Below are positions 1 to 64,000 of a DNA stretch of 64,000 nucleotides, piece after piece; the first letter of the stretch is position 1; every line of letters starts with the position of its first letter. Under the pieces are notes generated by a model. That model searched no databases, had not been told where the DNA came from, and saw nothing but the letters and a program-made list of their open reading frames with translations. The position numbers and the translations under genes were made by a program. Source of the stretch: Cyclobacteriaceae bacterium (GTDB lineage: Bacteria; Bacteroidota; Bacteroidia; Cytophagales; Cyclobacteriaceae). Location of the stretch: contig JAEUTZ010000006.1 of NCBI GenBank assembly GCA_016787725.1, positions 1 to 64,000 on the forward strand, read 5' to 3'.

Positions 1-325
1 TCATTAACGCAATTCGATGCAAACAAATCTATAGGATGTTCTCCGTGGTTAAGCGAGGTACACCATTCATTAAAACAGTTCAAGGGTGAACCTCAAAAAT
101 TTACGACTTTGGCGCTTGGATTCTTCTTAGAATTCCACGTGACCGAACGTTGTTTGAAAACTAAACTACAAATTTACACGTCACCCCGCAATGGCACATG
201 CATTTTGTTATGCACTGTGCCGCTGTCAACCGTCACTAAGCAGCACGGATGCCAAAGTTTTGGATGTGGGTTGAAGTCGCGCGGCTTTGGCATTGGTGCT
301 GCGATTCGAAGCCTGTGATTTCCGG
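1..325. other. Gene-poor left edge of the cassette array
   Basis: No gene can be supported here. The plus strand is open in one frame from base 1 to 318, but it has no start in the window, no recognisable domain and runs straight through repeat-like sequence, so it is probably chance. A short inverted repeat (240-257 with 285-302, two mismatches) lies just downstream of the minus-strand gene ending at 326 and could act as a transcription terminator. The segment 207-223 is the inverse core of an attC-like site, described separately; its other half is not resolved and may lie at or beyond base 1. Confidence 0.5.
207..223 (-). repeat. Inverse core of attC-like site at the end of cassette 1
   Basis: On the minus strand this segment reads GCGGCACAGTGCATAAC. 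It is the imperfect complement (15 of 17) of the cassette start at 1648-1632, GTTATGCACAATGCCGC. A second stem arm and the outer core could not be located confidently between bases 1 and 206, so the full attC is not delimited. Confidence 0.55.
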
Positions 326-760
326 TCAGATATACAGAATCTTACTATTCTTATCAGTTGTAGAATTTTCTTTTTTTTTCTCCACAACAAGAAATTGTCC
401 CATGTGGTCCTTGAGAAGAAATTTCAGATTATCGATATTTTTAAAACTGAGAAGAGGGTCTGATTCAAGAACTGAATTCATTTTTTGTACAAAGGAGTCC
501 GCCAGGTCTTTGTCACAATAGTCAACAACTCTCCATCCTTCTTCTATAACTGTCGTTTCGTTAGTCCTCAAGGAGTTCAAGTCATAGTGATACTCTAAAC
601 TTACTTTTGTCATAGCAGTTAAATTTGTCAAAGATACCAATTCTTTTACTAGGATTCTAAAAAGCCCATTTACTAAGGCGTGCCATGTAAACAAAACGGC
701 AACGATGGACAAAATAATTTCCGAAACATTTATTAATCTGTATTTGATTTCAAAATTCAT
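326..760 (-). CDS. Hypothetical protein with one N-terminal membrane segment
   Basis: 144 residues; no family recognised. A single hydrophobic segment (about residues 13-35) suggests an inner-membrane anchor, followed by a mostly charged soluble part with many Lys, Asp and Glu. It is the second gene of cassette 1, starting 4 bases after the stop of the lipoprotein gene upstream (765-1463), so the two are probably co-transcribed and may act together. The low GC and lack of relatives I can name are typical of integron cassette genes. The ATG is the only sensible start. Confidence 0.55.
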   Translation of the reverse strand: MNFEIKYRLINVSEIILSIVAVLFTWHALVNGLFRILVKELVSLTNLTAMTKVSLEYHYDLNSLRTNETTVIEEGWRVVDYCDKDLADSFVQKMNSVLESDPLLSFKNIDNLKFLLKDHMGQFLVVEKKKENSTTDKNSKILYI

Positions 761-764
761 TACT

Positions 765-1463
765 TCAGTTCTGCTCTATAAATTTTCTCACTAGGTAATC
801 ATTTCTCTCTTTACTATATTTTATTGTTTCAGAGTCTTTGTAATCTTTATAGTAGCAAAGCCAAACGAGTCGTTTATTAAGAAGAACTACGTTCATTATT
901 GTCACCTTAAATATTTCCTTGCCATTAATATTGACTCTTTGTAATGTCACCACAGTACTTACATTATCATTGATGAAATAGTCCTCAATCTCAATAAGTT
1001 TATCAAATCTTACATCTACACTCTTTATTTCATTTTCTAGGTTATTCTTAATTTTTTCCCATTGTTCTTTCGTTATTCTATTGGTATTAGTCCCAATCAA
1101 ATTTTTAATTTCAGAGTTGTTTGCATCGTGGTCAGCAAGTCTTTTGTTTCCGAATAGAATGTAATAGTCATCGAAGAAGGTCTCACTCGAATCATTAATT
1201 TGATTGTATACCTTATCAATTAAATATACGGCTAAAACGGTATTTCTGCCATTATATCCTACAGCTTCGTCAACTCTGTCTTTAATTCTTGAATCTAAGT
1301 AGCACTCAGTATAGTTATTCATTGTCGGCAAACAAATTTCTTTATCTCCGAAGAGTACTGTTTTCTCACATTTCTTGATAACCGGTTCATCTGATGCTTG
1401 CTTGTTGTTATTATTTGAGTTAGCACAAGATGTGATTATAACTAGAAAGATTAATTTTTTCAT
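765..1463 (-). CDS. Predicted lipoprotein of unknown function
   Basis: 232 residues. The N-terminus is a type II signal peptide: two lysines, a short hydrophobic stretch and the lipobox ITSC, with Cys13 as the lipidated residue, followed by an Asn-rich linker. The mature part is charged and has no domain I recognise. It is the first gene of cassette 1, about 185 bases from the cassette start at 1648, and lies directly upstream of the small membrane protein gene at 326-760. The cell-envelope location is inferred from the lipobox only. Confidence 0.6.
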   Translation of the reverse strand: MKKLIFLVIITSCANSNNNNKQASDEPVIKKCEKTVLFGDKEICLPTMNNYTECYLDSRIKDRVDEAVGYNGRNTVLAVYLIDKVYNQINDSSETFFDDYYILFGNKRLADHDANNSEIKNLIGTNTNRITKEQWEKIKNNLENEIKSVDVRFDKLIEIEDYFINDNVSTVVTLQRVNINGKEIFKVTIMNVVLLNKRLVWLCYYKDYKDSETIKYSKERNDYLVRKFIEQN

Positions 1464-1641
1464 TTAAATACTATTTTATTCATAATTCGAATTTATTTTA
1501 ATAGGTCATATTATTTTTAAAAATTATCAATTAAAAATCAGGACTCATTATGGCTCTTTTGCTTGCTTTGGTGTCGCGGGAGAAAGCGCGGCAAGCAAAA
1601 GTGCCAATGTTCGAAGCACCTAATCTGTCCCGCGGCATTGT

Positions 1642-1840
1642 GCATAACGAACAGGGCTTTGTGCAGGCAGGGCATTGTTGATTGTCCAGCCTGGAACTGA
1701 AGCCCAATAAAGAAATAGAAGTACAAGATAACAACTAAAAGCCCAACAGAATTCCGTCCAGCCCGAACCAAAGTACAGCGATGCAAACAGCCGAAGTTTG
1801 AACGTCAAGCCCTGCTTGCACAAAACCCCATGTTGTAGGC
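1642..1840 (-). repeat. attC-like recombination site between cassettes 2 and 1
   Basis: On the minus strand the site opens with GCCTACAAC (1840-1832) and closes with GTTATGC (1648-1642). Between them, arms 1809-1828 and 1654-1673 pair in 18 of 20 positions, leaving a long loop of about 135 bases. Apart from this site, the 406-base gap between the genes ending at 1870 and starting at 1463 holds nothing I can support. Confidence 0.7.
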
Positions 1841-1869
1841 AGTTTTATTGTGTCCACCGTTTGGGTTTG

Positions 1870-2424
1870 TCAAACTTTGAAAACAACATAAAACATACTT
1901 TCTTCTTCGTCAACAACTGTCCAACCGTCTCGGGTGTGAGCTTTAAACGCTCTTGGATTATCCTTTGCGATTGTCGCAAATAAATATTCGTATTTGCCTT
2001 TCATGTTTTCAACTAATGTATCAAGCATTAACGGTCTAATTCCTGAACCCATAAACTCTGTGTCCACAACTGCTTGTGCTCCTACACAAATATTTGATGA
2101 TTTAGATATTTTGTCTTTTTGTTTTAGCATTGTTACAAAGTCTTCGTGCTTTCCAATTATTCCATCTTTTGAAAAATTATTTAGGAGATAATAGCCGATA
2201 ACTTTATTGTCGAAGTCGGTAACTGTAATTTGCTTTCTATGTATTAATTCAGCAAAAGTTTCTTTTGAAAATGCTGCTCCCACAAATCCGTCTTTTATGT
2301 TTTCACCTAAAACTGATTTTTGCCATTTTTGATTTAGCAACATTAAACTTGGAATGTCATTTTGAGTGGCATTACGAATTGTAACATCAATCGTTGAATT
2401 GTCTTTTAAAGTTATTTTTGTCAT
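1870..2424 (-). CDS. GNAT-family N-acetyltransferase
   Basis: 184 residues from the ATG at 2424. A GTG six bases further upstream (2430), abutting the stop of the preceding gene, is possible. It shows the GNAT pattern: an N-terminal strand and helix with the usual 'R.A...D...L..L' spacing, a central strand pair, and a V-D-x-x-F-x-G-x-G-I region (about residues 130-140) resembling the acetyl-CoA pyrophosphate loop, here reduced compared with the classic RxxGxG/A. The acceptor substrate is unknown. It is the second gene of cassette 2 and sits immediately behind a PLP-dependent enzyme gene, so it may modify the same amino acid or amine. Confidence 0.75.
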   Translation of the reverse strand: MTKITLKDNSTIDVTIRNATQNDIPSLMLLNQKWQKSVLGENIKDGFVGAAFSKETFAELIHRKQITVTDFDNKVIGYYLLNNFSKDGIIGKHEDFVTMLKQKDKISKSSNICVGAQAVVDTEFMGSGIRPLMLDTLVENMKGKYEYLFATIAKDNPRAFKAHTRDGWTVVDEEESMFYVVFKV

Positions 2425-2430
2425 AAACAC

Positions 2431-3306
2431 CTATGATTGAATTAAAGAATTGAATTTTTCAGGTGAAATATTTTTTCCTGTAATCACTGCTATTTTCTTG
2501 GTTTCATCTTTTCTTGTTTTAAGTGCTGCTGCCAAAGATATTGCTCCACCAGGTTCTGTTATCAAATTGAATTGTTCATAAATCAATCTTGTTGCATTGG
2601 CAATTTCATTTTCCTCTAATGTTTCAATGGTGTTCGTAAATTTTAATAGTTCTAAGTTTGAATTTGGTATTCTATCAATTGAAAGACTGTCGGCAATACT
2701 TGTAGATGAACTATTATGTTCTTTAAGCCCGTTTAGCCTTTGATAAATTTGGGGTTCAACTCCAATTACCTTGTTATTTGAATTGAAAGACTTTACGAAC
2801 TTGGAATTGGCAAATAAAAGTGAACCGCTGCCGATCGGAAAATAGATTGTCAATACACCTTCAAAATCATCAATTATTTCTTTTGCTATTTCGCTGTAGC
2901 CTTCAAGTAAATATTCATTGTCAAACAATGGAACAAACGTAAAATCTTTTTCACTTGCAATCAACTTAGCATATTCAGTTGCTTGGTCTAAGTTGTAATT
3001 GTCAATTAGTAAAACTGTTGCTCCGTAACTTTCAATTAATGCTTTCTTGTAGTTGCTTAATTTGTGACTACTTATTATTATTGCCTGTATGCCCAATTCT
3101 TTTGCAATTGCTGCTACTGCAATTCCGTGATTACCTGTTGTAAAAGTTACAAGTCCATTTGTTTTGTCGGTATGTTGCAGGAAATTAATTACACCTCGTG
3201 CTTTAAAAGAATTGCCAAATTGATTACACTCCAACTTTATAAAAATGTCGGGTCTGTCTAAATTGTCAAAAGTTTTATATGGTGTCCTTTTTATTAGGTG
3301 GAACAT
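2431..3306 (-). CDS. PLP-dependent enzyme, threonine dehydratase/serine racemase-like (fold type II)
   Basis: 291 residues. It has the fold-type II features: a Schiff-base lysine in NSFKARG (about residue 34), an asparagine loop TTGNHG (about residues 56-61) and a glycine-rich phosphate-binding loop written PIGSGSL instead of the usual GGGGL. The C-terminal PLP-nitrogen contact is TGKN rather than SGGN. This suits an amino-acid ammonia-lyase, racemase or related beta-eliminating enzyme, but the altered loops make the substrate uncertain. It lacks the C-terminal regulatory ACT domain of biosynthetic IlvA. The start lies only about 25 bases inside the cassette boundary, so transcription probably comes from upstream. 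Confidence 0.8.
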   Translation of the reverse strand: MFHLIKRTPYKTFDNLDRPDIFIKLECNQFGNSFKARGVINFLQHTDKTNGLVTFTTGNHGIAVAAIAKELGIQAIIISSHKLSNYKKALIESYGATVLLIDNYNLDQATEYAKLIASEKDFTFVPLFDNEYLLEGYSEIAKEIIDDFEGVLTIYFPIGSGSLLFANSKFVKSFNSNNKVIGVEPQIYQRLNGLKEHNSSSTSIADSLSIDRIPNSNLELLKFTNTIETLEENEIANATRLIYEQFNLITEPGGAISLAAALKTRKDETKKIAVITGKNISPEKFNSLIQS

Positions 3307-3322
3307 GGTCTGTTGGAAAATT

Positions 3323-3458
3323 GCCTACAACGTTTGTGTTTCTGCAGTGGTGCCTTTCCGAAGCCGTATCCTGTCCCACGAAACGATAGCGTTGAACGAA
3401 GATAAAACTTAAAGCCAACTCGTCACGGCACCATTGCAGAAACATTTTGTTGGCGAGC
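3323..3458 (-). repeat. attC-like recombination site between cassettes 3 and 2
   Basis: On the minus strand it begins with GCTCGCCAAC (3458-3449) and ends with GTTGTAGGC (3331-3323). The stem arms 3427-3444 and 3337-3354 match in 17 of 18 positions, with a loop of about 72 bases. This is the clearest hairpin of the array. The R-box sequences deviate from the textbook GTTRRRY/RYYYAAC. Confidence 0.75.
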
Positions 3459-3465
3459 GTACATT

Positions 3466-4266
3466 TCACTCAATCTTAATTGCTTGTCTGACCACTTTGA
3501 ATGCAATTGGTGTCATGGCAATGGTAATAAGAAGTCCCTTTACAATCTCGCTGTTATAGTCTGGGGAGTCCGCTTTGAGCAACCAAATTTCATTTTTAAT
3601 TAAGTATGCCAAAATAAATCCAAGATTCATTATCGCTGTCACAAGTCCTGGATAAAATATGTTTTTAGTCTTCCAATAGATTTGGTTTAAGAATAGACTA
3701 AAGATTGTCCCGCCCAAAATGTCACCGAACCAAAAGCCATAAAACAATGAAGTTACTATGCTTGATTTCTTAAATCCTATTTGCTTTGTCAGTCCGTTTA
3801 AAATGAAACCCTGAAATATAAATGTCACAAGTATTGGGTACAAAACGTGGTTTATAACATTAACCCAATTTGATGCTGAGGATACGTAAAGGTTGTGGTC
3901 AATAAATGAACTTACTACAGTACTGTTAAAGAGTTTAGCCTTTAAGATGTTAATTAGTATAAATGTCCCAGTACTGAAAATAGAGAGTCCAAGTCCCAAT
4001 AAAATATTGCTCTTAAAATCGTCAAACTTATTTAAGTTGTCGGCCAATTCTTTTTGATTCTCTTCTTTGTTTACGACATAAAAAGTCACAGCTGTCCCCA
4101 TTAGTAGGGTTATGTATAAAATATACTTATGAGGTATTGCGTTCTCCCATATGTCCGGATTTGCATATGAGTAAAATAGTGAATAAGCTAAATACTCAGC
4201 TGTCAACAAAGAGGCGCCAATTAGAAGTCCTCTCTTTGAAAATGTCGATGAATACTCAATTGTCAT
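3466..4266 (-). CDS. CPBP-like multi-pass membrane protein with degenerate active site
   Basis: 266 residues from the ATG at 4266. A longer reading frame up to 4332 would run through the cassette boundary and is disfavoured. It has about seven to eight membrane segments. The segment layout ('FQGFILNGL', then 'YGFWFGD', then 'GLVTAIMNL') resembles the three motifs of CPBP/Abi proteins (EExxxR, FxxxH, HxxxN). The first Glu pair, the Arg and both His residues are missing; only the final Asn fits. If it belongs to the family it is probably not a protease. Such proteins are often bacteriocin-immunity or prenyl-CAAX-like. It is the only gene in cassette 3, starting 18 bases after the cassette core. 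Confidence 0.6.
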   Translation of the reverse strand: MTIEYSSTFSKRGLLIGASLLTAEYLAYSLFYSYANPDIWENAIPHKYILYITLLMGTAVTFYVVNKEENQKELADNLNKFDDFKSNILLGLGLSIFSTGTFILINILKAKLFNSTVVSSFIDHNLYVSSASNWVNVINHVLYPILVTFIFQGFILNGLTKQIGFKKSSIVTSLFYGFWFGDILGGTIFSLFLNQIYWKTKNIFYPGLVTAIMNLGFILAYLIKNEIWLLKADSPDYNSEIVKGLLITIAMTPIAFKVVRQAIKIE

Positions 4267-4289
4267 AAATGTATGCTCGCCAACTAGTG

Positions 4290-4310
4290 AATATAGGCAT
4301 TTCCTATATT
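4290..4310. repeat. Short palindrome beside the array's right boundary
   Basis: Arms AATATAGG (4290-4297) and CCTATATT (4303-4310) are perfectly complementary around a five-base loop. The palindrome sits 5 bases outside the first cassette core at 4284. It may belong to the array's attachment site or a regulator site; the function is unknown. Confidence 0.4.
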
Positions 4311-4400
4311 TCCTTATTCCATACTTAACCACTTTTCAACAATTCTCAGTTGCCTGGATCCGATTAACTGCTATCCTACCAAACCAAAAAACCGCATAAA

Positions 4401-4431
4401 AAAACCCCCGCAGTCTGACCGCAGGGGTTTT
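4401..4431. terminator. Rho-independent terminator hairpin
   Basis: A stem of CCCC(C)GC with GC(A)GGGG around TCTGAC is flanked by A and T runs, so it could work in both directions. It lies just downstream of the minus-strand gene ending at 4450 and isolates it from the cassette array. Confidence 0.75.
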
Positions 4432-4449
4432 AATCATGGGTGGTTCGCA

Positions 4450-5169
4450 TCACACTTCGGGTTTCGTGAAACGAATCTTCTGCATGAGCTGGTGTTCCTG
4501 GCTTTGAAACCCAAACACACTGCGCACGTAGGTCTTCACCGCAAGGGCCGTACTCACCAGGTTGTCCGGAGCCACGTAATAAACGTTATTGCGTTTACTG
4601 CGCGCTTCGTCCAGCCGGGTTTCGGCTTCCTGTACCGCCTTGTTGAGCGCAAACAACTCCAACAAGGTTGCGTGTAAACCGGGAAGCGAAAGGTGCGGCT
4701 CGTTCGGCTGGTACCGGCTCTCGGACGCGACTGTTTTTACCAGCCGGTCAAAGTACTCGGCCGTCACCGAATAAGCCCGGCTATACGAAGGTCGTTCGTC
4801 TTGCTTTTCAGCCTCCGGTGTGTCGGGAGTTTCCACCGGTGGTTTTGAAATGCGGGCGCCCCAAATTCTGCGCTTGCTGTTCAGCGCATCCTTGAGCAGT
4901 AACGGGTTGGCACCGCAGGCCTTGAGCAGGCCATACACGTTGCTGCTGAGTTTACGGATGTGCCGGAAGCCAAGCTCGCGGGCATTGGTAGCGTTGTCGT
5001 ACGCCTGTTGTGCCGCTTTCACTTCTTCCCAGATTTGTTGGGCGATGTTCAACTTGGCGGACATCGCATACACCTGGAGGTTTTGTTGTCCGGGGTTATA
5101 GGATCCTCCTAACCCGGTGCAGATCCGAATGACCTTGTCAAAGGACTGCAGGTTTTGCACGTGGCTCAT
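4450..5169 (-). CDS. Hypothetical protein, helical, possible cassette-flank gene
   Basis: 239 residues, not recognised. There is no signal peptide or membrane segment. The sequence is mostly predicted helical, with an Ala/Gln-rich N-terminal third, a Pro- and Glu-rich linker around residues 108-125 and a second helical part, which suggests a cytoplasmic scaffold or structural protein. Base composition is GC-rich like the chromosome and unlike the neighbouring cassettes, so it is probably not part of the array. It is followed by a good terminator at 4401-4431 and preceded by a long non-coding, repeat-bearing stretch. Confidence 0.6.
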   Translation of the reverse strand: MSHVQNLQSFDKVIRICTGLGGSYNPGQQNLQVYAMSAKLNIAQQIWEEVKAAQQAYDNATNARELGFRHIRKLSSNVYGLLKACGANPLLLKDALNSKRRIWGARISKPPVETPDTPEAEKQDERPSYSRAYSVTAEYFDRLVKTVASESRYQPNEPHLSLPGLHATLLELFALNKAVQEAETRLDEARSKRNNVYYVAPDNLVSTALAVKTYVRSVFGFQSQEHQLMQKIRFTKPEV

Positions 5170-5417
5170 AACATTTTTTTTGTTATGGTTATTGAACGCA
5201 ACACCCCGCGGACTTCGTTGTTGTTTTTTAATTTTTTTTTGAAACTATATAGTTGCGATTACACGCAACCCAAAAAGCATTGGCACGTTTGAGCGCTTTT
5301 TTTCATGAGAAAAGTTATTCGAACTGAAAATTTAATTCCGCTCTAATAAGTTGACACACGAGTTGTCCGTACAGAGAGAAGTACCGGTCAACTTCGCAAG
5401 GGTATCAGGCAGTTTGT
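5170..5417. other. Non-coding stretch upstream of the 4450-5169 gene
   Basis: AT-rich with several poly-T runs. It contains a small perfect hairpin, GTTGCG/CGCAAC (about 5252-5269), next to the palindrome CTATATAG, possibly in the promoter region of the minus-strand gene. No reading frame looks real. Confidence 0.45.
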
Positions 5418-5763
5418 AATCGTACCGGTGCCGGTACGTTCCCAACCGATGTGTTCCTGTAATCGTACCGGTGCAGGTATGTTCCCGACCGATGCGTCTC
5501 TGTAATGGTACCGGTGCAGTTTGTTCCCGACCGATGCGTTCGTGTAATGAACCGGTGCAGGTAAGCTCCCGTCCGATGCGCTCCTGTAATGGACCGGTGC
5601 AAGTATGTTCCCGACCGATGCGCTCGTGTAATGGTACCGGTGCAGTTAGTTCCCGTCCGATGCGCTCCTGTAACGGACCGGTGCATGTAAGTTCCCGTCC
5701 GATGCACTCCTGTAATGGTACCGGTCAACTTAGTTATGGTACCGGTGCATTATGTTCCCGACC
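5418..5763. repeat. Tandem array of about eight 42-43 bp units
   Basis: Each unit reads roughly GGTACCGGTGCAG, then a variable 3-5 bases, GTTCCCG(A/T)CCGATGCG and CTCCTGTAAT. Every unit starts with the self-complementary (GGT)ACCGGT. Because most units are 42 bases the array stays open in several frames, but the translations are pure repeats without initiation signals. There are no unique spacers, so it is not CRISPR. Confidence 0.85.
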
Positions 5764-6030
5764 AGGAGCTGGTTACTAGTTGCTGGTTGCTAGTTCCTGG
5801 TTTCTAGTTCCTGGTTGCCAGTAACCAGAGACCAGTAACCAGAGACCAGTAACCAGAGACCAGTAACCAGAGACCAGTAACCAGAGACCAGTAACCAGAG
5901 ACCAGTAACCAGTGACCAGTAACCAGCAGCCAGTGACCAGTAACCAGCAGCCAGTGACCAGCAGCCAGTGACCAGCAGCCAGTGACCAGCAGCCAGTGAC
6001 CAGCAGCCAGTGACCAGCAGCCAGTGACCA
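5764..6030. repeat. 14-bp minisatellite that reverses orientation
   Basis: From 5818 to 6030 about fifteen 14-base units follow one another, first CCAGTAACCAGAGA and then, gradually, CCAGCAGCCAGTGA. From about 5768 to 5815 the same 14-base period appears as the opposite strand (CTGGTTACTAGTTG and variants). The switch point is a near-palindrome, CTGGTTGCCAGTAACCAG (5811-5828), so the block could extrude as a hairpin. Confidence 0.85.
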
Positions 6031-6125
6031 AATCATAAATCGTAAATCCCAAATCCCAAATCCCAAATCCCCAATCACAAATCCCCACGTCTTATGTCTA
6101 GCGTCTTATGTCTTACGTCTAAAAA
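6031..6125. repeat. Short 7-10 bp direct repeats (AAATCCC and GTCTTATGTCT types)
   Basis: 6031-6082 consists of AAATCCCA-type repeats with drift at both ends. 6089-6120 has four copies of a 9-10 base motif, CGTCTTATGT/CTTACGTCT. Both directly follow the 14-bp array. The remaining bases up to 6185 form the likely promoter region of the peptidase gene. Confidence 0.7.
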
Positions 6126-6185
6126 TATCAGTTTGTTCCTTCCCTCACATTTAATACTTTACCACAATTTTCTAATCCTAACCCT

Positions 6186-8039
6186 ATGAATTTGCGGCTC
6201 GTTGCGTCCCTCCTGCTTCTTTCCACGTTTACCTACGGTCAGGACTACCGCTGGCAGCAGCGCGTGGAGTACACCATGAACATCCGCATGAATGTGCAAA
6301 CGCACCAATTCACCGGTGATCAAAAGCTGGTCTATTACAACAACTCGCCCGATACGCTCTCGAAAGTCTACTACCACCTCTTCTTCAACGCCTTTCAGCC
6401 CGGCAGCATGATGGACGTGCGCTCGCGCAGCATTGCCGACCCCGACCGCAGGGTGCTGGACCGCATCGCCAAACTGAAACCTGAAGAGATCGGCTACCAG
6501 CATGTGCAATCCTTAACGCAGGATGGCAAGGCCACCACCTACCGCGTGCTGGGCACCCTGTTGGAAGTAACGCTGGCCAAACCGATGTTGCCAAAAACCA
6601 AAACCACCTTCGACATGAAGTTCGAAGCGCAGGTGCCGGTGCAAATCCGCAGGTCGGGCCGCAACAACCGCGAAGGCATCGCCTACTCGATGACCCAGTG
6701 GTATCCCAAGCTGGCCGAGTACGATCACCAGGGCTGGCATGCCTACGAATATGTGGCGCGCGAGTTCCATGGCGTGTGGGGCGACTTCGATGTGAAGATC
6801 ACCATCGACCCAACGTTTGTGATTGGGGGTACGGGCAAATTGCAAAACCCGGAAAGCATTGGTCATGGGTATGAAAAGCCCGGCACCAACGTAAAACGTC
6901 CGGCCGGGGATCTTACCTGGCACTTTGTAGCGAAAGATGTAGTGGACTTTGCGTGGGCAGCTGATCCCGATTATACGCACGAGCGCCAGCAGGTACCCAA
7001 CGGGCCCGAGTTGCATTTCTTCTATCAGAAAAATGAAAAGACGGCCACCACCTGGAAGACCATGCAGCCGGTAGCGGTAAAGGTATTTCAACACCTGAAC
7101 ACCGTGTTTGGAAAGTATCCCTTCGACACCTACTCTATCATACAAGGGGGCGATGGCGGCATGGAGTACCCGATGTGTACGTTGATTTTAGGCGAAGGCA
7201 GTCAGGAAGGATTGAATGGCGTAATGGCCCACGAGGTTGCCCACAGCTGGTACCAGATGACGCTGGCCAGCAACGAAGCGTTGCATGCGTGGATGGATGA
7301 AGGCTATACCGACTTTGCCAGCGAAGAAGCGCTGAACACCATCTTTAACGAACCCATCACGCACGCTGGCAATTACAACAGCTACTTCAGTTTAGTGAAC
7401 AGCGGCCTGCAGGAGCCGGCCAGTCAGCATTCCGATCACTTCAGCACCAACCGCGCCTACAGTACTGCGGCTTACAGTTTGGGAGCCGTATTCCTGCACC
7501 AGCTGAAATACCTGATCGGCACGGAGAACTTTTACAAAGGCATGAAGCGCTACTACAACACGTGGAAGATGCGCCACCCGGAGCCCAATGATTTTCTAAG
7601 AGTGATGGAAAAGACTTCGGGCCTGCAACTGCATTGGTACCAGCGCTATTGGATCGGCACCACCAAACGCATCGACTACGGCATTCAGGCGGTGGTAGAC
7701 AATAACGGCAGCACGCTTATTCAACTGCAGCGCATTGGAGAATTTCCCATGCCCATCGATCTGGTGATTACATACAAAGATGGAAGCAAGGAGTTGCATT
7801 ATATCCCCATGAATGAATTGTTGGGTAGCAAGCCGGTGGAAGATAAATCCATGAAACGCGTGGAGGCCGAAACGTGGCCGTGGGTCAATCCTGCTTACAC
7901 GTTGGAAGTGAAGCGCAGCACGCGCGAGATTGAAAGTGTAGAAATTGATCCGAGCCTGCGCATGGCCGACATCAACCGCAAGAATAACAAAGTAGTGTTG
8001 GAAGCGCTGAAGCCGTACCAGAACCCGACCCAGGAATGA
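6186..8039 (+). CDS. M1-family zinc metallopeptidase, exported
   Basis: 617 residues, starting with a signal peptide (about 1-18). An N-terminal beta-sandwich precedes a gluzincin catalytic domain with HEVAH at 349-353 and the third zinc ligand Glu372 in WMDEGY, the HExxH-x18-E pattern of the M1 family. The aminopeptidase motif GxMEN appears as GGMEYP (about 324-329), as in many Bacteroidota exported M1 enzymes. It probably trims peptides in the periplasm or outside the cell. The gene ends 2 bases from the convergent gene at 8042. The start ATG follows a long repeat region and has no competitor. Confidence 0.9.
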   Translation: MNLRLVASLLLLSTFTYGQDYRWQQRVEYTMNIRMNVQTHQFTGDQKLVYYNNSPDTLSKVYYHLFFNAFQPGSMMDVRSRSIADPDRRVLDRIAKLKPEEIGYQHVQSLTQDGKATTYRVLGTLLEVTLAKPMLPKTKTTFDMKFEAQVPVQIRRSGRNNREGIAYSMTQWYPKLAEYDHQGWHAYEYVAREFHGVWGDFDVKITIDPTFVIGGTGKLQNPESIGHGYEKPGTNVKRPAGDLTWHFVAKDVVDFAWAADPDYTHERQQVPNGPELHFFYQKNEKTATTWKTMQPVAVKVFQHLNTVFGKYPFDTYSIIQGGDGGMEYPMCTLILGEGSQEGLNGVMAHEVAHSWYQMTLASNEALHAWMDEGYTDFASEEALNTIFNEPITHAGNYNSYFSLVNSGLQEPASQHSDHFSTNRAYSTAAYSLGAVFLHQLKYLIGTENFYKGMKRYYNTWKMRHPEPNDFLRVMEKTSGLQLHWYQRYWIGTTKRIDYGIQAVVDNNGSTLIQLQRIGEFPMPIDLVITYKDGSKELHYIPMNELLGSKPVEDKSMKRVEAETWPWVNPAYTLEVKRSTREIESVEIDPSLRMADINRKNNKVVLEALKPYQNPTQE

Positions 8040-8041
8040 GT

Positions 8042-9826
8042 TTACTGCAGGCGCTTTCCGTTTTGATCGATGGCAATCACCTTCACGTCTTCGCCACTGG
8101 CTGCTTTAAAGGTGAGCTCGCCTGTGATGGGTGAATATTTGAGTTCACTCGGCTTGGCTTCAAACTTATAGTTGTTGCTCCACACCAGGCCGCCCGCGCG
8201 GTTAATGCGTGCGATGGTAACGGGATAGCCGGATTCCAGTTTGCTCTCCAGATAAATCACCGCATAGTATACCTGGTTGGAGTCGTGCGTTAACAGCCCT
8301 TTGATCACCGGCAGGTTGCGCAATTTGAAATGCGCATTGTCCACCGGAAAGGTGACCGACATGTCGGGCTGGCGCGAAGGCAGAATGGAAAAGAAATAGC
8401 CGGTGGCCAGTGTATCGGCATACTTCAGACCCATGGTGAGCTGATCGTTGCCCAGGGCCAACGGCTTATACGGACTCGTGCTGTTCTCGTCCATAAACAA
8501 CGGGATGCTGTCATTTCCTGCAAATACCCATTTCAGCGATTGCACGATTTTCTCCCATTCCACTTCGCGCTGGGTTACTTCGCGCGTAGCAAATTCTTTA
8601 ACACCCTTCATCCAGCTTTTCAACACCGTAAGACTGCCGTATGAGTTATTAATGAAGTGATTATAATTTTGCGCATCGTCCTCCAGGTTGCGGCCCATCA
8701 TCAGGCCGGCCAGGCTGTCGAGCCGGATGGCTGCGGTGATGTCGGTGCGCAAGGCTTTCATCTTCAACGAGACATCAGAGGAGTCGCGCAGGGGTTTGTC
8801 GTCAATCTGTTTGGAGAGGTAGGCCAGCTCGGCCAGTTTCACACGGAAGATGGCGAGGGGCATGGGATCCGGATCGATGGCCGTCAGTTTCGGAAAGCTC
8901 ACGTGCCGGGCTAACTCCGGCAAGGCTTTGGCCACGGAAGAATCTTGCTTCACCTTTTCGAAATATTTGTTCACTTCAATATCGGCCTTGATCAGGCTTT
9001 CGCGCAGCGGTAGAATTTCCTTCTGCACCACATCGCGCGTGCGCGTGGCCCACTCGCCATAATTCCACAACTTCAGGTCGTTCTGATAAAAGTCGGCCTC
9101 GGTAAGCCCGTCTTTCTTAAAATCTTTGATGGGTTGATAGGTAGCCTCCTGGTTGTAGCTTGACTTCCCTCCGGCTTGCAGCAAGGTTTTATAACTGGCA
9201 AACGACAACTTGCTGGAGTCAAACACGAGTGCCAGGTTGTTGAGCTCCACCAGCAATTGATCGTTGGCACGCAGCAGCAACTCCTTTTCCGTTTCGAACT
9301 GCCCCTGAATGGTTTTGAAGAATTGTTGAGTGCGTTTGTATTGGGCCCCCGCCAGCACAAATGACTTCTTGCAGTTGAATACGTTGTCGCGTCTTTCTTT
9401 CAGGGCTTTGGTGCGGGTTTCAATTTGCAGTTGCACATCGGAGTGCTTCACCCCAAATTCCCCGGTGCGCACATCCCTGCGGTTGAAGATCTGGTAATTT
9501 TCACTGTTCTTCTTGATCTCCTTTTCGGTGATCATCGGGTGGGCGATGTTATAAAAGTAAACAGCCGAGTCAAGGTTCGATAAAAGTAGCTCCGTCTCTT
9601 TTAGAATATCGTTCTTGAGAGATTTCTCCTGGTAGGTGATGCCCATATACAGATAGGCGCTGGCATTGTCCTTTTCATCCTTCAGATACCGCTTCAGATG
9701 CGGCTCCGCCATTTCATATTGTTTGGCGTTCAGCAATTCTATTAAGTCCTTGTACTTCACCTTCTGGGCCCACACCAGGCCGGTGGTCATAAAAAAAGTG
9801 AGGAATAGCAGGACTTTCCGGTACAT
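8042..9826 (-). CDS. Exported protein with TPR-like N-terminus, unknown function
   Basis: 594 residues with a signal peptide (about 1-20, ending VWAQ). Residues 24-80 look like tetratricopeptide helices ('LLNAKQYEMAEPHLKRYL' and a following 'AYLYMGITYQEKSL'), consistent with protein-protein contacts. The middle is long and helical with many charged residues, and the last third has short beta-type segments. I do not recognise the family. It is convergent with the M1 peptidase gene and divergent from the thioredoxin gene at 9912. The envelope location is inferred from the signal peptide. Confidence 0.7.
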   Translation of the reverse strand: MYRKVLLFLTFFMTTGLVWAQKVKYKDLIELLNAKQYEMAEPHLKRYLKDEKDNASAYLYMGITYQEKSLKNDILKETELLLSNLDSAVYFYNIAHPMITEKEIKKNSENYQIFNRRDVRTGEFGVKHSDVQLQIETRTKALKERRDNVFNCKKSFVLAGAQYKRTQQFFKTIQGQFETEKELLLRANDQLLVELNNLALVFDSSKLSFASYKTLLQAGGKSSYNQEATYQPIKDFKKDGLTEADFYQNDLKLWNYGEWATRTRDVVQKEILPLRESLIKADIEVNKYFEKVKQDSSVAKALPELARHVSFPKLTAIDPDPMPLAIFRVKLAELAYLSKQIDDKPLRDSSDVSLKMKALRTDITAAIRLDSLAGLMMGRNLEDDAQNYNHFINNSYGSLTVLKSWMKGVKEFATREVTQREVEWEKIVQSLKWVFAGNDSIPLFMDENSTSPYKPLALGNDQLTMGLKYADTLATGYFFSILPSRQPDMSVTFPVDNAHFKLRNLPVIKGLLTHDSNQVYYAVIYLESKLESGYPVTIARINRAGGLVWSNNYKFEAKPSELKYSPITGELTFKAASGEDVKVIAIDQNGKRLQ

Positions 9827-9911
9827 TTCAGGAGTAAAAATTATTCGAATTTATTAAAATTAAAGACATTTGACCAATGGCAGGTTCAATAACCAAGCCA
9901 ATTTAGAGCGC

Positions 9912-10496
9912 ATGAAAGTAATTATCGGCCTGATTCGCCCAATGATTGGGGCTGTACTGATTTTAGCGGTGCTGAAAGTTACCGGCCTGATGGGTCAGAT
10001 CTCGTATGTAACCCAGACAGCCGCCCTCAAAACCGGATTGCTTAATGTGCGGCCGGAGGAACCTGAGAAAGAAAAAGACTTTGACTACAACTTCACACTC
10101 AAAGACCTGAAGGGCAACCGAATCAAGTTTGATCAGTACAAAGGCAAAGTGGTTTTTCTAAACATGTGGGCCACCTGGTGCGGACCGTGCCGGGCCGAGA
10201 TGCCGGGCATTCACAGCCTGTATGAAAAGATGAAAGGCGTGCCCATCGAATTTGTGATGCTCTCTATCGACCGCGATCAGGCGTTGCCGAAAGTGGAGAG
10301 CTACATTGCCAACAACAAATACACATTCCCCGTCTTCATGCCTTCCGGCAATCTGGCTACGCAACTGCAGGTGCCGTCCATCCCCACCACATTCATCATC
10401 TCCAAAGACGGAAAGATTGTAATGAAGGAAGTGGGCACCCGCAATTATGATACGCAACGCATGGCCGACTTTCTGAAAAAGCAAGCCGCTAATTAA
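9912..10496 (+). CDS. TlpA-like membrane-anchored thioredoxin
   Basis: 194 residues from the ATG at 9912; an upstream TTG at 9870 in the same frame is less likely. An N-terminal membrane anchor (about residues 5-25) is followed by a thioredoxin fold of the TlpA/ResA type with WCGPC (Cys90, Cys93) and a cis-proline in 'SIPTTF'. It should act on the periplasmic side as a thiol-disulfide reductase, for example in cytochrome c maturation or peroxide defence. It ends 6 bases before the first fucose gene but has no obvious functional tie to it. Confidence 0.88.
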   Translation: MKVIIGLIRPMIGAVLILAVLKVTGLMGQISYVTQTAALKTGLLNVRPEEPEKEKDFDYNFTLKDLKGNRIKFDQYKGKVVFLNMWATWCGPCRAEMPGIHSLYEKMKGVPIEFVMLSIDRDQALPKVESYIANNKYTFPVFMPSGNLATQLQVPSIPTTFIISKDGKIVMKEVGTRNYDTQRMADFLKKQAAN

Positions 10497-10502
10497 CCAC
10501 CG

Positions 10503-11288
10503 ATGCCTTTCAGCCTGTATGGAAAGATAGCAGTGATAACCGGAGGGGGCAGCGGTATTGGCAAGTCGATCGCGAAAACCTTTGCCCAACATGGTGCGGC
10601 TGTATGTGTGTTGGACATTAACGCAGAAGCTGCCAAAACCACCGTGGATGAAATTCACCAAAACGCAAAACATAACCATTGTCAGTCGTTTGCCTGTAAC
10701 GTTACCAATCAGGAAGAGGTGATCAACGTTTTTCAAACCATCTACCACCACTACAAACGATTGGACCTCCTGGTGAACAGTGCGGGCATTGCGCATGTAG
10801 GCCGGTTGGAAAACACGAGTGAAGCTGACTTTGATCGTCTATTCCAGATCAATGTTAAAGGTGTTTACAATGCCATGCGGGCCGCCATTCCGTTTATGAA
10901 AGAACAAAAGCAAGGGGTGATCCTGAACATTGCTTCGGTTGCCGCGGGGCTGGGATTGTCGGATCGCTTCGCCTACTCCATGTCGAAAGGAGCGGTGGTA
11001 TCCATGACGTTGTCGGTGGCGAAAGATTATATCCACGATGGCATCCGCTGCAATTGCATTTCTCCCGGACGGGTGCACACCCCTTTTGTCGATGGCTTTC
11101 TGAAAGCCAACTACCCTGGCAAAGAAGCCGAGATGTTTGAGAAGCTTTCCAAAACACAACCCATCGGCCGGATGGCCCAACCCGAAGAGGTTGCCAACCT
11201 GGCGCTGTACTTATGTTCGGATGCAGCGGCCTTTATCACGGGCTCCGACTATCCCATTGATGGCGGATTTATAAGATTAAATACCTGA
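10503..11288 (+). CDS. SDR oxidoreductase, probable 2-keto-3-deoxy-L-fuconate dehydrogenase
   Basis: 261 residues. It is a classical short-chain dehydrogenase: the NAD(P)-binding TGGGSGIG is at 13-20, NSAG is in the central strand, and the catalytic YSMSK follows a conserved Ser. In the oxidative fucose pathway this step turns 2-keto-3-deoxy-L-fuconate into 2,4-diketo-3-deoxy-L-fuconate. That assignment is inferred from its place directly before the FAH-family hydrolase that uses the diketo product (4-base gap). The other SDR of the operon (12976) is assigned to the first step. The two assignments could be swapped. Confidence 0.8.
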   Translation: MPFSLYGKIAVITGGGSGIGKSIAKTFAQHGAAVCVLDINAEAAKTTVDEIHQNAKHNHCQSFACNVTNQEEVINVFQTIYHHYKRLDLLVNSAGIAHVGRLENTSEADFDRLFQINVKGVYNAMRAAIPFMKEQKQGVILNIASVAAGLGLSDRFAYSMSKGAVVSMTLSVAKDYIHDGIRCNCISPGRVHTPFVDGFLKANYPGKEAEMFEKLSKTQPIGRMAQPEEVANLALYLCSDAAAFITGSDYPIDGGFIRLNT

Positions 11289-11292
11289 TGCA

Positions 11293-12132
11293 ATGAAACT
11301 TTTCCGCTTTGGCGAACCGGGCCAGGAAAAACCGGGTGTAGTATGGAACGGCAACCACCTGGATGCTTCGGCTTTTGGTGAAGACTATGGCGAAACATTT
11401 TTTGAACGCAATGGACTGGCCCGCTTATCCGCCTGGCTGCAAACGCATGCCAGCACACTTCCCGAAGTAAAAGGTGCCCGCTTTGGTCCCTGCTTTCAAC
11501 GGCCTTCCAAAATCATTTGCATTGGACTGAACTATACCAAGCATGCCTTCGAATCGAAGATGCCTTTGCCCAGCGAGCCGATCATCTTCTTTAAATCCAC
11601 CACCGCCCTCACCGGGCCCAACGATGGTGTGGTAATCCCGCGCAACAGCACCAAGACCGACTACGAAGTGGAACTGGCCTTTGTGATGGGAAAGAAAGCC
11701 ACCTACGTAGAAGAAAAAGATGCGCTGGATTATGTGGCCGGATTTTGTTTACACAATGATTACAGCGAACGCGAGTTTCAACTGGAACGCAACGGGCAAT
11801 GGACCAAAGGCAAAGGCTGCGATACATTTGCGCCCATGGGGCCGTACCTCGTTACCAAAGAAGACGTTTCGGACTTCAACGACCTGCACATGTGGTTGAA
11901 AGTAAACGGCAAGATGATGCAGGACAACAACACCGATGACATGATCTTTGAAGTACCCTTCCTCGTTAGCTACATCAGTCAGTTCATGACGTTGCTGCCG
12001 GGCGATGTAGTATCCACAGGAACACCGTCTGGTGTTGGGCATGGATTTCATCCGCCTGTTTACCTGAAACGGGGCGATGTGGTGGAACTGGGTATTGAAG
12101 GGTTGGGCGAACAACGGCAAGTGGTTTCCTAA
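11293..12132 (+). CDS. Fumarylacetoacetate hydrolase-family protein, probable 2,4-diketo-3-deoxy-L-fuconate hydrolase
   Basis: 279 residues, typical of the family. After a short N-terminal domain, the FAH core starts at about residue 70 with 'CIGLNYTKHA'. Metal ligands are visible in YEVELAF (ExE) and a later Asp in NDYSERE, with the closing STGTPSGVG loop near residue 240. In the non-phosphorylating L-fucose route this enzyme cleaves the diketo acid to pyruvate and L-lactate. The family also contains acylpyruvases, so the substrate rests on the operon. Confidence 0.82.
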   Translation: MKLFRFGEPGQEKPGVVWNGNHLDASAFGEDYGETFFERNGLARLSAWLQTHASTLPEVKGARFGPCFQRPSKIICIGLNYTKHAFESKMPLPSEPIIFFKSTTALTGPNDGVVIPRNSTKTDYEVELAFVMGKKATYVEEKDALDYVAGFCLHNDYSEREFQLERNGQWTKGKGCDTFAPMGPYLVTKEDVSDFNDLHMWLKVNGKMMQDNNTDDMIFEVPFLVSYISQFMTLLPGDVVSTGTPSGVGHGFHPPVYLKRGDVVELGIEGLGEQRQVVS

Positions 12133-12148
12133 CCTTACCCCCGCACCG

Positions 12149-12973
12149 ATGCGCATCGACTCCCATCAGCACTTCTGGACTTACCAACGCGAGCGCGATG
12201 TCTGGATCACTGATGAGATGCGCGTTATTCAGCGCAACTTTTATCCCGATCAGTTGGCGCCCTTGCTGAACGAAAACCAGATTGATGGGTGTGTCTCCGT
12301 GCAAGCCGATCAATCGGAAGCCGAGACGCGCTTCCTGCTGGAGTGGGCTCATCAATACAAGTTCATCAAAGGCGTGGTGGGCTGGATGGATTTGCAATCG
12401 CCTCACATAGAAGAACGCCTGAACTACTTTACTCAGTATGCGAAACTAAAGGGAGTACGGCACGTGGTGCAAGCGGAGCCAGACGGATTTCTGTTTCAAA
12501 CTGAATTTCAACGGGGCATCGCTGCCTTGCGAACGCATCACCTTACCTACGACCTGCTCATCAAAGAACATCAACTGGAAGAAGCGGTGGAGTTTGTGAA
12601 AATGTTTCCCGCACAAAAAATCGTTGTCGATCACCTGGCCAAGCCGCGCATCGGCAAAGGCGATCGCATTACGTGGGCAAAACAAATGACCGCCCTCGCT
12701 GCTTGTGACAATGTATATTGCAAACTTTCAGGCATGGTAACGGAAGCCAACTGGAAAACCTGGAAGCCGGAAGATTTCACTCCGTATTTGGATGCGGTGT
12801 TGGAAGCCTTTGGCCCCCAGCGCGTAATGTATGGTTCGGATTGGCCCGTGTGTCTGGTGGCCGCCTCGTATCAGGATCAATTCAACATCATCACCCACTA
12901 CATCAGTCGCTTTTCGGATTCAGAAAAACAGGCGATCCTGGGTGCAAATGCCATCCAATTTTACAATCTTTAG
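12149..12973 (+). CDS. Amidohydrolase-superfamily lactonase, probable L-fuconolactonase
   Basis: 274 residues from the ATG at 12149. A longer frame reaching back to 12077 would overlap the previous gene and is rejected because the conserved start 'MRIDSHQHFW' lies at 12149. HxH (His6, His8) and the later SDWP Asp mark the COG3618 lactonase group. It should open L-fucono-lactone to L-fuconate. It sits 16 bases after the FAH-family gene and 2 bases before the second SDR, so it is translated from the same transcript. Confidence 0.85.
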   Translation: MRIDSHQHFWTYQRERDVWITDEMRVIQRNFYPDQLAPLLNENQIDGCVSVQADQSEAETRFLLEWAHQYKFIKGVVGWMDLQSPHIEERLNYFTQYAKLKGVRHVVQAEPDGFLFQTEFQRGIAALRTHHLTYDLLIKEHQLEEAVEFVKMFPAQKIVVDHLAKPRIGKGDRITWAKQMTALAACDNVYCKLSGMVTEANWKTWKPEDFTPYLDAVLEAFGPQRVMYGSDWPVCLVAASYQDQFNIITHYISRFSDSEKQAILGANAIQFYNL

Positions 12974-12975
12974 CA

Positions 12976-13746
12976 ATGGATCTTCACCTGAAGGATAAGG
13001 TCATCATCGTTACCGGTGGAGCGCGCGGCATTGGTAAAGCCATCGTTCAAACCCTCACGGAGGAAGGGGCCCGTGTGGCCATCGTGGATAAGTTAGTACA
13101 GGCCAGCAAGACCTTACCCGACCGCAACGAGAAAGGAAAGTTTTTTCATGCCGACCTCACCTCCGAGGCCGCTTGCAAAGAAGTAATCGAGGATATTGTG
13201 CGGGAGTTTGGAGCGCTGGATGGGCTGGTCAACAACGCGGGCTTCAATGATTCCATTGGCCTGGAACAAGGCTCCCCCGCACGGTTCATCGAATCGCTGA
13301 CCAACAATGCGGGACACTATTATTATATGGCGCATTATGCCTTGCCTCAGTTAAAGAAACGGAGGGGTAGCATCGTGAACATCGGATCCAAAACTTCGGT
13401 AACAGGCCAGGGTAATACCTCGGGCTATGTGGCTGCCAAAGGCGCCATTCTTTCCCTTACCCGCGAGTGGGCGGTAGAGTTGCTGCCCTACGCCATCCGC
13501 GTGAATGCGGTGATCCCGGCCGAAGTAGCCACTCCCTTGTATGAATCGTGGTTACAGAGTTTTACCGATCCGCAGGAGAAACTGAAACAAGTGTCAAAGA
13601 AAATTCCGTTGGAACATCGCCTCACTAAACCGGAAGAGATTGCCGATGCCGTGGCCTTCCTCCTCTCCGATCGGTCCAGTCATACCACCGGCCAATGGTT
13701 TTTTGTAGACGGTGGCTACACACACCTTGACCGCGCAATCAATTAA
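12976..13746 (+). CDS. SDR oxidoreductase, probable L-fucose dehydrogenase
   Basis: 256 residues from the ATG at 12976; the frame is open far upstream but only this start gives the SDR N-terminus 'MDLHLKDKVIIVTGGARGIG'. It shows TGGARGIG at about 13-20, NNAG in the centre, and YVAAK as the catalytic Tyr-Lys pair. It is assigned to oxidation of L-fucose to the lactone because it is flanked by the lactonase and the FucP-type importer. Which of the two SDRs of the operon does the first and which the fourth step is an inference. Confidence 0.82.
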   Translation: MDLHLKDKVIIVTGGARGIGKAIVQTLTEEGARVAIVDKLVQASKTLPDRNEKGKFFHADLTSEAACKEVIEDIVREFGALDGLVNNAGFNDSIGLEQGSPARFIESLTNNAGHYYYMAHYALPQLKKRRGSIVNIGSKTSVTGQGNTSGYVAAKGAILSLTREWAVELLPYAIRVNAVIPAEVATPLYESWLQSFTDPQEKLKQVSKKIPLEHRLTKPEEIADAVAFLLSDRSSHTTGQWFFVDGGYTHLDRAIN

Positions 13747-13748
13747 TC

Positions 13749-15005
13749 ATGGCCATACTCACCGCAGCAACTTCCACCGCCCCGAACGGAGCTCAGCAGA
13801 AATCGTATTTGATCCCGCTGCTGCTGGTTACCAGTTTATTTTTTCTGTGGGGCCTGGCCAACATTCTCAACTCGGCACTCATCGCGCACTTTCAACCGGT
13901 GTTTGAAATCAAACGGGCCCAGGCACTGCTGATTGAAACCGCGTTTTACTTTGGGTACTTCACCATCGCCATCCCGGCTGGGTTGTTCATGGAAAAGTAC
14001 AACTACAAGAAAGGAATCCTGTTTGGCTTGCTGCTCTATGCTGTAGGTGCCTTGTTGTTTATTCCGGCCGCCAAGACGTTGACGTTCGGATTCTTTTTAG
14101 TAGCACTCTATATTATTGCCAGCGGACTTGCCTTTCTCGAAACAGCTGCCAACCCCTACGTAACCATTCTCGGAAAACCGGAGACCTCCGTTACGCGTTT
14201 GAATTTTTCGCAGTCATTCAATGGCGTGGCATTGGTGGTAGGCCCGTGGATCGCAGGGCAGTTCATCTTTGCCGGCAACGAAGGAGCCATGGCACATCTT
14301 GCCGAGAAACAACAGGCTGCAGAAGCGGTCATCTTTCCCTACTCGCTTATTGCCGGAGTGGTATTGCTGGTGGCGTTCCTGTTCTTTTTGGTGAAGATGC
14401 CCGAGCCGGCAAAAACTTCCACCTTAAAATTTAACGTTGCCATCTTTAAACACAAACACCTGACGCAAGCGGTCATTGCCCAGTTCTTTTATGTAGGGGC
14501 ACAAGCCGGCATCTGGGGCATTACCCTCAATTACATCACCGAACTGTTACCCGGTCTCAGCATGGAATCCGCTTCTAAAAATTACATGATCATCGGAACC
14601 ACGCTTTTTGTTGTCGGCCGGTTTATCGGCACCTGGTTAATGACCCTCATTAAAGACTACAAATTATTAACCGTGTACGGAGCGGCTGCTTCCCTTCTAT
14701 GTCTGGGAGGTGTGTTTGCCGGTGGTGAAGTAGCCGTTTATGCGGTGTTGGCCATCAACTTCTTTATGTCGATCATGTTTCCCACCATCTTTGCGCTGGG
14801 AGTGAAAGACCTGGGTGAAGACACCAAGTTGGGATCTTCGTTTATCATCATGGCCATTGTAGGCGGAGCCATTGTGCCCCCCCTCATGGGCTTGTTGGCC
14901 GACCACTTCAGCATTCAGGAGGCCCTCCTGTTGCCTTGCTTCTGCTTTCTGTTTGTGATTTATTACGGATGGAAAGGCCACCTCATTGGGCCCGTCAAAT
15001 CATGA
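13749..15005 (+). CDS. fucP: FucP-like L-fucose:H+ symporter (MFS)
   Basis: 418 residues with about twelve membrane helices. The N-terminal segment FFLWGLANILNS and the ETAANPYV loop (about residue 130) are hallmarks of the FucP/GluP branch of the major facilitator superfamily, which imports L-fucose and similar sugars with protons. It starts 2 bases after the SDR gene and its stop overlaps the start of the mutarotase gene (ATGA). Other sugars such as glucose, galactose or N-acetylglucosamine are used by relatives, so fucose is supported mainly by the operon. Confidence 0.88.
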   Translation: MAILTAATSTAPNGAQQKSYLIPLLLVTSLFFLWGLANILNSALIAHFQPVFEIKRAQALLIETAFYFGYFTIAIPAGLFMEKYNYKKGILFGLLLYAVGALLFIPAAKTLTFGFFLVALYIIASGLAFLETAANPYVTILGKPETSVTRLNFSQSFNGVALVVGPWIAGQFIFAGNEGAMAHLAEKQQAAEAVIFPYSLIAGVVLLVAFLFFLVKMPEPAKTSTLKFNVAIFKHKHLTQAVIAQFFYVGAQAGIWGITLNYITELLPGLSMESASKNYMIIGTTLFVVGRFIGTWLMTLIKDYKLLTVYGAAASLLCLGGVFAGGEVAVYAVLAINFFMSIMFPTIFALGVKDLGEDTKLGSSFIIMAIVGGAIVPPLMGLLADHFSIQEALLLPCFCFLFVIYYGWKGHLIGPVKS

Positions 15006-15334
15006 AACGCTATTGCCTGGCGTTGGATTTAAAAGACGATCCGGCCCTGATTGCCGAATATGAATTGCATCACCGGCAAGTGTGGCCTGAAATTATTGCG
15101 AGCATTCGCGATTCCGGTATTCTGAACATGGAAATCTACCGCACCGGCACCCGGCTGTTCATGATCATGGAAACGCGCGATGACTTTTCATTCGAAGCCA
15201 AAGCCCTTGCCGATGACGCAAATCCAAAAGTGCAAGCCTGGGAAAAACTAATGTGGAACTATCAACAAGCCCTGCCCCACGCAAAGCCCGGACAGAAGTG
15301 GGTGCTGATGGAAAAGATCTTCATGATGGAATGA
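15002..15334 (+). CDS. RhaM-family sugar mutarotase
   Basis: 110 residues from the ATG at 15002, overlapping the FucP stop by four bases. It matches the L-rhamnose mutarotase family (DUF718): 'HHRQVWPEI' near residue 24 with the catalytic-type His, and an 'EIYRTGTRLFMIMET' strand. In this operon it probably interconverts the anomers of L-fucose so that the dehydrogenase gets its preferred form. Family members act on rhamnose or fucose. It ends the operon, and a hairpin follows. Confidence 0.85.
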   Translation: MKRYCLALDLKDDPALIAEYELHHRQVWPEIIASIRDSGILNMEIYRTGTRLFMIMETRDDFSFEAKALADDANPKVQAWEKLMWNYQQALPHAKPGQKWVLMEKIFMME

Positions 15335-15336
15335 CA

Positions 15337-15385
15337 ATGGATAGTTGACGCGGACAATTAAAAAAATAAATTGTCAATTATCCAT
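15337..15385. terminator. Hairpin between convergent genes, likely bidirectional terminator
   Basis: Arms 15337-15349 (ATGGATAGTTGAC) and 15373-15385 (GTCAATTATCCAT) pair with one G-T wobble. An inner GACAATT/AATTGTC pair and A/T runs lie inside. It occupies the whole gap between the mutarotase and topA. Confidence 0.6.
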
Positions 15386-15391
15386 TATCCT

Positions 15392-17860
15392 CTATTTCTT
15401 CTTCACTTTCTTCGCAGCTTTTTTAACCGGTTTGGCAACCTTCTTTGCGGCCGCTTTAGCAGGCGCTTTCTTTACCGCTTTCTTCACCGGTGCAGGTACG
15501 GTTGCAACAGCAGCTTCTTTCTTCCGCGCAAAACGACCAAAGCGGCCCTTGCTCTCCGGGGCATTAGCAGCGAGTGTGATGCATTCTTCTAACGTAAGGT
15601 CCTTCGGCTCTCGGCCCTTCGGAATCTTCACGTTCTTTTTACCGGCTTTGATGTAGGGACCAAAGCGGCCATTCAGAATTTCTATTTCCGTGTTGCCTTC
15701 ACTGGCAAAGGATTTGATCAGGCGATTGGCATCGGCTTCGCGCTTGGCCTTGATCAATTCCACTGCGCGTTCCGCAGTAACCGTATACGGGTCTTCACCT
15801 TTGGGGATGGAAACAAACTTCTTGTCGTGCAATACATACGGTCCGAAGCGACCGATGTTAATCGTTACCGGCTTATCTTCGAACAAGCCCATGTCGCGCG
15901 GCATCTTCATCAGCTCCATCGCATCGGCCAGCGTAACGTTTTCAATAAACTGCCCGGGGCGCAGGGCAGCAAACTTCGGTTTCTCGCCTCCGTTGTCATC
16001 AGGGTTTTCGCCCAATTGCACATACGCACCAAACTTGCCCAACTTCACATATACATTCTTGCCCGTCTTGGGGTCCACGCCCAACTCCTTGCTCTTATTT
16101 TGTACGGAGGATCGTTCTACCAATTCGGTTTTGGATACGGTCTTATGGAACGGTGTGTAAAACTGATCGAGCATCTTCTGCCACTTCAGTTTGCCACTGG
16201 CAATCTCGTCAAACTCCTGCTCAATCTCGGCCGTGAACGAATAGTTGGTAATGTCAGGAAAATGCTCCACCAGAAAATCATTGACGATCATGGCCATGTT
16301 GGTGGGAAATAACTTGTTGCTCTCGGCCCCCGTGATTTCCGTTTCGGAAGTAGAGGCAATGTTATTATCCTTTAGCCGGTGTACGCTGTACTTGCGCTCC
16401 ACCCCTTCACGACTTTCCTTCACCACATACCCGCGCTTCTGCACGGTGGAAATGGTAGGTGCATACGTAGAGGGCCGGCCAATGCCCAACTCTTCCAGTT
16501 TTTTTACCAGGCTGGCTTCCGTATACCGGGCCGGATGGCGCGAGAACGTTTGCGTAGCCTTCATGTTATTTAATGACAACTGTTGGCCCACGTTGAGAGG
16601 CGGTAACACGTTGCTGCTCTCCTCATCGTCCGCTTCGTCATCATCTTTCGATTCCATGTACACTTTCAGGAATCCTTCAAACTTGATCACTTCCCCGGTA
16701 GCAGCCAGCGACTTGGTATTGCCGGAGATGGAAATGGTGGCCGTGGTGCGCTCCAGTTCTGCATCCGCCATCTGCGAGGCAATGGCCCGCTTCCAGATCA
16801 ACTCATACAACCGCTGGGCATTGCGATCCATGCCGGGATCCATCACCGAAAAATCCGTGGGCCGGATCGCTTCGTGCGCTTCCTGAGCACTGGCGGATTT
16901 GGTTTTAAACGTACGCTTGTAAATGTACTCTTTGCCGTAGGCCGATTGAATTTGTCGCACTGCCCCCTGCACCGCTTCATCCGAAAGATTGACGGAGTCG
17001 GTACGCATGTAGGAGATCTTCCCGGCTTCGTATAACTTTTGCGCCACCATCATCGTTTGCGATACGGAGAAACTTAATTTTCTTCCGGCCTCTTGCTGTA
17101 AGGTAGACGTAGTAAACGGTGGTGCCGGTGATTTCTTGGCAGGTTTCTTCACCAGATCGGAAATCGTGAACGTAGCCCCGATGCAGGATTGAAGAAAAGC
17201 AAGGGCATCACGCTCCTCGTTGAACTTCTCGCCCAGATCAGCTGATAGCTGCTTGCCATTCCCAAGATCAAAAATAGCTGCCACCTTAAACGATGATTTT
17301 GAATCGAACCGTTCAATCTCACGTTCGCGTTCCACCACCAGGCGCACCGCCACCGACTGTACGCGGCCGGCTGACAACCCGGTTTTGATTTTCTTCCACA
17401 GGATGGGCGACAATTCAAAACCTACCAGGCGATCGAGTAACCTGCGGGCCTGTTGGGCATTGACTAAATCAATATCAATACCCCGCGGATTCTGAATCGC
17501 ATTCAGAATGGCATTCTTGGTGATCTCCGTAAATACAATTCTGCGGGTTTTCTTGTCACTCAGATTCAATACCTCTTTCAAATGCCACGAGATGGCTTCT
17601 CCTTCCCGGTCTTCATCGCTTGCCAGGTACACCATCTCGGCATCTTCGGCCAACTCCTTCAACTTCTTAATAACATCCTTCTTTTCTGGCGATACTTCGT
17701 AGGTAGGTTCAAAGTCATTTTCAATGTCAATAGCTCCGTTGCCTTTCGCCAAATCGCGGATGTGCCCCATGCTGGAGGCCACTTTATAATCCTTACCCAG
17801 ATACCCTTCAATGGTTTTGGCTTTCGCAGGCGACTCAACGATCACTAAGTTCTTTGACAT
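15392..17860 (-). CDS. topA: DNA topoisomerase I
   Basis: 822 residues. The enzyme relaxes negative supercoils by transient single-strand breaks. The Toprim domain starts at residue 3 (VIVESPAKAKTIE) with the metal-binding SDEDREGE at 81-88, and the catalytic Tyr284 is in KISYMRTDS. The C-terminal part (about 580-770) has three to four 'NGRFGPYIK'-type repeats in place of classical four-Cys zinc fingers. The last ~45 residues form a Lys/Ala/Pro-rich tail like that of histone H1, likely for non-specific DNA binding. It is monocistronic and divergent from sixA. Confidence 0.97.
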   Translation of the reverse strand: MSKNLVIVESPAKAKTIEGYLGKDYKVASSMGHIRDLAKGNGAIDIENDFEPTYEVSPEKKDVIKKLKELAEDAEMVYLASDEDREGEAISWHLKEVLNLSDKKTRRIVFTEITKNAILNAIQNPRGIDIDLVNAQQARRLLDRLVGFELSPILWKKIKTGLSAGRVQSVAVRLVVEREREIERFDSKSSFKVAAIFDLGNGKQLSADLGEKFNEERDALAFLQSCIGATFTISDLVKKPAKKSPAPPFTTSTLQQEAGRKLSFSVSQTMMVAQKLYEAGKISYMRTDSVNLSDEAVQGAVRQIQSAYGKEYIYKRTFKTKSASAQEAHEAIRPTDFSVMDPGMDRNAQRLYELIWKRAIASQMADAELERTTATISISGNTKSLAATGEVIKFEGFLKVYMESKDDDEADDEESSNVLPPLNVGQQLSLNNMKATQTFSRHPARYTEASLVKKLEELGIGRPSTYAPTISTVQKRGYVVKESREGVERKYSVHRLKDNNIASTSETEITGAESNKLFPTNMAMIVNDFLVEHFPDITNYSFTAEIEQEFDEIASGKLKWQKMLDQFYTPFHKTVSKTELVERSSVQNKSKELGVDPKTGKNVYVKLGKFGAYVQLGENPDDNGGEKPKFAALRPGQFIENVTLADAMELMKMPRDMGLFEDKPVTINIGRFGPYVLHDKKFVSIPKGEDPYTVTAERAVELIKAKREADANRLIKSFASEGNTEIEILNGRFGPYIKAGKKNVKIPKGREPKDLTLEECITLAANAPESKGRFGRFARKKEAAVATVPAPVKKAVKKAPAKAAAKKVAKPVKKAAKKVKKK

Positions 17861-18078
17861 GCTTAATTTTTCTTTTCAGCGGCTTCAAATATCAGTAAAT
17901 TTTTAAAAACACAAACCCAACATGGTTTTGCACGGTGCACATATCGGCCCAATCGTATCCTGAATCGATGAAAATAAAAACATCGTGATCAGGTTGATTA
18001 CCACACGATTGCGTCTTGAAATGAATCTGAAATGCATACATCACCCTGATGTTCTGAAAATTATTTTTTTAAGAGCGT

Positions 18079-18086
18079 TAATTTTG
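18079..18086 (+). promoter_or_regulatory. Bacteroidota -7 box before sixA
   Basis: TAATTTTG fits the TAnnTTTG -7 consensus exactly. It ends only 6 bases before the ATG at 18093, so the transcript would be almost leaderless. No clear TTTG -33 element is seen. Confidence 0.4.
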
Positions 18087-18092
18087 TAGAAA

Positions 18093-18575
18093 ATGCTGCA
18101 CACCTTATATATAGTGCGACATGCGCAAGCCATGTCGGGAAATCATGAATGGCAAGATGAACAGCGGCCTTTAACACCAAAAGGTGAGCAGGATGCGCGG
18201 CAACTAGGAGTCTATTTGAAATCACAAAATTCTAATCTTAATCTAATCATCTCGAGCCCGGCACTGCGGGCACACCGCACGGCTCAACTGGTTGCGGAGC
18301 CGTTAACAACCAATGCAGCCATTCAAATCGATCGCACGCTGTATAGCGGCAATAAACTAGCCCTGTTACAACGACTGAATTCGTTACCTGAACATCAACC
18401 GGATGTGATGTTGGTGGGACACTACCCGGCCATCGTTGAACTGCATGATTATCTGAGTACCAACAAACAGGTAGGTGGAATGCAAGCCGGTGAATTGATC
18501 GCACTCACCTTTGTACCTTCGTGGCGAGAATTAACCGGTGGGCTGGCGACCCATCTTTATTCCTTTTCACCATGA
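18093..18575 (+). CDS. sixA: SixA-like phosphohistidine phosphatase
   Basis: 160 residues, the size of SixA. The histidine phosphatase signature is RHAQA at 9-13 (His10 nucleophile), with the second catalytic His in 'VMLVGHYP' (about residue 109). It probably removes phosphate from histidine residues of phosphorelay or PTS-like proteins. Its stop overlaps the start of the next gene (ATGA at 18572), so the two are translationally coupled although their functions are not obviously linked. Confidence 0.87.
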   Translation: MLHTLYIVRHAQAMSGNHEWQDEQRPLTPKGEQDARQLGVYLKSQNSNLNLIISSPALRAHRTAQLVAEPLTTNAAIQIDRTLYSGNKLALLQRLNSLPEHQPDVMLVGHYPAIVELHDYLSTNKQVGGMQAGELIALTFVPSWRELTGGLATHLYSFSP

Positions 18576-19585
18576 AAGAATTTGATCACAACGGTGCAGG
18601 CATGCCCGGTCAGTTGTTTGGATTACCCGTTTCCCCCCAGGAAGCAGAACTGGTGATCCTGCCGGTGCCGTGGGAAGTGACTGTCACGTATCAAACCGGA
18701 ACGGCCCAGGCGCCAACGGCCCTCCTGCAAGCTTCCCGTCAGATTGATTTATATCATCCTCAGTTTCCGGAAGCCTGGAAACTGGCGGTGAGTATGGAGC
18801 CTGTCTCACAAGACTTCCTGGATGAGAACCACTCGTTGCTAGCGTTGGCACAATCATACCGGCAGGTACGCGACACGCAGCCGGAAGCTGACACGATGAT
18901 TCCATCCAAAATCAATGAAGCATCCGAGAATCTGAATGTCTACCTCAAAACAAAAAGTGCGCAGTACCTGAAAGCCGGAAAGGTGGTGGGCGTGCTGGGT
19001 GGCGATCACAGCACAACGCTCGGCTTGCTACGGGCTTTGGCGGATAAATATGAACGCTTTGGCATTCTTCAAATTGATGCCCATGCCGATCTGCGAAAAG
19101 CGTATGAAGGGTTTACGTATTCACATGCGTCCATCATGTTCAATGCGTTGCGATTGCCGGCCGTTGCGCGGCTGGTGCAAGTGGGGGTTCGTGATTATTG
19201 CGAGGAAGAGGTAACCGTAATGAAGCGTGCGATGGGTCGGGTGAAAACATTCTTTGATCATGATCTGCAATCCAGTTTCTCGGAAGGGGCTACATGGAAA
19301 TCCTGGTGCGATAAAATAGTGAACGAGTTACCCCCGCTGGTATACATCAGTTTTGATATTGATGGAATGAATCCAACGCTTTGCCCGAATACCGGCACTC
19401 CCGTGCCGGGTGGATTGCAATTTCATCAGGCAACCTATTTGATTGCGCAGGTGGTTAAATCCGGGCGTACGATCATCGGATTCGATTTGTGTGAGGTGGG
19501 TCATGCCGAATGGGATGCCAATGTGGGGGCCCGGATGTTGTGGGAACTTTGCCACTACACAATGGCATCCCGTAAACATCGTTGA
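18572..19585 (+). CDS. Arginase/agmatinase/formiminoglutamase-family ureohydrolase
   Basis: 337 residues from the ATG at 18572. All manganese-binding motifs are intact: GGDHSTT (about 145), DAHADLR (about 170) and SFDIDGMNP (about 258), so it should be an active metallohydrolase acting on a guanidine or formimino group. A segment of about 50 residues before GGDH (including 'IPSKINEASE') is longer than in classic arginase. Bacteroidota members are often called formimidoylglutamase, but no other hut gene is nearby, so the substrate remains open. It overlaps sixA by four bases. Confidence 0.85.
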   Translation: MKEFDHNGAGMPGQLFGLPVSPQEAELVILPVPWEVTVTYQTGTAQAPTALLQASRQIDLYHPQFPEAWKLAVSMEPVSQDFLDENHSLLALAQSYRQVRDTQPEADTMIPSKINEASENLNVYLKTKSAQYLKAGKVVGVLGGDHSTTLGLLRALADKYERFGILQIDAHADLRKAYEGFTYSHASIMFNALRLPAVARLVQVGVRDYCEEEVTVMKRAMGRVKTFFDHDLQSSFSEGATWKSWCDKIVNELPPLVYISFDIDGMNPTLCPNTGTPVPGGLQFHQATYLIAQVVKSGRTIIGFDLCEVGHAEWDANVGARMLWELCHYTMASRKHR

Positions 19586-19696
19586 TTATTCATCCGCTTC
19601 AATGCAATCTGAATCAGAAAGGCGCGTGCCTGTCATCAAAACTAATTGGTGCTGAACGGGATTATTTTTATACTTTAGCCGCTTAAGCGTGCCAAT

Positions 19697-21094
19697 ATGA
19701 GTGAGTTGATCAGTGCCATTGCCACCGGAGTTTGGACTCCTGTTTTGTTTTTACTTATCCTCGGTGGACTCTTCTTCTTCCTCTATTCACGGTTTATTCA
19801 ATACCGGTATTTTACACACGCCATTGCTATTTTGAGGGGCAAGTTCAACAACCCCAACGATCCGGGTCAAATCAATGCGTATGAAGCCCTGTCAACGGCA
19901 TTGGCTTCTACTGTTGGCATGGGCAACATTGCCGGTGTGGCGGCCGCGATTTCCATCGGTGGGCCGGGTGCGTTGTTCTGGATGTGGGTCACAGCTTTTG
20001 TGGGTATGTCGACTAACTTTTTTACGAGCACGTTGTCGGTGATGTATCGGGGAAAGGATTCTGAAGGAACAATTCAAGGTGGACCTATGTATGTAATTCG
20101 CGAAGCATTGGGAAAGCCCTACTATCCGTTGGCGGTGTTGTTTAGTCTTTGCGCCATGGTAGGCTGCTTACCGATTTTTCAGGCGAACCAACTTACGCAG
20201 GTGATTATAGATATTGGCGTATCCTCCGACAGCATACGCAAGGCCACGTTTGCCATTGGCGCATTGGAAATCTCCACGCCTAAATTCATTATTGGCACGG
20301 TGCTGATGATCATTGCCGGCATTGTTATTCTGGGGGGCATTCAGCGCATCGGCAAGTGGGCCGGTAAAATGGTTCCGTTAATGATTGTGATTTATTTTCT
20401 TTCCGTTCTTACCATCTTGATACTCAATATAACGCAGGTTCCGCATTATTTGTGGATGGTGATTACCGATGCATTTGCTGCCAATCATTACCACGGTGAA
20501 CCTGCCCTGGGTGGCATTGTGGGCGGCCTTATTGTGGCTGGCGTGCGTAGAGCTTCATTTTCCAACGAGGCTGGCATTGGTACTGCCCCCATGGCCCTGG
20601 GTGCATCCAAAAGCACAGAACCGATTCGCGAAGGACTTGTATCCATGATCAGTCCAGCCATTGACACATTGCTGGTGTGTACATTGACGGCACTCGCCAT
20701 TCTGGTAACGGGTGTATGGCAGACTTCCGGAGCCAACGGGGTTACGCTTACCGCCACGGCCTTTGAAAGCTCATTGGGTTCAACTGGAAAAATTCTGCTC
20801 TTGATCTGCGCCTTCTTCTTCGCCATTACGTCACTCTTTTCCTACAGCTACTACGGCAATAAGGCCATGAGTTTCCTGGCGGGAGTCAAGGCCGGTAGAT
20901 ATTACGATTACTTTTACTTAAGCACGATTATTCTGGGCGCGATTCTTTCCATGACCGATGTGATGAACATCATTGATGTGGCGTATGCACTCATGGCCTT
21001 TCCTACCATGATTTCGGGATTCATTCTGGCTCCTAAAGTGCTGAAAGAATCGCGTTCCTATTTTTCGCGCATGAAAGCGGAAGGAAAGTTATAG
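19697..21094 (+). CDS. AGCS-family sodium:amino acid (alanine/glycine) symporter
   Basis: 465 residues with about eleven membrane helices. The family motif 'ALASTVGMGNIAGVA' (about residue 72) and the 'RRASFSNEAGIGTAPMA' loop (about residue 280) are clear. It imports a small neutral amino acid, typically alanine or glycine, with sodium. The gene stands alone, 111 bases after the ureohydrolase gene, and ends 2 bases from the convergent gene at 21097. Confidence 0.93.
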   Translation: MSELISAIATGVWTPVLFLLILGGLFFFLYSRFIQYRYFTHAIAILRGKFNNPNDPGQINAYEALSTALASTVGMGNIAGVAAAISIGGPGALFWMWVTAFVGMSTNFFTSTLSVMYRGKDSEGTIQGGPMYVIREALGKPYYPLAVLFSLCAMVGCLPIFQANQLTQVIIDIGVSSDSIRKATFAIGALEISTPKFIIGTVLMIIAGIVILGGIQRIGKWAGKMVPLMIVIYFLSVLTILILNITQVPHYLWMVITDAFAANHYHGEPALGGIVGGLIVAGVRRASFSNEAGIGTAPMALGASKSTEPIREGLVSMISPAIDTLLVCTLTALAILVTGVWQTSGANGVTLTATAFESSLGSTGKILLLICAFFFAITSLFSYSYYGNKAMSFLAGVKAGRYYDYFYLSTIILGAILSMTDVMNIIDVAYALMAFPTMISGFILAPKVLKESRSYFSRMKAEGKL

Positions 21095-21096
21095 TC

Positions 21097-22539
21097 CTAA
21101 ACGCTTACTTGCTGCGAAGCGGAGGCGGGGTTGGACAACGGATAATCAAACAAGCCGTTTTCCTTGATGGCATCTTCCACTTTCGAAGGAACAAATTTCT
21201 CCCAACCCGGTTCTCCCTTACGAATCATCGCCAACACATTGTCGGAAATGATGTGCAGGTTGCTGACATTGGCATTGCGGATGTCTTCCAGCTTGTTATT
21301 GTCCATCAGGTACCGGAACAAGGCCCGCAAGTTGACCGGCAATTCCTTCTCAAAATCACTCAAGGTGAAGAGTTGTTCGCTGCCCGGGCGTAAGGAAGGA
21401 TAGATATAAAGTTTTACATTGGTGCCAAACAGGGAGGCAAAACTTTCCAGAATGCCACCGCGGATATTCTCATACGTTTTCTCCTCAAAAATTTTCTGAA
21501 GGGCATAGATCCCCAGCACCAACCCGATCTTTTTCCCTTTCGTAATTTTTGAGAGATATTCCACCAGGCGGTAATATTCAAAGTAATTTGAAACCAGAAC
21601 CGTTTGCCCCAGCGAACAAATAATTTCAGCCCGGTGCAGGAAGTCCTTTTCGTTGATCTGTCCCTCAGAACTCAAATCGTTCAAGGTTAATTCGGTAACC
21701 ACCACCATGCGCGACTTATCGACATCGGGCTCGCGTTTAAAATGGCGCCTGGAGGCGAGTAACATATCAACATTCACGTGGGTTACCGGCCGGAAGCGTC
21801 CGCGCAACACCAACACATTCTTCTTATACAATGCCTCTGAAGGTTGCATTACGGTGCCATCCGGACCAAACATGGCGGCCTTGGTCAATCCATTCTTTAC
21901 CAGCTTTAACGCCATCAGTCGGTTGTCCACCGAGGCAAAGTCAGGACCCGATAACCGGAACATATCCACTTCCATCCTGCGGGAAGTGAGTCCATCCAGC
22001 AGGGAGGTAATGATCAACTCCGGATCCTTGATGAACATACATCCATAAATCATGTTCACCCCCAGAATGCCCAATGACATTTGCTGTTGCAGCGGATCAT
22101 TGTCATGGAGTTTTACATGGAGTACACAATCATTGTGCCCTCCTTCCGGCCGGAGTTGAAACCGCAGCCCAATCCAGCCATGGCCCTGATTCGTGCGCTC
22201 AAAATTTAAGATCTCCACCGTATCTGCGAAGGCAAAGAACCGCGTGTCATTAATCCGGTGGGGCAATCGCTCAGGCAGCAACCTATACTCATGATTCAGC
22301 ATTTGAATCAACCGGTCTTCGCATACGTAACGGTCGCATACGCCATAAATGGCATCACTGAACTTCATGTCATAAGCCGACATGGTTTTGGCGATGGTCC
22401 CTGAAGCGCCACCCACCTTAAAGAAGTTGGCCGCAACCTCCTGCCCGGCTCCAATCTCGGCAAAGGAACCATAGGTGGATTTGCTCAGATTAATCCGGAG
22501 GGCTTTTTCCTGGGTGGTTAGTTTCTTGATTTCCTCCAT
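21097..22539 (-). CDS. Conserved cytoplasmic protein of unknown function
   Basis: 480 residues with no signal peptide and no membrane helix. The N-terminal 'ALRINLSKSTYGSFAEIGAGQE' (about 12-33) and 'GTIAKTMSAYDMKFSDAIYG' (about 47-66) belong to a widely conserved family that I recall being named inconsistently in databases, for example as nicotinate-nucleotide adenylyltransferase or even TonB-dependent receptor. Neither name is backed by motifs here, and I assign no function. It lies between two sodium-coupled transporter genes, convergent with one and divergent from the other. Confidence 0.75.
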   Translation of the reverse strand: MEEIKKLTTQEKALRINLSKSTYGSFAEIGAGQEVAANFFKVGGASGTIAKTMSAYDMKFSDAIYGVCDRYVCEDRLIQMLNHEYRLLPERLPHRINDTRFFAFADTVEILNFERTNQGHGWIGLRFQLRPEGGHNDCVLHVKLHDNDPLQQQMSLGILGVNMIYGCMFIKDPELIITSLLDGLTSRRMEVDMFRLSGPDFASVDNRLMALKLVKNGLTKAAMFGPDGTVMQPSEALYKKNVLVLRGRFRPVTHVNVDMLLASRRHFKREPDVDKSRMVVVTELTLNDLSSEGQINEKDFLHRAEIICSLGQTVLVSNYFEYYRLVEYLSKITKGKKIGLVLGIYALQKIFEEKTYENIRGGILESFASLFGTNVKLYIYPSLRPGSEQLFTLSDFEKELPVNLRALFRYLMDNNKLEDIRNANVSNLHIISDNVLAMIRKGEPGWEKFVPSKVEDAIKENGLFDYPLSNPASASQQVSV

Positions 22540-22668
22540 GCGGCTAAAAAATACAGTTGGCCACAGATGCCGTTAATTATTCACAAGTTACAGACTTACG
22601 TTCTAACTAACGTCTTTTTGATAATTTTAGTTTAAGGTCTATTTTGCGGCCCTCAACTTAACACCAGC

Positions 22669-24102
22669 ATGGATAATCGCGGAAACTTCTCTGGTCGTAT
22701 TGGTTTTATTTTGGCAGCAGCCGGATCGGCCGTTGGCCTCGGTAACATCTGGCGCTTTCCTTACCTGGCTGGTGAAAATGGCGGAGCCATCTTCCTGCTT
22801 GTTTACCTCTGTTGTATTTTCCTGCTGTGTTATCCGGTGATGGTGGGTGAGATCGCCATTGGCCGGGCTGCTAACCGCGATGCGTTTGGTTCCTACTCCA
22901 AACTGGGTGGCAAGAATTGGGGCTACCTCGGCTTGTTCGGCATCCTGGCAGGCATCATGATCCTCTCCTTTTATAATGTGGTGGCTGGTTGGGCGTTCGG
23001 ATATTTCCTGCACATTTCCTTTGGCGATTTACTGAACCATGAAAATTTTGGCAACTTCTTTGGTGAATACGTGAATGACATCATCGATGTGAGCAGCATT
23101 AATGGATTGGCCAATTCCAATTTGATCTTCTCCCTGGTGTTTATGGCCCTCACCGCTATTATCGTTTCCCTGGGAATACAAAAAGGAATTGAAGCCTCTA
23201 CAAAAATCATGATGCCGGCTTTGTATCTGATCTTGATTGGTATCATCATTTACAGCCTGACCCTTCCCAACGCGATTGAAGGTGTAAAGTTTTACCTGAT
23301 CCCCGATTTGGGCGAATTGAAAATACAAACTGTAGTGGATGGTTTAAAGCAAGCGTTCTTCTCCCTCTCGCTGGGGATGGGAGCTTTGATCACCTATGGC
23401 TCGTACCTGAGTAAAAAAGAAAACATTACCTCCTCCGCGGCAGTGATTTCCATGGCGGACACTTCGGTGGCCTTCTTTGCAGGATTAATGGTATTTCCGC
23501 TGGTACATTTTCTTGCATACAAACTCGAAATCAATGCGCAGGAGATTGGCACTTCCGGACCCCCGCTAATTTTTGTTGTGTTGCCTCAAATCTTTCACGA
23601 AATGGGTCCCCTCCTGGGTCGTTTCATCGGTGGTTCCTTCTTCCTGCTCGTTTGCTTTGCGGCATTAACGTCTACGATTTCCCTCTTGGAAGTGCCCGTG
23701 GCGTATCTGGTGGATCAGAAAAAAATGAATCGTAAGTACGTGGTGTGGATGGTGGCCCTGCTCATCTTCATCTGTGGATTGCCCAGTATGGTAAGCATGG
23801 GGATGATCCCGGCCTTGAATAAACTTACCTTTTACCGCGGTCAGGATTTTCTGACCTTTATAGCCGACATGAGTGACATCACGTTAACGATCGGGGGTTG
23901 TCTCATGACCATTTTCATTTCGCGCAGATGGGGCATTCATAATATGGATGCAGAACTAGCGCTGGGCAATGAAACCTATATGCAATCGGGGGTTCGCAGG
24001 TTTCTGCATATCACTATCCGCTGGGTTGCCCCGATCCTGCTCGGATTCCTTTCCATCGTCATTATTCTGGAGAAGTTTTTTGGAATAGCTAATCTCATTT
24101 AG
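22669..24102 (+). CDS. NSS-family sodium-dependent neurotransmitter-type symporter
   Basis: 477 residues with about twelve membrane helices, LeuT fold. The first helix carries the family signature 'AAAGSAVGLGNIWRFPYLAGENGG' in two parts (about 15-38), which forms the sodium and substrate sites. It probably takes up an amino acid with sodium. A likely promoter lies directly upstream (TTTTTG near 22615 and TATTTTGC near 22640). The gene is monocistronic and ends close to the convergent gene at 24121. Confidence 0.93.
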   Translation: MDNRGNFSGRIGFILAAAGSAVGLGNIWRFPYLAGENGGAIFLLVYLCCIFLLCYPVMVGEIAIGRAANRDAFGSYSKLGGKNWGYLGLFGILAGIMILSFYNVVAGWAFGYFLHISFGDLLNHENFGNFFGEYVNDIIDVSSINGLANSNLIFSLVFMALTAIIVSLGIQKGIEASTKIMMPALYLILIGIIIYSLTLPNAIEGVKFYLIPDLGELKIQTVVDGLKQAFFSLSLGMGALITYGSYLSKKENITSSAAVISMADTSVAFFAGLMVFPLVHFLAYKLEINAQEIGTSGPPLIFVVLPQIFHEMGPLLGRFIGGSFFLLVCFAALTSTISLLEVPVAYLVDQKKMNRKYVVWMVALLIFICGLPSMVSMGMIPALNKLTFYRGQDFLTFIADMSDITLTIGGCLMTIFISRRWGIHNMDAELALGNETYMQSGVRRFLHITIRWVAPILLGFLSIVIILEKFFGIANLI

Positions 24103-24120
24103 TGATCAACTGGCTTGAGC

Positions 24121-25197
24121 TTAATCCACCCACTCTGCTACAAACAAATTGGTATCGCGGGTGCCGTTGTTGTTCCGGTTGCTGGAGAAGATGATCTTCT
24201 TGCCGTCCGGAGAAAACATGGGGAAAGAATCAAAAACTCCGTCATACGTTATCTGTTCGAGGCCGGTGCCATCTTCGTTAATCATATACAGGTTGAATTG
24301 AAAGCCGCGGGTACTTTTATGATTGGAGCTGAAGATGATCTTCTTGCCATTGGGATGGTAAAACGGTGCCCAGTTGGCTTTGCCTAAAGAGGTAATTTGT
24401 TTCAGGTCGCTGCCATCCACATTACAGGTATAGATTTCCATTTCGGTAGGCGCTACCAATCCTTGTTTCAGGTAATCGAGGTATTCTTTTTTGGCTTCTT
24501 CCGTTTTGGGCCGCGAGGCACGGAATACCAGCTTCTTGCCATCGGGGGAGAAGAATGCTCCGCCATCGTAGCCGATTTCGTTCGTGATCTGCTTTACATT
24601 CTTGCCATTAATGTCCATGATATACAAATCAAGGTCTCCGTTTCGGGTAGAAGTAAATACGATCTTATCCCCCTTTGGTGACACCGTAGCTTCGGCATCG
24701 TAGCCCGGGGTTTTTGTCAATTGCTTCTTAACTTTTCCTTTCAGATCCGATACGAAAATATCGTAGGTATCATAAATGGGCCACAAGTATTTGCCCCCGG
24801 GGGTACGACCCGGATCTTTCGGACATTCATTGCCACCCAGATGCGTGGAGCCAAATAATATCGACTTGTTCCCGGGTAAGAAGTAAGCGCAGGTGGTACG
24901 GCCTAAACCTGTGCTCACCAGGGGTGCTTTCGTTCCCTTGGCACTTAAATCCAGACCTTCGATGGGCATGTAAAAAATCTGATCGCACGAAAGACCCCAC
25001 TCCTTGTTGTTGGATTGAAAGCTCACCTTCTTCCCATCAAAACTCCAGTAGGCTTCCGCGTTGTCGCCACCAAAGGTTAATTGACGAACATTCTTCAAAT
25101 GGGATTCCTGCGGATAATGAACCTGTGAAGGCTGCGTGGGTTGGGAAAAGGCACGTACCCCGCCTAGCAGGAGGACAATGGATAAGAATGCTTTCAT
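24121..25197 (-). CDS. Exported TolB-like PD40 beta-propeller protein
   Basis: 358 residues from the ATG at 25197, where a signal peptide begins (about 1-19, ending AFSQ); a longer frame upstream lacks one. At least five PD40/WD40-like repeats carry the pattern 'SPDGKKIIFSSNR', as in TolB and the N-terminal propeller of peptidase S9 proteins. There is no catalytic domain, so a binding or scaffolding role in the periplasm is likely. The start of this gene lies 7 bases after the stop of the glycosyltransferase gene, so the two could share a transcript. Confidence 0.85.
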   Translation of the reverse strand: MKAFLSIVLLLGGVRAFSQPTQPSQVHYPQESHLKNVRQLTFGGDNAEAYWSFDGKKVSFQSNNKEWGLSCDQIFYMPIEGLDLSAKGTKAPLVSTGLGRTTCAYFLPGNKSILFGSTHLGGNECPKDPGRTPGGKYLWPIYDTYDIFVSDLKGKVKKQLTKTPGYDAEATVSPKGDKIVFTSTRNGDLDLYIMDINGKNVKQITNEIGYDGGAFFSPDGKKLVFRASRPKTEEAKKEYLDYLKQGLVAPTEMEIYTCNVDGSDLKQITSLGKANWAPFYHPNGKKIIFSSNHKSTRGFQFNLYMINEDGTGLEQITYDGVFDSFPMFSPDGKKIIFSSNRNNNGTRDTNLFVAEWVD

Positions 25198-25204
25198 GAT
25201 CGAA

Positions 25205-26299
25205 TCAAAATTTCCGCGAAGATAATAGCTCCGAATACAACTTCTCATAGTTGTGGATCGTCCGGTCGATGGAAAAAGTATCGCTGGCGGTAGTAATTCC
25301 ACCCTGAATCAGTTTCTTACGCAAGTCTGTGTCTTGTATAATGGACCGAATGCATTGGGCTAGTACTGCTATGTCGGCATCCGGAAATAACAAACCATTC
25401 TGGCCCTCCTGAACTAAGTCCAGATTGCCGGCCGCTGCGGTGGCAATGACCGGGGTACCCAAATACATAGATTCCAGCAACCCTTGCGAGAGCCCTTCGG
25501 TGGTTGAGCAAAGTACCGTGCAGGTGAACAATTTATAGTAATGCAACGCATAAGCACCCTCCTGTTCGCCTTCATAATATACCTGGTGTGGAAATTGAAA
25601 TGACGCACGGATGGCCTTCAGTTCTTCATCTTCCCGGATTCCCACAAAAATAACTTTTACTGGCCGACCTATCTGATCCAGGGCCTTTAACAACTGATCC
25701 TGTTTTTTTCTGCGAGCGATGCATCCGATCACGATATCCTGTGGAACAATTGAAAACCTATTGGAGAGCTCCTGTACAACCTCTGGTTTCAGATGGTTGT
25801 ATTTCTCGGTTGGAGTTCCGTTATAAACCACTGCAATATGATCGGCCGGAATTTGCTTTTCCATCAGCGACCGTTTCACTCCGTCACTGACGGCCACAAT
25901 CTTATCCGTTCCCTTTACATAAATCAGGTTTTGAAAAAATCCACCCATGCTAAGTGAAATCTGTCTTCGTGTATGCAGCAGTACTACTGGAAGGCGATAC
26001 CACCATCTTGCTATCACAGTAATGTACCGGTCCTTGCTGGACTGTGCATTGATCACTTGAATATCGTAGTGTCGCACCAAGGTTGCCACGATTTTAATCG
26101 CGTGTCGGTCCAACCTCGACTTAATGCTTAGGGGAACAAACGTTACCGGTGAATTTTCCATCAGGTGATGCAACACCGAGCCTGGGCGCGCCACCACGAT
26201 CACCGTATGACCCTTGGCGGCAAGTCCTTTAGCCAGATAGGACACTGAAAAAGTAGAACCAGCAAGAATATCTTCCTGCGTGATTAATAGAATGTTCAT
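25205..26299 (-). CDS. Glycosyltransferase family 4 (group 1)
   Basis: 364 residues, GT-B fold. The N-terminal domain starts with 'MNILLITQEDILAGS', and the C-terminal donor-binding domain has the EX7E-type region 'STTEGLSQGLLESMYLGTPV' (about 268-287). It transfers a sugar from an activated nucleotide donor to a lipid or polysaccharide acceptor, probably for cell-surface glycans. No other glycan genes flank it. It sits between the acyl-CoA ligase and PD40 genes, all on the minus strand. Confidence 0.9.
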   Translation of the reverse strand: MNILLITQEDILAGSTFSVSYLAKGLAAKGHTVIVVARPGSVLHHLMENSPVTFVPLSIKSRLDRHAIKIVATLVRHYDIQVINAQSSKDRYITVIARWWYRLPVVLLHTRRQISLSMGGFFQNLIYVKGTDKIVAVSDGVKRSLMEKQIPADHIAVVYNGTPTEKYNHLKPEVVQELSNRFSIVPQDIVIGCIARRKKQDQLLKALDQIGRPVKVIFVGIREDEELKAIRASFQFPHQVYYEGEQEGAYALHYYKLFTCTVLCSTTEGLSQGLLESMYLGTPVIATAAAGNLDLVQEGQNGLLFPDADIAVLAQCIRSIIQDTDLRKKLIQGGITTASDTFSIDRTIHNYEKLYSELLSSRKF

Positions 26300-26329
26300 G
26301 GGTGACGGATGACAGGACGGACCTTCGTA

Positions 26330-28006
26330 TTATGCTGCCTTTGCTTTTTCTTCTTCTTTCAAAGCCCTGCGCAAAATCTTTCCTACGTTGGTCTTGGGTA
26401 ATTCCGTGCGGAACTCAAAATGACGCGGGATCTTATAGTTGGTAAGATTTTCATGGCAGAAGGCTTTCAGTTCCTCTTCCGTAAGACTTTGATCGCGCTT
26501 CACAACAAAGGCTTTGATAGCTTCCCCCGACTTTAAATCGGTTACGCCAATTGCTGCCACTTCCATCACCTTGGGGTGCTTTGACAATACGTTCTCAATT
26601 TCATTGGGGTACACGTTAAACCCGGATACCTTGATCATGTCTTTTTTGCGATCCACAATCTTAAAAAAACCTTCGCTATCCATCACCCCAATATCACCGG
26701 TGCGAAACCAACCCCCTTCAAAGAACACCCCGGCATTATCTTTTTGCCAATAGCCGCGCATCACTTGTGGGCCGCGGGCACAAATTTCTCCCACTTCGCC
26801 CTGACCCAGTTGGTTGCCGTCATCATCGAAGATACCAATCTCGGTACTCGGCATGGGAATACCAATTGTTCCGCGCTTATGATTTCCATCCAGCGGATTG
26901 CAGCACAGCACGGGTGAGGTTTCGCTCAACCCATACCCTTCCACCAGCGGGCAACCCGTCACTTCCTCCCATTTGTTGGCAACTACATCCTGAATGGCCA
27001 TGGCTCCCCCAATGGCACCCTTTAGTGCCGAGAAGTCGCATTCTTTAAATTCGGGATTATTGAGAAGCCCGTTAAATAGTGTATTGACACCTGTAATGAT
27101 CGAGAACCGGTGTTTCTTCAATTCTTTAACGAAGGCCGGTATATCACGCGGGTTGGTAATCAGTACACTCTTCACGCCCTGGGTATACATTAGCAACCAA
27201 TTTACAGTTAAGGCAAAGATGTGATACAAGGGCAAGGCCGTGATAATGATATCCTGCTGGCCTTCCGTCATCAACGGTTTAAACCAATACGAGATCATCG
27301 CATTATGAGCGATGAGGTTGCGATGGGAAAGCTGAGCACCTTTCGAAACACCTGTTGTACCACCGGTGTACTGAAGCACCGCCAGGTCTTCAATATCGAT
27401 AGCCGGCTTCTGGTATTTCAACGTGGCTCCTTTGCGCAAGGCTGCATTAAACGAAATGGCGTTGGGGATGGAGTAATTCGGCACCATCTTTTTAACATAC
27501 TTCACTACGAAATTGAGCACCGATCCCTTCAAACCGCCAATCATATCGCCCATGTCGGTAATGATGATGTGTTTCGCAGGTATCCGCGGAAGAATTTGCT
27601 CGAGGTTATGAGCGAAATTGGAAACAATAATGATGGCTGACACACCAGCATCATTAAATTGATATTCCATTTCGGGCGGGGTGTACAAAGGATTCGTGTT
27701 TACCGCTATCAATCCGGCTTTTATCACGCCCATGAAGGCAATCGGAAACTGGATGAGGTTCGGCATCTGAATGGCCACCCGGTCTCCCTTTTTCAGTTGC
27801 AATTCCTGCTGCAAATAGGCCGCAAAAGCAGTTGACAATTGATCAATCTCACCGAATGTAATTTGCTTGCCAAAATTCTCGAAGGCTATCCGGTTTGGGT
27901 ACTTTTTAACAGCCACCTTAAAGAGATCGAGCAGGGAGCCATATTCATAGGGCCCCAATTGCTGCGGAATTCCTTTAGGATATTTTAACGACCAGGCTGC
28001 ACTCAT
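26330..28006 (-). CDS. fadD: Long-chain fatty acid-CoA ligase (AMP-forming)
   Basis: 558 residues. The adenylate-forming P-loop motif 'YTGGTTGVSKGAQLSH' (about 212-227) and the hinge 'GWFRTGDIGVMD' (about 425) are present, and the catalytic lysine lies near the C-terminus in 'LPKTNVGKILRR'. It activates fatty acids to acyl-CoA for beta-oxidation or lipid synthesis. The length and motif spacing fit FadD. It is the first gene of a minus-strand group with the glycosyltransferase and PD40 genes. Confidence 0.93.
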   Translation of the reverse strand: MSAAWSLKYPKGIPQQLGPYEYGSLLDLFKVAVKKYPNRIAFENFGKQITFGEIDQLSTAFAAYLQQELQLKKGDRVAIQMPNLIQFPIAFMGVIKAGLIAVNTNPLYTPPEMEYQFNDAGVSAIIIVSNFAHNLEQILPRIPAKHIIITDMGDMIGGLKGSVLNFVVKYVKKMVPNYSIPNAISFNAALRKGATLKYQKPAIDIEDLAVLQYTGGTTGVSKGAQLSHRNLIAHNAMISYWFKPLMTEGQQDIIITALPLYHIFALTVNWLLMYTQGVKSVLITNPRDIPAFVKELKKHRFSIITGVNTLFNGLLNNPEFKECDFSALKGAIGGAMAIQDVVANKWEEVTGCPLVEGYGLSETSPVLCCNPLDGNHKRGTIGIPMPSTEIGIFDDDGNQLGQGEVGEICARGPQVMRGYWQKDNAGVFFEGGWFRTGDIGVMDSEGFFKIVDRKKDMIKVSGFNVYPNEIENVLSKHPKVMEVAAIGVTDLKSGEAIKAFVVKRDQSLTEEELKAFCHENLTNYKIPRHFEFRTELPKTNVGKILRRALKEEEKAKAA

Positions 28007-28092
28007 CGGATACCGGATTTAGGTTTCTAAAGAAAGAAAAAAAAGCCCGTACCAGCAATCGATTGAACGGTTGATTTGAAGCCTTGGAAAAT

Positions 28093-28121
28093 AAAAAAGC
28101 CACGCGAAACGCGTGGCTTTT
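28093..28121. terminator. Terminator hairpin
   Basis: AAAAGCCACGCG and CGCGTGGCTTTT pair perfectly around AAA, flanked by A and T runs. It lies immediately downstream of the minus-strand tRNA-like element at 28124. A similar ACGCG hairpin follows groEL. Confidence 0.75.
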
Positions 28122-28123
28122 GC

Positions 28124-28293
28124 TGTAGAGGGAGGGTTCGAACCTCCACGGGGAAGTTAGCCGCAGGACAAGAAAAGAGAAAACCTGGTGGTCAATCCCA
28201 GTCTCCGCCAAGGCGGAGGCATTATCCTGTGTTTATCCTTCGATCCCCACCCCCGAGACAGGGGGGCATGTCTGCCAATTTCAACACCCTACA
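28124..28293 (-). ncRNA. tRNA-Leu-like element with expanded variable arm (copy 1)
   Basis: On the minus strand it starts TGTAGGG and ends CTCTACA, forming a 7-bp acceptor stem with one G-U pair. The D-loop 'GAAATTGGCAGA' resembles bacterial tRNA-Leu, and the T-arm GGAGG-TTCGAAC-CCTCC is intact. The anticodon arm is CCCCC/GGGGG with only a six-base loop (TGTCTC), so normal decoding is unlikely. The variable region is very long (about 100 bases) and contains its own hairpin CTCCGCC/GGCGGAG (about 28203-28218). No CCA is encoded. It is probably a non-decoding tRNA-like RNA or repeat. Confidence 0.6.
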
Positions 28294-28318
28294 ATCTTAA
28301 AGAACGTTCTACTGTTGC

Positions 28319-28430
28319 TGTAGAGGAAGGCCTCGAACCTTCACGGAGCAGTTAGACAGTTCACCTGCTTTATCCTGTTGTCTCCACCCCCGAGATCGGA
28401 GGGCTTGTCTGCCTATTTCAACACCCTACA
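28319..28430 (-). ncRNA. tRNA-Leu-like element (copy 2)
   Basis: 112 bases, in the same orientation as copy 1 and 25 bases away. Acceptor stem TGTAGGG/CTCTACA, D-stem TTG/CAA, anticodon stem CCCTC/GGGGG and T-arm GAAGG-TTCGAGG-CCTTC all pair. The anticodon loop CGATCTC lacks the invariant U33. The variable region is 44 bases long, closed by GGAG/CTCC. It shares GGATAA and CTAACT blocks with copy 1. Together the two copies and the terminator fill most of the gap between 28006 and 28555. Confidence 0.6.
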
Positions 28431-28554
28431 TTGTAAATTATATAGCAAATTAACGAATTGAATGGGTGTTAAGTCAATAAATGATAATAAATATTGTATA
28501 ATATTTAATATTATTACGCATTCATTAGTAATTTTAAAATTAAACCCCACTCCT

Positions 28555-29022
28555 ATGAGCCGAAATTTTGAAATTGATAACACCGATCTCAGAATCCTGG
28601 AGATTTTGATGCAGGATGCAAAACGCCCCTATACCGAAGTGGCAAAAAAAGTGAATGTATCACAAGGTACAGTGCATGTTCGTATGAATAAAATGGAAGA
28701 AGCCGGTATTCTTGAAAAAACCACACTTCGAATAAACTACGCCAAACTTGGTTATGATATCACGGCTTTTATCGGCATCTATCTGGAAAAGAGCGCCTTA
28801 TATGACATGGTTTTGGCCAAGCTGCGCGATATCAGGGAGATTACAAATATTCACTATACCACAGGCAACTACAGCATGTTTGTCAAAATTCACTGTCGCG
28901 ATACAAACCACCTAAAAGAGGTTCTACACGATAAAATGCAGCAGGTGGAGGGCATTGAGCGTACTGAAACAATGATCTCGCTGGAGGAAAGTCTGGATCG
29001 AAATCTAAAGCTCACCATCTAA
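28555..29022 (+). CDS. Lrp/AsnC-family transcriptional regulator
   Basis: 155 residues from the ATG at 28555; an upstream in-frame ATG at 28462 lies in AT-rich non-coding sequence. The N-terminal helix-turn-helix begins 'IDNTDLRILEILMQDAKRPY' (about 6-25) with the recognition part 'VSQGTVHVRMNKM' (about 36-48). The C-terminal RAM domain binds an amino-acid effector ('GNYSMFVKIHC' strand). It is expected to form dimers or octamers and regulate amino-acid metabolism. It is a single gene upstream of, but probably not co-transcribed with, the suf operon. Confidence 0.92.
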   Translation: MSRNFEIDNTDLRILEILMQDAKRPYTEVAKKVNVSQGTVHVRMNKMEEAGILEKTTLRINYAKLGYDITAFIGIYLEKSALYDMVLAKLRDIREITNIHYTTGNYSMFVKIHCRDTNHLKEVLHDKMQQVEGIERTETMISLEESLDRNLKLTI

Positions 29023-29066
29023 ATAAAATTAAGGTTTAGCAGAACCTTAAACACTCAGTTTTGTTG

Positions 29067-29099
29067 TATTTTTGAGCATTATTTGAAATTAGTCTAAAT
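29067..29099 (+). promoter_or_regulatory. Predicted suf promoter -7 box and imperfect palindrome
   Basis: TATTTTTG (29067-29074) fits TAnnTTTG exactly. Just after it, 29081-29099 is a 19-base imperfect palindrome with ATTT/AAAT ends (ATTTGAAATTAGTCTAAAT), placed between the promoter and the sufB ATG at 29108, where an iron- or Fe-S-responsive repressor could bind. The regulator identity is a guess. Confidence 0.4.
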
Positions 29100-29107
29100 A
29101 GGCTGCG

Positions 29108-30553
29108 ATGAGTAAAGGCAACCAAGTCCTTGAAGAATTAACCTCAAAAGAATACGAACACGGTTGGACGGTCAACCTGGAAGCGGACGAGGCGCCCAAA
29201 GGCCTCAATGAGAACATCGTGCGGTTTATCTCGGCTAAAAAGGGTGAACCGGAATGGCTCCTGGAATGGCGTTTGAAAGCCTTTCGCCAATGGGAGAAAA
29301 TGGCAGAGCCCAAATGGCCAAATGTTACTTACCCTCCTATCCAGTATCAGGATATCATTTACTATTCGGCTCCAAAACAAAAGGTTAGTCCTACCAGCCT
29401 TAATGAAGTAGATCCGGAGTTGATCAAGACCTTTGAGAAACTTGGGATTTCATTAACCGAGCAGAAGCGATTAACCGGTGTTGCGGTGGATGCTGTTATT
29501 GATAGCGTTTCCGTGGCCACAACCTTCAAAGAAAAGCTTAGTGAACTGGGAATTATTTTCTGTTCCTTTTCGGAAGCCGTACGGGAGCATCCTGAACTCG
29601 TGAAGAAGTACCTCGGCTCGGTGGTGCCAATGAATGACAACTATTTTGCAGCACTTAATTCGGCTGTGTTTTCTGATGGTTCGTTCTGTTACATACCCAA
29701 AGGAGTACGTTGCCCAATGGAATTGTCTACCTACTTCCGCATCAACGCAGCCAATACCGGCCAGTTTGAGCGCACCTTGATCGTAGCGGAAGAAGGATCG
29801 TATGTCAGTTACCTCGAAGGATGTACCGCCCCCATGCGCGATGAAAATCAATTGCATGCTGCTGTGGTGGAACTCTATACGATGAAAGATGCGGAGATCA
29901 AATATTCTACAGTACAAAACTGGTACCCAGGCGATAAACACGGGAAGGGTGGCATCTATAACTTTGTAACCAAACGCGGATTGTGTGCCGGAGATCACTC
30001 CAAGATTTCCTGGACCCAGGTGGAAACGGGATCCGCCATCACCTGGAAGTATCCCTCCTGCGTGTTGAAGGGCGATTACTCAGTGGGTGAATTTTACTCG
30101 GTGGCCGTCACCAATAATTACCAGCAAGCCGATACCGGCACCAAGATGATACACATCGGCAAGAATACCCGCTCGCGCATTGTGAGCAAAGGTATTTCGG
30201 CTGGTAAATCTCAAAATAGTTACCGGGGACAGGTGCACGTATTGAAACGTGCCACCAATGCCCGCAATCACTCACAGTGCGATTCGCTGCTGATGGGCGA
30301 TCAATGCGGAGCGCACACGTTTCCTTACATTGATGTTGAAAACAATTCCGCGCGGATTGAACACGAGGCAACCACTTCGAAAATTGGGGAAGATCAGATT
30401 TTCTACTGTCTGCAACGCGGCATTGACGAAGAGGCCGCAGTGGCGTTGATTGTTAATGGATATGCAAAGGAAGTATTGAATCAACTTCCGATGGAGTTTG
30501 CCGTAGAAGCACAAAAACTTTTGGCGTTAACATTAGAGGGGAGTGTTGGGTGA
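29108..30553 (+). CDS. sufB: SufB, Fe-S cluster scaffold subunit
   Basis: 481 residues, the usual length for SufB. It is the main scaffold of the SufBCD complex on which [Fe-S] clusters are assembled in the cytoplasm. The long right-handed beta-helix region carries '[24 protein letters not shown]' (read as two overlapping motifs near 236-259) and the C-terminal '[19 protein letters not shown]' region typical of SufB. It is the first gene of the suf operon and is separated from sufC by an inserted gene. Confidence 0.97.
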
Positions 30554-30564
30554 AAATCATTAAA

Positions 30565-31027
30565 ATTTCATATTTCGAGTTTCAAGTTCATGGGGAAGAT
30601 AGATCGATTTGAGGATTTAGATGTTTGGCAGAAGTCCAGGCATTTATCGCAAATTGTCTATTCCAAAACTAATGAGGGATCTTTTGCCACAGACTATTCA
30701 TTAAAGGATCAGATTAACAGGTCTACTGGTTCCATAATGGATAACATTGCAGAGGGATTTGAACGAGAGGGCCGAAAGGAGTTCATACAATTCTTGTCTT
30801 TTTCTAAATCATCTGCTGGTGAAGTTCGTTCTCAGCTGTACAGAGCCAAAGATCGTGGTCATATAACGAATCAAGAGTTCGAAAGTCTCTTAAGCCAAGT
30901 TGAGACTATTGGTAAAATGTTAGGGGGTTTCATGAATTACCTTAAAAAGTCTGAAATAAAGGGATTAAAATATAAAGTTGAGGAGGCCGTAGTTGAATAT
31001 CATAATTTGAAATCTGAAATTTGAAAT
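30565..31027. repeat. Imperfect inverted repeats bracketing the inserted gene in suf
   Basis: The left copy 30565-30588 (ATTTCATATTTCGAGTTTCA...) and right copy 31005-31027 are imperfect reverse complements of each other, both built from (A)ATTTCAA/TTGAAAT words. They lie exactly at the junctions with sufB and sufC and surround the four-helix-bundle gene. Confidence 0.5.
30590..31024 (+). CDS. Four-helix-bundle protein (23S rRNA intervening-sequence protein family)
   Basis: 144 residues. The start pattern 'DRFEDLDVWQKSRHLSQIVY' (about 5-24) and the middle 'INRSTGSIMDNIAEGFERE' (about 63-81) identify the IVP/S23 family of small four-helix bundles, first seen in rRNA intervening sequences and common as single inserted genes in Bacteroidota. 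The biochemical role is unknown. It interrupts the suf operon between sufB and sufC, in the same direction, with its stop 2 bases before the sufC ATG, so the downstream genes can still be transcribed. AT-rich flanks with imperfect inverted repeats suggest insertion. Confidence 0.9.
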   Translation: MGKIDRFEDLDVWQKSRHLSQIVYSKTNEGSFATDYSLKDQINRSTGSIMDNIAEGFEREGRKEFIQFLSFSKSSAGEVRSQLYRAKDRGHITNQEFESLLSQVETIGKMLGGFMNYLKKSEIKGLKYKVEEAVVEYHNLKSEI

Positions 31028-31781
31028 GTTAAACATTAAGAATTTACAAGCGAAAGTAGGTGAGAAACAAATCCTCAACGGGATCAACCTGAACGTACAT
31101 GCCGGTGAGGTACATGCCATCATGGGCCCTAATGGTTCCGGAAAAAGTACCCTGGCATCCGTATTGGCAGGTCGTGAGGACTTTGAAGTTACCGGTGGCG
31201 AAGTGGATTTCCTGGGTAAAAATTTACTGGAACTGGAACCGGAAGACCGGGCCCGGGAAGGAATCTTTATGGCCTTTCAATACCCGGTTGAGATTCCCGG
31301 TGTGAGTACGATTAACTTCATGAAAACGGCCATCAATCAGATTCGTGAATACCGTGGTCAGGGATCTCTGGATGCTGTCTCCTTCCTTCAATTGATGAAG
31401 GAAAAAATGAAGCTGGTTGAAATTGATCAATCGCTCTTAAATCGTTCGCTAAACGAAGGCTTCTCAGGTGGTGAGAAGAAGCGGAATGAAATCTTCCAGA
31501 TGGCCATGCTCGAGCCCAAGCTCGCGATTCTGGATGAAACGGATTCCGGACTTGATATTGACGCGCTGCGCATTGTCGCCAATGGCGTAAACACATTGCG
31601 TACAAAGAACAACGCCATCATTGTAGTTACCCATTACCAGCGATTGCTGGAATACATTGTGCCGGATTACGTTCACGTCCTTTATAAAGGAAAAATTGTA
31701 AAGTCAGGTACGAAAGAATTAGCCCTCGAGCTGGAAGCCAAAGGTTACGATTGGATTAAAAGCGAAGTATCTGTAGCCTGA
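31026..31781 (+). CDS. sufC: SufC, ATPase of the SUF complex
   Basis: 251 residues, ABC-type ATPase. Walker A is GPNGSGKST (about 35-43), the signature is 'SGGEKKRNE' (about 148-156) and Walker B is LAILDETDSGLD (about 166-177). It powers cluster assembly on SufB-SufD. It follows the inserted gene by one base and precedes sufD by one base. Confidence 0.97.
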   Translation: MLNIKNLQAKVGEKQILNGINLNVHAGEVHAIMGPNGSGKSTLASVLAGREDFEVTGGEVDFLGKNLLELEPEDRAREGIFMAFQYPVEIPGVSTINFMKTAINQIREYRGQGSLDAVSFLQLMKEKMKLVEIDQSLLNRSLNEGFSGGEKKRNEIFQMAMLEPKLAILDETDSGLDIDALRIVANGVNTLRTKNNAIIVVTHYQRLLEYIVPDYVHVLYKGKIVKSGTKELALELEAKGYDWIKSEVSVA

Positions 31782-31782
31782 T

Positions 31783-33081
31783 ATGAATACCGCAGTTTCA
31801 CATGATCTTGTTAAAGAAATCATCGGGTCGCTCGATGGTGCGAAGCTTACTGCGGGGGCCGCATCCCGCCAACAGGCTTTGAATACCCTGGAAAAATCCG
31901 GACTGCCGGGCGCCAAACACGAAGAGTACCGGTTTACACCGATAACGCGCTTTCTTGAAAAGAATTTCACAGGACCTGCTTCGGCTACTCCTTCCCTTCC
32001 CAGTGTTGATGAGTTCCTGATCAACAATCTGGAGGCTAATGTATTGACCTTTGTCAATGGTCAGTTTACCCCGGTGTTTTCAAAAATCATCAGCCCTGAA
32101 CTTACCGTTACTCCATTAAGTGAGGCGATCACCCGCCAAAATCCGTTGGTTGAAAGATACTTTCAGAAAATTCTGGAAACAGAATCGGATCCCTTTGCCC
32201 TGTTGAACACCGCTTGCTGGCAGGAAGGACTCGTGCTTCACGTCCCTGAGCATACGTCCGTTGATAAGCCGGTGCTTATCCTATACGTAAATGATGCAAC
32301 TTCCGGACAAGTGCTGAGTCATACCCGGATATTAGCTGTAATTGAGACAGGAAGTTTCCTGAGTGTCATTGAGAAATCAGATAGCGTGGGAACCAACCCG
32401 GTGTTCCACACTCTTTCCGAAGAATGGGTGGTGAAAGAAAACTCCCACCTGGAGTACTGCAAGATTCAAAATGACTCCGGTAAAATTTGTCAGGTAAGTA
32501 ATACGGTCATCCATCAGGCGGATTCCAGCTTGCTCAACACCTTCACGCTCACCCTCGATGGTCAGTTAATTCGCAATAACCTGAAGATCTTAATCGATGG
32601 CGAACAGTGCGAATCGCACTTCTATGGTTTGTACCTGCTCACGGGCAATACGTTGGCCGATAACCATACCGTGGTAGATCACAGAAAGCCTAATAGCTTC
32701 AGCAATGAACTCTATAAAGGTGTTATGGATGGCCATGCTAAGGGTGTGTTCAATGGCAAGATTTTCGTAAGACCCCATGCCCAGAAGACCAATGCCTTCC
32801 AATCCAACCGCAACATTCTTGTATCGGATACCGCTACCATTAATACAAAACCCCAACTCGAAATCTGGGCGGATGATGTGAAATGTTCACACGGGTGTAC
32901 TTCCGGTCAATTGGATGAAGAAGCGATGTTTTATTTACGGTCGCGCGGAATTGCCGAGTCCTCAGCCAAAGCCTTGTTATTGTATGCCTTTGCTGCAGAA
33001 GTACTAGCCCCCATTCAAAACGAAACCCTAAAAACTTACCTCGATACACTCATTGCCAATCGATTAAACAAGAATTTCTGA
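31783..33081 (+). CDS. sufD: SufD, Fe-S assembly scaffold partner
   Basis: 432 residues. It is a homologue of SufB that pairs with it in the SufBC2D complex. The C-terminal half has the beta-helix and the conserved 'KCSHGCTSGQLDEEAMFYLRSRG' region (read in two parts, about 366-388), which includes the family's CSHG motif. It lies tightly between sufC and sufS, its stop overlapping the sufS start. Confidence 0.94.
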   Translation: MNTAVSHDLVKEIIGSLDGAKLTAGAASRQQALNTLEKSGLPGAKHEEYRFTPITRFLEKNFTGPASATPSLPSVDEFLINNLEANVLTFVNGQFTPVFSKIISPELTVTPLSEAITRQNPLVERYFQKILETESDPFALLNTACWQEGLVLHVPEHTSVDKPVLILYVNDATSGQVLSHTRILAVIETGSFLSVIEKSDSVGTNPVFHTLSEEWVVKENSHLEYCKIQNDSGKICQVSNTVIHQADSSLLNTFTLTLDGQLIRNNLKILIDGEQCESHFYGLYLLTGNTLADNHTVVDHRKPNSFSNELYKGVMDGHAKGVFNGKIFVRPHAQKTNAFQSNRNILVSDTATINTKPQLEIWADDVKCSHGCTSGQLDEEAMFYLRSRGIAESSAKALLLYAFAAEVLAPIQNETLKTYLDTLIANRLNKNF

Positions 33082-34319
33082 TGAGTACACTGGCGGCCAC
33101 CGGAATCAAGATTGATCAGATCCGTGCACAATTTCCGGTGCTGCATCAGCTGGTTAATGGCAAGCCCCTGATCTATCTGGATAATGCCGCTACGAATCAA
33201 AAACCCAAACGGGTGATTGAGGCCCTTGCCCGGTACTACGAAAAAGATAACGCGAACATCCACCGGGGTATTCATACCCTGGCGGAGCGTGCCACCAAAG
33301 CCTATGAGGAAACGCGGCACGTTATGCAACGGTTTATTCATGCAAAGCATGTCGAAGAAATCATTTTTACACGAGGCGTCACGGAAAGTATAAATCTTGT
33401 TGCGGCCACCTATGGGAGAAAGTTTTTGAATGCCGGTGATGAGGTAATCCTTTCGGGGTTAGAGCATCATTCAAACATTGTGCCCTGGCAAATGATCTGT
33501 GAAGAAAAGGGTGCCCACTTGAAAGTGATCCCGGTTACCGAGGTGGGAGAAATAGATTTGAAAGCGTACCGCACCTTACTGTCCTCAAAAACCAGGATAG
33601 TGGCGGTCAATCACGCTTCCAACAGCCTGGGTACCATCAACCCCATCAAGGAGATTATCGATCTGGCGCACCAGCGGCAGGCGGTGGTGTTAATCGATGG
33701 TGCCCAAGCTTCCGCTCATCTTCCGATTGATGTCCAGGAGCTGGATTGTGATTTCTACTGTATTTCCTCGCATAAGATGTACGGACCTACGGGAACCGGA
33801 ATTCTCTACGGCAAGAAGGAGCTGCTGGAAGAAATGCCCCCCTACATGGGCGGTGGTGAGATGATTAAGGAGGTTACGTTTGCCAAAACCACCTATAATG
33901 AACTGCCCTACAAGTTTGAAGCCGGCACACCCAACATTGCCGATGTAATCGCGCTAAAAGAAGCAGTCTCGTTCATTGAAGAACTTGGGAAGGAGCAAAT
34001 CGCAGCCTATGAACTGGAGCTCTTAAAATATGCCGCTCAACGGCTGTCGGCTATTAAGGGCGTACGCTTGGTGGGCACAGCGCCTGAAAAGGTGAGCGTA
34101 CAATCCTTTATCGTGGATGGAATTCATCCCTTCGACATTGGACAAATGCTGGATGCCCGCGGAATTGCCGTGCGCACAGGGCACCATTGTACACAACCCC
34201 TGATGGACCGCTTTGGAATTGAAGGCACTGTACGGGCATCTTTTTCCGTTTACAATACCAAGGCCGAAATTGATTCCCTGGCGGAAGGTGTGGAGAGAAC
34301 GATTAACTTCATGCGATGA
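33081..34319 (+). CDS. sufS: SufS, cysteine desulfurase
   Basis: 412 residues, PLP-dependent class V fold. It withdraws sulfur from cysteine for cluster assembly. The PLP lysine is in 'SSHKMYGPTGTG' (about 231-242) and the active-site cysteine in 'RTGHHCTQP' (about 367-375). The start overlaps the sufD stop by one base and its stop overlaps the sufE start by four, so the genes are translationally coupled. Confidence 0.96.
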   Translation: MSTLAATGIKIDQIRAQFPVLHQLVNGKPLIYLDNAATNQKPKRVIEALARYYEKDNANIHRGIHTLAERATKAYEETRHVMQRFIHAKHVEEIIFTRGVTESINLVAATYGRKFLNAGDEVILSGLEHHSNIVPWQMICEEKGAHLKVIPVTEVGEIDLKAYRTLLSSKTRIVAVNHASNSLGTINPIKEIIDLAHQRQAVVLIDGAQASAHLPIDVQELDCDFYCISSHKMYGPTGTGILYGKKELLEEMPPYMGGGEMIKEVTFAKTTYNELPYKFEAGTPNIADVIALKEAVSFIEELGKEQIAAYELELLKYAAQRLSAIKGVRLVGTAPEKVSVQSFIVDGIHPFDIGQMLDARGIAVRTGHHCTQPLMDRFGIEGTVRASFSVYNTKAEIDSLAEGVERTINFMR

Positions 34320-34756
34320 AACCGGTCGACCAAATCCAGAACGAAATTATAAGTGAATTCGCTGTGTTGGACGGGGACATGGAGATGACCGTTTTCTACA
34401 TCATGGAATTAGGACAGAAATTACCCGTGATGAACGAAGTCGACAAAACGGACGACAATATTGTAAAGGGCTGTCAGTCGAAAGTTTGGTTGACGGCCCG
34501 GTTAGAAAACGGCAATGTCTATTTTGAAGCCGATAGCAATACTGCGATTACCAAAGGTTTGGTAAGTCTTTTGATTCGGATCTTCAACCACCAAACTCCG
34601 GAAGCAATTCTGAACGCAGACCTTTATTTCATGAATAAAATCGGTATGGAACGATTCATCGGTACACAGCGTTCCAATGGTTTTGCTGCCATGATCAAAC
34701 AAATGAAACTATACGCACTAGCATTTAAAACAAAAAAAGAATTGGCCGGTGAGTGA
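34316..34756 (+). CDS. sufE: SufE, sulfur acceptor protein
   Basis: 146 residues. SufE takes the persulfide from SufS and passes it to SufB. The acceptor cysteine is in 'NIVKGCQSKVWL' (about residue 53), the usual context. It overlaps sufS by four bases and the following DUF59 gene by eight. Confidence 0.95.
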   Translation: MKPVDQIQNEIISEFAVLDGDMEMTVFYIMELGQKLPVMNEVDKTDDNIVKGCQSKVWLTARLENGNVYFEADSNTAITKGLVSLLIRIFNHQTPEAILNADLYFMNKIGMERFIGTQRSNGFAAMIKQMKLYALAFKTKKELAGE

Positions 34757-35102
34757 TCAATCCCAACATAATGATGTAACACCAACCGAAATTTCGCAGG
34801 GCGACTTGCGCGATCAGGTAATTGCTGCCTTGAAGACCGTGTATGATCCGGAGATTCCGGTGGATGTGTATGAATTGGGTTTGATTTACGAAATCAGTGT
34901 CTTCCCCGTGAACAACGTGTACATCCTGATGACATTAACATCACCTTCTTGTCCTTCCGCAGAAGTAATCCCCGTGGAGGTGGAGCAAAAAGTAAAAGAA
35001 ATTCCTGGGGTAAGTAGTGTAAAGGTAGAGCTTACCTTTGATCCACCCTACTCGCAGGATATGATGAGCGAGGCGGCCAAATTGGAACTAGGCTTTATGT
35101 AG
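34749..35102 (+). CDS. DUF59/MIP18-family SUF-associated protein (SufT-like)
   Basis: 117 residues starting with GTG at 34749, inside the end of sufE. The MIP18 core is clear: 'TVYDPEIPVDVYELGLIY' (about 31-48), a reactive Cys in 'LTSPSCPSAEVIP' and 'VKVELTFDPPYSQDMMSE' near the end. Members help mature or deliver Fe-S clusters, and this one ends the suf operon. PaaD-type proteins are relatives, but the context favours Fe-S assembly. Confidence 0.9.
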   Translation: MSDQSQHNDVTPTEISQGDLRDQVIAALKTVYDPEIPVDVYELGLIYEISVFPVNNVYILMTLTSPSCPSAEVIPVEVEQKVKEIPGVSSVKVELTFDPPYSQDMMSEAAKLELGFM

Positions 35103-35147
35103 CATGAACCAGGAAGGAAATAGAAGTGTTATTACAATACAAACCCA

Positions 35148-35155
35148 TAACTTTG
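35148..35155 (+). promoter_or_regulatory. Bacteroidota -7 box before the bacilliredoxin gene
   Basis: TAACTTTG matches TAnnTTTG exactly, 22 bases ahead of the ATG at 35177. The -33 element is weak. It suggests this gene has its own promoter after suf. Confidence 0.4.
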
Positions 35156-35176
35156 AATCTTAAATTTTAATGCCAT

Positions 35177-35593
35177 ATGTATCCCGAACCCTTAGTTGCT
35201 CCCATGCGTCAGGACCTGACTGTAGCCGGCTTTAAAGAACTGAAAACCGCTGCCGAAGTTGATCAGGAATTGAAAGAACATAAAGGAACCACGTTGCTGG
35301 TCATCAACTCCGTTTGTGGCTGCGCTGCCGGTGCTGCCCGCCCAGGAATTAAATGGGCCTTACAGCATTCCTCAAAAAAGCCGAATCAACTTGCTACCGT
35401 ATTCGCGGGTGTGGATAAGGAAGCGGTTGCCAAAGCGAGAGAATACACACTCCCTTATCCGCCTTCGTCACCCTCCATTGCCTTATTTAAAGATGGCGAA
35501 TTGGTACACTTTGTAGAACGGCATCACATTGAAGGTCGCAATGCACAAATGATTGGCGAGCACCTGGTAGAAGTTTTTGATGAGTTCTGTTAA
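35177..35593 (+). CDS. BrxA/BrxB-family bacilliredoxin
   Basis: 138 residues, the standard length. It has a thioredoxin-like fold with the unusual CGC motif (Cys47-Gly-Cys49 in NSVCGCAAG) of the YphP/YqiW family, which removes bacillithiol from proteins after oxidative stress. It stands just after the suf operon and fits a redox-protection role there. It is followed by a strong terminator. Confidence 0.9.
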   Translation: MYPEPLVAPMRQDLTVAGFKELKTAAEVDQELKEHKGTTLLVINSVCGCAAGAARPGIKWALQHSSKKPNQLATVFAGVDKEAVAKAREYTLPYPPSSPSIALFKDGELVHFVERHHIEGRNAQMIGEHLVEVFDEFC

Positions 35594-35614
35594 TCGCTGG
35601 AAGTCAATATTATT

Positions 35615-35640
35615 AAGGGCCTTCGGGCCCTTTTATTTTT
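35615..35640 (+). terminator. Rho-independent terminator after the bacilliredoxin gene
   Basis: AAGGGCC and GGCCCTT form a stem with a stable TTCG tetraloop, followed by TTATTTTT. Confidence 0.9.
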
Positions 35641-35731
35641 AACAACTATTCTCACAAATTAACGGTCTACCACTGTTCCCGCTTTCACGACCGAACTCAT
35701 AATCCACAGGTATAAATTGATTTTTTATAAA

Positions 35732-35739
35732 TAAGTTTG
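35732..35739 (+). promoter_or_regulatory. Bacteroidota -7 box before the DUF1080 gene
   Basis: TAAGTTTG fits TAnnTTTG exactly and lies 27 bases before the ATG at 35767. A well-placed -33 TTTG is not evident. Confidence 0.4.
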
Positions 35740-35766
35740 ACCATTCCATTCTAAACAAATGCTCCT

Positions 35767-36549
35767 ATGAAATCAAAAATTATCAGTCTTTACGTGATCG
35801 CACTTGGGGCGGCCACACCCCTTTTGGCTCAATACAGCGACAAACCCCCGGACGTATCGCCCATGCCGATGAAGCCGGAAATGACTGAAATCTGGGAACC
35901 TCAAGTCAAGATTATTACCCCGGGTAAATCTCTAGGTGAGGCCCCCTCAGATGCCATCATCCTTTTCGATGGTAAAACTCTGGATCAATGGGTTAGCCAG
36001 AAAGATCCTTCCAAACCCGCACCCTGGAAAATCGTGAATAACGATCACATGGAAGTGGTTCCCGGATCCGGTGGCATCCAGACGAAAATGCAATTTGGCG
36101 ACTGTCAATTGCATATTGAATTTAGTGCACCGGATGTTGTCGAAAGTGTTGGCCAGGGCCGGGGTAACAGTGGTGTTTTCTTCCAAAACCGGTATGAGCT
36201 GCAGATCCTGGATTCCTATAACAATCGGACATACCGAAACGGACAGGCCGGAAGCATCTATAAAGACCATGCCCCCCTCGTAAACGCCATGCGTGGCCCG
36301 CTGGAATGGAATACCTATGACGTGATTTACACGGCTCCCCGGTTTCGCGCGGATGGCAGCCTGGATGCTCCTGCTCGAATCACCGTACTCCACAATGGAG
36401 TTTTGATTCAAAACAACGTTACCATAAATGGACTAACCTTATATGTGGGATTGCATACCTATCCTGCTGCACACGGTGAAGATGTAATTTCCTTGCAGGA
36501 CCATGGCAATAAGACACAATTCAGAAATATCTGGCTGCGGAAATTGTAA
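35767..36549 (+). CDS. Exported DUF1080 (3-keto-disaccharide hydrolase) protein
   Basis: 260 residues with a signal peptide (about 1-21, ending LLAQ). The DUF1080 jelly-roll fold begins at about residue 60 ('IILFDGKTLDQWV') and includes 'GNSGVFFQNRYELQILDSY' (about 136-154), the typical GNSGVF motif. Family members bind or hydrolyse glycosides, including 3-keto-glycosides. It is monocistronic, between two terminators. The exact substrate cannot be read from sequence. Confidence 0.9.
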   Translation: MKSKIISLYVIALGAATPLLAQYSDKPPDVSPMPMKPEMTEIWEPQVKIITPGKSLGEAPSDAIILFDGKTLDQWVSQKDPSKPAPWKIVNNDHMEVVPGSGGIQTKMQFGDCQLHIEFSAPDVVESVGQGRGNSGVFFQNRYELQILDSYNNRTYRNGQAGSIYKDHAPLVNAMRGPLEWNTYDVIYTAPRFRADGSLDAPARITVLHNGVLIQNNVTINGLTLYVGLHTYPAAHGEDVISLQDHGNKTQFRNIWLRKL

Positions 36550-36564
36550 AGTGTGAACCCAAAA

Positions 36565-36608
36565 TAACGGGTTCCTTATTTGTTTACACGAACAAAGGAG
36601 CCCGTTTT
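36565..36608. terminator. Bidirectional terminator between convergent genes
   Basis: AACGGGTTCCTT..TTTGT and ACAAA.GGAGCCCGTT form a long stem with T-rich sides, placed between the DUF1080 gene and the minus-strand gene ending at 36610. Confidence 0.85.
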
Positions 36609-36609
36609 A

Positions 36610-37326
36610 TTATGCCGCTTTGGAAAGTTGCTTCACCAGCAATCGCTTCGCAACAGGCATCAGGGTTTGATCAAAGGGAAACTTTAATCGCGACATCACC
36701 AGGTACACGGAGGGGTTGGGCAGTTCAGTATACTGACGAATCAGGTTTAACTTCATGTGTTCGTAAGTATTGCTAAGGCTTCGCTCAGCGGTGTGCAGGT
36801 ATTGTGTGTGAATGCCCCGCATCAATTCGGTACTCTGCTCAAAAATCGTAACCTGATACCGGTATACATTCGTCTCTTTTTCCGGAGGCTGGGCAATGAA
36901 TAAATATCCTTCGTTAGCATACAACGAGGTGAGACCTACCGGGGCAATTTCACATTTTGATTCCACGTATTCATAAATAAATGAGCCCTCATCCAGCGAT
37001 GATTTAAACTGCGGCAAGGCATATTCCATGATGGATTCAATCTCCTGCATGATCATATCATCTTCGATAATACGCTTGTAATTCACTTCCAGATTTTTTA
37101 TCCCTTCCGCAGATATTTCCTTGGGAAAGGATTCGCGGATGAGTGTGTGATTCTCTTTGATCAATAGCAGATTCCGATAGTGAAACACCAGGTCGGACAT
37201 AAAGGGGTAAAGTTCGACCCGGTTAAACGATTCCTTTACTTTTTTGAAATAGGCCAGCAGCTGGTACTTCTTGTATTCAAAGTCAATTAAGCCATCCGTC
37301 AGCCAGTTATCCTTCAGTCGATTCAT
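36610..37326 (-). CDS. Conserved hypothetical protein
   Basis: 238 residues with no signal peptide, membrane segment or recognised domain. The N-terminus 'LTDGLIDFEYKKYQLLAYFK' (about 9-28) and the first half are helical, the middle carries beta-like strands ('YRYQVTIFEQ'), and the end is basic. It is probably cytoplasmic. It is divergent from groES with a 224-base gap, which may hold promoters for both directions. I recall similar proteins only as hypotheticals in Cytophagales. Confidence 0.65.
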   Translation of the reverse strand: MNRLKDNWLTDGLIDFEYKKYQLLAYFKKVKESFNRVELYPFMSDLVFHYRNLLLIKENHTLIRESFPKEISAEGIKNLEVNYKRIIEDDMIMQEIESIMEYALPQFKSSLDEGSFIYEYVESKCEIAPVGLTSLYANEGYLFIAQPPEKETNVYRYQVTIFEQSTELMRGIHTQYLHTAERSLSNTYEHMKLNLIRQYTELPNPSVYLVMSRLKFPFDQTLMPVAKRLLVKQLSKAA

Positions 37327-37550
37327 AGCTACAATGATTTTACACCCTAATTATACGAAAAATTGATGTTTTGTGACAAACTGCCACTTTGTTTGGAAAG
37401 GGACTGTCAGGTCTGTCATATTTAACAATCTTTGCGGGCCTAAAGGCAGAAAATGTGTCAAAAAAGGGCGAAAAATGGCCTTTGGCATAGTAATCGTGCA
37501 TAAGGGCTCTGACAGTTTTAATTGTTTAACCAAATCTTTTTAAAACCCAT

Positions 37551-39493
<1,943 letters not shown>

Positions 39494-39512
39494 TTCTTTC
39501 CGATCCAATAAT

Positions 39513-39543
39513 AAAAGGCTACGCGTTTCGCGTGGCCTTTTTT
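39513..39543 (+). terminator. Terminator after groEL
   Basis: AAAAGGC(T)ACGCG and CGCGTGGCCTTTT pair around a TTT loop, followed by a T run. It resembles the hairpin at 28093-28121. Confidence 0.85.
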
Positions 39544-39571
39544 ATTACCTTTAAGACCACAAACACATCCT

Positions 39572-39943
39572 ATGGTAATCCATAAAACCTTCAGCGATTT
39601 TGTATTGTATCTGTATGTGCACATTGCCAATGCCGATGGGGCCTTGCATGACGATGAGCAACGGGTGGTTCTTGAAAAGATGGATAAGCATTTTCCGTTG
39701 GAAGGTGACCACAAAAGGCGCTTTGATGAAACGGTGATGGCCTACAAAAAAATGGTGAATGTTGACCACCATCAGATTATCAAGGATTCATTCAATCACT
39801 TCGATCATATCAAGTTCTCTCAACGCTACAAAATCTATGCAGACATGTACGATATTATCCATGCCGATGGAAAAGTTAGCGAAGCGGAGACTAAAGCCGT
39901 CAATGAGTTAAAAGAGATCATTGATATCCTTACCACCAAGTAA
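39572..39943 (+). CDS. TerB-like tellurite-resistance-fold protein
   Basis: 123 residues, all helical. Two acidic motifs, 'ANADGALHDDE' (about 19-29) and 'HADGKVSEAE' (about 97-106), match the metal-binding D-G repeats of the TerB fold. Members are cytoplasmic and often linked to stress or membrane-associated signalling; tellurite resistance need not be the role here, since no other ter gene is nearby. It lies just after the groEL terminator and is followed by a transporter gene. Confidence 0.75.
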   Translation: MVIHKTFSDFVLYLYVHIANADGALHDDEQRVVLEKMDKHFPLEGDHKRRFDETVMAYKKMVNVDHHQIIKDSFNHFDHIKFSQRYKIYADMYDIIHADGKVSEAETKAVNELKEIIDILTTK

Positions 39944-39967
39944 TGATTCAATCCCCGGCTTTGGAAG

Positions 39968-40849
39968 TTGAATAAGCACCCCTCCCGTCTTTCTTTCATT
40001 TTATCAGGCTTTGCTTTTGCCATCCTCTGGTCTTCTGCCTCGGTAGCTGGCAAATTTGGACTCATGTCGGCCGAACCGCTGACGTTGTTTACGGTCCGGT
40101 TCCTGTTAGCTGGGGTAATCTTGTTAGGCGTGGCCCGCATTGGTCCAAGACGGTTTTGGCCCCAGGGCCGTGAATGGAGGCATTTGACCATATTTGGTCT
40201 ATTAAACACCGCCCTTTATCTGGGCATTTTTATCATCGCTTTGCAAGAGGTAGCGGCTGGTATTACTGCCCTGGCCTTAGCATTAAATCCACTGTTGATT
40301 GGCTTGTTTTCCTCCATTTGGTTAAAGCGGCAGGTCAAACTTCGGGAATGGGCTAGTATTGGGGTAGGCATGGTGGGTGTAGGGTTGGCAACGTATCCGT
40401 TGTTACAAAGTGGGTTTGCCACCGTTTATGGTATCGTGCTGCTGCTGCTGAGCATGGTGATGTATTCGCTTGGGGCTGTGTATTATTCCTCCATTACCTG
40501 GAGTCTATCACGTACCGTCATTAACGGATGGCAAGTATTAATCGCAGGCCTGGTTATTCTACCATTCACTTTGATAACGGAGGGCGGTGGCACCACCTAT
40601 GATGTACAGTTCTGGCTTTCCATCGTCTGGTTGGTAATTCCAGTCTCCATTGGTGCCGTACAACTGTGGCTCTTTCTCTTGAAGGAAGATCCTGTTCATG
40701 CTTCCTTATGGCTGTTTCTTTGCCCCTTGTTTGGGATCATGTACTCCGTGATCCTGTTAAAGGAGCCGTTCACATTTTACACCCTGATCGGAACCCTCCT
40801 TGTTTTAGGCAGTCTCTACGAAGGTCAACGAAATCGAATTCGAAGCTAA
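39968..40849 (+). CDS. EamA/DMT-family transporter
   Basis: 293 residues with ten predicted membrane helices in two five-helix EamA repeats (the N-terminal one begins 'AILWSSASVAGKFGL'). Members export amino acids, sugars or other metabolites; the substrate is unknown. The start is taken as TTG at 39968, since the first ATG in frame falls inside the first repeat and would delete a membrane helix. It follows the TerB-like gene by 24 bases. Confidence 0.88.
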   Translation: MNKHPSRLSFILSGFAFAILWSSASVAGKFGLMSAEPLTLFTVRFLLAGVILLGVARIGPRRFWPQGREWRHLTIFGLLNTALYLGIFIIALQEVAAGITALALALNPLLIGLFSSIWLKRQVKLREWASIGVGMVGVGLATYPLLQSGFATVYGIVLLLLSMVMYSLGAVYYSSITWSLSRTVINGWQVLIAGLVILPFTLITEGGGTTYDVQFWLSIVWLVIPVSIGAVQLWLFLLKEDPVHASLWLFLCPLFGIMYSVILLKEPFTFYTLIGTLLVLGSLYEGQRNRIRS

Positions 40850-40866
40850 CCTTCCATGCCTGTTCA

Positions 40867-40893
40867 GGTTATAAGTTGTCATTATTTATAACC
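40867..40893. repeat. Small inverted repeat downstream of the EamA gene
   Basis: GGTTATAA (40867-40874) and TTATAACC (40886-40893) are exactly complementary. There is no T run, so terminator function is doubtful. Confidence 0.35.
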
Positions 40894-41013
40894 TATTGAA
40901 ATAGTTTAGTTAGTCCACTGTAAGTTGTTCAGTATGAAATACCAATAAATTATTAATACTTGGTGGTGGGTTTCATCAAGTTCATTCATTAGGTTAAAAT
41001 CTCAGCCTGTTTC

Positions 41014-41035
41014 TTGACATTTTGATAAATGTCAA
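41014..41035. promoter_or_regulatory. Perfect palindrome upstream of the SET-domain gene
   Basis: TTGACATTT and AAATGTCAA flank a TGAT centre, 64 bases before the ATG at 41099. The size and position fit an operator for a dimeric regulator. The regulator is unknown. Confidence 0.45.
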
Positions 41036-41098
41036 TACCTTTAATCATACAATTTTTTAATCTTCAGATGAGTTAACCACTACACCCCTTAAACCTGC

Positions 41099-41584
41099 AT
41101 GAGTATTATTACTGTTATTGATGTCGACCAAACAGAAGTGGCCGAGATCCGATTTGATGCTATTTCCGGTAGCCGTTCTTTGTTTTCCAAGAAAGCTTTT
41201 CAAAAAAATGAAGTGATTATCGAATTCATGGCCAAGGATGTACACAGCCAGCCTAATTACCTCACTGTGCAAATCGATGAAAACGTTCATATTGAGTTGT
41301 TACCAGAATGCCTAGAGTGTTGCAATCACAGTTGCGACCCGAACTGTTTCTTTGACACCACCCGCATGCATTTCGTTACTTTACGGGCAATTGCACCTGG
41401 GGAAGAATTTACATTCTTCTACCCTTCTGCTGAATGGGACATGGATCAACCCTTTGAATGTCACTGTGGCAGCAGCCAATGCCTGGGTGTTATTAAAGGG
41501 GCACGCTACCTCAGCCCCGAATCACATCGTCATTACCGCTTCACCGACTTCATACAACAAAAACTGGGGATCCAACTCAAATAA
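41099..41584 (+). CDS. SET-domain protein (lysine methyltransferase-like)
   Basis: 161 residues. The N-terminal 'SGSRSLFSKKAFQKNEVIIEF' strand pattern (about 25-45), 'CCNHSCDPNCFF' (about 75-86, the NHS-C motif for S-adenosylmethionine and active site) and 'GEEFTFFYP' (about 101-109) define a SET fold. A post-SET-like cluster 'CHCGSSQC' (about 121-128) could bind zinc with an upstream Cys. Such proteins methylate lysines; the target is unknown. SET domains are mostly eukaryotic but occur in scattered bacteria. It is followed 51 bases later by a TPR lipoprotein. Confidence 0.85.
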   Translation: MSIITVIDVDQTEVAEIRFDAISGSRSLFSKKAFQKNEVIIEFMAKDVHSQPNYLTVQIDENVHIELLPECLECCNHSCDPNCFFDTTRMHFVTLRAIAPGEEFTFFYPSAEWDMDQPFECHCGSSQCLGVIKGARYLSPESHRHYRFTDFIQQKLGIQLK

Positions 41585-41635
41585 TCGGATCTTTGCTTCC
41601 AAAATATGACAGTCACGCTGACTGGGGGATAGACT

Positions 41636-42652
41636 ATGAAGAAGTGGTTGATGTTTCTATTACTGGTTGCCTGTGCCGATTCAAAAGAGATCCGGCTTCA
41701 AAAGTTCCTTTTAAAGGGAAACCTGGCTTTGAAAGATCACAATTATGAGCAGGCCAGTTATTATTATGGGGAGGCCATTAAGGTAGACGATTGTTTTGCC
41801 GATGCCTGGAACAATTTGGGTACTGTGTATTTCGAACAAGATCGGTATGATCTCGCTTTGGAAAATTACGACAAAGCCCTCGCCTGCCGCCCTGATTTTC
41901 TGCATGCCTTAATTAACCACGCGAACACCGCCTATGAATTAAATGAATACTATAAAACACTGGCTGATCTCGATCGCGTCATCAAACTCAAGCCCGATAC
42001 CGCCCTCGCCTATTTTACCCAAGGATTGGCATACACAAAATTGCGCGATTTTAACAACGCACTGTTTGCTTTCGAAAAAGCAAAAAAACTTGATCCGGGT
42101 AATGTCGACTACCTTGTAAATCATGCCACCGTGCAGTATTATCTGAAAAACTATGCGAAAGCGCGGGACGAATTAAAGCTGGCATCTCAAATTAATCCCA
42201 AAGAGCCTAATATCTATAATACTTTATCCCTTATTGAGATTGAAGAAAGTAACTATCTGGAAGCGTTGAGGTTGCTTGAACAAGCACTCACGTTAGCACC
42301 GGACCAACCGTATTATCTTAATAACCGGGGTTTCATATACCTAAGCATGAATGAACTGGCTAATGCTGAGCGGGACATCAATCAAAGTATTAGTCTCGAT
42401 CCATACAATGCGTGGGCCTATCGCAACAAGGGTATTTTACAAATGATGCGAAAGGAATATGCTTCCGCAGAACGGTTGCTGAATCAGTCGTTGGAATTGG
42501 ACCCCTTTGTTGACAAAATTTACTTCTACTTGGGAATGGCTTATCTCAATGCCGGAAAACAAGGGCTGGCCTGTGTAGCGTTCAAAAAGTCAGAGGAACG
42601 AGGGGATCGCATGGTGACCAGTGAAATGATCCGCTCTTGCAATAAGAAGTAA
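41636..42652 (+). CDS. TPR-repeat lipoprotein
   Basis: 338 residues with a lipobox LLVAC (Cys13). From about residue 28 to the end at least eight tetratricopeptide repeats follow each other, with the W-N-N-L-G and A-Y-x-N-x-G patterns clearly visible ('DAWNNLGTVYFEQ', 'WAYRNKGILQMMR'). It probably serves as an envelope protein-interaction scaffold. It is on the same strand as the SET gene and may share a transcript. It ends where the convergent GH140-like gene ends. Confidence 0.85.
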   Translation: MKKWLMFLLLVACADSKEIRLQKFLLKGNLALKDHNYEQASYYYGEAIKVDDCFADAWNNLGTVYFEQDRYDLALENYDKALACRPDFLHALINHANTAYELNEYYKTLADLDRVIKLKPDTALAYFTQGLAYTKLRDFNNALFAFEKAKKLDPGNVDYLVNHATVQYYLKNYAKARDELKLASQINPKEPNIYNTLSLIEIEESNYLEALRLLEQALTLAPDQPYYLNNRGFIYLSMNELANAERDINQSISLDPYNAWAYRNKGILQMMRKEYASAERLLNQSLELDPFVDKIYFYLGMAYLNAGKQGLACVAFKKSEERGDRMVTSEMIRSCNKK

Positions 42653-44095
42653 TCATGGTAATTGATAGCCCTGTGCGGCATCATCAATTATTAATACCCA
42701 ATCTTTGCCCATTGTAGGAGGGGTGAACGAGATTACACCAGAGGCTGTGATTGACTTTGCTTTAATTGATTTACCGGTTTCAGGGCTAAACCAGGTAATT
42801 GATTTGCGGTTACCGGTAATTGCCTTTAGATCTACTGACACGGGATGATTCAGTGGCAAATAAATGAATGCGTACGTCCCTTTCTCATCACGGGTGGCAA
42901 CGACAAGGTCTTTGTAGTCCGTGCCTTTATTTCCCGCTACCAGCGTCTGGTCGCCAATTCTTGAAAAATACGGCCGTGAAAGCATAAGTTGTTTCAAGAA
43001 TTTCATCTGGCCGGCAGCTTCCGCTTTGGCTGCTTGCTGCCAACCAATCAATGTATCACCAATATTAATCGGAGGATTCAATTCAGCGTTTAGGAATTGC
43101 CAGATCTGATGATGGCCATAGGTTACCCCACATGCACCGGCAAATACCGTTCTATAAACACGGGCCCGCACATCATATGCATTAAAATAACCGCGCGCCT
43201 TTGTCCATTTACCATCCCAGGGGTTAACTGGATGGTCTTCATAACAGGGCTCCATGTCCAACGTGGGCTTCATAGGTTTTAACTCTAAATCTCGGATAAC
43301 CCAATTCCAGGCATCCGCCTCGCGTGAACCATGGCCGGATTGAAAGGAATTCATGTCAAGCCAGGGTTCCTCGTGAATAAATGAGGACGTAGAATAGGAA
43401 CCTCCTGCCGGATGATAGGTTATAAAGGCATCGGGTAATACACTTTCGATGCCCTGAGCCATTGCCCGCCAGATCGGCCGATCATCTACTTCCACTTCAT
43501 TTCCCTCCACCTTAATTTTATAAACGGCTGGTCGGTCACCACCCACGATCCAGATAATGTTCCAATTCTTTGCATATCTCCTGGCTAAGGTAGCACCAAA
43601 GGCGGCCGCATTGGCTGCATTAAAAACTCTGGGGCCATCACCCCACAGTTGGGCCACCTTATCACCCCAGGTAGGCAACAAGCCCACATACATCCCTTTA
43701 TCGGCAATTCGGTTGATGATAAAATCAACATGATCCCAGTAGTCATACTCATCTTCGTTAGCCGGATTAGCACCCGGGGTTATTGCCAATTGGGTTGGAT
43801 CATCGTTCATCAAGGGCAAGTCTCCATACCGATTAGGCTGGTGCAGTCCATTCATCTCGGCCAGCGCTACCGCCTGAATCACATTGAAGCCTTGTTGCTT
43901 TCGGATTTCAAGGAAAAACTCTGCCTCCTCACGGGTGAGTCGATGAAATAATTCCCAATCCGTATCGCCCAGCCAGAAAAAGGGCTTGCCATCGGTGGTC
44001 ATCACGTAGCGATTGTTTGTGCTTACCCGAATCTGACCGGAAGCAAACGTAGAAACTAAAAAACATATCAACAGGCTACTATGAACTACTTTCAT
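42653..44095 (-). CDS. Exported DUF4038/GH140-like glycoside hydrolase
   Basis: 480 residues from the ATG at 44095, which opens a signal peptide (about 1-20). The mature start 'VSTNNRYVMTTDGKPFFWLGDT' (about 23-44) and 'DYWDHVDFIINRIADKGMYVGLLPTWGD' (about 112-139, read in parts) match the DUF4038 TIM barrel, with a small C-terminal DUF5060/putative collagen-binding-type domain. GH140 members cleave apiose from pectin rhamnogalacturonan II, and others act on different plant sugars. It stands alone, without a PUL. Confidence 0.85.
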   Translation of the reverse strand: MKVVHSSLLICFLVSTFASGQIRVSTNNRYVMTTDGKPFFWLGDTDWELFHRLTREEAEFFLEIRKQQGFNVIQAVALAEMNGLHQPNRYGDLPLMNDDPTQLAITPGANPANEDEYDYWDHVDFIINRIADKGMYVGLLPTWGDKVAQLWGDGPRVFNAANAAAFGATLARRYAKNWNIIWIVGGDRPAVYKIKVEGNEVEVDDRPIWRAMAQGIESVLPDAFITYHPAGGSYSTSSFIHEEPWLDMNSFQSGHGSREADAWNWVIRDLELKPMKPTLDMEPCYEDHPVNPWDGKWTKARGYFNAYDVRARVYRTVFAGACGVTYGHHQIWQFLNAELNPPINIGDTLIGWQQAAKAEAAGQMKFLKQLMLSRPYFSRIGDQTLVAGNKGTDYKDLVVATRDEKGTYAFIYLPLNHPVSVDLKAITGNRKSITWFSPETGKSIKAKSITASGVISFTPPTMGKDWVLIIDDAAQGYQLP

Positions 44096-44161
44096 GTTAA
44101 TTTGTTTTATCATCGAATGTACGAAATCCAAATTTTGTACAGCATTGCCTTTCTGTTAACA

Positions 44162-44791
44162 ATGAAGTTAAACTACCAACAACTTTCTGATCGGTTAAAA
44201 GGTCCGTTACCCGGACCCCTGGCCCATGAACCCTTGAGGGCAACACCCATTGGTCTGGTTAAGCCGCGATTTGATCATAGAACACCCCCAAAACCCGGAA
44301 GTGTTATCATTTTACTTTATGAAGAAAATGATCAGTTGCTATTTCCGCTAACTAAGCGACCAGAATATCTGGGAACCCATGGCGGACAGATCAGTTTGCC
44401 GGGCGGAAAAGCCGAGCCTGGAGAAAGTATCATTGATACTGCCTTACGGGAAGCGGAAGAAGAGATAGGAATCCCTAAACAGCACATTGAAGTGGTAGGA
44501 ACACTCTCCGAATTTTTTGTGGTCCCCAGTAATTTTATGGTATCCCCAGTGGTTGCCTTCATTACTGGAAAGCCGGCATTCAATCCGGATCCTAAAGAAG
44601 TCGTAAAAATTCTATGTGGTTCCATAAACGAACTGGTTAAGGAAGATGCCGTACAAACAAAAGAAATCATGGCCGCAAGGATGTTCCCCATGCTAGCGCC
44701 TCACTTCCAGGTGGAAAATGAGGTGGTTTGGGGTGCGACAGCCATGATCTTAAATGAATTCCGGATGGTCATCAAAGAGATTATCGACTAA
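44162..44791 (+). CDS. Nudix hydrolase, probable CoA pyrophosphatase
   Basis: 209 residues from the ATG at 44162; a frame reaching 44081 overlaps the divergent gene. The Nudix box is complete, starting at 'GGKAEPGES' and ending 'REAEEEIG' (about 80-102), preceded by 'THGGQISLPGG', the NuCoA/UPF0035 pattern of CoA diphosphatases. It likely splits CoA and its derivatives. It lies directly upstream of the histidine leader. Confidence 0.88.
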   Translation: MKLNYQQLSDRLKGPLPGPLAHEPLRATPIGLVKPRFDHRTPPKPGSVIILLYEENDQLLFPLTKRPEYLGTHGGQISLPGGKAEPGESIIDTALREAEEEIGIPKQHIEVVGTLSEFFVVPSNFMVSPVVAFITGKPAFNPDPKEVVKILCGSINELVKEDAVQTKEIMAARMFPMLAPHFQVENEVVWGATAMILNEFRMVIKEIID

Positions 44792-44892
44792 AAAGGCGAC
44801 CTATTCGAGGTCTTTAACAATCGTTAGCCATCAATAAATATTCATAAAATTTTGAAACCTACCCAAGATTCTATTCCTTTGATCCCGTAATT

Positions 44893-44964
44893 ATGAGCAA
44901 CACTCAAAACATCCACGGCCACCATCACCATGCTACCCGCATCAGTGGCCGGTCTTTGTTTTGA
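44893..44964 (+). CDS. hisL: his operon leader peptide
   Basis: 23 codons, ATG at 44893 and TGA at 44962-44964. Five of the six residues at positions 8-13 are histidine (His-Gly-His-His-His-His), as in classical his leaders. Ribosome stalling at these codons when charged tRNA-His is scarce would change RNA folding. A hairpin CGGCCAC (44916-44922) / GTGGCCG (44945-44951) covers the His codons. A terminator follows at 44987-45022 and hisG at 45038. Confidence 0.85.
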   Translation: MSNTQNIHGHHHHATRISGRSLF

Positions 44965-44986
44965 TTGATTTATAAGATTTCAAGAA

Positions 44987-45022
44987 AAGGCTTGCCAAAC
45001 AACGGCAGGCCTTTTTTGTTTT
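44987..45022 (+). terminator. his attenuator terminator
   Basis: AAGGCtTGCC and GGCAgGCCTT pair around AAACAAC and are followed by TTTTTTG. It lies between the leader peptide and hisG, the position of a transcription attenuator. Confidence 0.85.
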
Positions 45023-45037
45023 AAATTAATTGACACT

Positions 45038-45898
45038 ATGGAAACTGTTTTACGAATTGCCATTCAGAAGTCGGGACGATTGCAAGAGGATTCCCTGAAA
45101 CTACTCAAGGAAAGTGGGCTGCACTTCAGCAACGGGCGCGATCAACTTAAAGCCCAGGTGAGAAACCTACCCATTGAGTTGCTTTTTCTCCGGGATGATG
45201 ACATTCCACAATATGTGGAGGATCAGGTTGCCGATGCCGGGATTGTGGGTGAAAATGTCTGGATCGAAAAGCAAAAGGACAACCAACTCATCAAGCGCCT
45301 TGACTTTGCCAAATGCCGGTTGTCGATCGCCATACCCCGTTCGGAAAACTACACGGGCATTGCATCCCTGGCCGGAAAGAATATTGCCACCTCCTACCCT
45401 ACGATTGTCAAACAGTTTCTAAAAAAGCATCAGGTACAAGCCGGCATCCATGAAATCAGTGGGTCTGTTGAAATTGCACCAGGCATTGGTCTGGCGGATG
45501 CAATCTGTGACATAGTTAGTACAGGCAGTACCTTGCTTAGTAACGGATTGAAAGAGGTGGAAGTGGTGTTACAATCGGAAGCCATCCTGATTGCCAGCCC
45601 CATATTAACATCTGAGAAACAGACGTTGTTGGATCAACTGCTCTTTCGCATTCAAGCCGTGCAGCTCGCCAAAAACAACAAGTACATTTTACTCAATTGC
45701 CCCAACGATGCGATCGAAAAAATTACTAACGTAATCCCGGGAATGAAGAGCCCAACGATTTTACCGTTGGGCCGCCCCGGATGGTCTTCCTTGCACTCCG
45801 TAGTGGATGAAAATGACTTTTGGGGGAAAATCGGTCAATTGAAATCACATGGCGCTGAAGGTATTTTAGTAATCCCCATTGAAAAAATGATTCTTTAA
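45038..45898 (+). CDS. hisG: ATP phosphoribosyltransferase (long form)
   Basis: 286 residues, first enzyme of histidine synthesis (ATP + PRPP). The length fits the long, HisZ-independent type with a C-terminal regulatory PII-like domain (about 215-286, ending with 'GAEGILVIPIEKMI'), which allows feedback inhibition by histidine. 'GLADAICDIVSTGSTL' (about 150-165) is the PRPP-binding loop. It begins the operon after the attenuator. Confidence 0.96.
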   Translation: METVLRIAIQKSGRLQEDSLKLLKESGLHFSNGRDQLKAQVRNLPIELLFLRDDDIPQYVEDQVADAGIVGENVWIEKQKDNQLIKRLDFAKCRLSIAIPRSENYTGIASLAGKNIATSYPTIVKQFLKKHQVQAGIHEISGSVEIAPGIGLADAICDIVSTGSTLLSNGLKEVEVVLQSEAILIASPILTSEKQTLLDQLLFRIQAVQLAKNNKYILLNCPNDAIEKITNVIPGMKSPTILPLGRPGWSSLHSVVDENDFWGKIGQLKSHGAEGILVIPIEKMIL

Positions 45899-45910
45899 AT
45901 AATCAGGACC

Positions 45911-47185
45911 ATGAAAAGAATTTCTTATCCCAGTCGTCAAGAATGGCCCTCTTTATGCGAGCGGCCTCAAATTGAGTTGGATTTTCTAGAAGGCTCGGTA
46001 AAGAATGTTCTTAACCGGGTTCGCACCTCGGGTGATGCTGCGCTGAGAGAATTAACGAATCAGTTTGATAAAGTCTCTCTTGATAAGATTCACGTAACTC
46101 AACAAGAAATCGATCGTGCCATTGCGACCATCCCTTCCTCATTGAAGACCGCTATCCTGGCTGCTTCCAAGAACATTGAAGTATTTCATGCTGCGCAAAA
46201 ACGCACTGTTGATAAAATTGAGACAATGCCAGGGGTTACCTGTTGGCGCAAGGCTACACCGATACAGAAAGTTGGCATTTACATACCCGGTGGGACCGCG
46301 CCTTTGTTCTCGACTGTCTTAATGCTGGCTGTTCCGGCCCGAATTGCGGGCTGTGAGGAGGTGGTGTTATGTTCACCACCCGGAAAAGACGGCACTATCC
46401 ATCCCGCCATTTTGTTTGCAGCTCACCTTACAGGTGTAAAGAAAATCTATAAAGTTGGAGGTGCCCAAGCCATTGCAGCCATGGCCTTTGGTACTGAAAC
46501 TATCCCCGCAGTAAGTAAAATATTCGGACCTGGCAATCAGTACGTGACCAAAGCAAAACAACTGATAAGTCAGGAGGGAATCGCCATTGACATGCCTGCC
46601 GGACCTTCGGAAGTTCTGATAATTGCTGACGACACTGCTGATCCCGCCTTTGTTGCGGCCGATCTATTGTCGCAAGCGGAACATGGTGTGGATAGTCAGG
46701 TGGTTTTGGTTACCACTACAGACCAATTGATTGACCCCATCTTAGTTCAAATTGAAAAGCAATTGGAAATTTTACCTCGGAAGGACCTAGCACAGGAAGC
46801 TTTAACGAATAGTTTGGTGATCACTTTCAAAGAACAAAATGAACTGATTGATTTCGTCAATGAGTTTGCACCCGAACATTTGATCATCAATACCAGCGAT
46901 TGCAGTCAACTGGTTGATCGCATTGTAAACGCAGGCTCAATCTTTCTTGGGCCTTATTCACCCGAAGCGGCCGGTGACTATGCTTCCGGAACTAACCACA
47001 CCTTGCCAACTAATGGCTATGCCAAGGCGTTCGGTGGCGTATCGCTTGAAAGCTTTTCCAAATACATTACGGTGCAACAGATTACAAAAGCTGGTTTAGA
47101 AGTGTTGGGGTCAATTGTGGAAGAAATGGCGGAGGCGGAGCAATTACAAGGTCATGCGAACGCTATTAAAGTTAGAAGGTCATGA
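45911..47185 (+). CDS. hisD: Histidinol dehydrogenase
   Basis: 424 residues. It oxidises histidinol to histidine in two NAD-dependent steps. 'GGAQAIAAMAFGTETIP' and 'GPGNQYVTKAKQL' (about 180-225) and the catalytic 'FAPEHLII' (Glu-His pair, about 320) are intact. It starts 12 bases after hisG; the stop overlaps the hisC start (ATGA). Confidence 0.97.
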   Translation: MKRISYPSRQEWPSLCERPQIELDFLEGSVKNVLNRVRTSGDAALRELTNQFDKVSLDKIHVTQQEIDRAIATIPSSLKTAILAASKNIEVFHAAQKRTVDKIETMPGVTCWRKATPIQKVGIYIPGGTAPLFSTVLMLAVPARIAGCEEVVLCSPPGKDGTIHPAILFAAHLTGVKKIYKVGGAQAIAAMAFGTETIPAVSKIFGPGNQYVTKAKQLISQEGIAIDMPAGPSEVLIIADDTADPAFVAADLLSQAEHGVDSQVVLVTTTDQLIDPILVQIEKQLEILPRKDLAQEALTNSLVITFKEQNELIDFVNEFAPEHLIINTSDCSQLVDRIVNAGSIFLGPYSPEAAGDYASGTNHTLPTNGYAKAFGGVSLESFSKYITVQQITKAGLEVLGSIVEEMAEAEQLQGHANAIKVRRS

Positions 47186-48216
47186 AATTCAACCTCGAGA
47201 AGCTGGTGCGGCCCACAATCTTATCATTGAAGCCCTATTCTTCAGCCCGTGATGAATTCCAGGGCAATGCGGCCATCTTTCTGGATGCCAATGAAAATCC
47301 ATATCCTTCAGCCTTTAACCGGTATCCTGATCCGCATCAATTGAAGTTGAAACAAAAGCTATCCCGGATTAAGGATGTTCCCATCGATCAAATTTTTTTA
47401 GGCAATGGCAGCGATGAGCCTATTGATTTATTGATTAGGGCATTTTGCGAGCCGGGAGTTGACAACGTATTGATTCCTCAGCCAACGTATGGCATGTATA
47501 CGGTAAGTTCAGAAATCAACAATGTTTCCATCAAATCCATCCGGCTTACTAAAGATTTTGATCTGGATGTAGCTCCACTAAGAAATTCGTGGGATAGTAA
47601 AACAAAATTGATTTTCCTTTGCAGTCCAAATAATCCTTCGGGTAACTTGCTAACGGAAGAAAAGGTATTGAGTATCTTGAGAGATTTTCCTGGAATTGTA
47701 GTAATGGATGAAGCTTATGTCGATTTTACCGGTTCGAAAGGGTTTGTGCCATACTTAAAAGAATTTCCAAACCTGGTCATCCTACAAACATTGTCCAAAG
47801 CTTGGGGATTGGCCGCGATTCGGCTTGGAATGTGTTTTGCGAGCACAGAAATTATTGCCCTCCTAAATAAGATCAAACCACCGTATAACATTTCCATTCT
47901 GTCGCAGCAGGTAGCCGAAGAAGCATTGAATCATGAGTCGGCAAAGAATGCCCATGTATTCGAAATCATTGAATCGCGAAAAAAGCTGGCCTCCGACCTT
48001 ACCGGAATCAAGCTGGTGAAGAAAGTGTTTCAATCCGATGCTAATTTTTTACTTGTACAGGTTACGAACGCAAAAAAAATATATCAGGAGCTTGTGAACC
48101 GTGGCATTATTGTTCGCGACCGCTCGAATGTAATCTTATGTGACAATTGCCTCCGCATCACGGTGGGGACTCCGGTTGAAAATCAAAAGTTGGTCTCAGA
48201 GCTTAGTCAATTATGA
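47182..48216 (+). CDS. hisC: Histidinol-phosphate aminotransferase
   Basis: 344 residues, class I/II PLP aminotransferase. The Schiff-base lysine is in '[14 protein letters not shown]' (about residue 210), and '[10 protein letters not shown]' (about 150) binds PLP. It converts imidazole acetol phosphate to histidinol phosphate with glutamate. It overlaps hisD and hisB by four bases at each end. Confidence 0.96.
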
Positions 48217-49334
48217 AGAAAGTATTATTTATTGATCGGGACGGTACATTGATTGTTGAACCCAAGGAAGATCCGCAGATTGATAGTCTCGATGAACTGA
48301 AATTTATTCCAGGCGTATTTACCTGGTTAGGGAAAATTGCCCGTGAAACGGATTATGAGTTGGTCATGGTAACCAACCAGGACGGGCTGGGTACGGCCAG
48401 TTTTCCGGAAGATACTTTCTGGCCGGTTCAAAATATGATTCTGAACACCTTGGCCGGGGAAGGAATACATTTCAAAGCCATTCATGTTGATCGATCGTTA
48501 CCACATGAAAATAAACCGACTCGTAAACCCGGCACCGGAATGCTCACCGAATATTTTAGTGGCGATTACGATTTAAAGAACTCCATCGTAATTGGAGACC
48601 GGCTAACCGATATAGAACTTGCTAAAAATCTTGGGGCATCGGCTATTCTGTTAAATGATGGAAGTCTGCGGAATCGTGTAAGTGAAAAGGGGCTTGATCT
48701 TGATTGCCGCCTTATTACTGACAATTGGAAGGATATTTATAAAGCCGTAGCCTCTTCGCGCCAAGCTACGGTGCAACGAATCACCAAAGAAACTGATATC
48801 AGGATTTCTGTCAATCTGGATGGCTCAGGTAAGTCTGTCATTCATACAGGGCTACCATTTTTTGATCATATGTTGGATCAATTGGCCCGTCATGGTCTCC
48901 TTGACCTCTCTATTCAGGTAAAAGGGGATCTGCATATTGATGAACATCATACCATTGAAGACACGGCCCTTGCGTTGGGAGAAACTTTTCTGAAAGCCCT
49001 TGGGGACAAGCGTGGCATAGAGCGATATGGCTTTTGTTTACCCATGGATGATTGCCTGGCACAAGTAGCCATTGACTTTGGTGGCCGTCCCTGGTTAGTG
49101 TGGGAGGCTGAATTTAAGCGTGAAAAGATTGGAGATATGCCTACGGAAATGTTTGTACACTTCTTTAAATCATTTTCTGATGCATCCAAATGTAATCTGA
49201 ATATCAAAGCCGAAGGCACTAATGAACATCATAAGATTGAGGCGATTTTCAAAGCTTTTGCCAAGGCAATTAAAATGGCAGTACGGAAAGATCCCTACAA
49301 TGACCAATTGCCCAGTACCAAAGGCACACTATAA
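48213..49334 (+). CDS. hisB: Bifunctional histidinol-phosphatase / imidazoleglycerol-phosphate dehydratase
   Basis: 373 residues, fusion of two enzymes. Residues 1-165 form a HAD phosphatase with the DRDGTL nucleophile motif (8-13), 'VTNQDG' and the late '[14 protein letters not shown]'. Residues about 185-373 are the IGPD domain with the manganese-binding '[13 protein letters not shown]' and '[11 protein letters not shown]' motifs. The Cys-rich zinc site of E. coli HisB-N (C-x-H and C-x-C) is absent: the corresponding stretch reads '[15 protein letters not shown]'. Confidence 0.96.
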
Positions 49335-49366
49335 GATGAATCTCCCAAATTCTTAATGAGGACTTC

Positions 49367-49951
49367 ATGATTGCTGTTATAAAATATAATGCTGGTAACA
49401 TCCGATCCGTTGCCTTTGCTTTAGAGCGTCTGGGTATTGACTTTACAATTACCGATACGCATGAAGAGATTCAGCGTGCCGATAAAGTAATTTTCCCCGG
49501 TGTAGGAGAAGCCAGTTCAACGATGGCTTACCTTCGCGACCGGAAACTGGATAAAGTGATTAAAGAACTCAAGCAACCTGTTTTGGGCATTTGCTTGGGT
49601 ATGCAACTGATGTGCGCATATTCTGAGGAAAATAATACGGCCTGCCTGGGAATTTTTGAGGAATCGGTTAAGCTTTTCAAACCTGAGCATAAAGAGAAAG
49701 TACCCCATATGGGGTGGAATTCGTTGGCCTTAACCAAAAATTGGCTGGATCCAGGGGTGGACGATGGGTATGTCTATTTTGTTCACAGTTACTATGTACC
49801 GGTAAACCCGTACACGGCTGCCATAACAGAATACGTCCTTCCTTTCAGTTCGGCCCTGAAAAAGGATAATTTCTATGCCGTACAGTTCCACCCGGAGAAA
49901 TCGGCTACAATTGGAGAAAAAGTACTGTTAAGCTTTTTAAATAAGTCGTAA
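49367..49951 (+). CDS. hisH: Imidazole glycerol phosphate synthase, glutaminase subunit
   Basis: 194 residues, class I glutamine amidotransferase. The nucleophile Cys is in 'GICLGMQLM' (about 78-86), and the catalytic His-Glu pair is in 'QFHPEKS' (about 176-182). It delivers ammonia to HisF. It starts 32 bases after hisB. Confidence 0.96.
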   Translation: MIAVIKYNAGNIRSVAFALERLGIDFTITDTHEEIQRADKVIFPGVGEASSTMAYLRDRKLDKVIKELKQPVLGICLGMQLMCAYSEENNTACLGIFEESVKLFKPEHKEKVPHMGWNSLALTKNWLDPGVDDGYVYFVHSYYVPVNPYTAAITEYVLPFSSALKKDNFYAVQFHPEKSATIGEKVLLSFLNKS

Positions 49952-49973
49952 ATCGCACCAAATTTTTGACAAA

Positions 49974-50696
49974 ATGAGGATCATTCCAGCGATTGATATT
50001 ATTGACGGCAAATGTGTTCGCCTTACCCAGGGAGATTTTAAAAAGAAAAAGGTTTACCGTGAGGATCCGGTAGAAGTAGCCCTGGAATTTCAGGATGCTG
50101 ATCTGGATTGCCTGCATTTAGTTGATCTGGACGGTGCAAAAAAAGGCAAAGTGGTGAACTGGGATGTTATTCGGGAAATTCAGGAGCGGACTGCGTTAAG
50201 TGTTGATTTTGGGGGTGGCGTTAAAACTGAAGCGGAAGTTGAGCAATTATTGAATCTGGGCGTCCATCAGATTAACATTGGAAGCCTTGCCGTAAAGGAA
50301 CCGGAGAAGTTCTCTGACTGGCTCAAAAAGTATGGTCCTGAAAATTTTGTGCTTAGTGCCGATGTTAAAGGTGAACATGTATCCATCAATGGTTGGTTGG
50401 AAGAAACCGAGTTCCGGTTGTTTGACCTGGTGGATCAATTTGAAAAACAAGGGTTGGAATTTCTTACCTGTACGGATATTGGAACAGACGGCACACTGAA
50501 GGGTCCTAATCTTGGTTTATATAAAAAACTTGTAAACCGCTACCCTACCATTAAGATCGTTGCCAGTGGCGGAGTAAGTTCGATGGATGATCTGCGGGAA
50601 TTGAAGTACGCGAGGGTCTATGGCGCCATTATTGGAAAGGCAATTTATGAAGGCAAGATCAAACTCGAAGAATTAAAGGCCTTCCAAAATTCTTAA
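49974..50696 (+). CDS. hisA: ProFAR isomerase (HisA)
   Basis: 240 residues, TIM barrel made of two half barrels. Catalytic Asp8 is in '[14 protein letters not shown]' and the second Asp in '[14 protein letters not shown]' (about residue 165). It performs the Amadori rearrangement in histidine synthesis. It starts 22 bases after hisH. Confidence 0.96.
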
Positions 50697-50706
50697 TATT
50701 CTGACT

Positions 50707-51462
50707 GTGCTTACCAAACGAATTATCCCTTGCCTTGACATAAAGGATGGACGCACGGTGAAGGGCATCAACTTTGTTAATATCCGCGATGCCGGTGATC
50801 CTGTGGAGTTGGGTGCCTCGTATGCGCTGCAAGGTGCAGACGAATTGGTGTTTCTGGACATTGCAGCAACCAATGAAAACCGTAAAACCTTTGTCAACCT
50901 GGTGAAAAAGATTGCAGCTCGTATAAACATCCCATTTACCGTTGGGGGTGGAATAAGCAGTATCGAGGATGTGGCCCCCTTGTTGGAAGCAGGTGCTGAT
51001 AAAGTAAGCATTAATTCCGCAGCTGTAAAGAGTCCAACCCTGATCGATCAACTGGCAAAAGCCTTTGGTTCCCAGTTCGTAGTATTGGCCATTGACGCGC
51101 GTAAAATCCATAACCAGTGGACGGTACACACACATGGCGGTAGCAAACCATCCGATAAAAAGCTTTTCAGCTGGGCCCGAGAAGGTGCTGAACGGGGTGC
51201 TGGCGAAATTCTATTTACCAGCATGGATCATGATGGAACTAAACAAGGGTTTGCGATTGACCCGTTAGGGAAGCTCAATGAATTGTTACAAATTCCGGTA
51301 ATTGCCTCCGGTGGTGCCGGCAACCGTCAACATTTTCTGGAGGCCTTCCTGCTTGGCAAAGCCGATGCTGCCCTGGCAGCTTCTTTGTTTCATTTTGGAG
51401 AGCTACCGATTCCGGAATTAAAATTATACTTAAAAAACAGCGGGGTTCCCATCCGTATTTGA
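50707..51462 (+). CDS. hisF: Imidazole glycerol phosphate synthase, cyclase subunit
   Basis: 251 residues, TIM barrel paralogous to HisA. The GTG start at 50707 gives the conserved N-terminus '[19 protein letters not shown]' with catalytic Asp11, and the second Asp is in '[14 protein letters not shown]' (about residue 176). It pairs with HisH. It starts 10 bases after hisA and ends 3 bases before hisIE. Confidence 0.97.
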
Positions 51463-51465
51463 AAT

Positions 51466-52068
51466 ATGATCGATGCAAACAAAGTAAACTTCGAAAAATC
51501 AAATGGATTGGTACCCTGTATTGTCCAAGACGCCCAATCAAACTGCGTGCTCATGTTAGGGTATATGAATCGCGAAGCTCTGGATAAAACCCTTTCAGAA
51601 AAAAGACTCACATTTTACAGCAGAAGCAAGGAACGCCTTTGGACCAAGGGTGAAACCTCCGGGAATTTTTTGTCGCTCCTGGAAGTAAAGCTGGATTGCG
51701 ACCAGGATACGCTGCTATTTAAAGTCAAACCAGCGGGACCTGCCTGTCATACCGGGGCGGACACCTGCTTTAATGAGGTGAACGAACCATCGGGACTGGG
51801 GTTTCTTGAGAAAATCATTCAGGAAAGAAAACAAAATCCAAAGGCAGGGTCGTATACCAATAAACTCATCGATTCAGGAATTAATAAAGTTGCTCAAAAA
51901 ATTGGGGAAGAAGCAGTAGAGCTTGTGATCGAAGCAAAAGACAATAACCGTGAATTATTTTTAAGCGAAGCTGCAGATTTGATGTATCACTATCTGGTCT
52001 TGTTGGCAGTTAAAGGTCATGAATTGCAGGATGTGATAAACGTATTAAACGCCCGGCACCGAAAGTAA
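51466..52068 (+). CDS. hisIE: Bifunctional phosphoribosyl-AMP cyclohydrolase / phosphoribosyl-ATP pyrophosphatase
   Basis: 200 residues, last gene of the operon. Residues 1-110 are the cyclohydrolase with zinc ligands in 'DCDQDTLLFKV' and 'GPACHTGADTCF', and the rest is the MazG-like pyrophosphatase with 'KIGEEAVELVIEAKD' (about 146-160). It catalyses steps 2 and 3 of the pathway. With this gene the operon codes for the full route apart from a separate HolPase, which hisB supplies. Confidence 0.97.
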   Translation: MIDANKVNFEKSNGLVPCIVQDAQSNCVLMLGYMNREALDKTLSEKRLTFYSRSKERLWTKGETSGNFLSLLEVKLDCDQDTLLFKVKPAGPACHTGADTCFNEVNEPSGLGFLEKIIQERKQNPKAGSYTNKLIDSGINKVAQKIGEEAVELVIEAKDNNRELFLSEAADLMYHYLVLLAVKGHELQDVINVLNARHRK

Positions 52069-52153
52069 CTCTGCCCAATAAATAAATCGTCATCCAGCTT
52101 ACCATTTTCCACGGCCAGACTTCGTATTTTCGAACATCCGAAGCAAACCCGCT

Positions 52154-52843
52154 ATGACGAATACAGAAACACGGATCATTGATGGATATCCTTTTATTCC
52201 GTACACCCATCCAACCTACAGCGATGAAGAAATGGTCAGACGGAGTTCAGAATATTACCTTTGGCTCAATCAGCGTAGAACTGTACGCGACTTCTCAGAT
52301 CGGCCAATTCCTTTTCCTGTGATTGAGAATTTGCTGCTGGCGGCTTCCACCTCACCGTCCGGTGCCCACAAACAACCCTGGACATTCTGTGTGGTTTCAA
52401 ATGGACACTTGAAAAGCGAAATCCGGCTTGCTGCTGAAAAGGAAGAGAAGGAAAGTTATGAGAACCGAATGAGTAGGGAATGGCTTGATGATTTGAAACC
52501 CTTGCAAACCGATTGGCGAAAACCGTTTCTTGAAGTGGCTCCTTACCTGATTGTGGTGTTCAAAAAAGCTTATGATCTGACACCTGACGGAAAAAAGAAG
52601 AACAACTACTATGTAAATGAATCCGTTGGCCTGGCGTGTGGATTTCTGTTAACCGCGATTCATCATGCCGGCCTGGTTGCCCTGACCCACACGCCTAATC
52701 CTATGAATTTCCTGACGTCTCTCCTAAGACGACCTGAAAATGAAAGACCTTTCCTCCTGATCCCCGTTGGATATCCAAATAAGGAGACCTATGTTCCTAA
52801 ACTGGATCGGAAAAACCTTAGTGAAATTCTGGTGACGTATTAA
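52154..52843 (+). CDS. Nitroreductase-family flavoprotein, iodotyrosine deiodinase-like
   Basis: 229 residues. The FMN-binding nitroreductase start is 'RRTVRDFSDRPIP' (about 41-53) with 'SPSGAHKQPW' (about 67-76). The lid helix keeps the Glu-Tyr-Lys spacing of iodotyrosine deiodinases: Glu at -4 and Lys at +21 from the Tyr in 'KESYENR'. Bacterial IYD homologues of this type reductively remove halogen from halotyrosines in vitro. It stands alone after the his operon. An ordinary nitroreductase role remains possible. Confidence 0.82.
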   Translation: MTNTETRIIDGYPFIPYTHPTYSDEEMVRRSSEYYLWLNQRRTVRDFSDRPIPFPVIENLLLAASTSPSGAHKQPWTFCVVSNGHLKSEIRLAAEKEEKESYENRMSREWLDDLKPLQTDWRKPFLEVAPYLIVVFKKAYDLTPDGKKKNNYYVNESVGLACGFLLTAIHHAGLVALTHTPNPMNFLTSLLRRPENERPFLLIPVGYPNKETYVPKLDRKNLSEILVTY

Positions 52844-53421
52844 GGTCGATTGCTGGTAACCCCTTCCTTCTTGGGATGTAACTTGATGTAGGTAAGTTGG
52901 TAGGTATATTCCGCTTGTCCCGAATTTTCCTTTCGGACACCTTCCAGCATATCCCGGGCTGCGTCATAGGTAAACGTATAAGTAGAATATTCACCTCTCG
53001 ATTCAAAGTGCTTATATATCATAATATTAGAATCGGTCATACGGGTAAATTCACCTCGTACGGAATACGAAGGGAGGTGTTCCTTATCCAACGGTATTTC
53101 TATGAACTCCCGTCCAGGATCTGTGCCATCACGAATAATGGCCACGGTGGTATAATTCTCTTTGCGGGTCATAATCTTATTTTTCTCAACCGGAGAGAGG
53201 AGTCCCTTTCCTTTCTTTTCAATCACAACGGAGACTGAATAAATTCCTTCAATGGAACCAACGCTGGTATAATCCTTACTCATATAACGTTTCACCACAT
53301 CATGAAAACTTACCTGCTCATATGGATACACTTTCCTGTTTTGATTCATCTGATACAGTTTCTCCACGGAGCACCCTACAACAGCCGGCAACAGCAGACC
53401 AAAAAGTGCCAGTTTTTTCAT
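52840..53421 (-). CDS. Predicted lipoprotein, unknown function
   Basis: 193 residues from the ATG at 53421; a start 24 bases upstream would put extra charged residues before the signal. The lipobox is AVVGCS (Cys17). The mature protein is beta-rich with alternating hydrophobic strands and no recognised domain. It overlaps the end of the convergent deiodinase-like gene by four bases and is preceded, on the same strand, by unrelated sequence. Confidence 0.65.
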   Translation of the reverse strand: MKKLALFGLLLPAVVGCSVEKLYQMNQNRKVYPYEQVSFHDVVKRYMSKDYTSVGSIEGIYSVSVVIEKKGKGLLSPVEKNKIMTRKENYTTVAIIRDGTDPGREFIEIPLDKEHLPSYSVRGEFTRMTDSNIMIYKHFESRGEYSTYTFTYDAARDMLEGVRKENSGQAEYTYQLTYIKLHPKKEGVTSNRP

Positions 53422-53448
53422 ACGCTTCCTGCTTTCAAAGATCACTAT

Positions 53449-54930
53449 TTAAAATACAATATCCTGATACACACCATGTTGAAATGATCTGCATGAAAGC
53501 CGCCCTTGTAATGCAACCGGTTTGAAGAGTGACTTTCCCATTAGCATGCGCACACATTCCTGAATTCCTTCCGTAATGCTGGGGTGTGGGTGAACACATT
53601 CGGCTAATTCTTCGATGCCTTTATCCATCGAGATTAACACTGCGACCGCTTGAATGGCACTGCTGGCATGATTGCCTACCACCTTCATGCCAAGAATTTT
53701 CATATGGTCATCACACGTGACTAATAATTTAATAAATCCTTGCGTATTCCGCTTAGCAATAGCCCGCGAAATTGTGCTGTACTCAAGTGTTACTACCTTA
53801 TAGTTAATTCCTTGTTCCCGGGCCTGTATTTCGTTCATCCCTACTCCCGCTACCTCCGGATTTAAAAACATAATGGTACTGATGTTTTCATACACCAGTT
53901 TCCGGTCCGGGTGTCCGAATATCTTTTCCACCGCATACCGTCCTTCCAACTCACCCACATTCACCAGGGAGATGTCGGCTGTTAAATCACCTACCGCATA
54001 AATATTGGAGACATTCGTTTGCGTATCATTATTGTCAATACCGCGTTTGGTAATATTAATCCCCACCTTGTCATCCCATAAGTCTTCAATATTGGCAACA
54101 CGACCTACCGAAACCAATGCTTTTTCGACATTAAAAGTATCGCGACTTCCTTCGGTATATTCCAATTCATACTCCACACGCCCATTTACAATCTTCATGG
54201 ATACAAGGCGTGAATTACGATGAATAAGTACACCGTTGTTTTCCATATTCCGCTCTACGATCCTGACCACATCCTCATCTTCAAAGGGTAGAATCCGGTC
54301 GCCCTTATCAATCAGGTGTACCTTGGTACGACCAAAACCGCTAAAAATAGTAGCATATTCGCAACCGATTACCCCCGCTCCAACAATCACCATACTTTCT
54401 GGAAAGTCTTCCAGATCCTCAATTCCATCACTGGTTAAAACAACTCGCTCATCGATCGGCAGTTCGGGTAAAAATCTCGGACGGCTGCCGGTAGCGAGTA
54501 CGATATTTTCCGCATAGACGACTTCGCGATTTGCTCCTTGCGTTATTTCAATCTCATGCGGAGAAAGCAATTTTGCATGACCGGATTTATAACTCAGCAG
54601 ATTGGCATAGTTAGACAAATTCAACTGAAGCATGTGTTCCTCAAGTAAACTCTTTCGCTCCTGTACTGCTTTACGAACTTCATTTTGAATTTCGCGAAAA
54701 CTAATGGAGGGAGCTTGAATATTATATCGCTTCAAACTTTTGCGAAATGCCGAGGCCTCACGGGAAAGCTCCCACCAGGTTTTTGAAGAGAGGGCTCCAT
54801 TGGTTATGCCCGCTCCCCCTACCTTGTTTTTCTCTATCAGCAGGGTTTTCTTTTTAAAATCCATGGCCCGCATTGCAGCTGCGTATCCAGAAGGGCCGGC
54901 ACCGATGACAACCAAATCATATTTTTCCAT
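53449..54930 (-). CDS. FAD/NAD-dependent pyridine nucleotide-disulfide oxidoreductase homologue lacking the redox disulfide
   Basis: 493 residues from the ATG at 54930. The FAD-binding 'VVIGAGPSGYAAA' (about 6-18), the NAD-binding 'MVIVGAGVIGCEYA' (about 182-195), the second FAD site 'IYAVGDLT' (about 315) and the C-terminal 'HPHPSITE' (about 458) all fit the dihydrolipoamide dehydrogenase/transhydrogenase family. Where lipoamide dehydrogenases have CxxxxC, this protein reads 'GGAGITNGALSSKTWWE', without any cysteine. It may be a soluble transhydrogenase-type or other NAD(P)H oxidoreductase. It is divergent from the PAP2 gene. Confidence 0.85.
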   Translation of the reverse strand: MEKYDLVVIGAGPSGYAAAMRAMDFKKKTLLIEKNKVGGAGITNGALSSKTWWELSREASAFRKSLKRYNIQAPSISFREIQNEVRKAVQERKSLLEEHMLQLNLSNYANLLSYKSGHAKLLSPHEIEITQGANREVVYAENIVLATGSRPRFLPELPIDERVVLTSDGIEDLEDFPESMVIVGAGVIGCEYATIFSGFGRTKVHLIDKGDRILPFEDEDVVRIVERNMENNGVLIHRNSRLVSMKIVNGRVEYELEYTEGSRDTFNVEKALVSVGRVANIEDLWDDKVGINITKRGIDNNDTQTNVSNIYAVGDLTADISLVNVGELEGRYAVEKIFGHPDRKLVYENISTIMFLNPEVAGVGMNEIQAREQGINYKVVTLEYSTISRAIAKRNTQGFIKLLVTCDDHMKILGMKVVGNHASSAIQAVAVLISMDKGIEELAECVHPHPSITEGIQECVRMLMGKSLFKPVALQGRLSCRSFQHGVYQDIVF

Positions 54931-55072
54931 AGAGAATAAAGCCAGAAACCTCGAAGTTATCAATTCTGTTCAAGGAATCAATACCTGATCGAACGCGGCC
55001 GATTCAAACAATTATGAGTAACTTAGCCGTATTGAAATTCAATCCTAAAGCCCGCACGATTTTTGGGTAGTG

Positions 55073-55675
55073 ATGAATGAATCTTTTAAGTGCATGATGG
55101 ATCAGTTTCTGGAGTGGGATAAAGAACTCCTTCTTTTTTTAAACAGTTTTCACACCCCATGGCTGGACTCGGTCATGATACTAATCACCAAGACCATTTT
55201 CTGGCTTCCGCTCTATGCCGTGCTGGTTTATCTGATGTTTCGGAATTTTAAGCGGGAGGCATGGTTTATATTAATTGGGGCTGCCCTCACAATTTTGCTT
55301 GCCGATCAGATTACATCCACCCTGATGAAGCCCTATTTTGCCCGATTGAGACCCTCGCAAGATCCTGCATTAGTCGGATTGTTACATCATGTTAATGGGT
55401 ATCGTGGAGGGTTGTATGGATTTTCATCGGGTCATGCTGCGAACACGTTTGGGGTTGCCCTTTTTGTTTGGCTTACGCTGCGATCCAACTATTCCTGGAT
55501 TGGACTCATCTTTCTTTGGGCTGCGCTAATGACGTATACCAGGATTTACTTAGGAGTTCACTACCCGGGAGACATTGCCGTGGGTGGTTTAATTGGAATA
55601 TTCTGCGGGTGGATTGGATTCAGAATAGCTCGCTATTTACGGAACCGATATTCGAAGAATCTTAAACCGGGGTAA
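55073..55675 (+). CDS. PAP2-family membrane phosphatase
   Basis: 200 residues from the ATG at 55073, directly after a possible GTG at 55070. Five to six membrane helices. All three phosphatase motifs are present: 'KPYFARLRPS' (about 86-95), 'GFSSGHAANT' (about 115-124) and 'RIYLGVHYPGD' (about 161-171). It likely dephosphorylates a lipid such as undecaprenyl pyrophosphate or phosphatidic acid at the membrane. Confidence 0.9.
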   Translation: MNESFKCMMDQFLEWDKELLLFLNSFHTPWLDSVMILITKTIFWLPLYAVLVYLMFRNFKREAWFILIGAALTILLADQITSTLMKPYFARLRPSQDPALVGLLHHVNGYRGGLYGFSSGHAANTFGVALFVWLTLRSNYSWIGLIFLWAALMTYTRIYLGVHYPGDIAVGGLIGIFCGWIGFRIARYLRNRYSKNLKPG

Positions 55676-55698
55676 TTGGGTGATTGAATTGTCTAACC

Positions 55699-56283
55699 CT
55701 ACTTGTCCAATAGCCGTTTTACGTATTTTCCAATAATATCAAACTCAAGATTAACCCGAGTACCCGGCTTGATCTGGTGGAAATTTGTATGATTATACGT
55801 ATAGGGGATGATGGCCACGGAAAAACTTCCCACTTCGCTCTTGAAGCACGTTAGGCTAACGCCATTCACGGAGATCGAACCTTTCTCAACGGTAACGTTG
55901 CCCGGTGCCGGATCATATTCAAAACTAAATAGCCAACTGCCATTCCTATCCTGAACCGAACTGCAAATTGCGGTCTGGTCAACGTGCCCTTGAACTACGT
56001 GCCCATCGAAGCGACCATTGGCAATCATGCTGCGCTCGAGATTAACTTCAGCTCCGATTTTTAGCAATCCTAAATTGGATTTGATGAGCGTTTCCTCCAC
56101 GGCCGTGACCCAATGGAGGTTTTTATCCACCTTAATAATGGTCAAACAGACTCCGTTGTGTGAAAGGCTTTGGTCAATTTTCAACTCAGCACTGATTGGA
56201 CTTTCCAAGCAAAATGTGGCATTGGTCCGGTCTTTTGTTACTTCCACCACATTGCCTAGCGCTTCAATAATACCCGTGAACAT
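55699..56283 (-). CDS. ribE: Riboflavin synthase
   Basis: 194 residues. Two lumazine-binding repeats are visible: the N-terminal one starts 'MFTGIIEALG', with 'SHNGVCLTI' (about 41-49), and the second has 'GHVDQTAI' and 'VNGVSLT' (about 100 and 138). It joins two lumazines into riboflavin. It is 14 bases downstream of the M20 gene on the same strand. No FMN riboswitch is recognised upstream. Confidence 0.96.
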   Translation of the reverse strand: MFTGIIEALGNVVEVTKDRTNATFCLESPISAELKIDQSLSHNGVCLTIIKVDKNLHWVTAVEETLIKSNLGLLKIGAEVNLERSMIANGRFDGHVVQGHVDQTAICSSVQDRNGSWLFSFEYDPAPGNVTVEKGSISVNGVSLTCFKSEVGSFSVAIIPYTYNHTNFHQIKPGTRVNLEFDIIGKYVKRLLDK

Positions 56284-56297
56284 GAGTCTAAATCGAT

Positions 56298-57944
56298 TTA
56301 CTTCTTCTCCGTTAATTTTTCAATTTCAGCCTTCTGATCGGGTCTTACGGTTGGATAAACAATTCCCAGTTGATCGAGATAGGTTTTATATTTCAATGGA
56401 TTGTAGTAAAATGGTTTCAGTTTGGGGGCATATTCTTCCATAATCTTCTTATTCAAAGTAATAGCGGGGCTATCCTTTTCACCGATCAAAGGTGTGTATT
56501 GGAGATCTTTCGTTTGTTCGGTACGATAATATTCCCAGGCATTTTTCAGAATTTCTGGTTTCAGCAACATATCCAGGATGGTCATTACTTCAGCTTTGGC
56601 ACCATAAACGATGCCTTTGTGTGCTATCGGAGTAGCCATGGAAATCGCATTGCTCCAATGGTGGCCAGGTAGTCCGGGAATATTGGATGGGTATCGCAGC
56701 ACAACTGTTGGTAACGACCAACTGATATCCGCAATGTCATCCGAGCCACCTCCCATCGACATTAATTGGCGTCCCATTACATTCACCGACCCAGTGGGGC
56801 TCGGCAAACCAATCGTATCTAGTTTAACTGCCAGGCCTTCTACCTTGGGTGCCTTCATTTCAAGTTGTGTGGCTTTGGCTAATAATTGATCTTCTGCTGA
56901 CCATTGTGGCAGACCTACCATTTTAATATTTTGATACATGGCCTCGGCAATGGGTTTATTAAAGTGGCCAGGCCAGGCTGAGCCCAAAATTTCATAGGTA
57001 AATTTCGTGTCCGTCATGGTTGCTGCACCCTCTGCTATCTTCACTCCGATATCAAACAATTTCTTGATATTCGGGTAGGTACGCTCCCGGAAATAATACC
57101 AAACAGATGCCTTGGAGGGAACAACGTTAGGCTGATCGCCTCCATCCGAAATTACGTAGTGCGACCGTTGTGTAAGTTCGAGATGCTCACGTCTGTAGTT
57201 CCATCCAATATTCATCAATTCAACTGCATCAAGCGCACTTCTTCCGCGCCATGGTGCACCAGCCGCATGGGCGGCAGCGCCTTCAAAAGTAAAACGAACC
57301 GACACCAAACCATTTTGACCCGCATCACCATACCCTACCGCCAGATTGTTTGCCACGTGCGTAAAGATGCAGGCATCGACATCCTTAAAATAACCGGCAC
57401 GAACATAATAGGCTTTTGTACCTACCAATTCTTCGGCAACACCGGGCCATAGCATGATGGTGCCTTGAATTTTCTCGCGCTCCATGATTTTCTTGATCGC
57501 AAGAGCCGAAATTATGTTTAATGCCTGTCCCGAATTGTGGCCCTCCCCATGCCCGGGTGCTCCGGCAACGATGGGATCGGAATAAGCTACTCCTGGCTTT
57601 TGCGATGCTTTTGGGATACAATCAACATCCGAGCCCAAGGCAATCACTGGTTTACCCGTACCCCAGGTAGCAATCCAGGCGGTGGGTACACCCGCTACAC
57701 CCTTCTGTACTTTAAAACCATTCTTCTCCAGTAAGGAGGTTAAGTAATTAAATGTTTCAAACTCCTGAAAGCCCAATTCCGAAAAGCTGAACAACATGTC
57801 ATTGATTTGTTGCCCCAGAACCGCATTCCGCTCCACTTCAGCAGCGGCTTCTGCTTTTAACTTTTCGACTTTTTGAATTTCGATTTGCGCTGTCGACACT
57901 AGAAAGGACGAGCAAAGGACGCTAACGAATAAGTATCTCTTCAT
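56298..57944 (-). CDS. Exported M20-family amidohydrolase (AbgB-like)
   Basis: 548 residues from the ATG at 57944, starting with a signal peptide (about 1-19, ending STAQ). The metallopeptidase core shows 'ALGSDVDCIPKAS', 'GHGEGHNSGQA' (about 132-142) and 'GVAEELVGTKA' (metal-bridging Glu), and a lid domain follows. It is closest in pattern to aminobenzoyl-glutamate hydrolase subunit B. Export to the periplasm is unusual for that role, so another amide substrate is likely. It shares a strand with ribE and may be co-transcribed. Confidence 0.88.
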   Translation of the reverse strand: MKRYLFVSVLCSSFLVSTAQIEIQKVEKLKAEAAAEVERNAVLGQQINDMLFSFSELGFQEFETFNYLTSLLEKNGFKVQKGVAGVPTAWIATWGTGKPVIALGSDVDCIPKASQKPGVAYSDPIVAGAPGHGEGHNSGQALNIISALAIKKIMEREKIQGTIMLWPGVAEELVGTKAYYVRAGYFKDVDACIFTHVANNLAVGYGDAGQNGLVSVRFTFEGAAAHAAGAPWRGRSALDAVELMNIGWNYRREHLELTQRSHYVISDGGDQPNVVPSKASVWYYFRERTYPNIKKLFDIGVKIAEGAATMTDTKFTYEILGSAWPGHFNKPIAEAMYQNIKMVGLPQWSAEDQLLAKATQLEMKAPKVEGLAVKLDTIGLPSPTGSVNVMGRQLMSMGGGSDDIADISWSLPTVVLRYPSNIPGLPGHHWSNAISMATPIAHKGIVYGAKAEVMTILDMLLKPEILKNAWEYYRTEQTKDLQYTPLIGEKDSPAITLNKKIMEEYAPKLKPFYYNPLKYKTYLDQLGIVYPTVRPDQKAEIEKLTEKK

Positions 57945-58055
57945 AGAATCAGGATTAGGTATTTGCAAGATAACCAATACCTCCTCCTATTCAAGAAATG
58001 TTGGAAGAGTGAAAAAAGGGCCCTTTGAGCGGTAAATTTGAGCATTTTAATACTT

Positions 58056-58087
58056 TTTGGTTTACAATATAAACTATTTTATATTTG
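58056..58087 (+). promoter_or_regulatory. Promoter with operator between -33 and -7
   Basis: TTTG (58056-58059), 20 bases, then TATATTTG (58080-58087, exact TAnnTTTG) form a Bacteroidota promoter 16 bases upstream of the ATG at 58104. The palindrome GTTTACAATATAAAC fills 58060-58074, between the two boxes. Confidence 0.65.
58060..58074. promoter_or_regulatory. Palindromic operator, copy 1
   Basis: GTTTACAATATAAAC, a near-perfect palindrome. The identical 15 bases occur at 59529-59543. It is the likely binding site of the winged-helix regulator encoded at 59227. Confidence 0.65.
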
Positions 58088-58103
58088 ATGCGTTAAAGCC
58101 AGT

Positions 58104-58658
58104 ATGAGCACTTTAAATTCAACACCGCGAACATTCTCCGAAGAAATGCGAACTACGTATTTGGGTGCATTCCCACATACCCTCTTCACCGCCTTCATCT
58201 GGTTAGTAGCAGGAACGATGGGTGTTTATACCACAAAATCCCAGGCAATCATCTTCTTTCTTGTCGCTGGCATGTTCATTTTTCCGGGAGGTGAATTGAT
58301 CCGGAAATTTATGCGGGTACCTTCAACTCTCAGCAAAGACAATAAATTTCCACAACTGTTTACCTTGCTCGCCTTCACGATCCCTTTTAGTTATCCATTA
58401 ATCTACCTGATTTGTAAAAATGAGATTAATCTCTTCTTTTCTTCCTTCACGATTTTAGTTGGGGCACACTACCTTCCATTCGTCTTCGGGTATAAGATGC
58501 CCACCTTTGGCTTGCTTTCCTTGCTCCTGGTTTCGGTGGGAACTGCCTTTAGTATTTTCTATCCTGATCAATTCTCTGTTCCTGCCTTCATTACGGGTGG
58601 CATTTTGTTGGTCTTTGGATTTCTTCATTTTCTGTTAATTAAAAAGAATCTACTATGA
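58104..58658 (+). CDS. Small multi-pass membrane protein, unknown function
   Basis: 184 residues with five to six membrane helices and a short soluble N-terminus ('STPRTFSEEMRTTYLGAF'). It resembles a family of uncharacterised membrane proteins (DUF7010-type) that I cannot assign further. It is the first gene of a three-gene operon (58104-59511) ending with a winged-helix regulator, and the next gene starts four bases before its stop. A clear promoter with an operator lies upstream. Confidence 0.75.
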   Translation: MSTLNSTPRTFSEEMRTTYLGAFPHTLFTAFIWLVAGTMGVYTTKSQAIIFFLVAGMFIFPGGELIRKFMRVPSTLSKDNKFPQLFTLLAFTIPFSYPLIYLICKNEINLFFSSFTILVGAHYLPFVFGYKMPTFGLLSLLLVSVGTAFSIFYPDQFSVPAFITGGILLVFGFLHFLLIKKNLL

Positions 58659-59224
58659 ATACGCAAAATGAGTTTACACCCAAGGAAAGTTTGGATGTAA
58701 TTACGTCTATGATTCAACAAGCCAAGGGGAACATGCAGAAGAACAGCTTCTACTTTCTGCTGTGGGGCTGGACCATTGCGATTGCCAATCTGGGTGTTTT
58801 TTTGCTATTGAAATTTACCGAGGTATCCAATCCGTACCAGATGTTTTTCATTACCATTGTTGCCGCTATCGCTTCCATCATCTATGGCATACGGCAAGGC
58901 CGCGAGGCCACGGTTTCAACCCATCTCGATAGCATCTATAAATGGGTATGGATGGGTTTTGGTGCCACCTGCTTCATCTTCTGGATTTTTGGAAAGCAAA
59001 TCGGTTGGCAATTGAATCCCGTCATCATTACCCTTTGTGCGGTACCTACATTTACTTCAGGGGCATTGCTCAAGTTTAAGCCCTTGATGTTTGGCGGCAT
59101 CGCCTTTTGGATATTGGGAGCATTGTGTTTCCTTTCCAACTACGAAACTCAATTTTTATTAGCTGCAATGGCAGTTACAATTGGTTATATCATACCTGGT
59201 TACCTCTTAAAGCGGTCTGAATAG
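58655..59224 (+). CDS. Membrane protein, unknown function
   Basis: 189 residues with five predicted membrane helices and a helical cytoplasmic N-terminus (about 1-28). No known family is recognised. It overlaps the first gene by four bases and is followed 2 bases later by the regulator gene, so the three proteins are produced together; a membrane-sensing or permease role is possible but not shown. Confidence 0.7.
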   Translation: MNTQNEFTPKESLDVITSMIQQAKGNMQKNSFYFLLWGWTIAIANLGVFLLLKFTEVSNPYQMFFITIVAAIASIIYGIRQGREATVSTHLDSIYKWVWMGFGATCFIFWIFGKQIGWQLNPVIITLCAVPTFTSGALLKFKPLMFGGIAFWILGALCFLSNYETQFLLAAMAVTIGYIIPGYLLKRSE

Positions 59225-59226
59225 TT

Positions 59227-59511
59227 ATGCTGAAGGATCTGGATCCATTGCTTCACTCCCAACTCCGGCTCGGGGTTATGTCCTTGTTGATTACCGTTGA
59301 GTCTGCCGACTTTACCTGGCTTAGGGAAAAAACAAATTCAACTGCAGGGAACCTGAGTGTACAACTGGATAAACTTTCAGAAGCCGGATATATTTCCATC
59401 GAAAAATCATTTAAAGCCAAAAAACCATTAACTACTTGCCGCATAACAAAAAAAGGCATTAAGTCATTTGAAGAGTATGTGAATTCCCTAAAGGATTATA
59501 TCAAAACATGA
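59227..59511 (+). CDS. Winged-helix transcriptional regulator (HTH_34/MarR-like)
   Basis: 94 residues. A helix-turn-helix with 'DFTWLREKTNSTAGNLSVQL' (about 28-47) and a wing 'TCRITKKGIKSF' (about 68-79) fits the small 'transcriptional regulator' wHTH group related to PadR/MarR that are usually autoregulatory repressors of the adjacent membrane-protein operon. It is the third gene of the operon. The matching palindromes at 58060 and 59529 are its probable targets. Confidence 0.82.
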   Translation: MLKDLDPLLHSQLRLGVMSLLITVESADFTWLREKTNSTAGNLSVQLDKLSEAGYISIEKSFKAKKPLTTCRITKKGIKSFEEYVNSLKDYIKT

Positions 59512-59528
59512 TTTTTTTTATCCATATA

Positions 59529-59543
59529 GTTTACAATATAAAC
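59529..59543. promoter_or_regulatory. Palindromic operator, copy 2
   Basis: GTTTACAATATAAAC, identical to copy 1, 9 bases before the ATG at 59553. It overlaps a weak -7-like element (TAAACTTG), so binding would block transcription of the downstream gene group. Confidence 0.6.
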
Positions 59544-59552
59544 TTGTTTATT

Positions 59553-60194
59553 ATGAGATCAATCCTCCTTTCTCTCGTCTTCGGTGTAACTGTTACACTT
59601 GCGCATGGTCAACATACCACCGGCTCCCTTTATGTTGCTCCGGGTATTCAAGCTTTTTCTTTCACCAATCTGAACAGTGTCTTAACACAAGCGGGGTTCC
59701 ATGAAGTACCGATGGCAATTGGGTTTGGAACTGGTGGGTTTGGTCAGCATAAACACTTGCGTATCGGTGGAGAAGGGTATTACTTCTCGGGCACAGGAAA
59801 AAGAGAAAGTACTTCCACGGAATTGCAGGGGGGGTGGGGATACTTTTATGCAGGCTATAAAATTGGAAGTCATTCGTGGCGGTTTATACCGAGTATGGGA
59901 TTGGGTTGGGGTGGTAATAGCGTAAGTGCTATTCGGCCGATTTCAACGTCCCTTGGCGATATGATGAACAACCAACCCAATACAAGCCGGGTATCAATCG
60001 GAGGTACCTTTCTGCATACTGCCATTACCATCGAACACGATTTACCCGGTCAACAGTATGTGGCCATTAAAGGAAGTTACAACCGGGGCTTTGCTTCAAA
60101 TAATGAATGGTCCGCACCCGGATTAACGACCACCGTATCCGATTCTTTCAGCGGCATTCAATTCAGTCTCCTGATCGGATTTATTCTTCCATGA
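59553..60194 (+). CDS. Exported beta-rich protein, unknown function
   Basis: 213 residues from the ATG at 59553, with a signal peptide (about 1-19, ending AHGQ). The mature protein is rich in glycine and alternating aromatic/hydrophobic residues, with a C-terminal 'IQFSLLIGFILP' strand, which looks like a small outer-membrane beta-barrel. The longer frame from 59508 would start inside the previous gene and contain the operator. It is followed by two related-context genes at 60215 and 60712. Confidence 0.7.
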   Translation: MRSILLSLVFGVTVTLAHGQHTTGSLYVAPGIQAFSFTNLNSVLTQAGFHEVPMAIGFGTGGFGQHKHLRIGGEGYYFSGTGKRESTSTELQGGWGYFYAGYKIGSHSWRFIPSMGLGWGGNSVSAIRPISTSLGDMMNNQPNTSRVSIGGTFLHTAITIEHDLPGQQYVAIKGSYNRGFASNNEWSAPGLTTTVSDSFSGIQFSLLIGFILP

Positions 60195-60214
60195 TTCCTA
60201 ACAATTAATAACAC

Positions 60215-60715
60215 ATGCAAACTTTTATTCACAGCACTATCGGCCTGATCCATGTGATCGCATCCATACTCAGTCTTATTCTCGGAACAGTGGTTTTACT
60301 CACTGGTAAAGGAACTCAACTCCATAAATCGATTGGTTATGGCTATGCACTCATGATGTTGATCGTAAATGGAACGGCTTTTGGACTCTATGGACTGTTT
60401 GGTAAATTCGGACCTTTTCATGTTGCTGCGCTTGTAAGTTTGGCTACGTTGGTGGCTGGGATGCTGCCGGTCATGTTGAGGAAGTCGAATTGGCTTATCC
60501 AACACTTCTCATTTATGTATTATTCTGTAATCGGTCTATATGCAGCTTTTGCCTCCGAAGTAATCGTCCGGATTCCCGGAATTCCCTTTGGCCCGGCAGT
60601 CGGTCTCGCTACCGCCATGGTCATGATCAGTGCCATGATTGTCTTCCGGTCAGTATCAAGGCATTGGCAAGTCCGGTATAATCAAACTAAAACTCACTTA
60701 AACAAATCACTATGA
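60215..60715 (+). CDS. DUF2306-like four-helix membrane protein
   Basis: 166 residues with four to five membrane helices. The pattern 'SIGYGYALMMLIVNGTA' with a conserved His in the first helix region ('THLHKSIG'-type layout, here QLHKSIG) resembles DUF2306 membrane proteins. The function is unknown. It starts 20 bases after the exported protein gene and overlaps the next start by four bases, so the group 59553-61245 is probably one operon under the second operator. Confidence 0.7.
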   Translation: MQTFIHSTIGLIHVIASILSLILGTVVLLTGKGTQLHKSIGYGYALMMLIVNGTAFGLYGLFGKFGPFHVAALVSLATLVAGMLPVMLRKSNWLIQHFSFMYYSVIGLYAAFASEVIVRIPGIPFGPAVGLATAMVMISAMIVFRSVSRHWQVRYNQTKTHLNKSL

Positions 60716-61245
60716 AAACAATCATTATTTGTCTGACACTTTTGTTTTTTACGGCCAGGTCACAAGGACAAGCACCCAATCCTGCTATTAACAAAAAACA
60801 ACTTGCCCCGTTAAGCTATCTTATAGGGAGTTGGAAAGGAACTGCTACCATTCAACAGCGTGGTGGCGCTACGCTGGTTGTCAATCAGGAAGAGAAGATT
60901 TCCTGGGAACTTGATAGTCTGTTGATAAAAATTGAGGGAATCGGAAAAGACCCTGCTACTCAAAAAAAGAATTTCCATGCCTATGCCCTGATATCATACA
61001 ATCCGATCACGCAACAACTGGGTATGAGGTCCTATACCCACGAAGGGTACCAAACTGATGCCTACTTTAAGATACTTGGAACAAATCAATTTGAATGGGG
61101 GTTTGATCTGCCTGCCAATCGTGGCAAAATCAGATACACCATTACGCTATCTGAAACTGAGCGAACCTGGGTAGAGAAAGGCGAATTTTCGGCCGATGGA
61201 AATACCTGGTATCCTACCCTTTCAATGAGCCTGGTGAAACAATGA
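60712..61245 (+). CDS. Exported DUF1579-like protein
   Basis: 177 residues with a signal peptide (about 1-20, ending GQ). The mature start 'LAPLSYLIGSWKGTATI' (about 31-47) and the beta-barrel-like alternation are those of the DUF1579/lipocalin-like group. Its ligand is unknown. It is the last gene of the group and is followed by a strong terminator. Confidence 0.75.
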   Translation: MKTIIICLTLLFFTARSQGQAPNPAINKKQLAPLSYLIGSWKGTATIQQRGGATLVVNQEEKISWELDSLLIKIEGIGKDPATQKKNFHAYALISYNPITQQLGMRSYTHEGYQTDAYFKILGTNQFEWGFDLPANRGKIRYTITLSETERTWVEKGEFSADGNTWYPTLSMSLVKQ

Positions 61246-61253
61246 TCAATATA

Positions 61254-61290
61254 AAAAAATAGGCTCCCTAAACGGGAGCCTATTTTTTTT
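61254..61290. terminator. Strong bidirectional terminator
   Basis: AAAATAGGCTCCC and GGGAGCCTATTTT pair perfectly around TAAAC, with A and T runs outside. It separates the plus-strand group from the minus-strand Gfo/Idh/MocA gene. Confidence 0.95.
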
Positions 61291-61307
61291 AGGATTAAAC
61301 TTTCCTA

Positions 61308-62708
61308 TCAGCCAAGTTGTGCGGTTCCGGGATTCCAGTTAATAATCGCTTTATCGTAATAACTCTTATTAGTCGCCAAGGCTGGCCCAGCAGCGCGCAT
61401 TCCAAACAATGCGTCCTCAACGATAACTGCCTTTTCCCGTATTCCCTTATAAAAATTAACATGATGATCAAGATTGGCACTGTACTCGCGAGGTGCCTTG
61501 AACTCAAGATCAGATTCAATGATGCCGGGTGTCTTCTTGGGATATTTAGCTTTATACCACTTTTCGTATTCCTTTTGTTGAGCCTCCGAAAAGGTATCAA
61601 AGGAGTCCCAGCCACCATAACCAGGTTCATTATTCAATTTATGATGCATTACCTTTACAGAACTCCACCCCATATCAATAACCCCATCTGTTCCGATTAG
61701 CCGAAGACCCTCTCCCTTTTCACTGCCATCAACAAAATTAACCCGCATTTGCAAGTTGAATGCTGCATGTTGTGCTGTTTGTGGATAGTCATACATTCCC
61801 AGAATTACATCGGGCACATCACGACCATCGTTCCAATACCGCAGGCCTCCGGTGGCCAAAACCCGGGTTGGTCCTTCCGAGCTTGTTACCGCATGTAACG
61901 CAGAAAACAAGTGGACAAAAAGGTCTCCGGCCACACCTGTGCCATAATCCTGATAGTTGCGCCACCGGAAGAATCGGACCGGGTCATAAGCCCGCTTGGG
62001 TGCATCCCCGATAAAATTATCCCAATCTACCGTTCCGGCATTCGCATCGGTTGGAATTGAATACTGCCAGGCACCATTCGCACTGTGGCGATCCATCCAG
62101 GTTTCGACAAGCACCAGATCACCAATTGTTTTAGATTCAAAAATTTCCTTGGTTTTCTGAGTCACAATTGAACTTACCCGTTGACTTCCTACGATGAGAA
62201 CTTTTCCGGTTTTCTTTTGGGTAGCAATCACTTCCGCCCCTTCCTCCAGCCGGTGAACCATTGGCTTCTCGCAATACACATGCTTCCCCTTATTCATGGC
62301 CTCAATGCAAATCCGATCATGCCAGTGATCGGAGGTTGCAACAATTACTGCATCTACATCTTTGCGATCCAGAATTTCCTTGTAGTTCTTTGTTACAAAC
62401 AGATCTTTACCATACTTCTCCCTGGCACGTTCCAGCCGGCCAGTGTATAAATCGCAGACCGCCACTAATTTTACTCCGGGAACCTGCAACGTCCAAAATG
62501 CATTATTAAAACCCATAATGCCCATTCCAATGATGGCTACATTTACCTGGTCATTGGGAGCGAATTTATGCCTCTCGTAAACAGGAGCCTCAAGAAAATT
62601 TGATTGTGGTTTAGTACCCGCCAGGATGCTGGGTGCAGCTGTCGCGGCCAGGGTTGTACCGGCCAGTTTTCGGATAAAGTTTCTTCTTGATGATCTTGAA
62701 CTTGTCAT
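61308..62708 (-). CDS. Tat-exported Gfo/Idh/MocA-family oxidoreductase
   Basis: 466 residues from the ATG at 62708. The N-terminus is a twin-arginine signal ('SSRRNFIRKLAG', about 5-16), so it is folded with its cofactor before export. The Rossmann part has 'VAIIGMGIMG' (about 57-66), and the family motif is 'GKHVYCEKPM' (about 136-145). Typical members oxidise sugar or inositol hydroxyls with tightly bound NAD(P). Periplasmic members are common in Bacteroidota and have been linked to 3-keto-sugar chemistry. It is divergent from the cytochrome-VCBS gene. Confidence 0.92.
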   Translation of the reverse strand: MTSSRSSRRNFIRKLAGTTLAATAAPSILAGTKPQSNFLEAPVYERHKFAPNDQVNVAIIGMGIMGFNNAFWTLQVPGVKLVAVCDLYTGRLERAREKYGKDLFVTKNYKEILDRKDVDAVIVATSDHWHDRICIEAMNKGKHVYCEKPMVHRLEEGAEVIATQKKTGKVLIVGSQRVSSIVTQKTKEIFESKTIGDLVLVETWMDRHSANGAWQYSIPTDANAGTVDWDNFIGDAPKRAYDPVRFFRWRNYQDYGTGVAGDLFVHLFSALHAVTSSEGPTRVLATGGLRYWNDGRDVPDVILGMYDYPQTAQHAAFNLQMRVNFVDGSEKGEGLRLIGTDGVIDMGWSSVKVMHHKLNNEPGYGGWDSFDTFSEAQQKEYEKWYKAKYPKKTPGIIESDLEFKAPREYSANLDHHVNFYKGIREKAVIVEDALFGMRAAGPALATNKSYYDKAIINWNPGTAQLG

Positions 62709-62730
62709 TTTTAAAACGGTTAATAATTGT

Positions 62731-64000
62731 ATGTTTGATAATTCAATCCATTTAAAGATAACTGGTTTGTACATTAAATCCCGCACCGTTCAAATTAAAC
62801 TTTCAGCGCTTGTATGCATTTTGTCTTTGCTTTTCTATGCATGCAAGACTGAAGAAGCCAGCGTTGAACAACTTGTAAAAAATACCTGTAGCAGTTGCCA
62901 CCTCTTTCCGGAACCGAACTTACTACCGAAAGATATTTGGCTTACGCAGGTCCTGCCCAACATGGCCTTTCGAATGGGATTGGTTGACCTGATGGACGGG
63001 CTTGTCTATGTACCCCAGCAAGATTTACTCACCGTAATCGGCACCTTGCCCAAAGAGCGTATGGTAAACGAAGATGAATGGGCTCAGATTGTGAACTACT
63101 ACCAAACTAAATCCCCCGACACCTTACCCTCAATTCCGGAAGCTAAATATGTAGAACTTAACACGCAATTTACGTTGGCTACCTATCACAATCCTTCCGA
63201 TGATGAGCCTCTGGTAACCTTAATCAAATTTGATTCGCTCCGGCAACAACTTGTTTATGGCACCCGCCATTCTAAATTGATCGCATTAGATAAAAACCTG
63301 AATACGACTACCGAGCTATCGCTCGACAGTCCTCCCTCCGCAATCGAATTTTCGCTTGCTTCCAATTACCTGTCATTAATGGGAATCATGGATCCTAATG
63401 ATCAGGAAAAAGGTATGGTTATTACTTGGAATGGACTGGAAACCCTGCCCATTATCGATTCCCTTAAAAGACCGGTCCATATCCAAATGGAGGATTTAAA
63501 TAACGACTCACGAAAAGATTTCATAATCTCTGCTTTTGGCAACTATACAGGTGACTTAAGCGTCTATGAAAGTCAAGGGGGTGACCGGTACAAGCGTCAC
63601 CTGCTCTCTGCCTTACCGGGTGCCCGAATGACTGTCATTAAGGACGTTAATCATGACTCATTACCCGATATAATAGCACTTTTCACACAGGGTGATGAGC
63701 AACTAACCTTATTTATTAACCAAGGCAACTTTCAGTTTCAATCGAAAGTTCTGCTGCGATTTCCGTCTGTTTACGGCTCCACTCATTTCGAAGTAGTTGA
63801 CTTTGACAAGGATGGAAATCTGGATATCCTCTATGCAAATGGCGACAACTCTGATTACTCACAAATCCTTAAACCGTACCATGGAATCCGGCTATTTCGG
63901 CAAACTGGTGAGTGGAAATATGAAGAAACCTGGTTCGCACCCCTTCATGGCGCTTCCAAGGCCATCGCCCGCGACTTTGACCAGGATGGCGATTTAGACA
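62731..64000 (+). CDS. Cytochrome c-type heme / VCBS-repeat lipoprotein, partial
   Basis: Open from the ATG at 62731 to the window edge with no stop (at least 423 codons). The N-terminal signal ends in a lipobox LFYAC, with Cys38 the lipidation site. A single heme c motif CSSCH (about residue 54) follows, then 'ERMVNEDEWAQIVNYY' typical of small cytochrome domains. Later it has FG-GAP/VCBS calcium repeats ('DFDKDGNLDIL', then 'DFDQDGDLD' at the edge). It probably works in the periplasm or on the surface as an electron-transfer partner of a sugar dehydrogenase. An alternative TTG start at 62767 is possible. Confidence 0.88.
   Translation, partial: MFDNSIHLKITGLYIKSRTVQIKLSALVCILSLLFYACKTEEASVEQLVKNTCSSCHLFPEPNLLPKDIWLTQVLPNMAFRMGLVDLMDGLVYVPQQDLLTVIGTLPKERMVNEDEWAQIVNYYQTKSPDTLPSIPEAKYVELNTQFTLATYHNPSDDEPLVTLIKFDSLRQQLVYGTRHSKLIALDKNLNTTTELSLDSPPSAIEFSLASNYLSLMGIMDPNDQEKGMVITWNGLETLPIIDSLKRPVHIQMEDLNNDSRKDFIISAFGNYTGDLSVYESQGGDRYKRHLLSALPGARMTVIKDVNHDSLPDIIALFTQGDEQLTLFINQGNFQFQSKVLLRFPSVYGSTHFEVVDFDKDGNLDILYANGDNSDYSQILKPYHGIRLFRQTGEWKYEETWFAPLHGASKAIARDFDQDGDLD

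What the first reader, a model, noticed from the sequence alone, without database searches (positions are those of the whole stretch)
207..4284. Integron-type gene cassettes with self-matching ends in a Bacteroidota chromosome
Seen directly: in each of three consecutive units the start is the complement of the same unit's end (4267-4284 with 3449-3466; 3317-3331 with 1832-1846; 1632-1648 with 207-223) and not of its neighbours. In integrons this arises because the cassette was once a circle with one attC. Two long hairpins separate the units and all genes face the same way. The cores here (GTTGGCG, GTTGTAG, GTTATGC) depart from GTTRRRY, so standard attC searches may miss them. No integrase gene is present in the window.
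Basis: partly seen in the sequence, partly recalled or inferred. Interest (0 to 1): 0.8.

Follow-up and report, generated by a model that had tools for sequence, protein, structure and literature searches.

The report
Integron-like gene cassettes in Bacteroidia
The window holds three gene cassettes that look like part of an integron-like gene-capture system of Bacteroidia, which appears to use its own kind of recombinase and is not recognised by the usual integron integrase model.

Summary
Three minus-strand units at 1-4284 each begin with a stretch that complements their own end, the best of 90 candidates each time. Hairpins separate them and an attI-like site (4285-4330) precedes the first. 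The contig starts at base 1, so unit 3 may run off it.

A covariance model built from this genus finds such sites in 177 of 295 genomes of the class. A tyrosine recombinase with an extra N-terminal domain is found in 137 of the same 295; 119 of those have sites, against 58 of 158 without it. In loci fetched by integrase alone, 60 of 63 sites lie downstream of it on its strand. The own genome has one copy, on another contig.

The integrase lies outside the IntI clade and lacks the IntI insertion of about 42 residues. The sites differ from classical attC: two symmetric arms, each unpaired at position 11, mostly A opposite C. Joining a cassette's own ends restores the outer arm.

Best reading: a cassette-capture system that works like an integron but fails the IntI membership test. 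Recombination itself was not shown.

The parts
4285..4330 (-). attI-like insertion site; inverted repeat TATAGGAAATGCCTATA at 4292-4308
   Evidence: Exact motif TATAGGAAATRCCTATA occurs 3 times in the own genome, each 7 bases upstream of a GTT start; one copy overlaps the 3' end of the integrase gene on C4
3332..4284 (-). cassette unit 1; gene 3466-4266 (CPBP/Rce1-like membrane protein)
   Evidence: Start 4267-4284 pairs with own end 3449-3466; Pfam PF02517 26.5 bits, cut-off 22.4
3317..3466 (-). attC-like site A
   Evidence: Fold z -2.68; R1 3319-3458 E 1.1e-31 (in the training set); DNA relatives at 74-95% identity in many genomes of the genus
1649..3331 (-). cassette unit 2; genes 2431-3306 (PALP enzyme) and 1870-2424 (no family found)
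   Evidence: Start 3317-3331 pairs with own end 1832-1846; Pfam PF00291 E 7.6e-52
1632..1846 (-). attC-like site B, long loop
   Evidence: R2 1636-1841 E 1e-7, not in the training set; fold z -1.32; DNA relatives in G028 and G594
1..1648 (-). cassette unit 3, possibly cut by the contig end; genes 765-1463 and 326-760 (no Pfam family)
   Evidence: Start 1632-1651 pairs with own end 204-223; Pfam
82..223 (-). attC-like site C, 5' part; 3' end not identified
   Evidence: R2 82-216 E 1.8e-10 (this site was in the R2 training set)
1551..1649 (-). START element of unit 3 (cassette start plus hairpin)
   Evidence: 80-94% identical over its length in other genomes of the genus, around different genes
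180..312 (-). END element of unit 3 (hairpin 240-302 plus start of site C)
   Evidence: 73-95% identical in other genomes of the genus

Best explanation
The window holds an array without an integrase of its own (an attI-like site and three cassettes) that belongs to an integron-like cassette system of Bacteroidia. Proposed mechanism: a tyrosine recombinase with one to three copies of a small N-terminal domain recognises single-stranded, folded attC-like hairpins made of two symmetric arms, each unpaired at position 11. It joins a circular cassette to an attI-like site just downstream of its own gene (or at another attI copy, as here) by a crossover next to GTT. After integration each site in the array is a hybrid of two cassettes with a weaker outer arm; excision as a circle puts a cassette's own two ends together and restores the arm. 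SHOWN by sequence: self-matching ends, symmetric site, attI-like site, same-strand arrays downstream of the integrase, co-occurrence across the class, a duplicated and a shared cassette. INFERRED: that this integrase catalyses the reaction, the circle, the crossover point, which strand is used, and what the N-terminal domain does.
For: Self-match: 58 cassettes, 11.48 of 17 positions identical to the own end against 5.80 for other cassettes' ends, 0 of 5000 permutations (92 of the 94 hits used, two cut by locus ends left out). Repeated in other families: 36 cassettes, 8.36 of 13 against 4.12, 0 of 5000 (57 of the 63 hits used; six truncated, very short or opposite-strand hits left out). Site: inner-arm position 11 is A.C in 86 of 94 rows and paired in 1 of 91; outer-arm position 11 is unpaired in 53 of 53 self-matching cassettes (A.C in 46) and in 30 of 30 in other families (A.C in 24). 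Integrase link: 81 loci fetched by integrase alone gave 63 sites, 60 downstream on the integrase strand, 2 upstream, 1 on the opposite strand; of loci with at least 1500 nt downstream, 21 of 29 with the N-terminal domain have a site and 0 of 21 without. Class survey: 119 of 137 genomes with the domain have sites against 58 of 158 without, p 1.8e-19. attI: first self-matched start 25-130 nt after the integrase stop in 11 of 12 genus loci tested; 13 of 22 named loci within 178 nt. Circle junctions fold better than array junctions in 49 of 56. A 302-nt cassette occurs twice in one array at 94% identity and one cassette is shared by two species (2 pairs among 61 cassettes). Longest ORF in cassette direction in 50 of 54.
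Against: No recombination, circle or empty attI was seen. 18 of 137 genomes with the domain show no site and 58 genomes show sites without it, so one of the models misses members or some arrays are orphaned. In the own genome no convincing attC follows the integrase within 3.5 kb (best R2 match E 0.42). 5 of 58 and 6 of 36 cassettes do not self-match; some of these may span a missed site, as the window's own entry does. Inner-arm counts come from an alignment fitted to a model built on four A.C sites. For 9 of 22 named loci the first start lies far from the integrase or scores low, and 8 of 29 domain-bearing loci with enough sequence show no site. The N-terminal domain's HARP resemblance is weak. 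R2 was not run on unrelated phyla as a whole-genome specificity control.
Confidence: 0.82

Rival explanations
1. An ordinary CALIN: classical attC cassettes inserted by a canonical IntI that was lost or acts from elsewhere.
For: Array without its own integrase in the window; anatomy like integron cassettes; canonical IntI occurs elsewhere in the phylum, 84 of 296 genomes over the cut-off.
Against: 0 of 39 genomes (own, same genus, same order) have an IntI over the cut-off; of the 85 phylum genomes with a strong match only one (G075) is of the window's class. Sites follow the other integrase, 60 of 63. Cores and arms differ from classical attC.
Confidence: 0.06
2. The hairpins are moved or maintained by another enzyme (Xer, an IS200/IS605-type transposase, or RecA-dependent exchange), and the recombinase next to them is only a frequent neighbour.
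For: The own genome has 5 PF00589 loci in all; 58 genomes have sites without a detected integrase of this kind; the START and END elements of unit 3 contain hairpins of another kind. I ran no search for an IS200/IS605 transposase.
Against: Position, strand and attI-like site tie sites to this integrase; homologues without the N-terminal domain have sites in 0 of 21 loci.
Confidence: 0.07
3. Non-mobile intergenic repeats or terminators, with end matches by chance or by duplication.
For: Site B is not exceptional on folding energy (16 of 200 shuffles).
Against: Self-match statistics (0 of 5000 twice), boundaries at GTT, arrays of same-strand sites, four relatives without the array beside the same neighbour gene.
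Confidence: 0.03

Closest known systems
Integrons (IntI, attI, attC; CALIN arrays)
   Same: Cassettes with one folded attC-like site, composite sites in the array, complementary ends of a cassette, attI next to the integrase, genes mostly in one direction.
   Different: Integrase outside the IntI clade and without the IntI-specific insertion; integrase points toward the array; window cores GTTGGCG, GTTGTAG, GTTATGC instead of GTTRRRY; two symmetric arms with an unpaired position 11 (mostly A.C) instead of two extrahelical bases on one side (the latter from passages of PMC3053210); outer arm of about 15-17 bp.
Integron-like subgroup of tyrosine recombinases (PMC8138268, passages)
   Same: The paper says that the insertion is not fully conserved in that subgroup.
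   Different: In the passages seen it calls the insertion essential for integron function; they describe no cassettes or sites for members without it.
Homology-free gene uptake in Riemerella anatipestifer (PMC13148043, section 11)
   Same: A gene with 27 bp before and 140 bp after it enters the chromosome without flanking homology; the 140 bp fold like attC; mechanism unknown. One of the two main site lengths here is about 136-142 nt (the other about 175-183).
   Different: No integrase is named there and I did not search Riemerella; the link is inference. A Chryseobacterium genome (L148; same family by recall) has integrase and site.
NF040815 recomb_XerA_Arch (NCBI: site-specific tyrosine recombinase/integron integrase)
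   Same: Best NCBIfam match of all four proteins tested; one of the four over the cut-off (L113, 243.2 against 220 bits).
   Different: The model covers the recombinase part only (263 positions); the label names no sites or cassettes.

Membership tests
Integron | Cassettes each with one folded attC-type recombination site whose two ends are complementary | tested here: met
Integron | Core GTTRRRY / RYYYAAC | tested here: not met
   0 of the 3 window cores fit; other starts of the genus look like GTTRNNRNC by eye, not counted
Integron | IntI integrase with the additional domain | tested here: not met
   K-hairpin to HxLRH distance 100 in all 10 IntI measured (of 13 candidates; 3 gave no usable ORF) and 57-63 in 49 measured of 54 domain-bearing homologues; residues 183-248 of VchIntIA face only 23 residues; IntI is one clade with support 100 that leaves them out (unrooted, quick method)
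Integron | attI next to the integrase gene | tested here: met
Integron | Extrahelical bases on one side of the folded site | tested here: not met
   Consensus arms have the same number of positions on both sides; the one constant irregularity is position 11 in both arms, with weaker pairing at inner positions 8-9
Integron | Demonstrated attI x attC recombination by the integrase | not testable with these tools
   Needs an experiment
HARP domain (PF07443) for the N-terminal domain | Match over the Pfam gathering score or a matching fold | tested here: inconclusive
   One of 7 full proteins matches, 23.4 bits, cut-off 25; 3 of 20 members at E under 1, best 0.001; best PDB sequence match is a SMARCAL1 chain, 4o66, E 0.15 (that it is the HARP domain is recalled); DUF5710 matches one protein over its cut-off; separate fold of the domain not finished
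XerA-type recombinase NF040815 | Score over the NCBIfam cut-off | tested here: inconclusive
   1 of 4 proteins over the cut-off; the own integrase 201.5 against 220 bits

The most novel reading that the evidence does not exclude
Bacteroidia carry a second cassette-capture system, separate from IntI integrons: a tyrosine recombinase with tandem HARP-like domains that reads mismatch-marked, two-arm DNA hairpins. It would be present in about half of the class, go unrecognised by standard integron models, and account for the unexplained homology-free gene uptake reported in Riemerella.
Probability: 0.5. Interest if true: 0.92.

Novelty: new variant of a known kind. Interest (0 to 1): 0.85.

Why it matters
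In the IntegronFinder 2.0 passages seen, the one complete integron named for Bacteroidetes proper is in Salinibacter, with only integrases without cassettes found in the earlier survey (PMC9024848); other papers list the phylum among those with integrons (passages). If the present reading holds, a large bacterial class has a common cassette system with its own enzyme and sites, and gene flow through cassettes has been undercounted there. It also makes two questions testable: how a recombinase can use folded attC-like DNA without the IntI insertion held to be essential, and where new cassettes come from, since cassettes with nearly the same two end elements surround unrelated genes.

Full report
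WHAT IS THERE. The window is G000:C22:1-64000 of a 4.21-Mb genome in 27 contigs; base 1 is a contig end. On the minus strand, 4284 down to 1 holds three units. Each starts with GTT and about 15 more bases that complement the same unit's end. Among 90 AAC-ending words in 1-4500 the own end is the best partner for each start, with a clear gap to the next. Unit 1 carries a CPBP/Rce1-like membrane protein, unit 2 a PALP enzyme and an unassigned protein, unit 3 two unassigned proteins. Between units lie sites A (150 nt) and B (215 nt); site C begins at 223 and may run off the contig.

MORE SITES IN THE SAME GENOME AND GENUS. Site A finds similar DNA on contigs C5, C18, C3 and C27. A covariance model R1 from four own sites finds 8 places in the own genome at E up to 1 (sites A and C of the window, not B) and matches in 28 of 39 genomes (own, same genus, same order) at E up to 0.001, up to 37 per genome. 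94 hits in 28 fetched loci gave a second model, R2, which also finds window site B, not in its training set (E 1e-7). R2 gives 8 own-genome matches at E up to 1e-4.

SELF-MATCHING ENDS ARE GENERAL. In 58 cassettes of the genus bounded by two sites, start and own end agree at 11.48 of 17 positions beyond GTT, against 5.80 for other cassettes' ends; the own end is strictly the best of all in 39 of 58; 0 of 5000 permutations reach the observed mean. In 36 cassettes of other families, from loci found by integrase and not by site, the self score is 8.36 of 13 against 4.12, 0 of 5000. 53 of 58 and 30 of 36 match at five or more of positions 4-9. The others include pairs that span a missed site, such as the window's entry.

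THE SITE. It has two arms around a short spacer. Inner arm: positions 1-7, 10 and 12-18 pair in 85 or more of 90-92 rows, positions 8 and 9 in 79 and 59 of 92, position 11 in 1 of 91; A.C stands there in 86 of 94 rows. Outer arm, from a cassette's own ends: positions 1-9 pair in 50-53 of 53, position 10 in 29, position 11 in 0 (A.C in 46), positions 12-17 in 36-48. Other families: position 11 paired in 0 of 30, A.C in 24. The outer arm is independent of the model; the inner arm is not, as the four seed sites all had A.C. In the array each site joins the end of one cassette to the start of the next and the outer arm pairs poorly; joining a cassette's own ends makes the predicted fold better in 49 of 56 cases (mean -35.7 against -26.3 kcal/mol). 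The complementary strand folds better than the gene-sense strand in 46 of 56; which strand is used is unknown.

THE INTEGRASE. Many of the best partial matches of TIGR02249 in relatives lie beside arrays and point toward them. The own copy is on C4 (382 aa). Against the PDB its best sequence match is VchIntIA (2a3v, E 2.2e-35), but residues 183-248 of that chain, which include contacts to the extrahelical bases (residues 209, 210, 219, 232, 240 and 241 in passages of PMC3053210), face 23 residues here. The distance from the K-hairpin to HxLRH is 100 in all 10 IntI measured (of 13 candidates) and 57-63 in 49 measured of 54 domain-bearing homologues; homologues without the domain have a median of 59, one (L173) 100, and that one groups with IntI. 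In a tree of 104 rows IntI forms one clade (support 100) that leaves out the Bacteroidia integrases (unrooted, quick method, one very long Xer branch). An extra N-terminal domain, in one to three copies, is seen in 54 of 81 homologues. It weakly resembles HARP and, in one protein over the cut-off, DUF5710. AlphaFold gives this domain high confidence (blocks 88-95), but its fold could not be compared.

LINK OF SITE AND INTEGRASE. 80 loci were fetched from GTDB genomes by integrase alone and one plasmid locus by protein search. R2 gives 63 hits at E up to 0.1: 60 downstream on the integrase strand, 2 upstream, 1 opposite, although more sequence was held upstream (about 490 kb against 317 kb). 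Of loci with at least 1500 nt downstream, 21 of 29 with the domain have a site and 0 of 21 without. In 295 genomes of the window's class (Bacteroidia, inferred from the named relatives) the domain is found in 137 and sites in 177; 119 have both, 18 the domain only, 58 sites only, 100 neither. Canonical IntI: over the cut-off in 84 of 296 genomes of the phylum, but only one of the 85 strongly matching genomes is of the window's class, and 0 of 39 relatives.

attI. Just after the own integrase gene lies TATAGGAAATACCTATA, then a GTT start. The motif with R at one place occurs exactly three times in the genome, on C4, C3 and at window 4292-4308; a GTT start follows each after 7 bases. On C3 and in the window that start is self-matched; on C4 no attC was found. 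A fourth match with two mismatches was not examined; the reversed control pattern gave two matches at up to two mismatches. In 11 of 12 genus loci tested (of 16 integrase loci, those with a site downstream) the self-matched first start lies 25-130 nt after the integrase stop; in L090 it lies at 6 nt with a weak score; of 22 named loci, 13 lie within 178 nt with at least 8 of 11.

MOBILITY. Beside the window's array a gene (4450-5169) is conserved in four relatives; the main match ends at 4394-4398 in all four, with other genes beyond, and R2 finds no site in these 25.5 kb. Window cassette genes match no relative's DNA at E 1e-8, while site A does in many. One 302-nt cassette occurs twice in a G023 array (94%), and one cassette is shared by G009 and G007 (67% over 84%): 2 pairs among 61 cassettes.

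KNOWN OR NEW. Works like: an integron. Is a member: no, on the IntI test. The Riemerella paper (section 11 read) reports integration of a gene with 27-bp and 140-bp flanks without homology and an attC-like fold, with no mechanism; the present system is a candidate explanation, which I did not test. Literature statements rest on passages seen and on search listings; nothing outside open-access PMC was seen.

Noticed in passing
window 1551-1649 and 180-312; L074, L075, L085, L090, L221-L224, L230, L233: A family of cassettes shares nearly the same START and END elements around different genes: of 11 compared, 7 have no protein (90 aa or more) in common with any other at E 1e-4; 4 share related long proteins that look protease-like by eye. 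It may bear on how new cassettes arise.
   Followed up: partly
window 5416-6069: Tandem repeats of about 42 bp and 14 bp near the array; the own contig C3 has related repeats at 918-1344, close to its attI copy.
   Followed up: no
G000:C22, G000:C3 and several relatives' contigs: Contigs that start or end at arrays or integrases, as expected if similar sites break assembly.
   Followed up: no
G023:C19 (L079): A 302-nt cassette without a long gene occurs twice in one array at 94% identity.
   Followed up: no
phylum survey: Canonical IntI over the cut-off in 84 of 296 genomes of the phylum, nearly all outside the window's class.
   Followed up: no
class survey: 58 of 295 genomes have sites but no detected integrase of this kind: orphan arrays or missed integrases.
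   Followed up: no
L036 6447-10001 (G000:C4): After the own integrase a GTT start follows the attI, but no convincing attC was found within 3.5 kb.
   Followed up: partly
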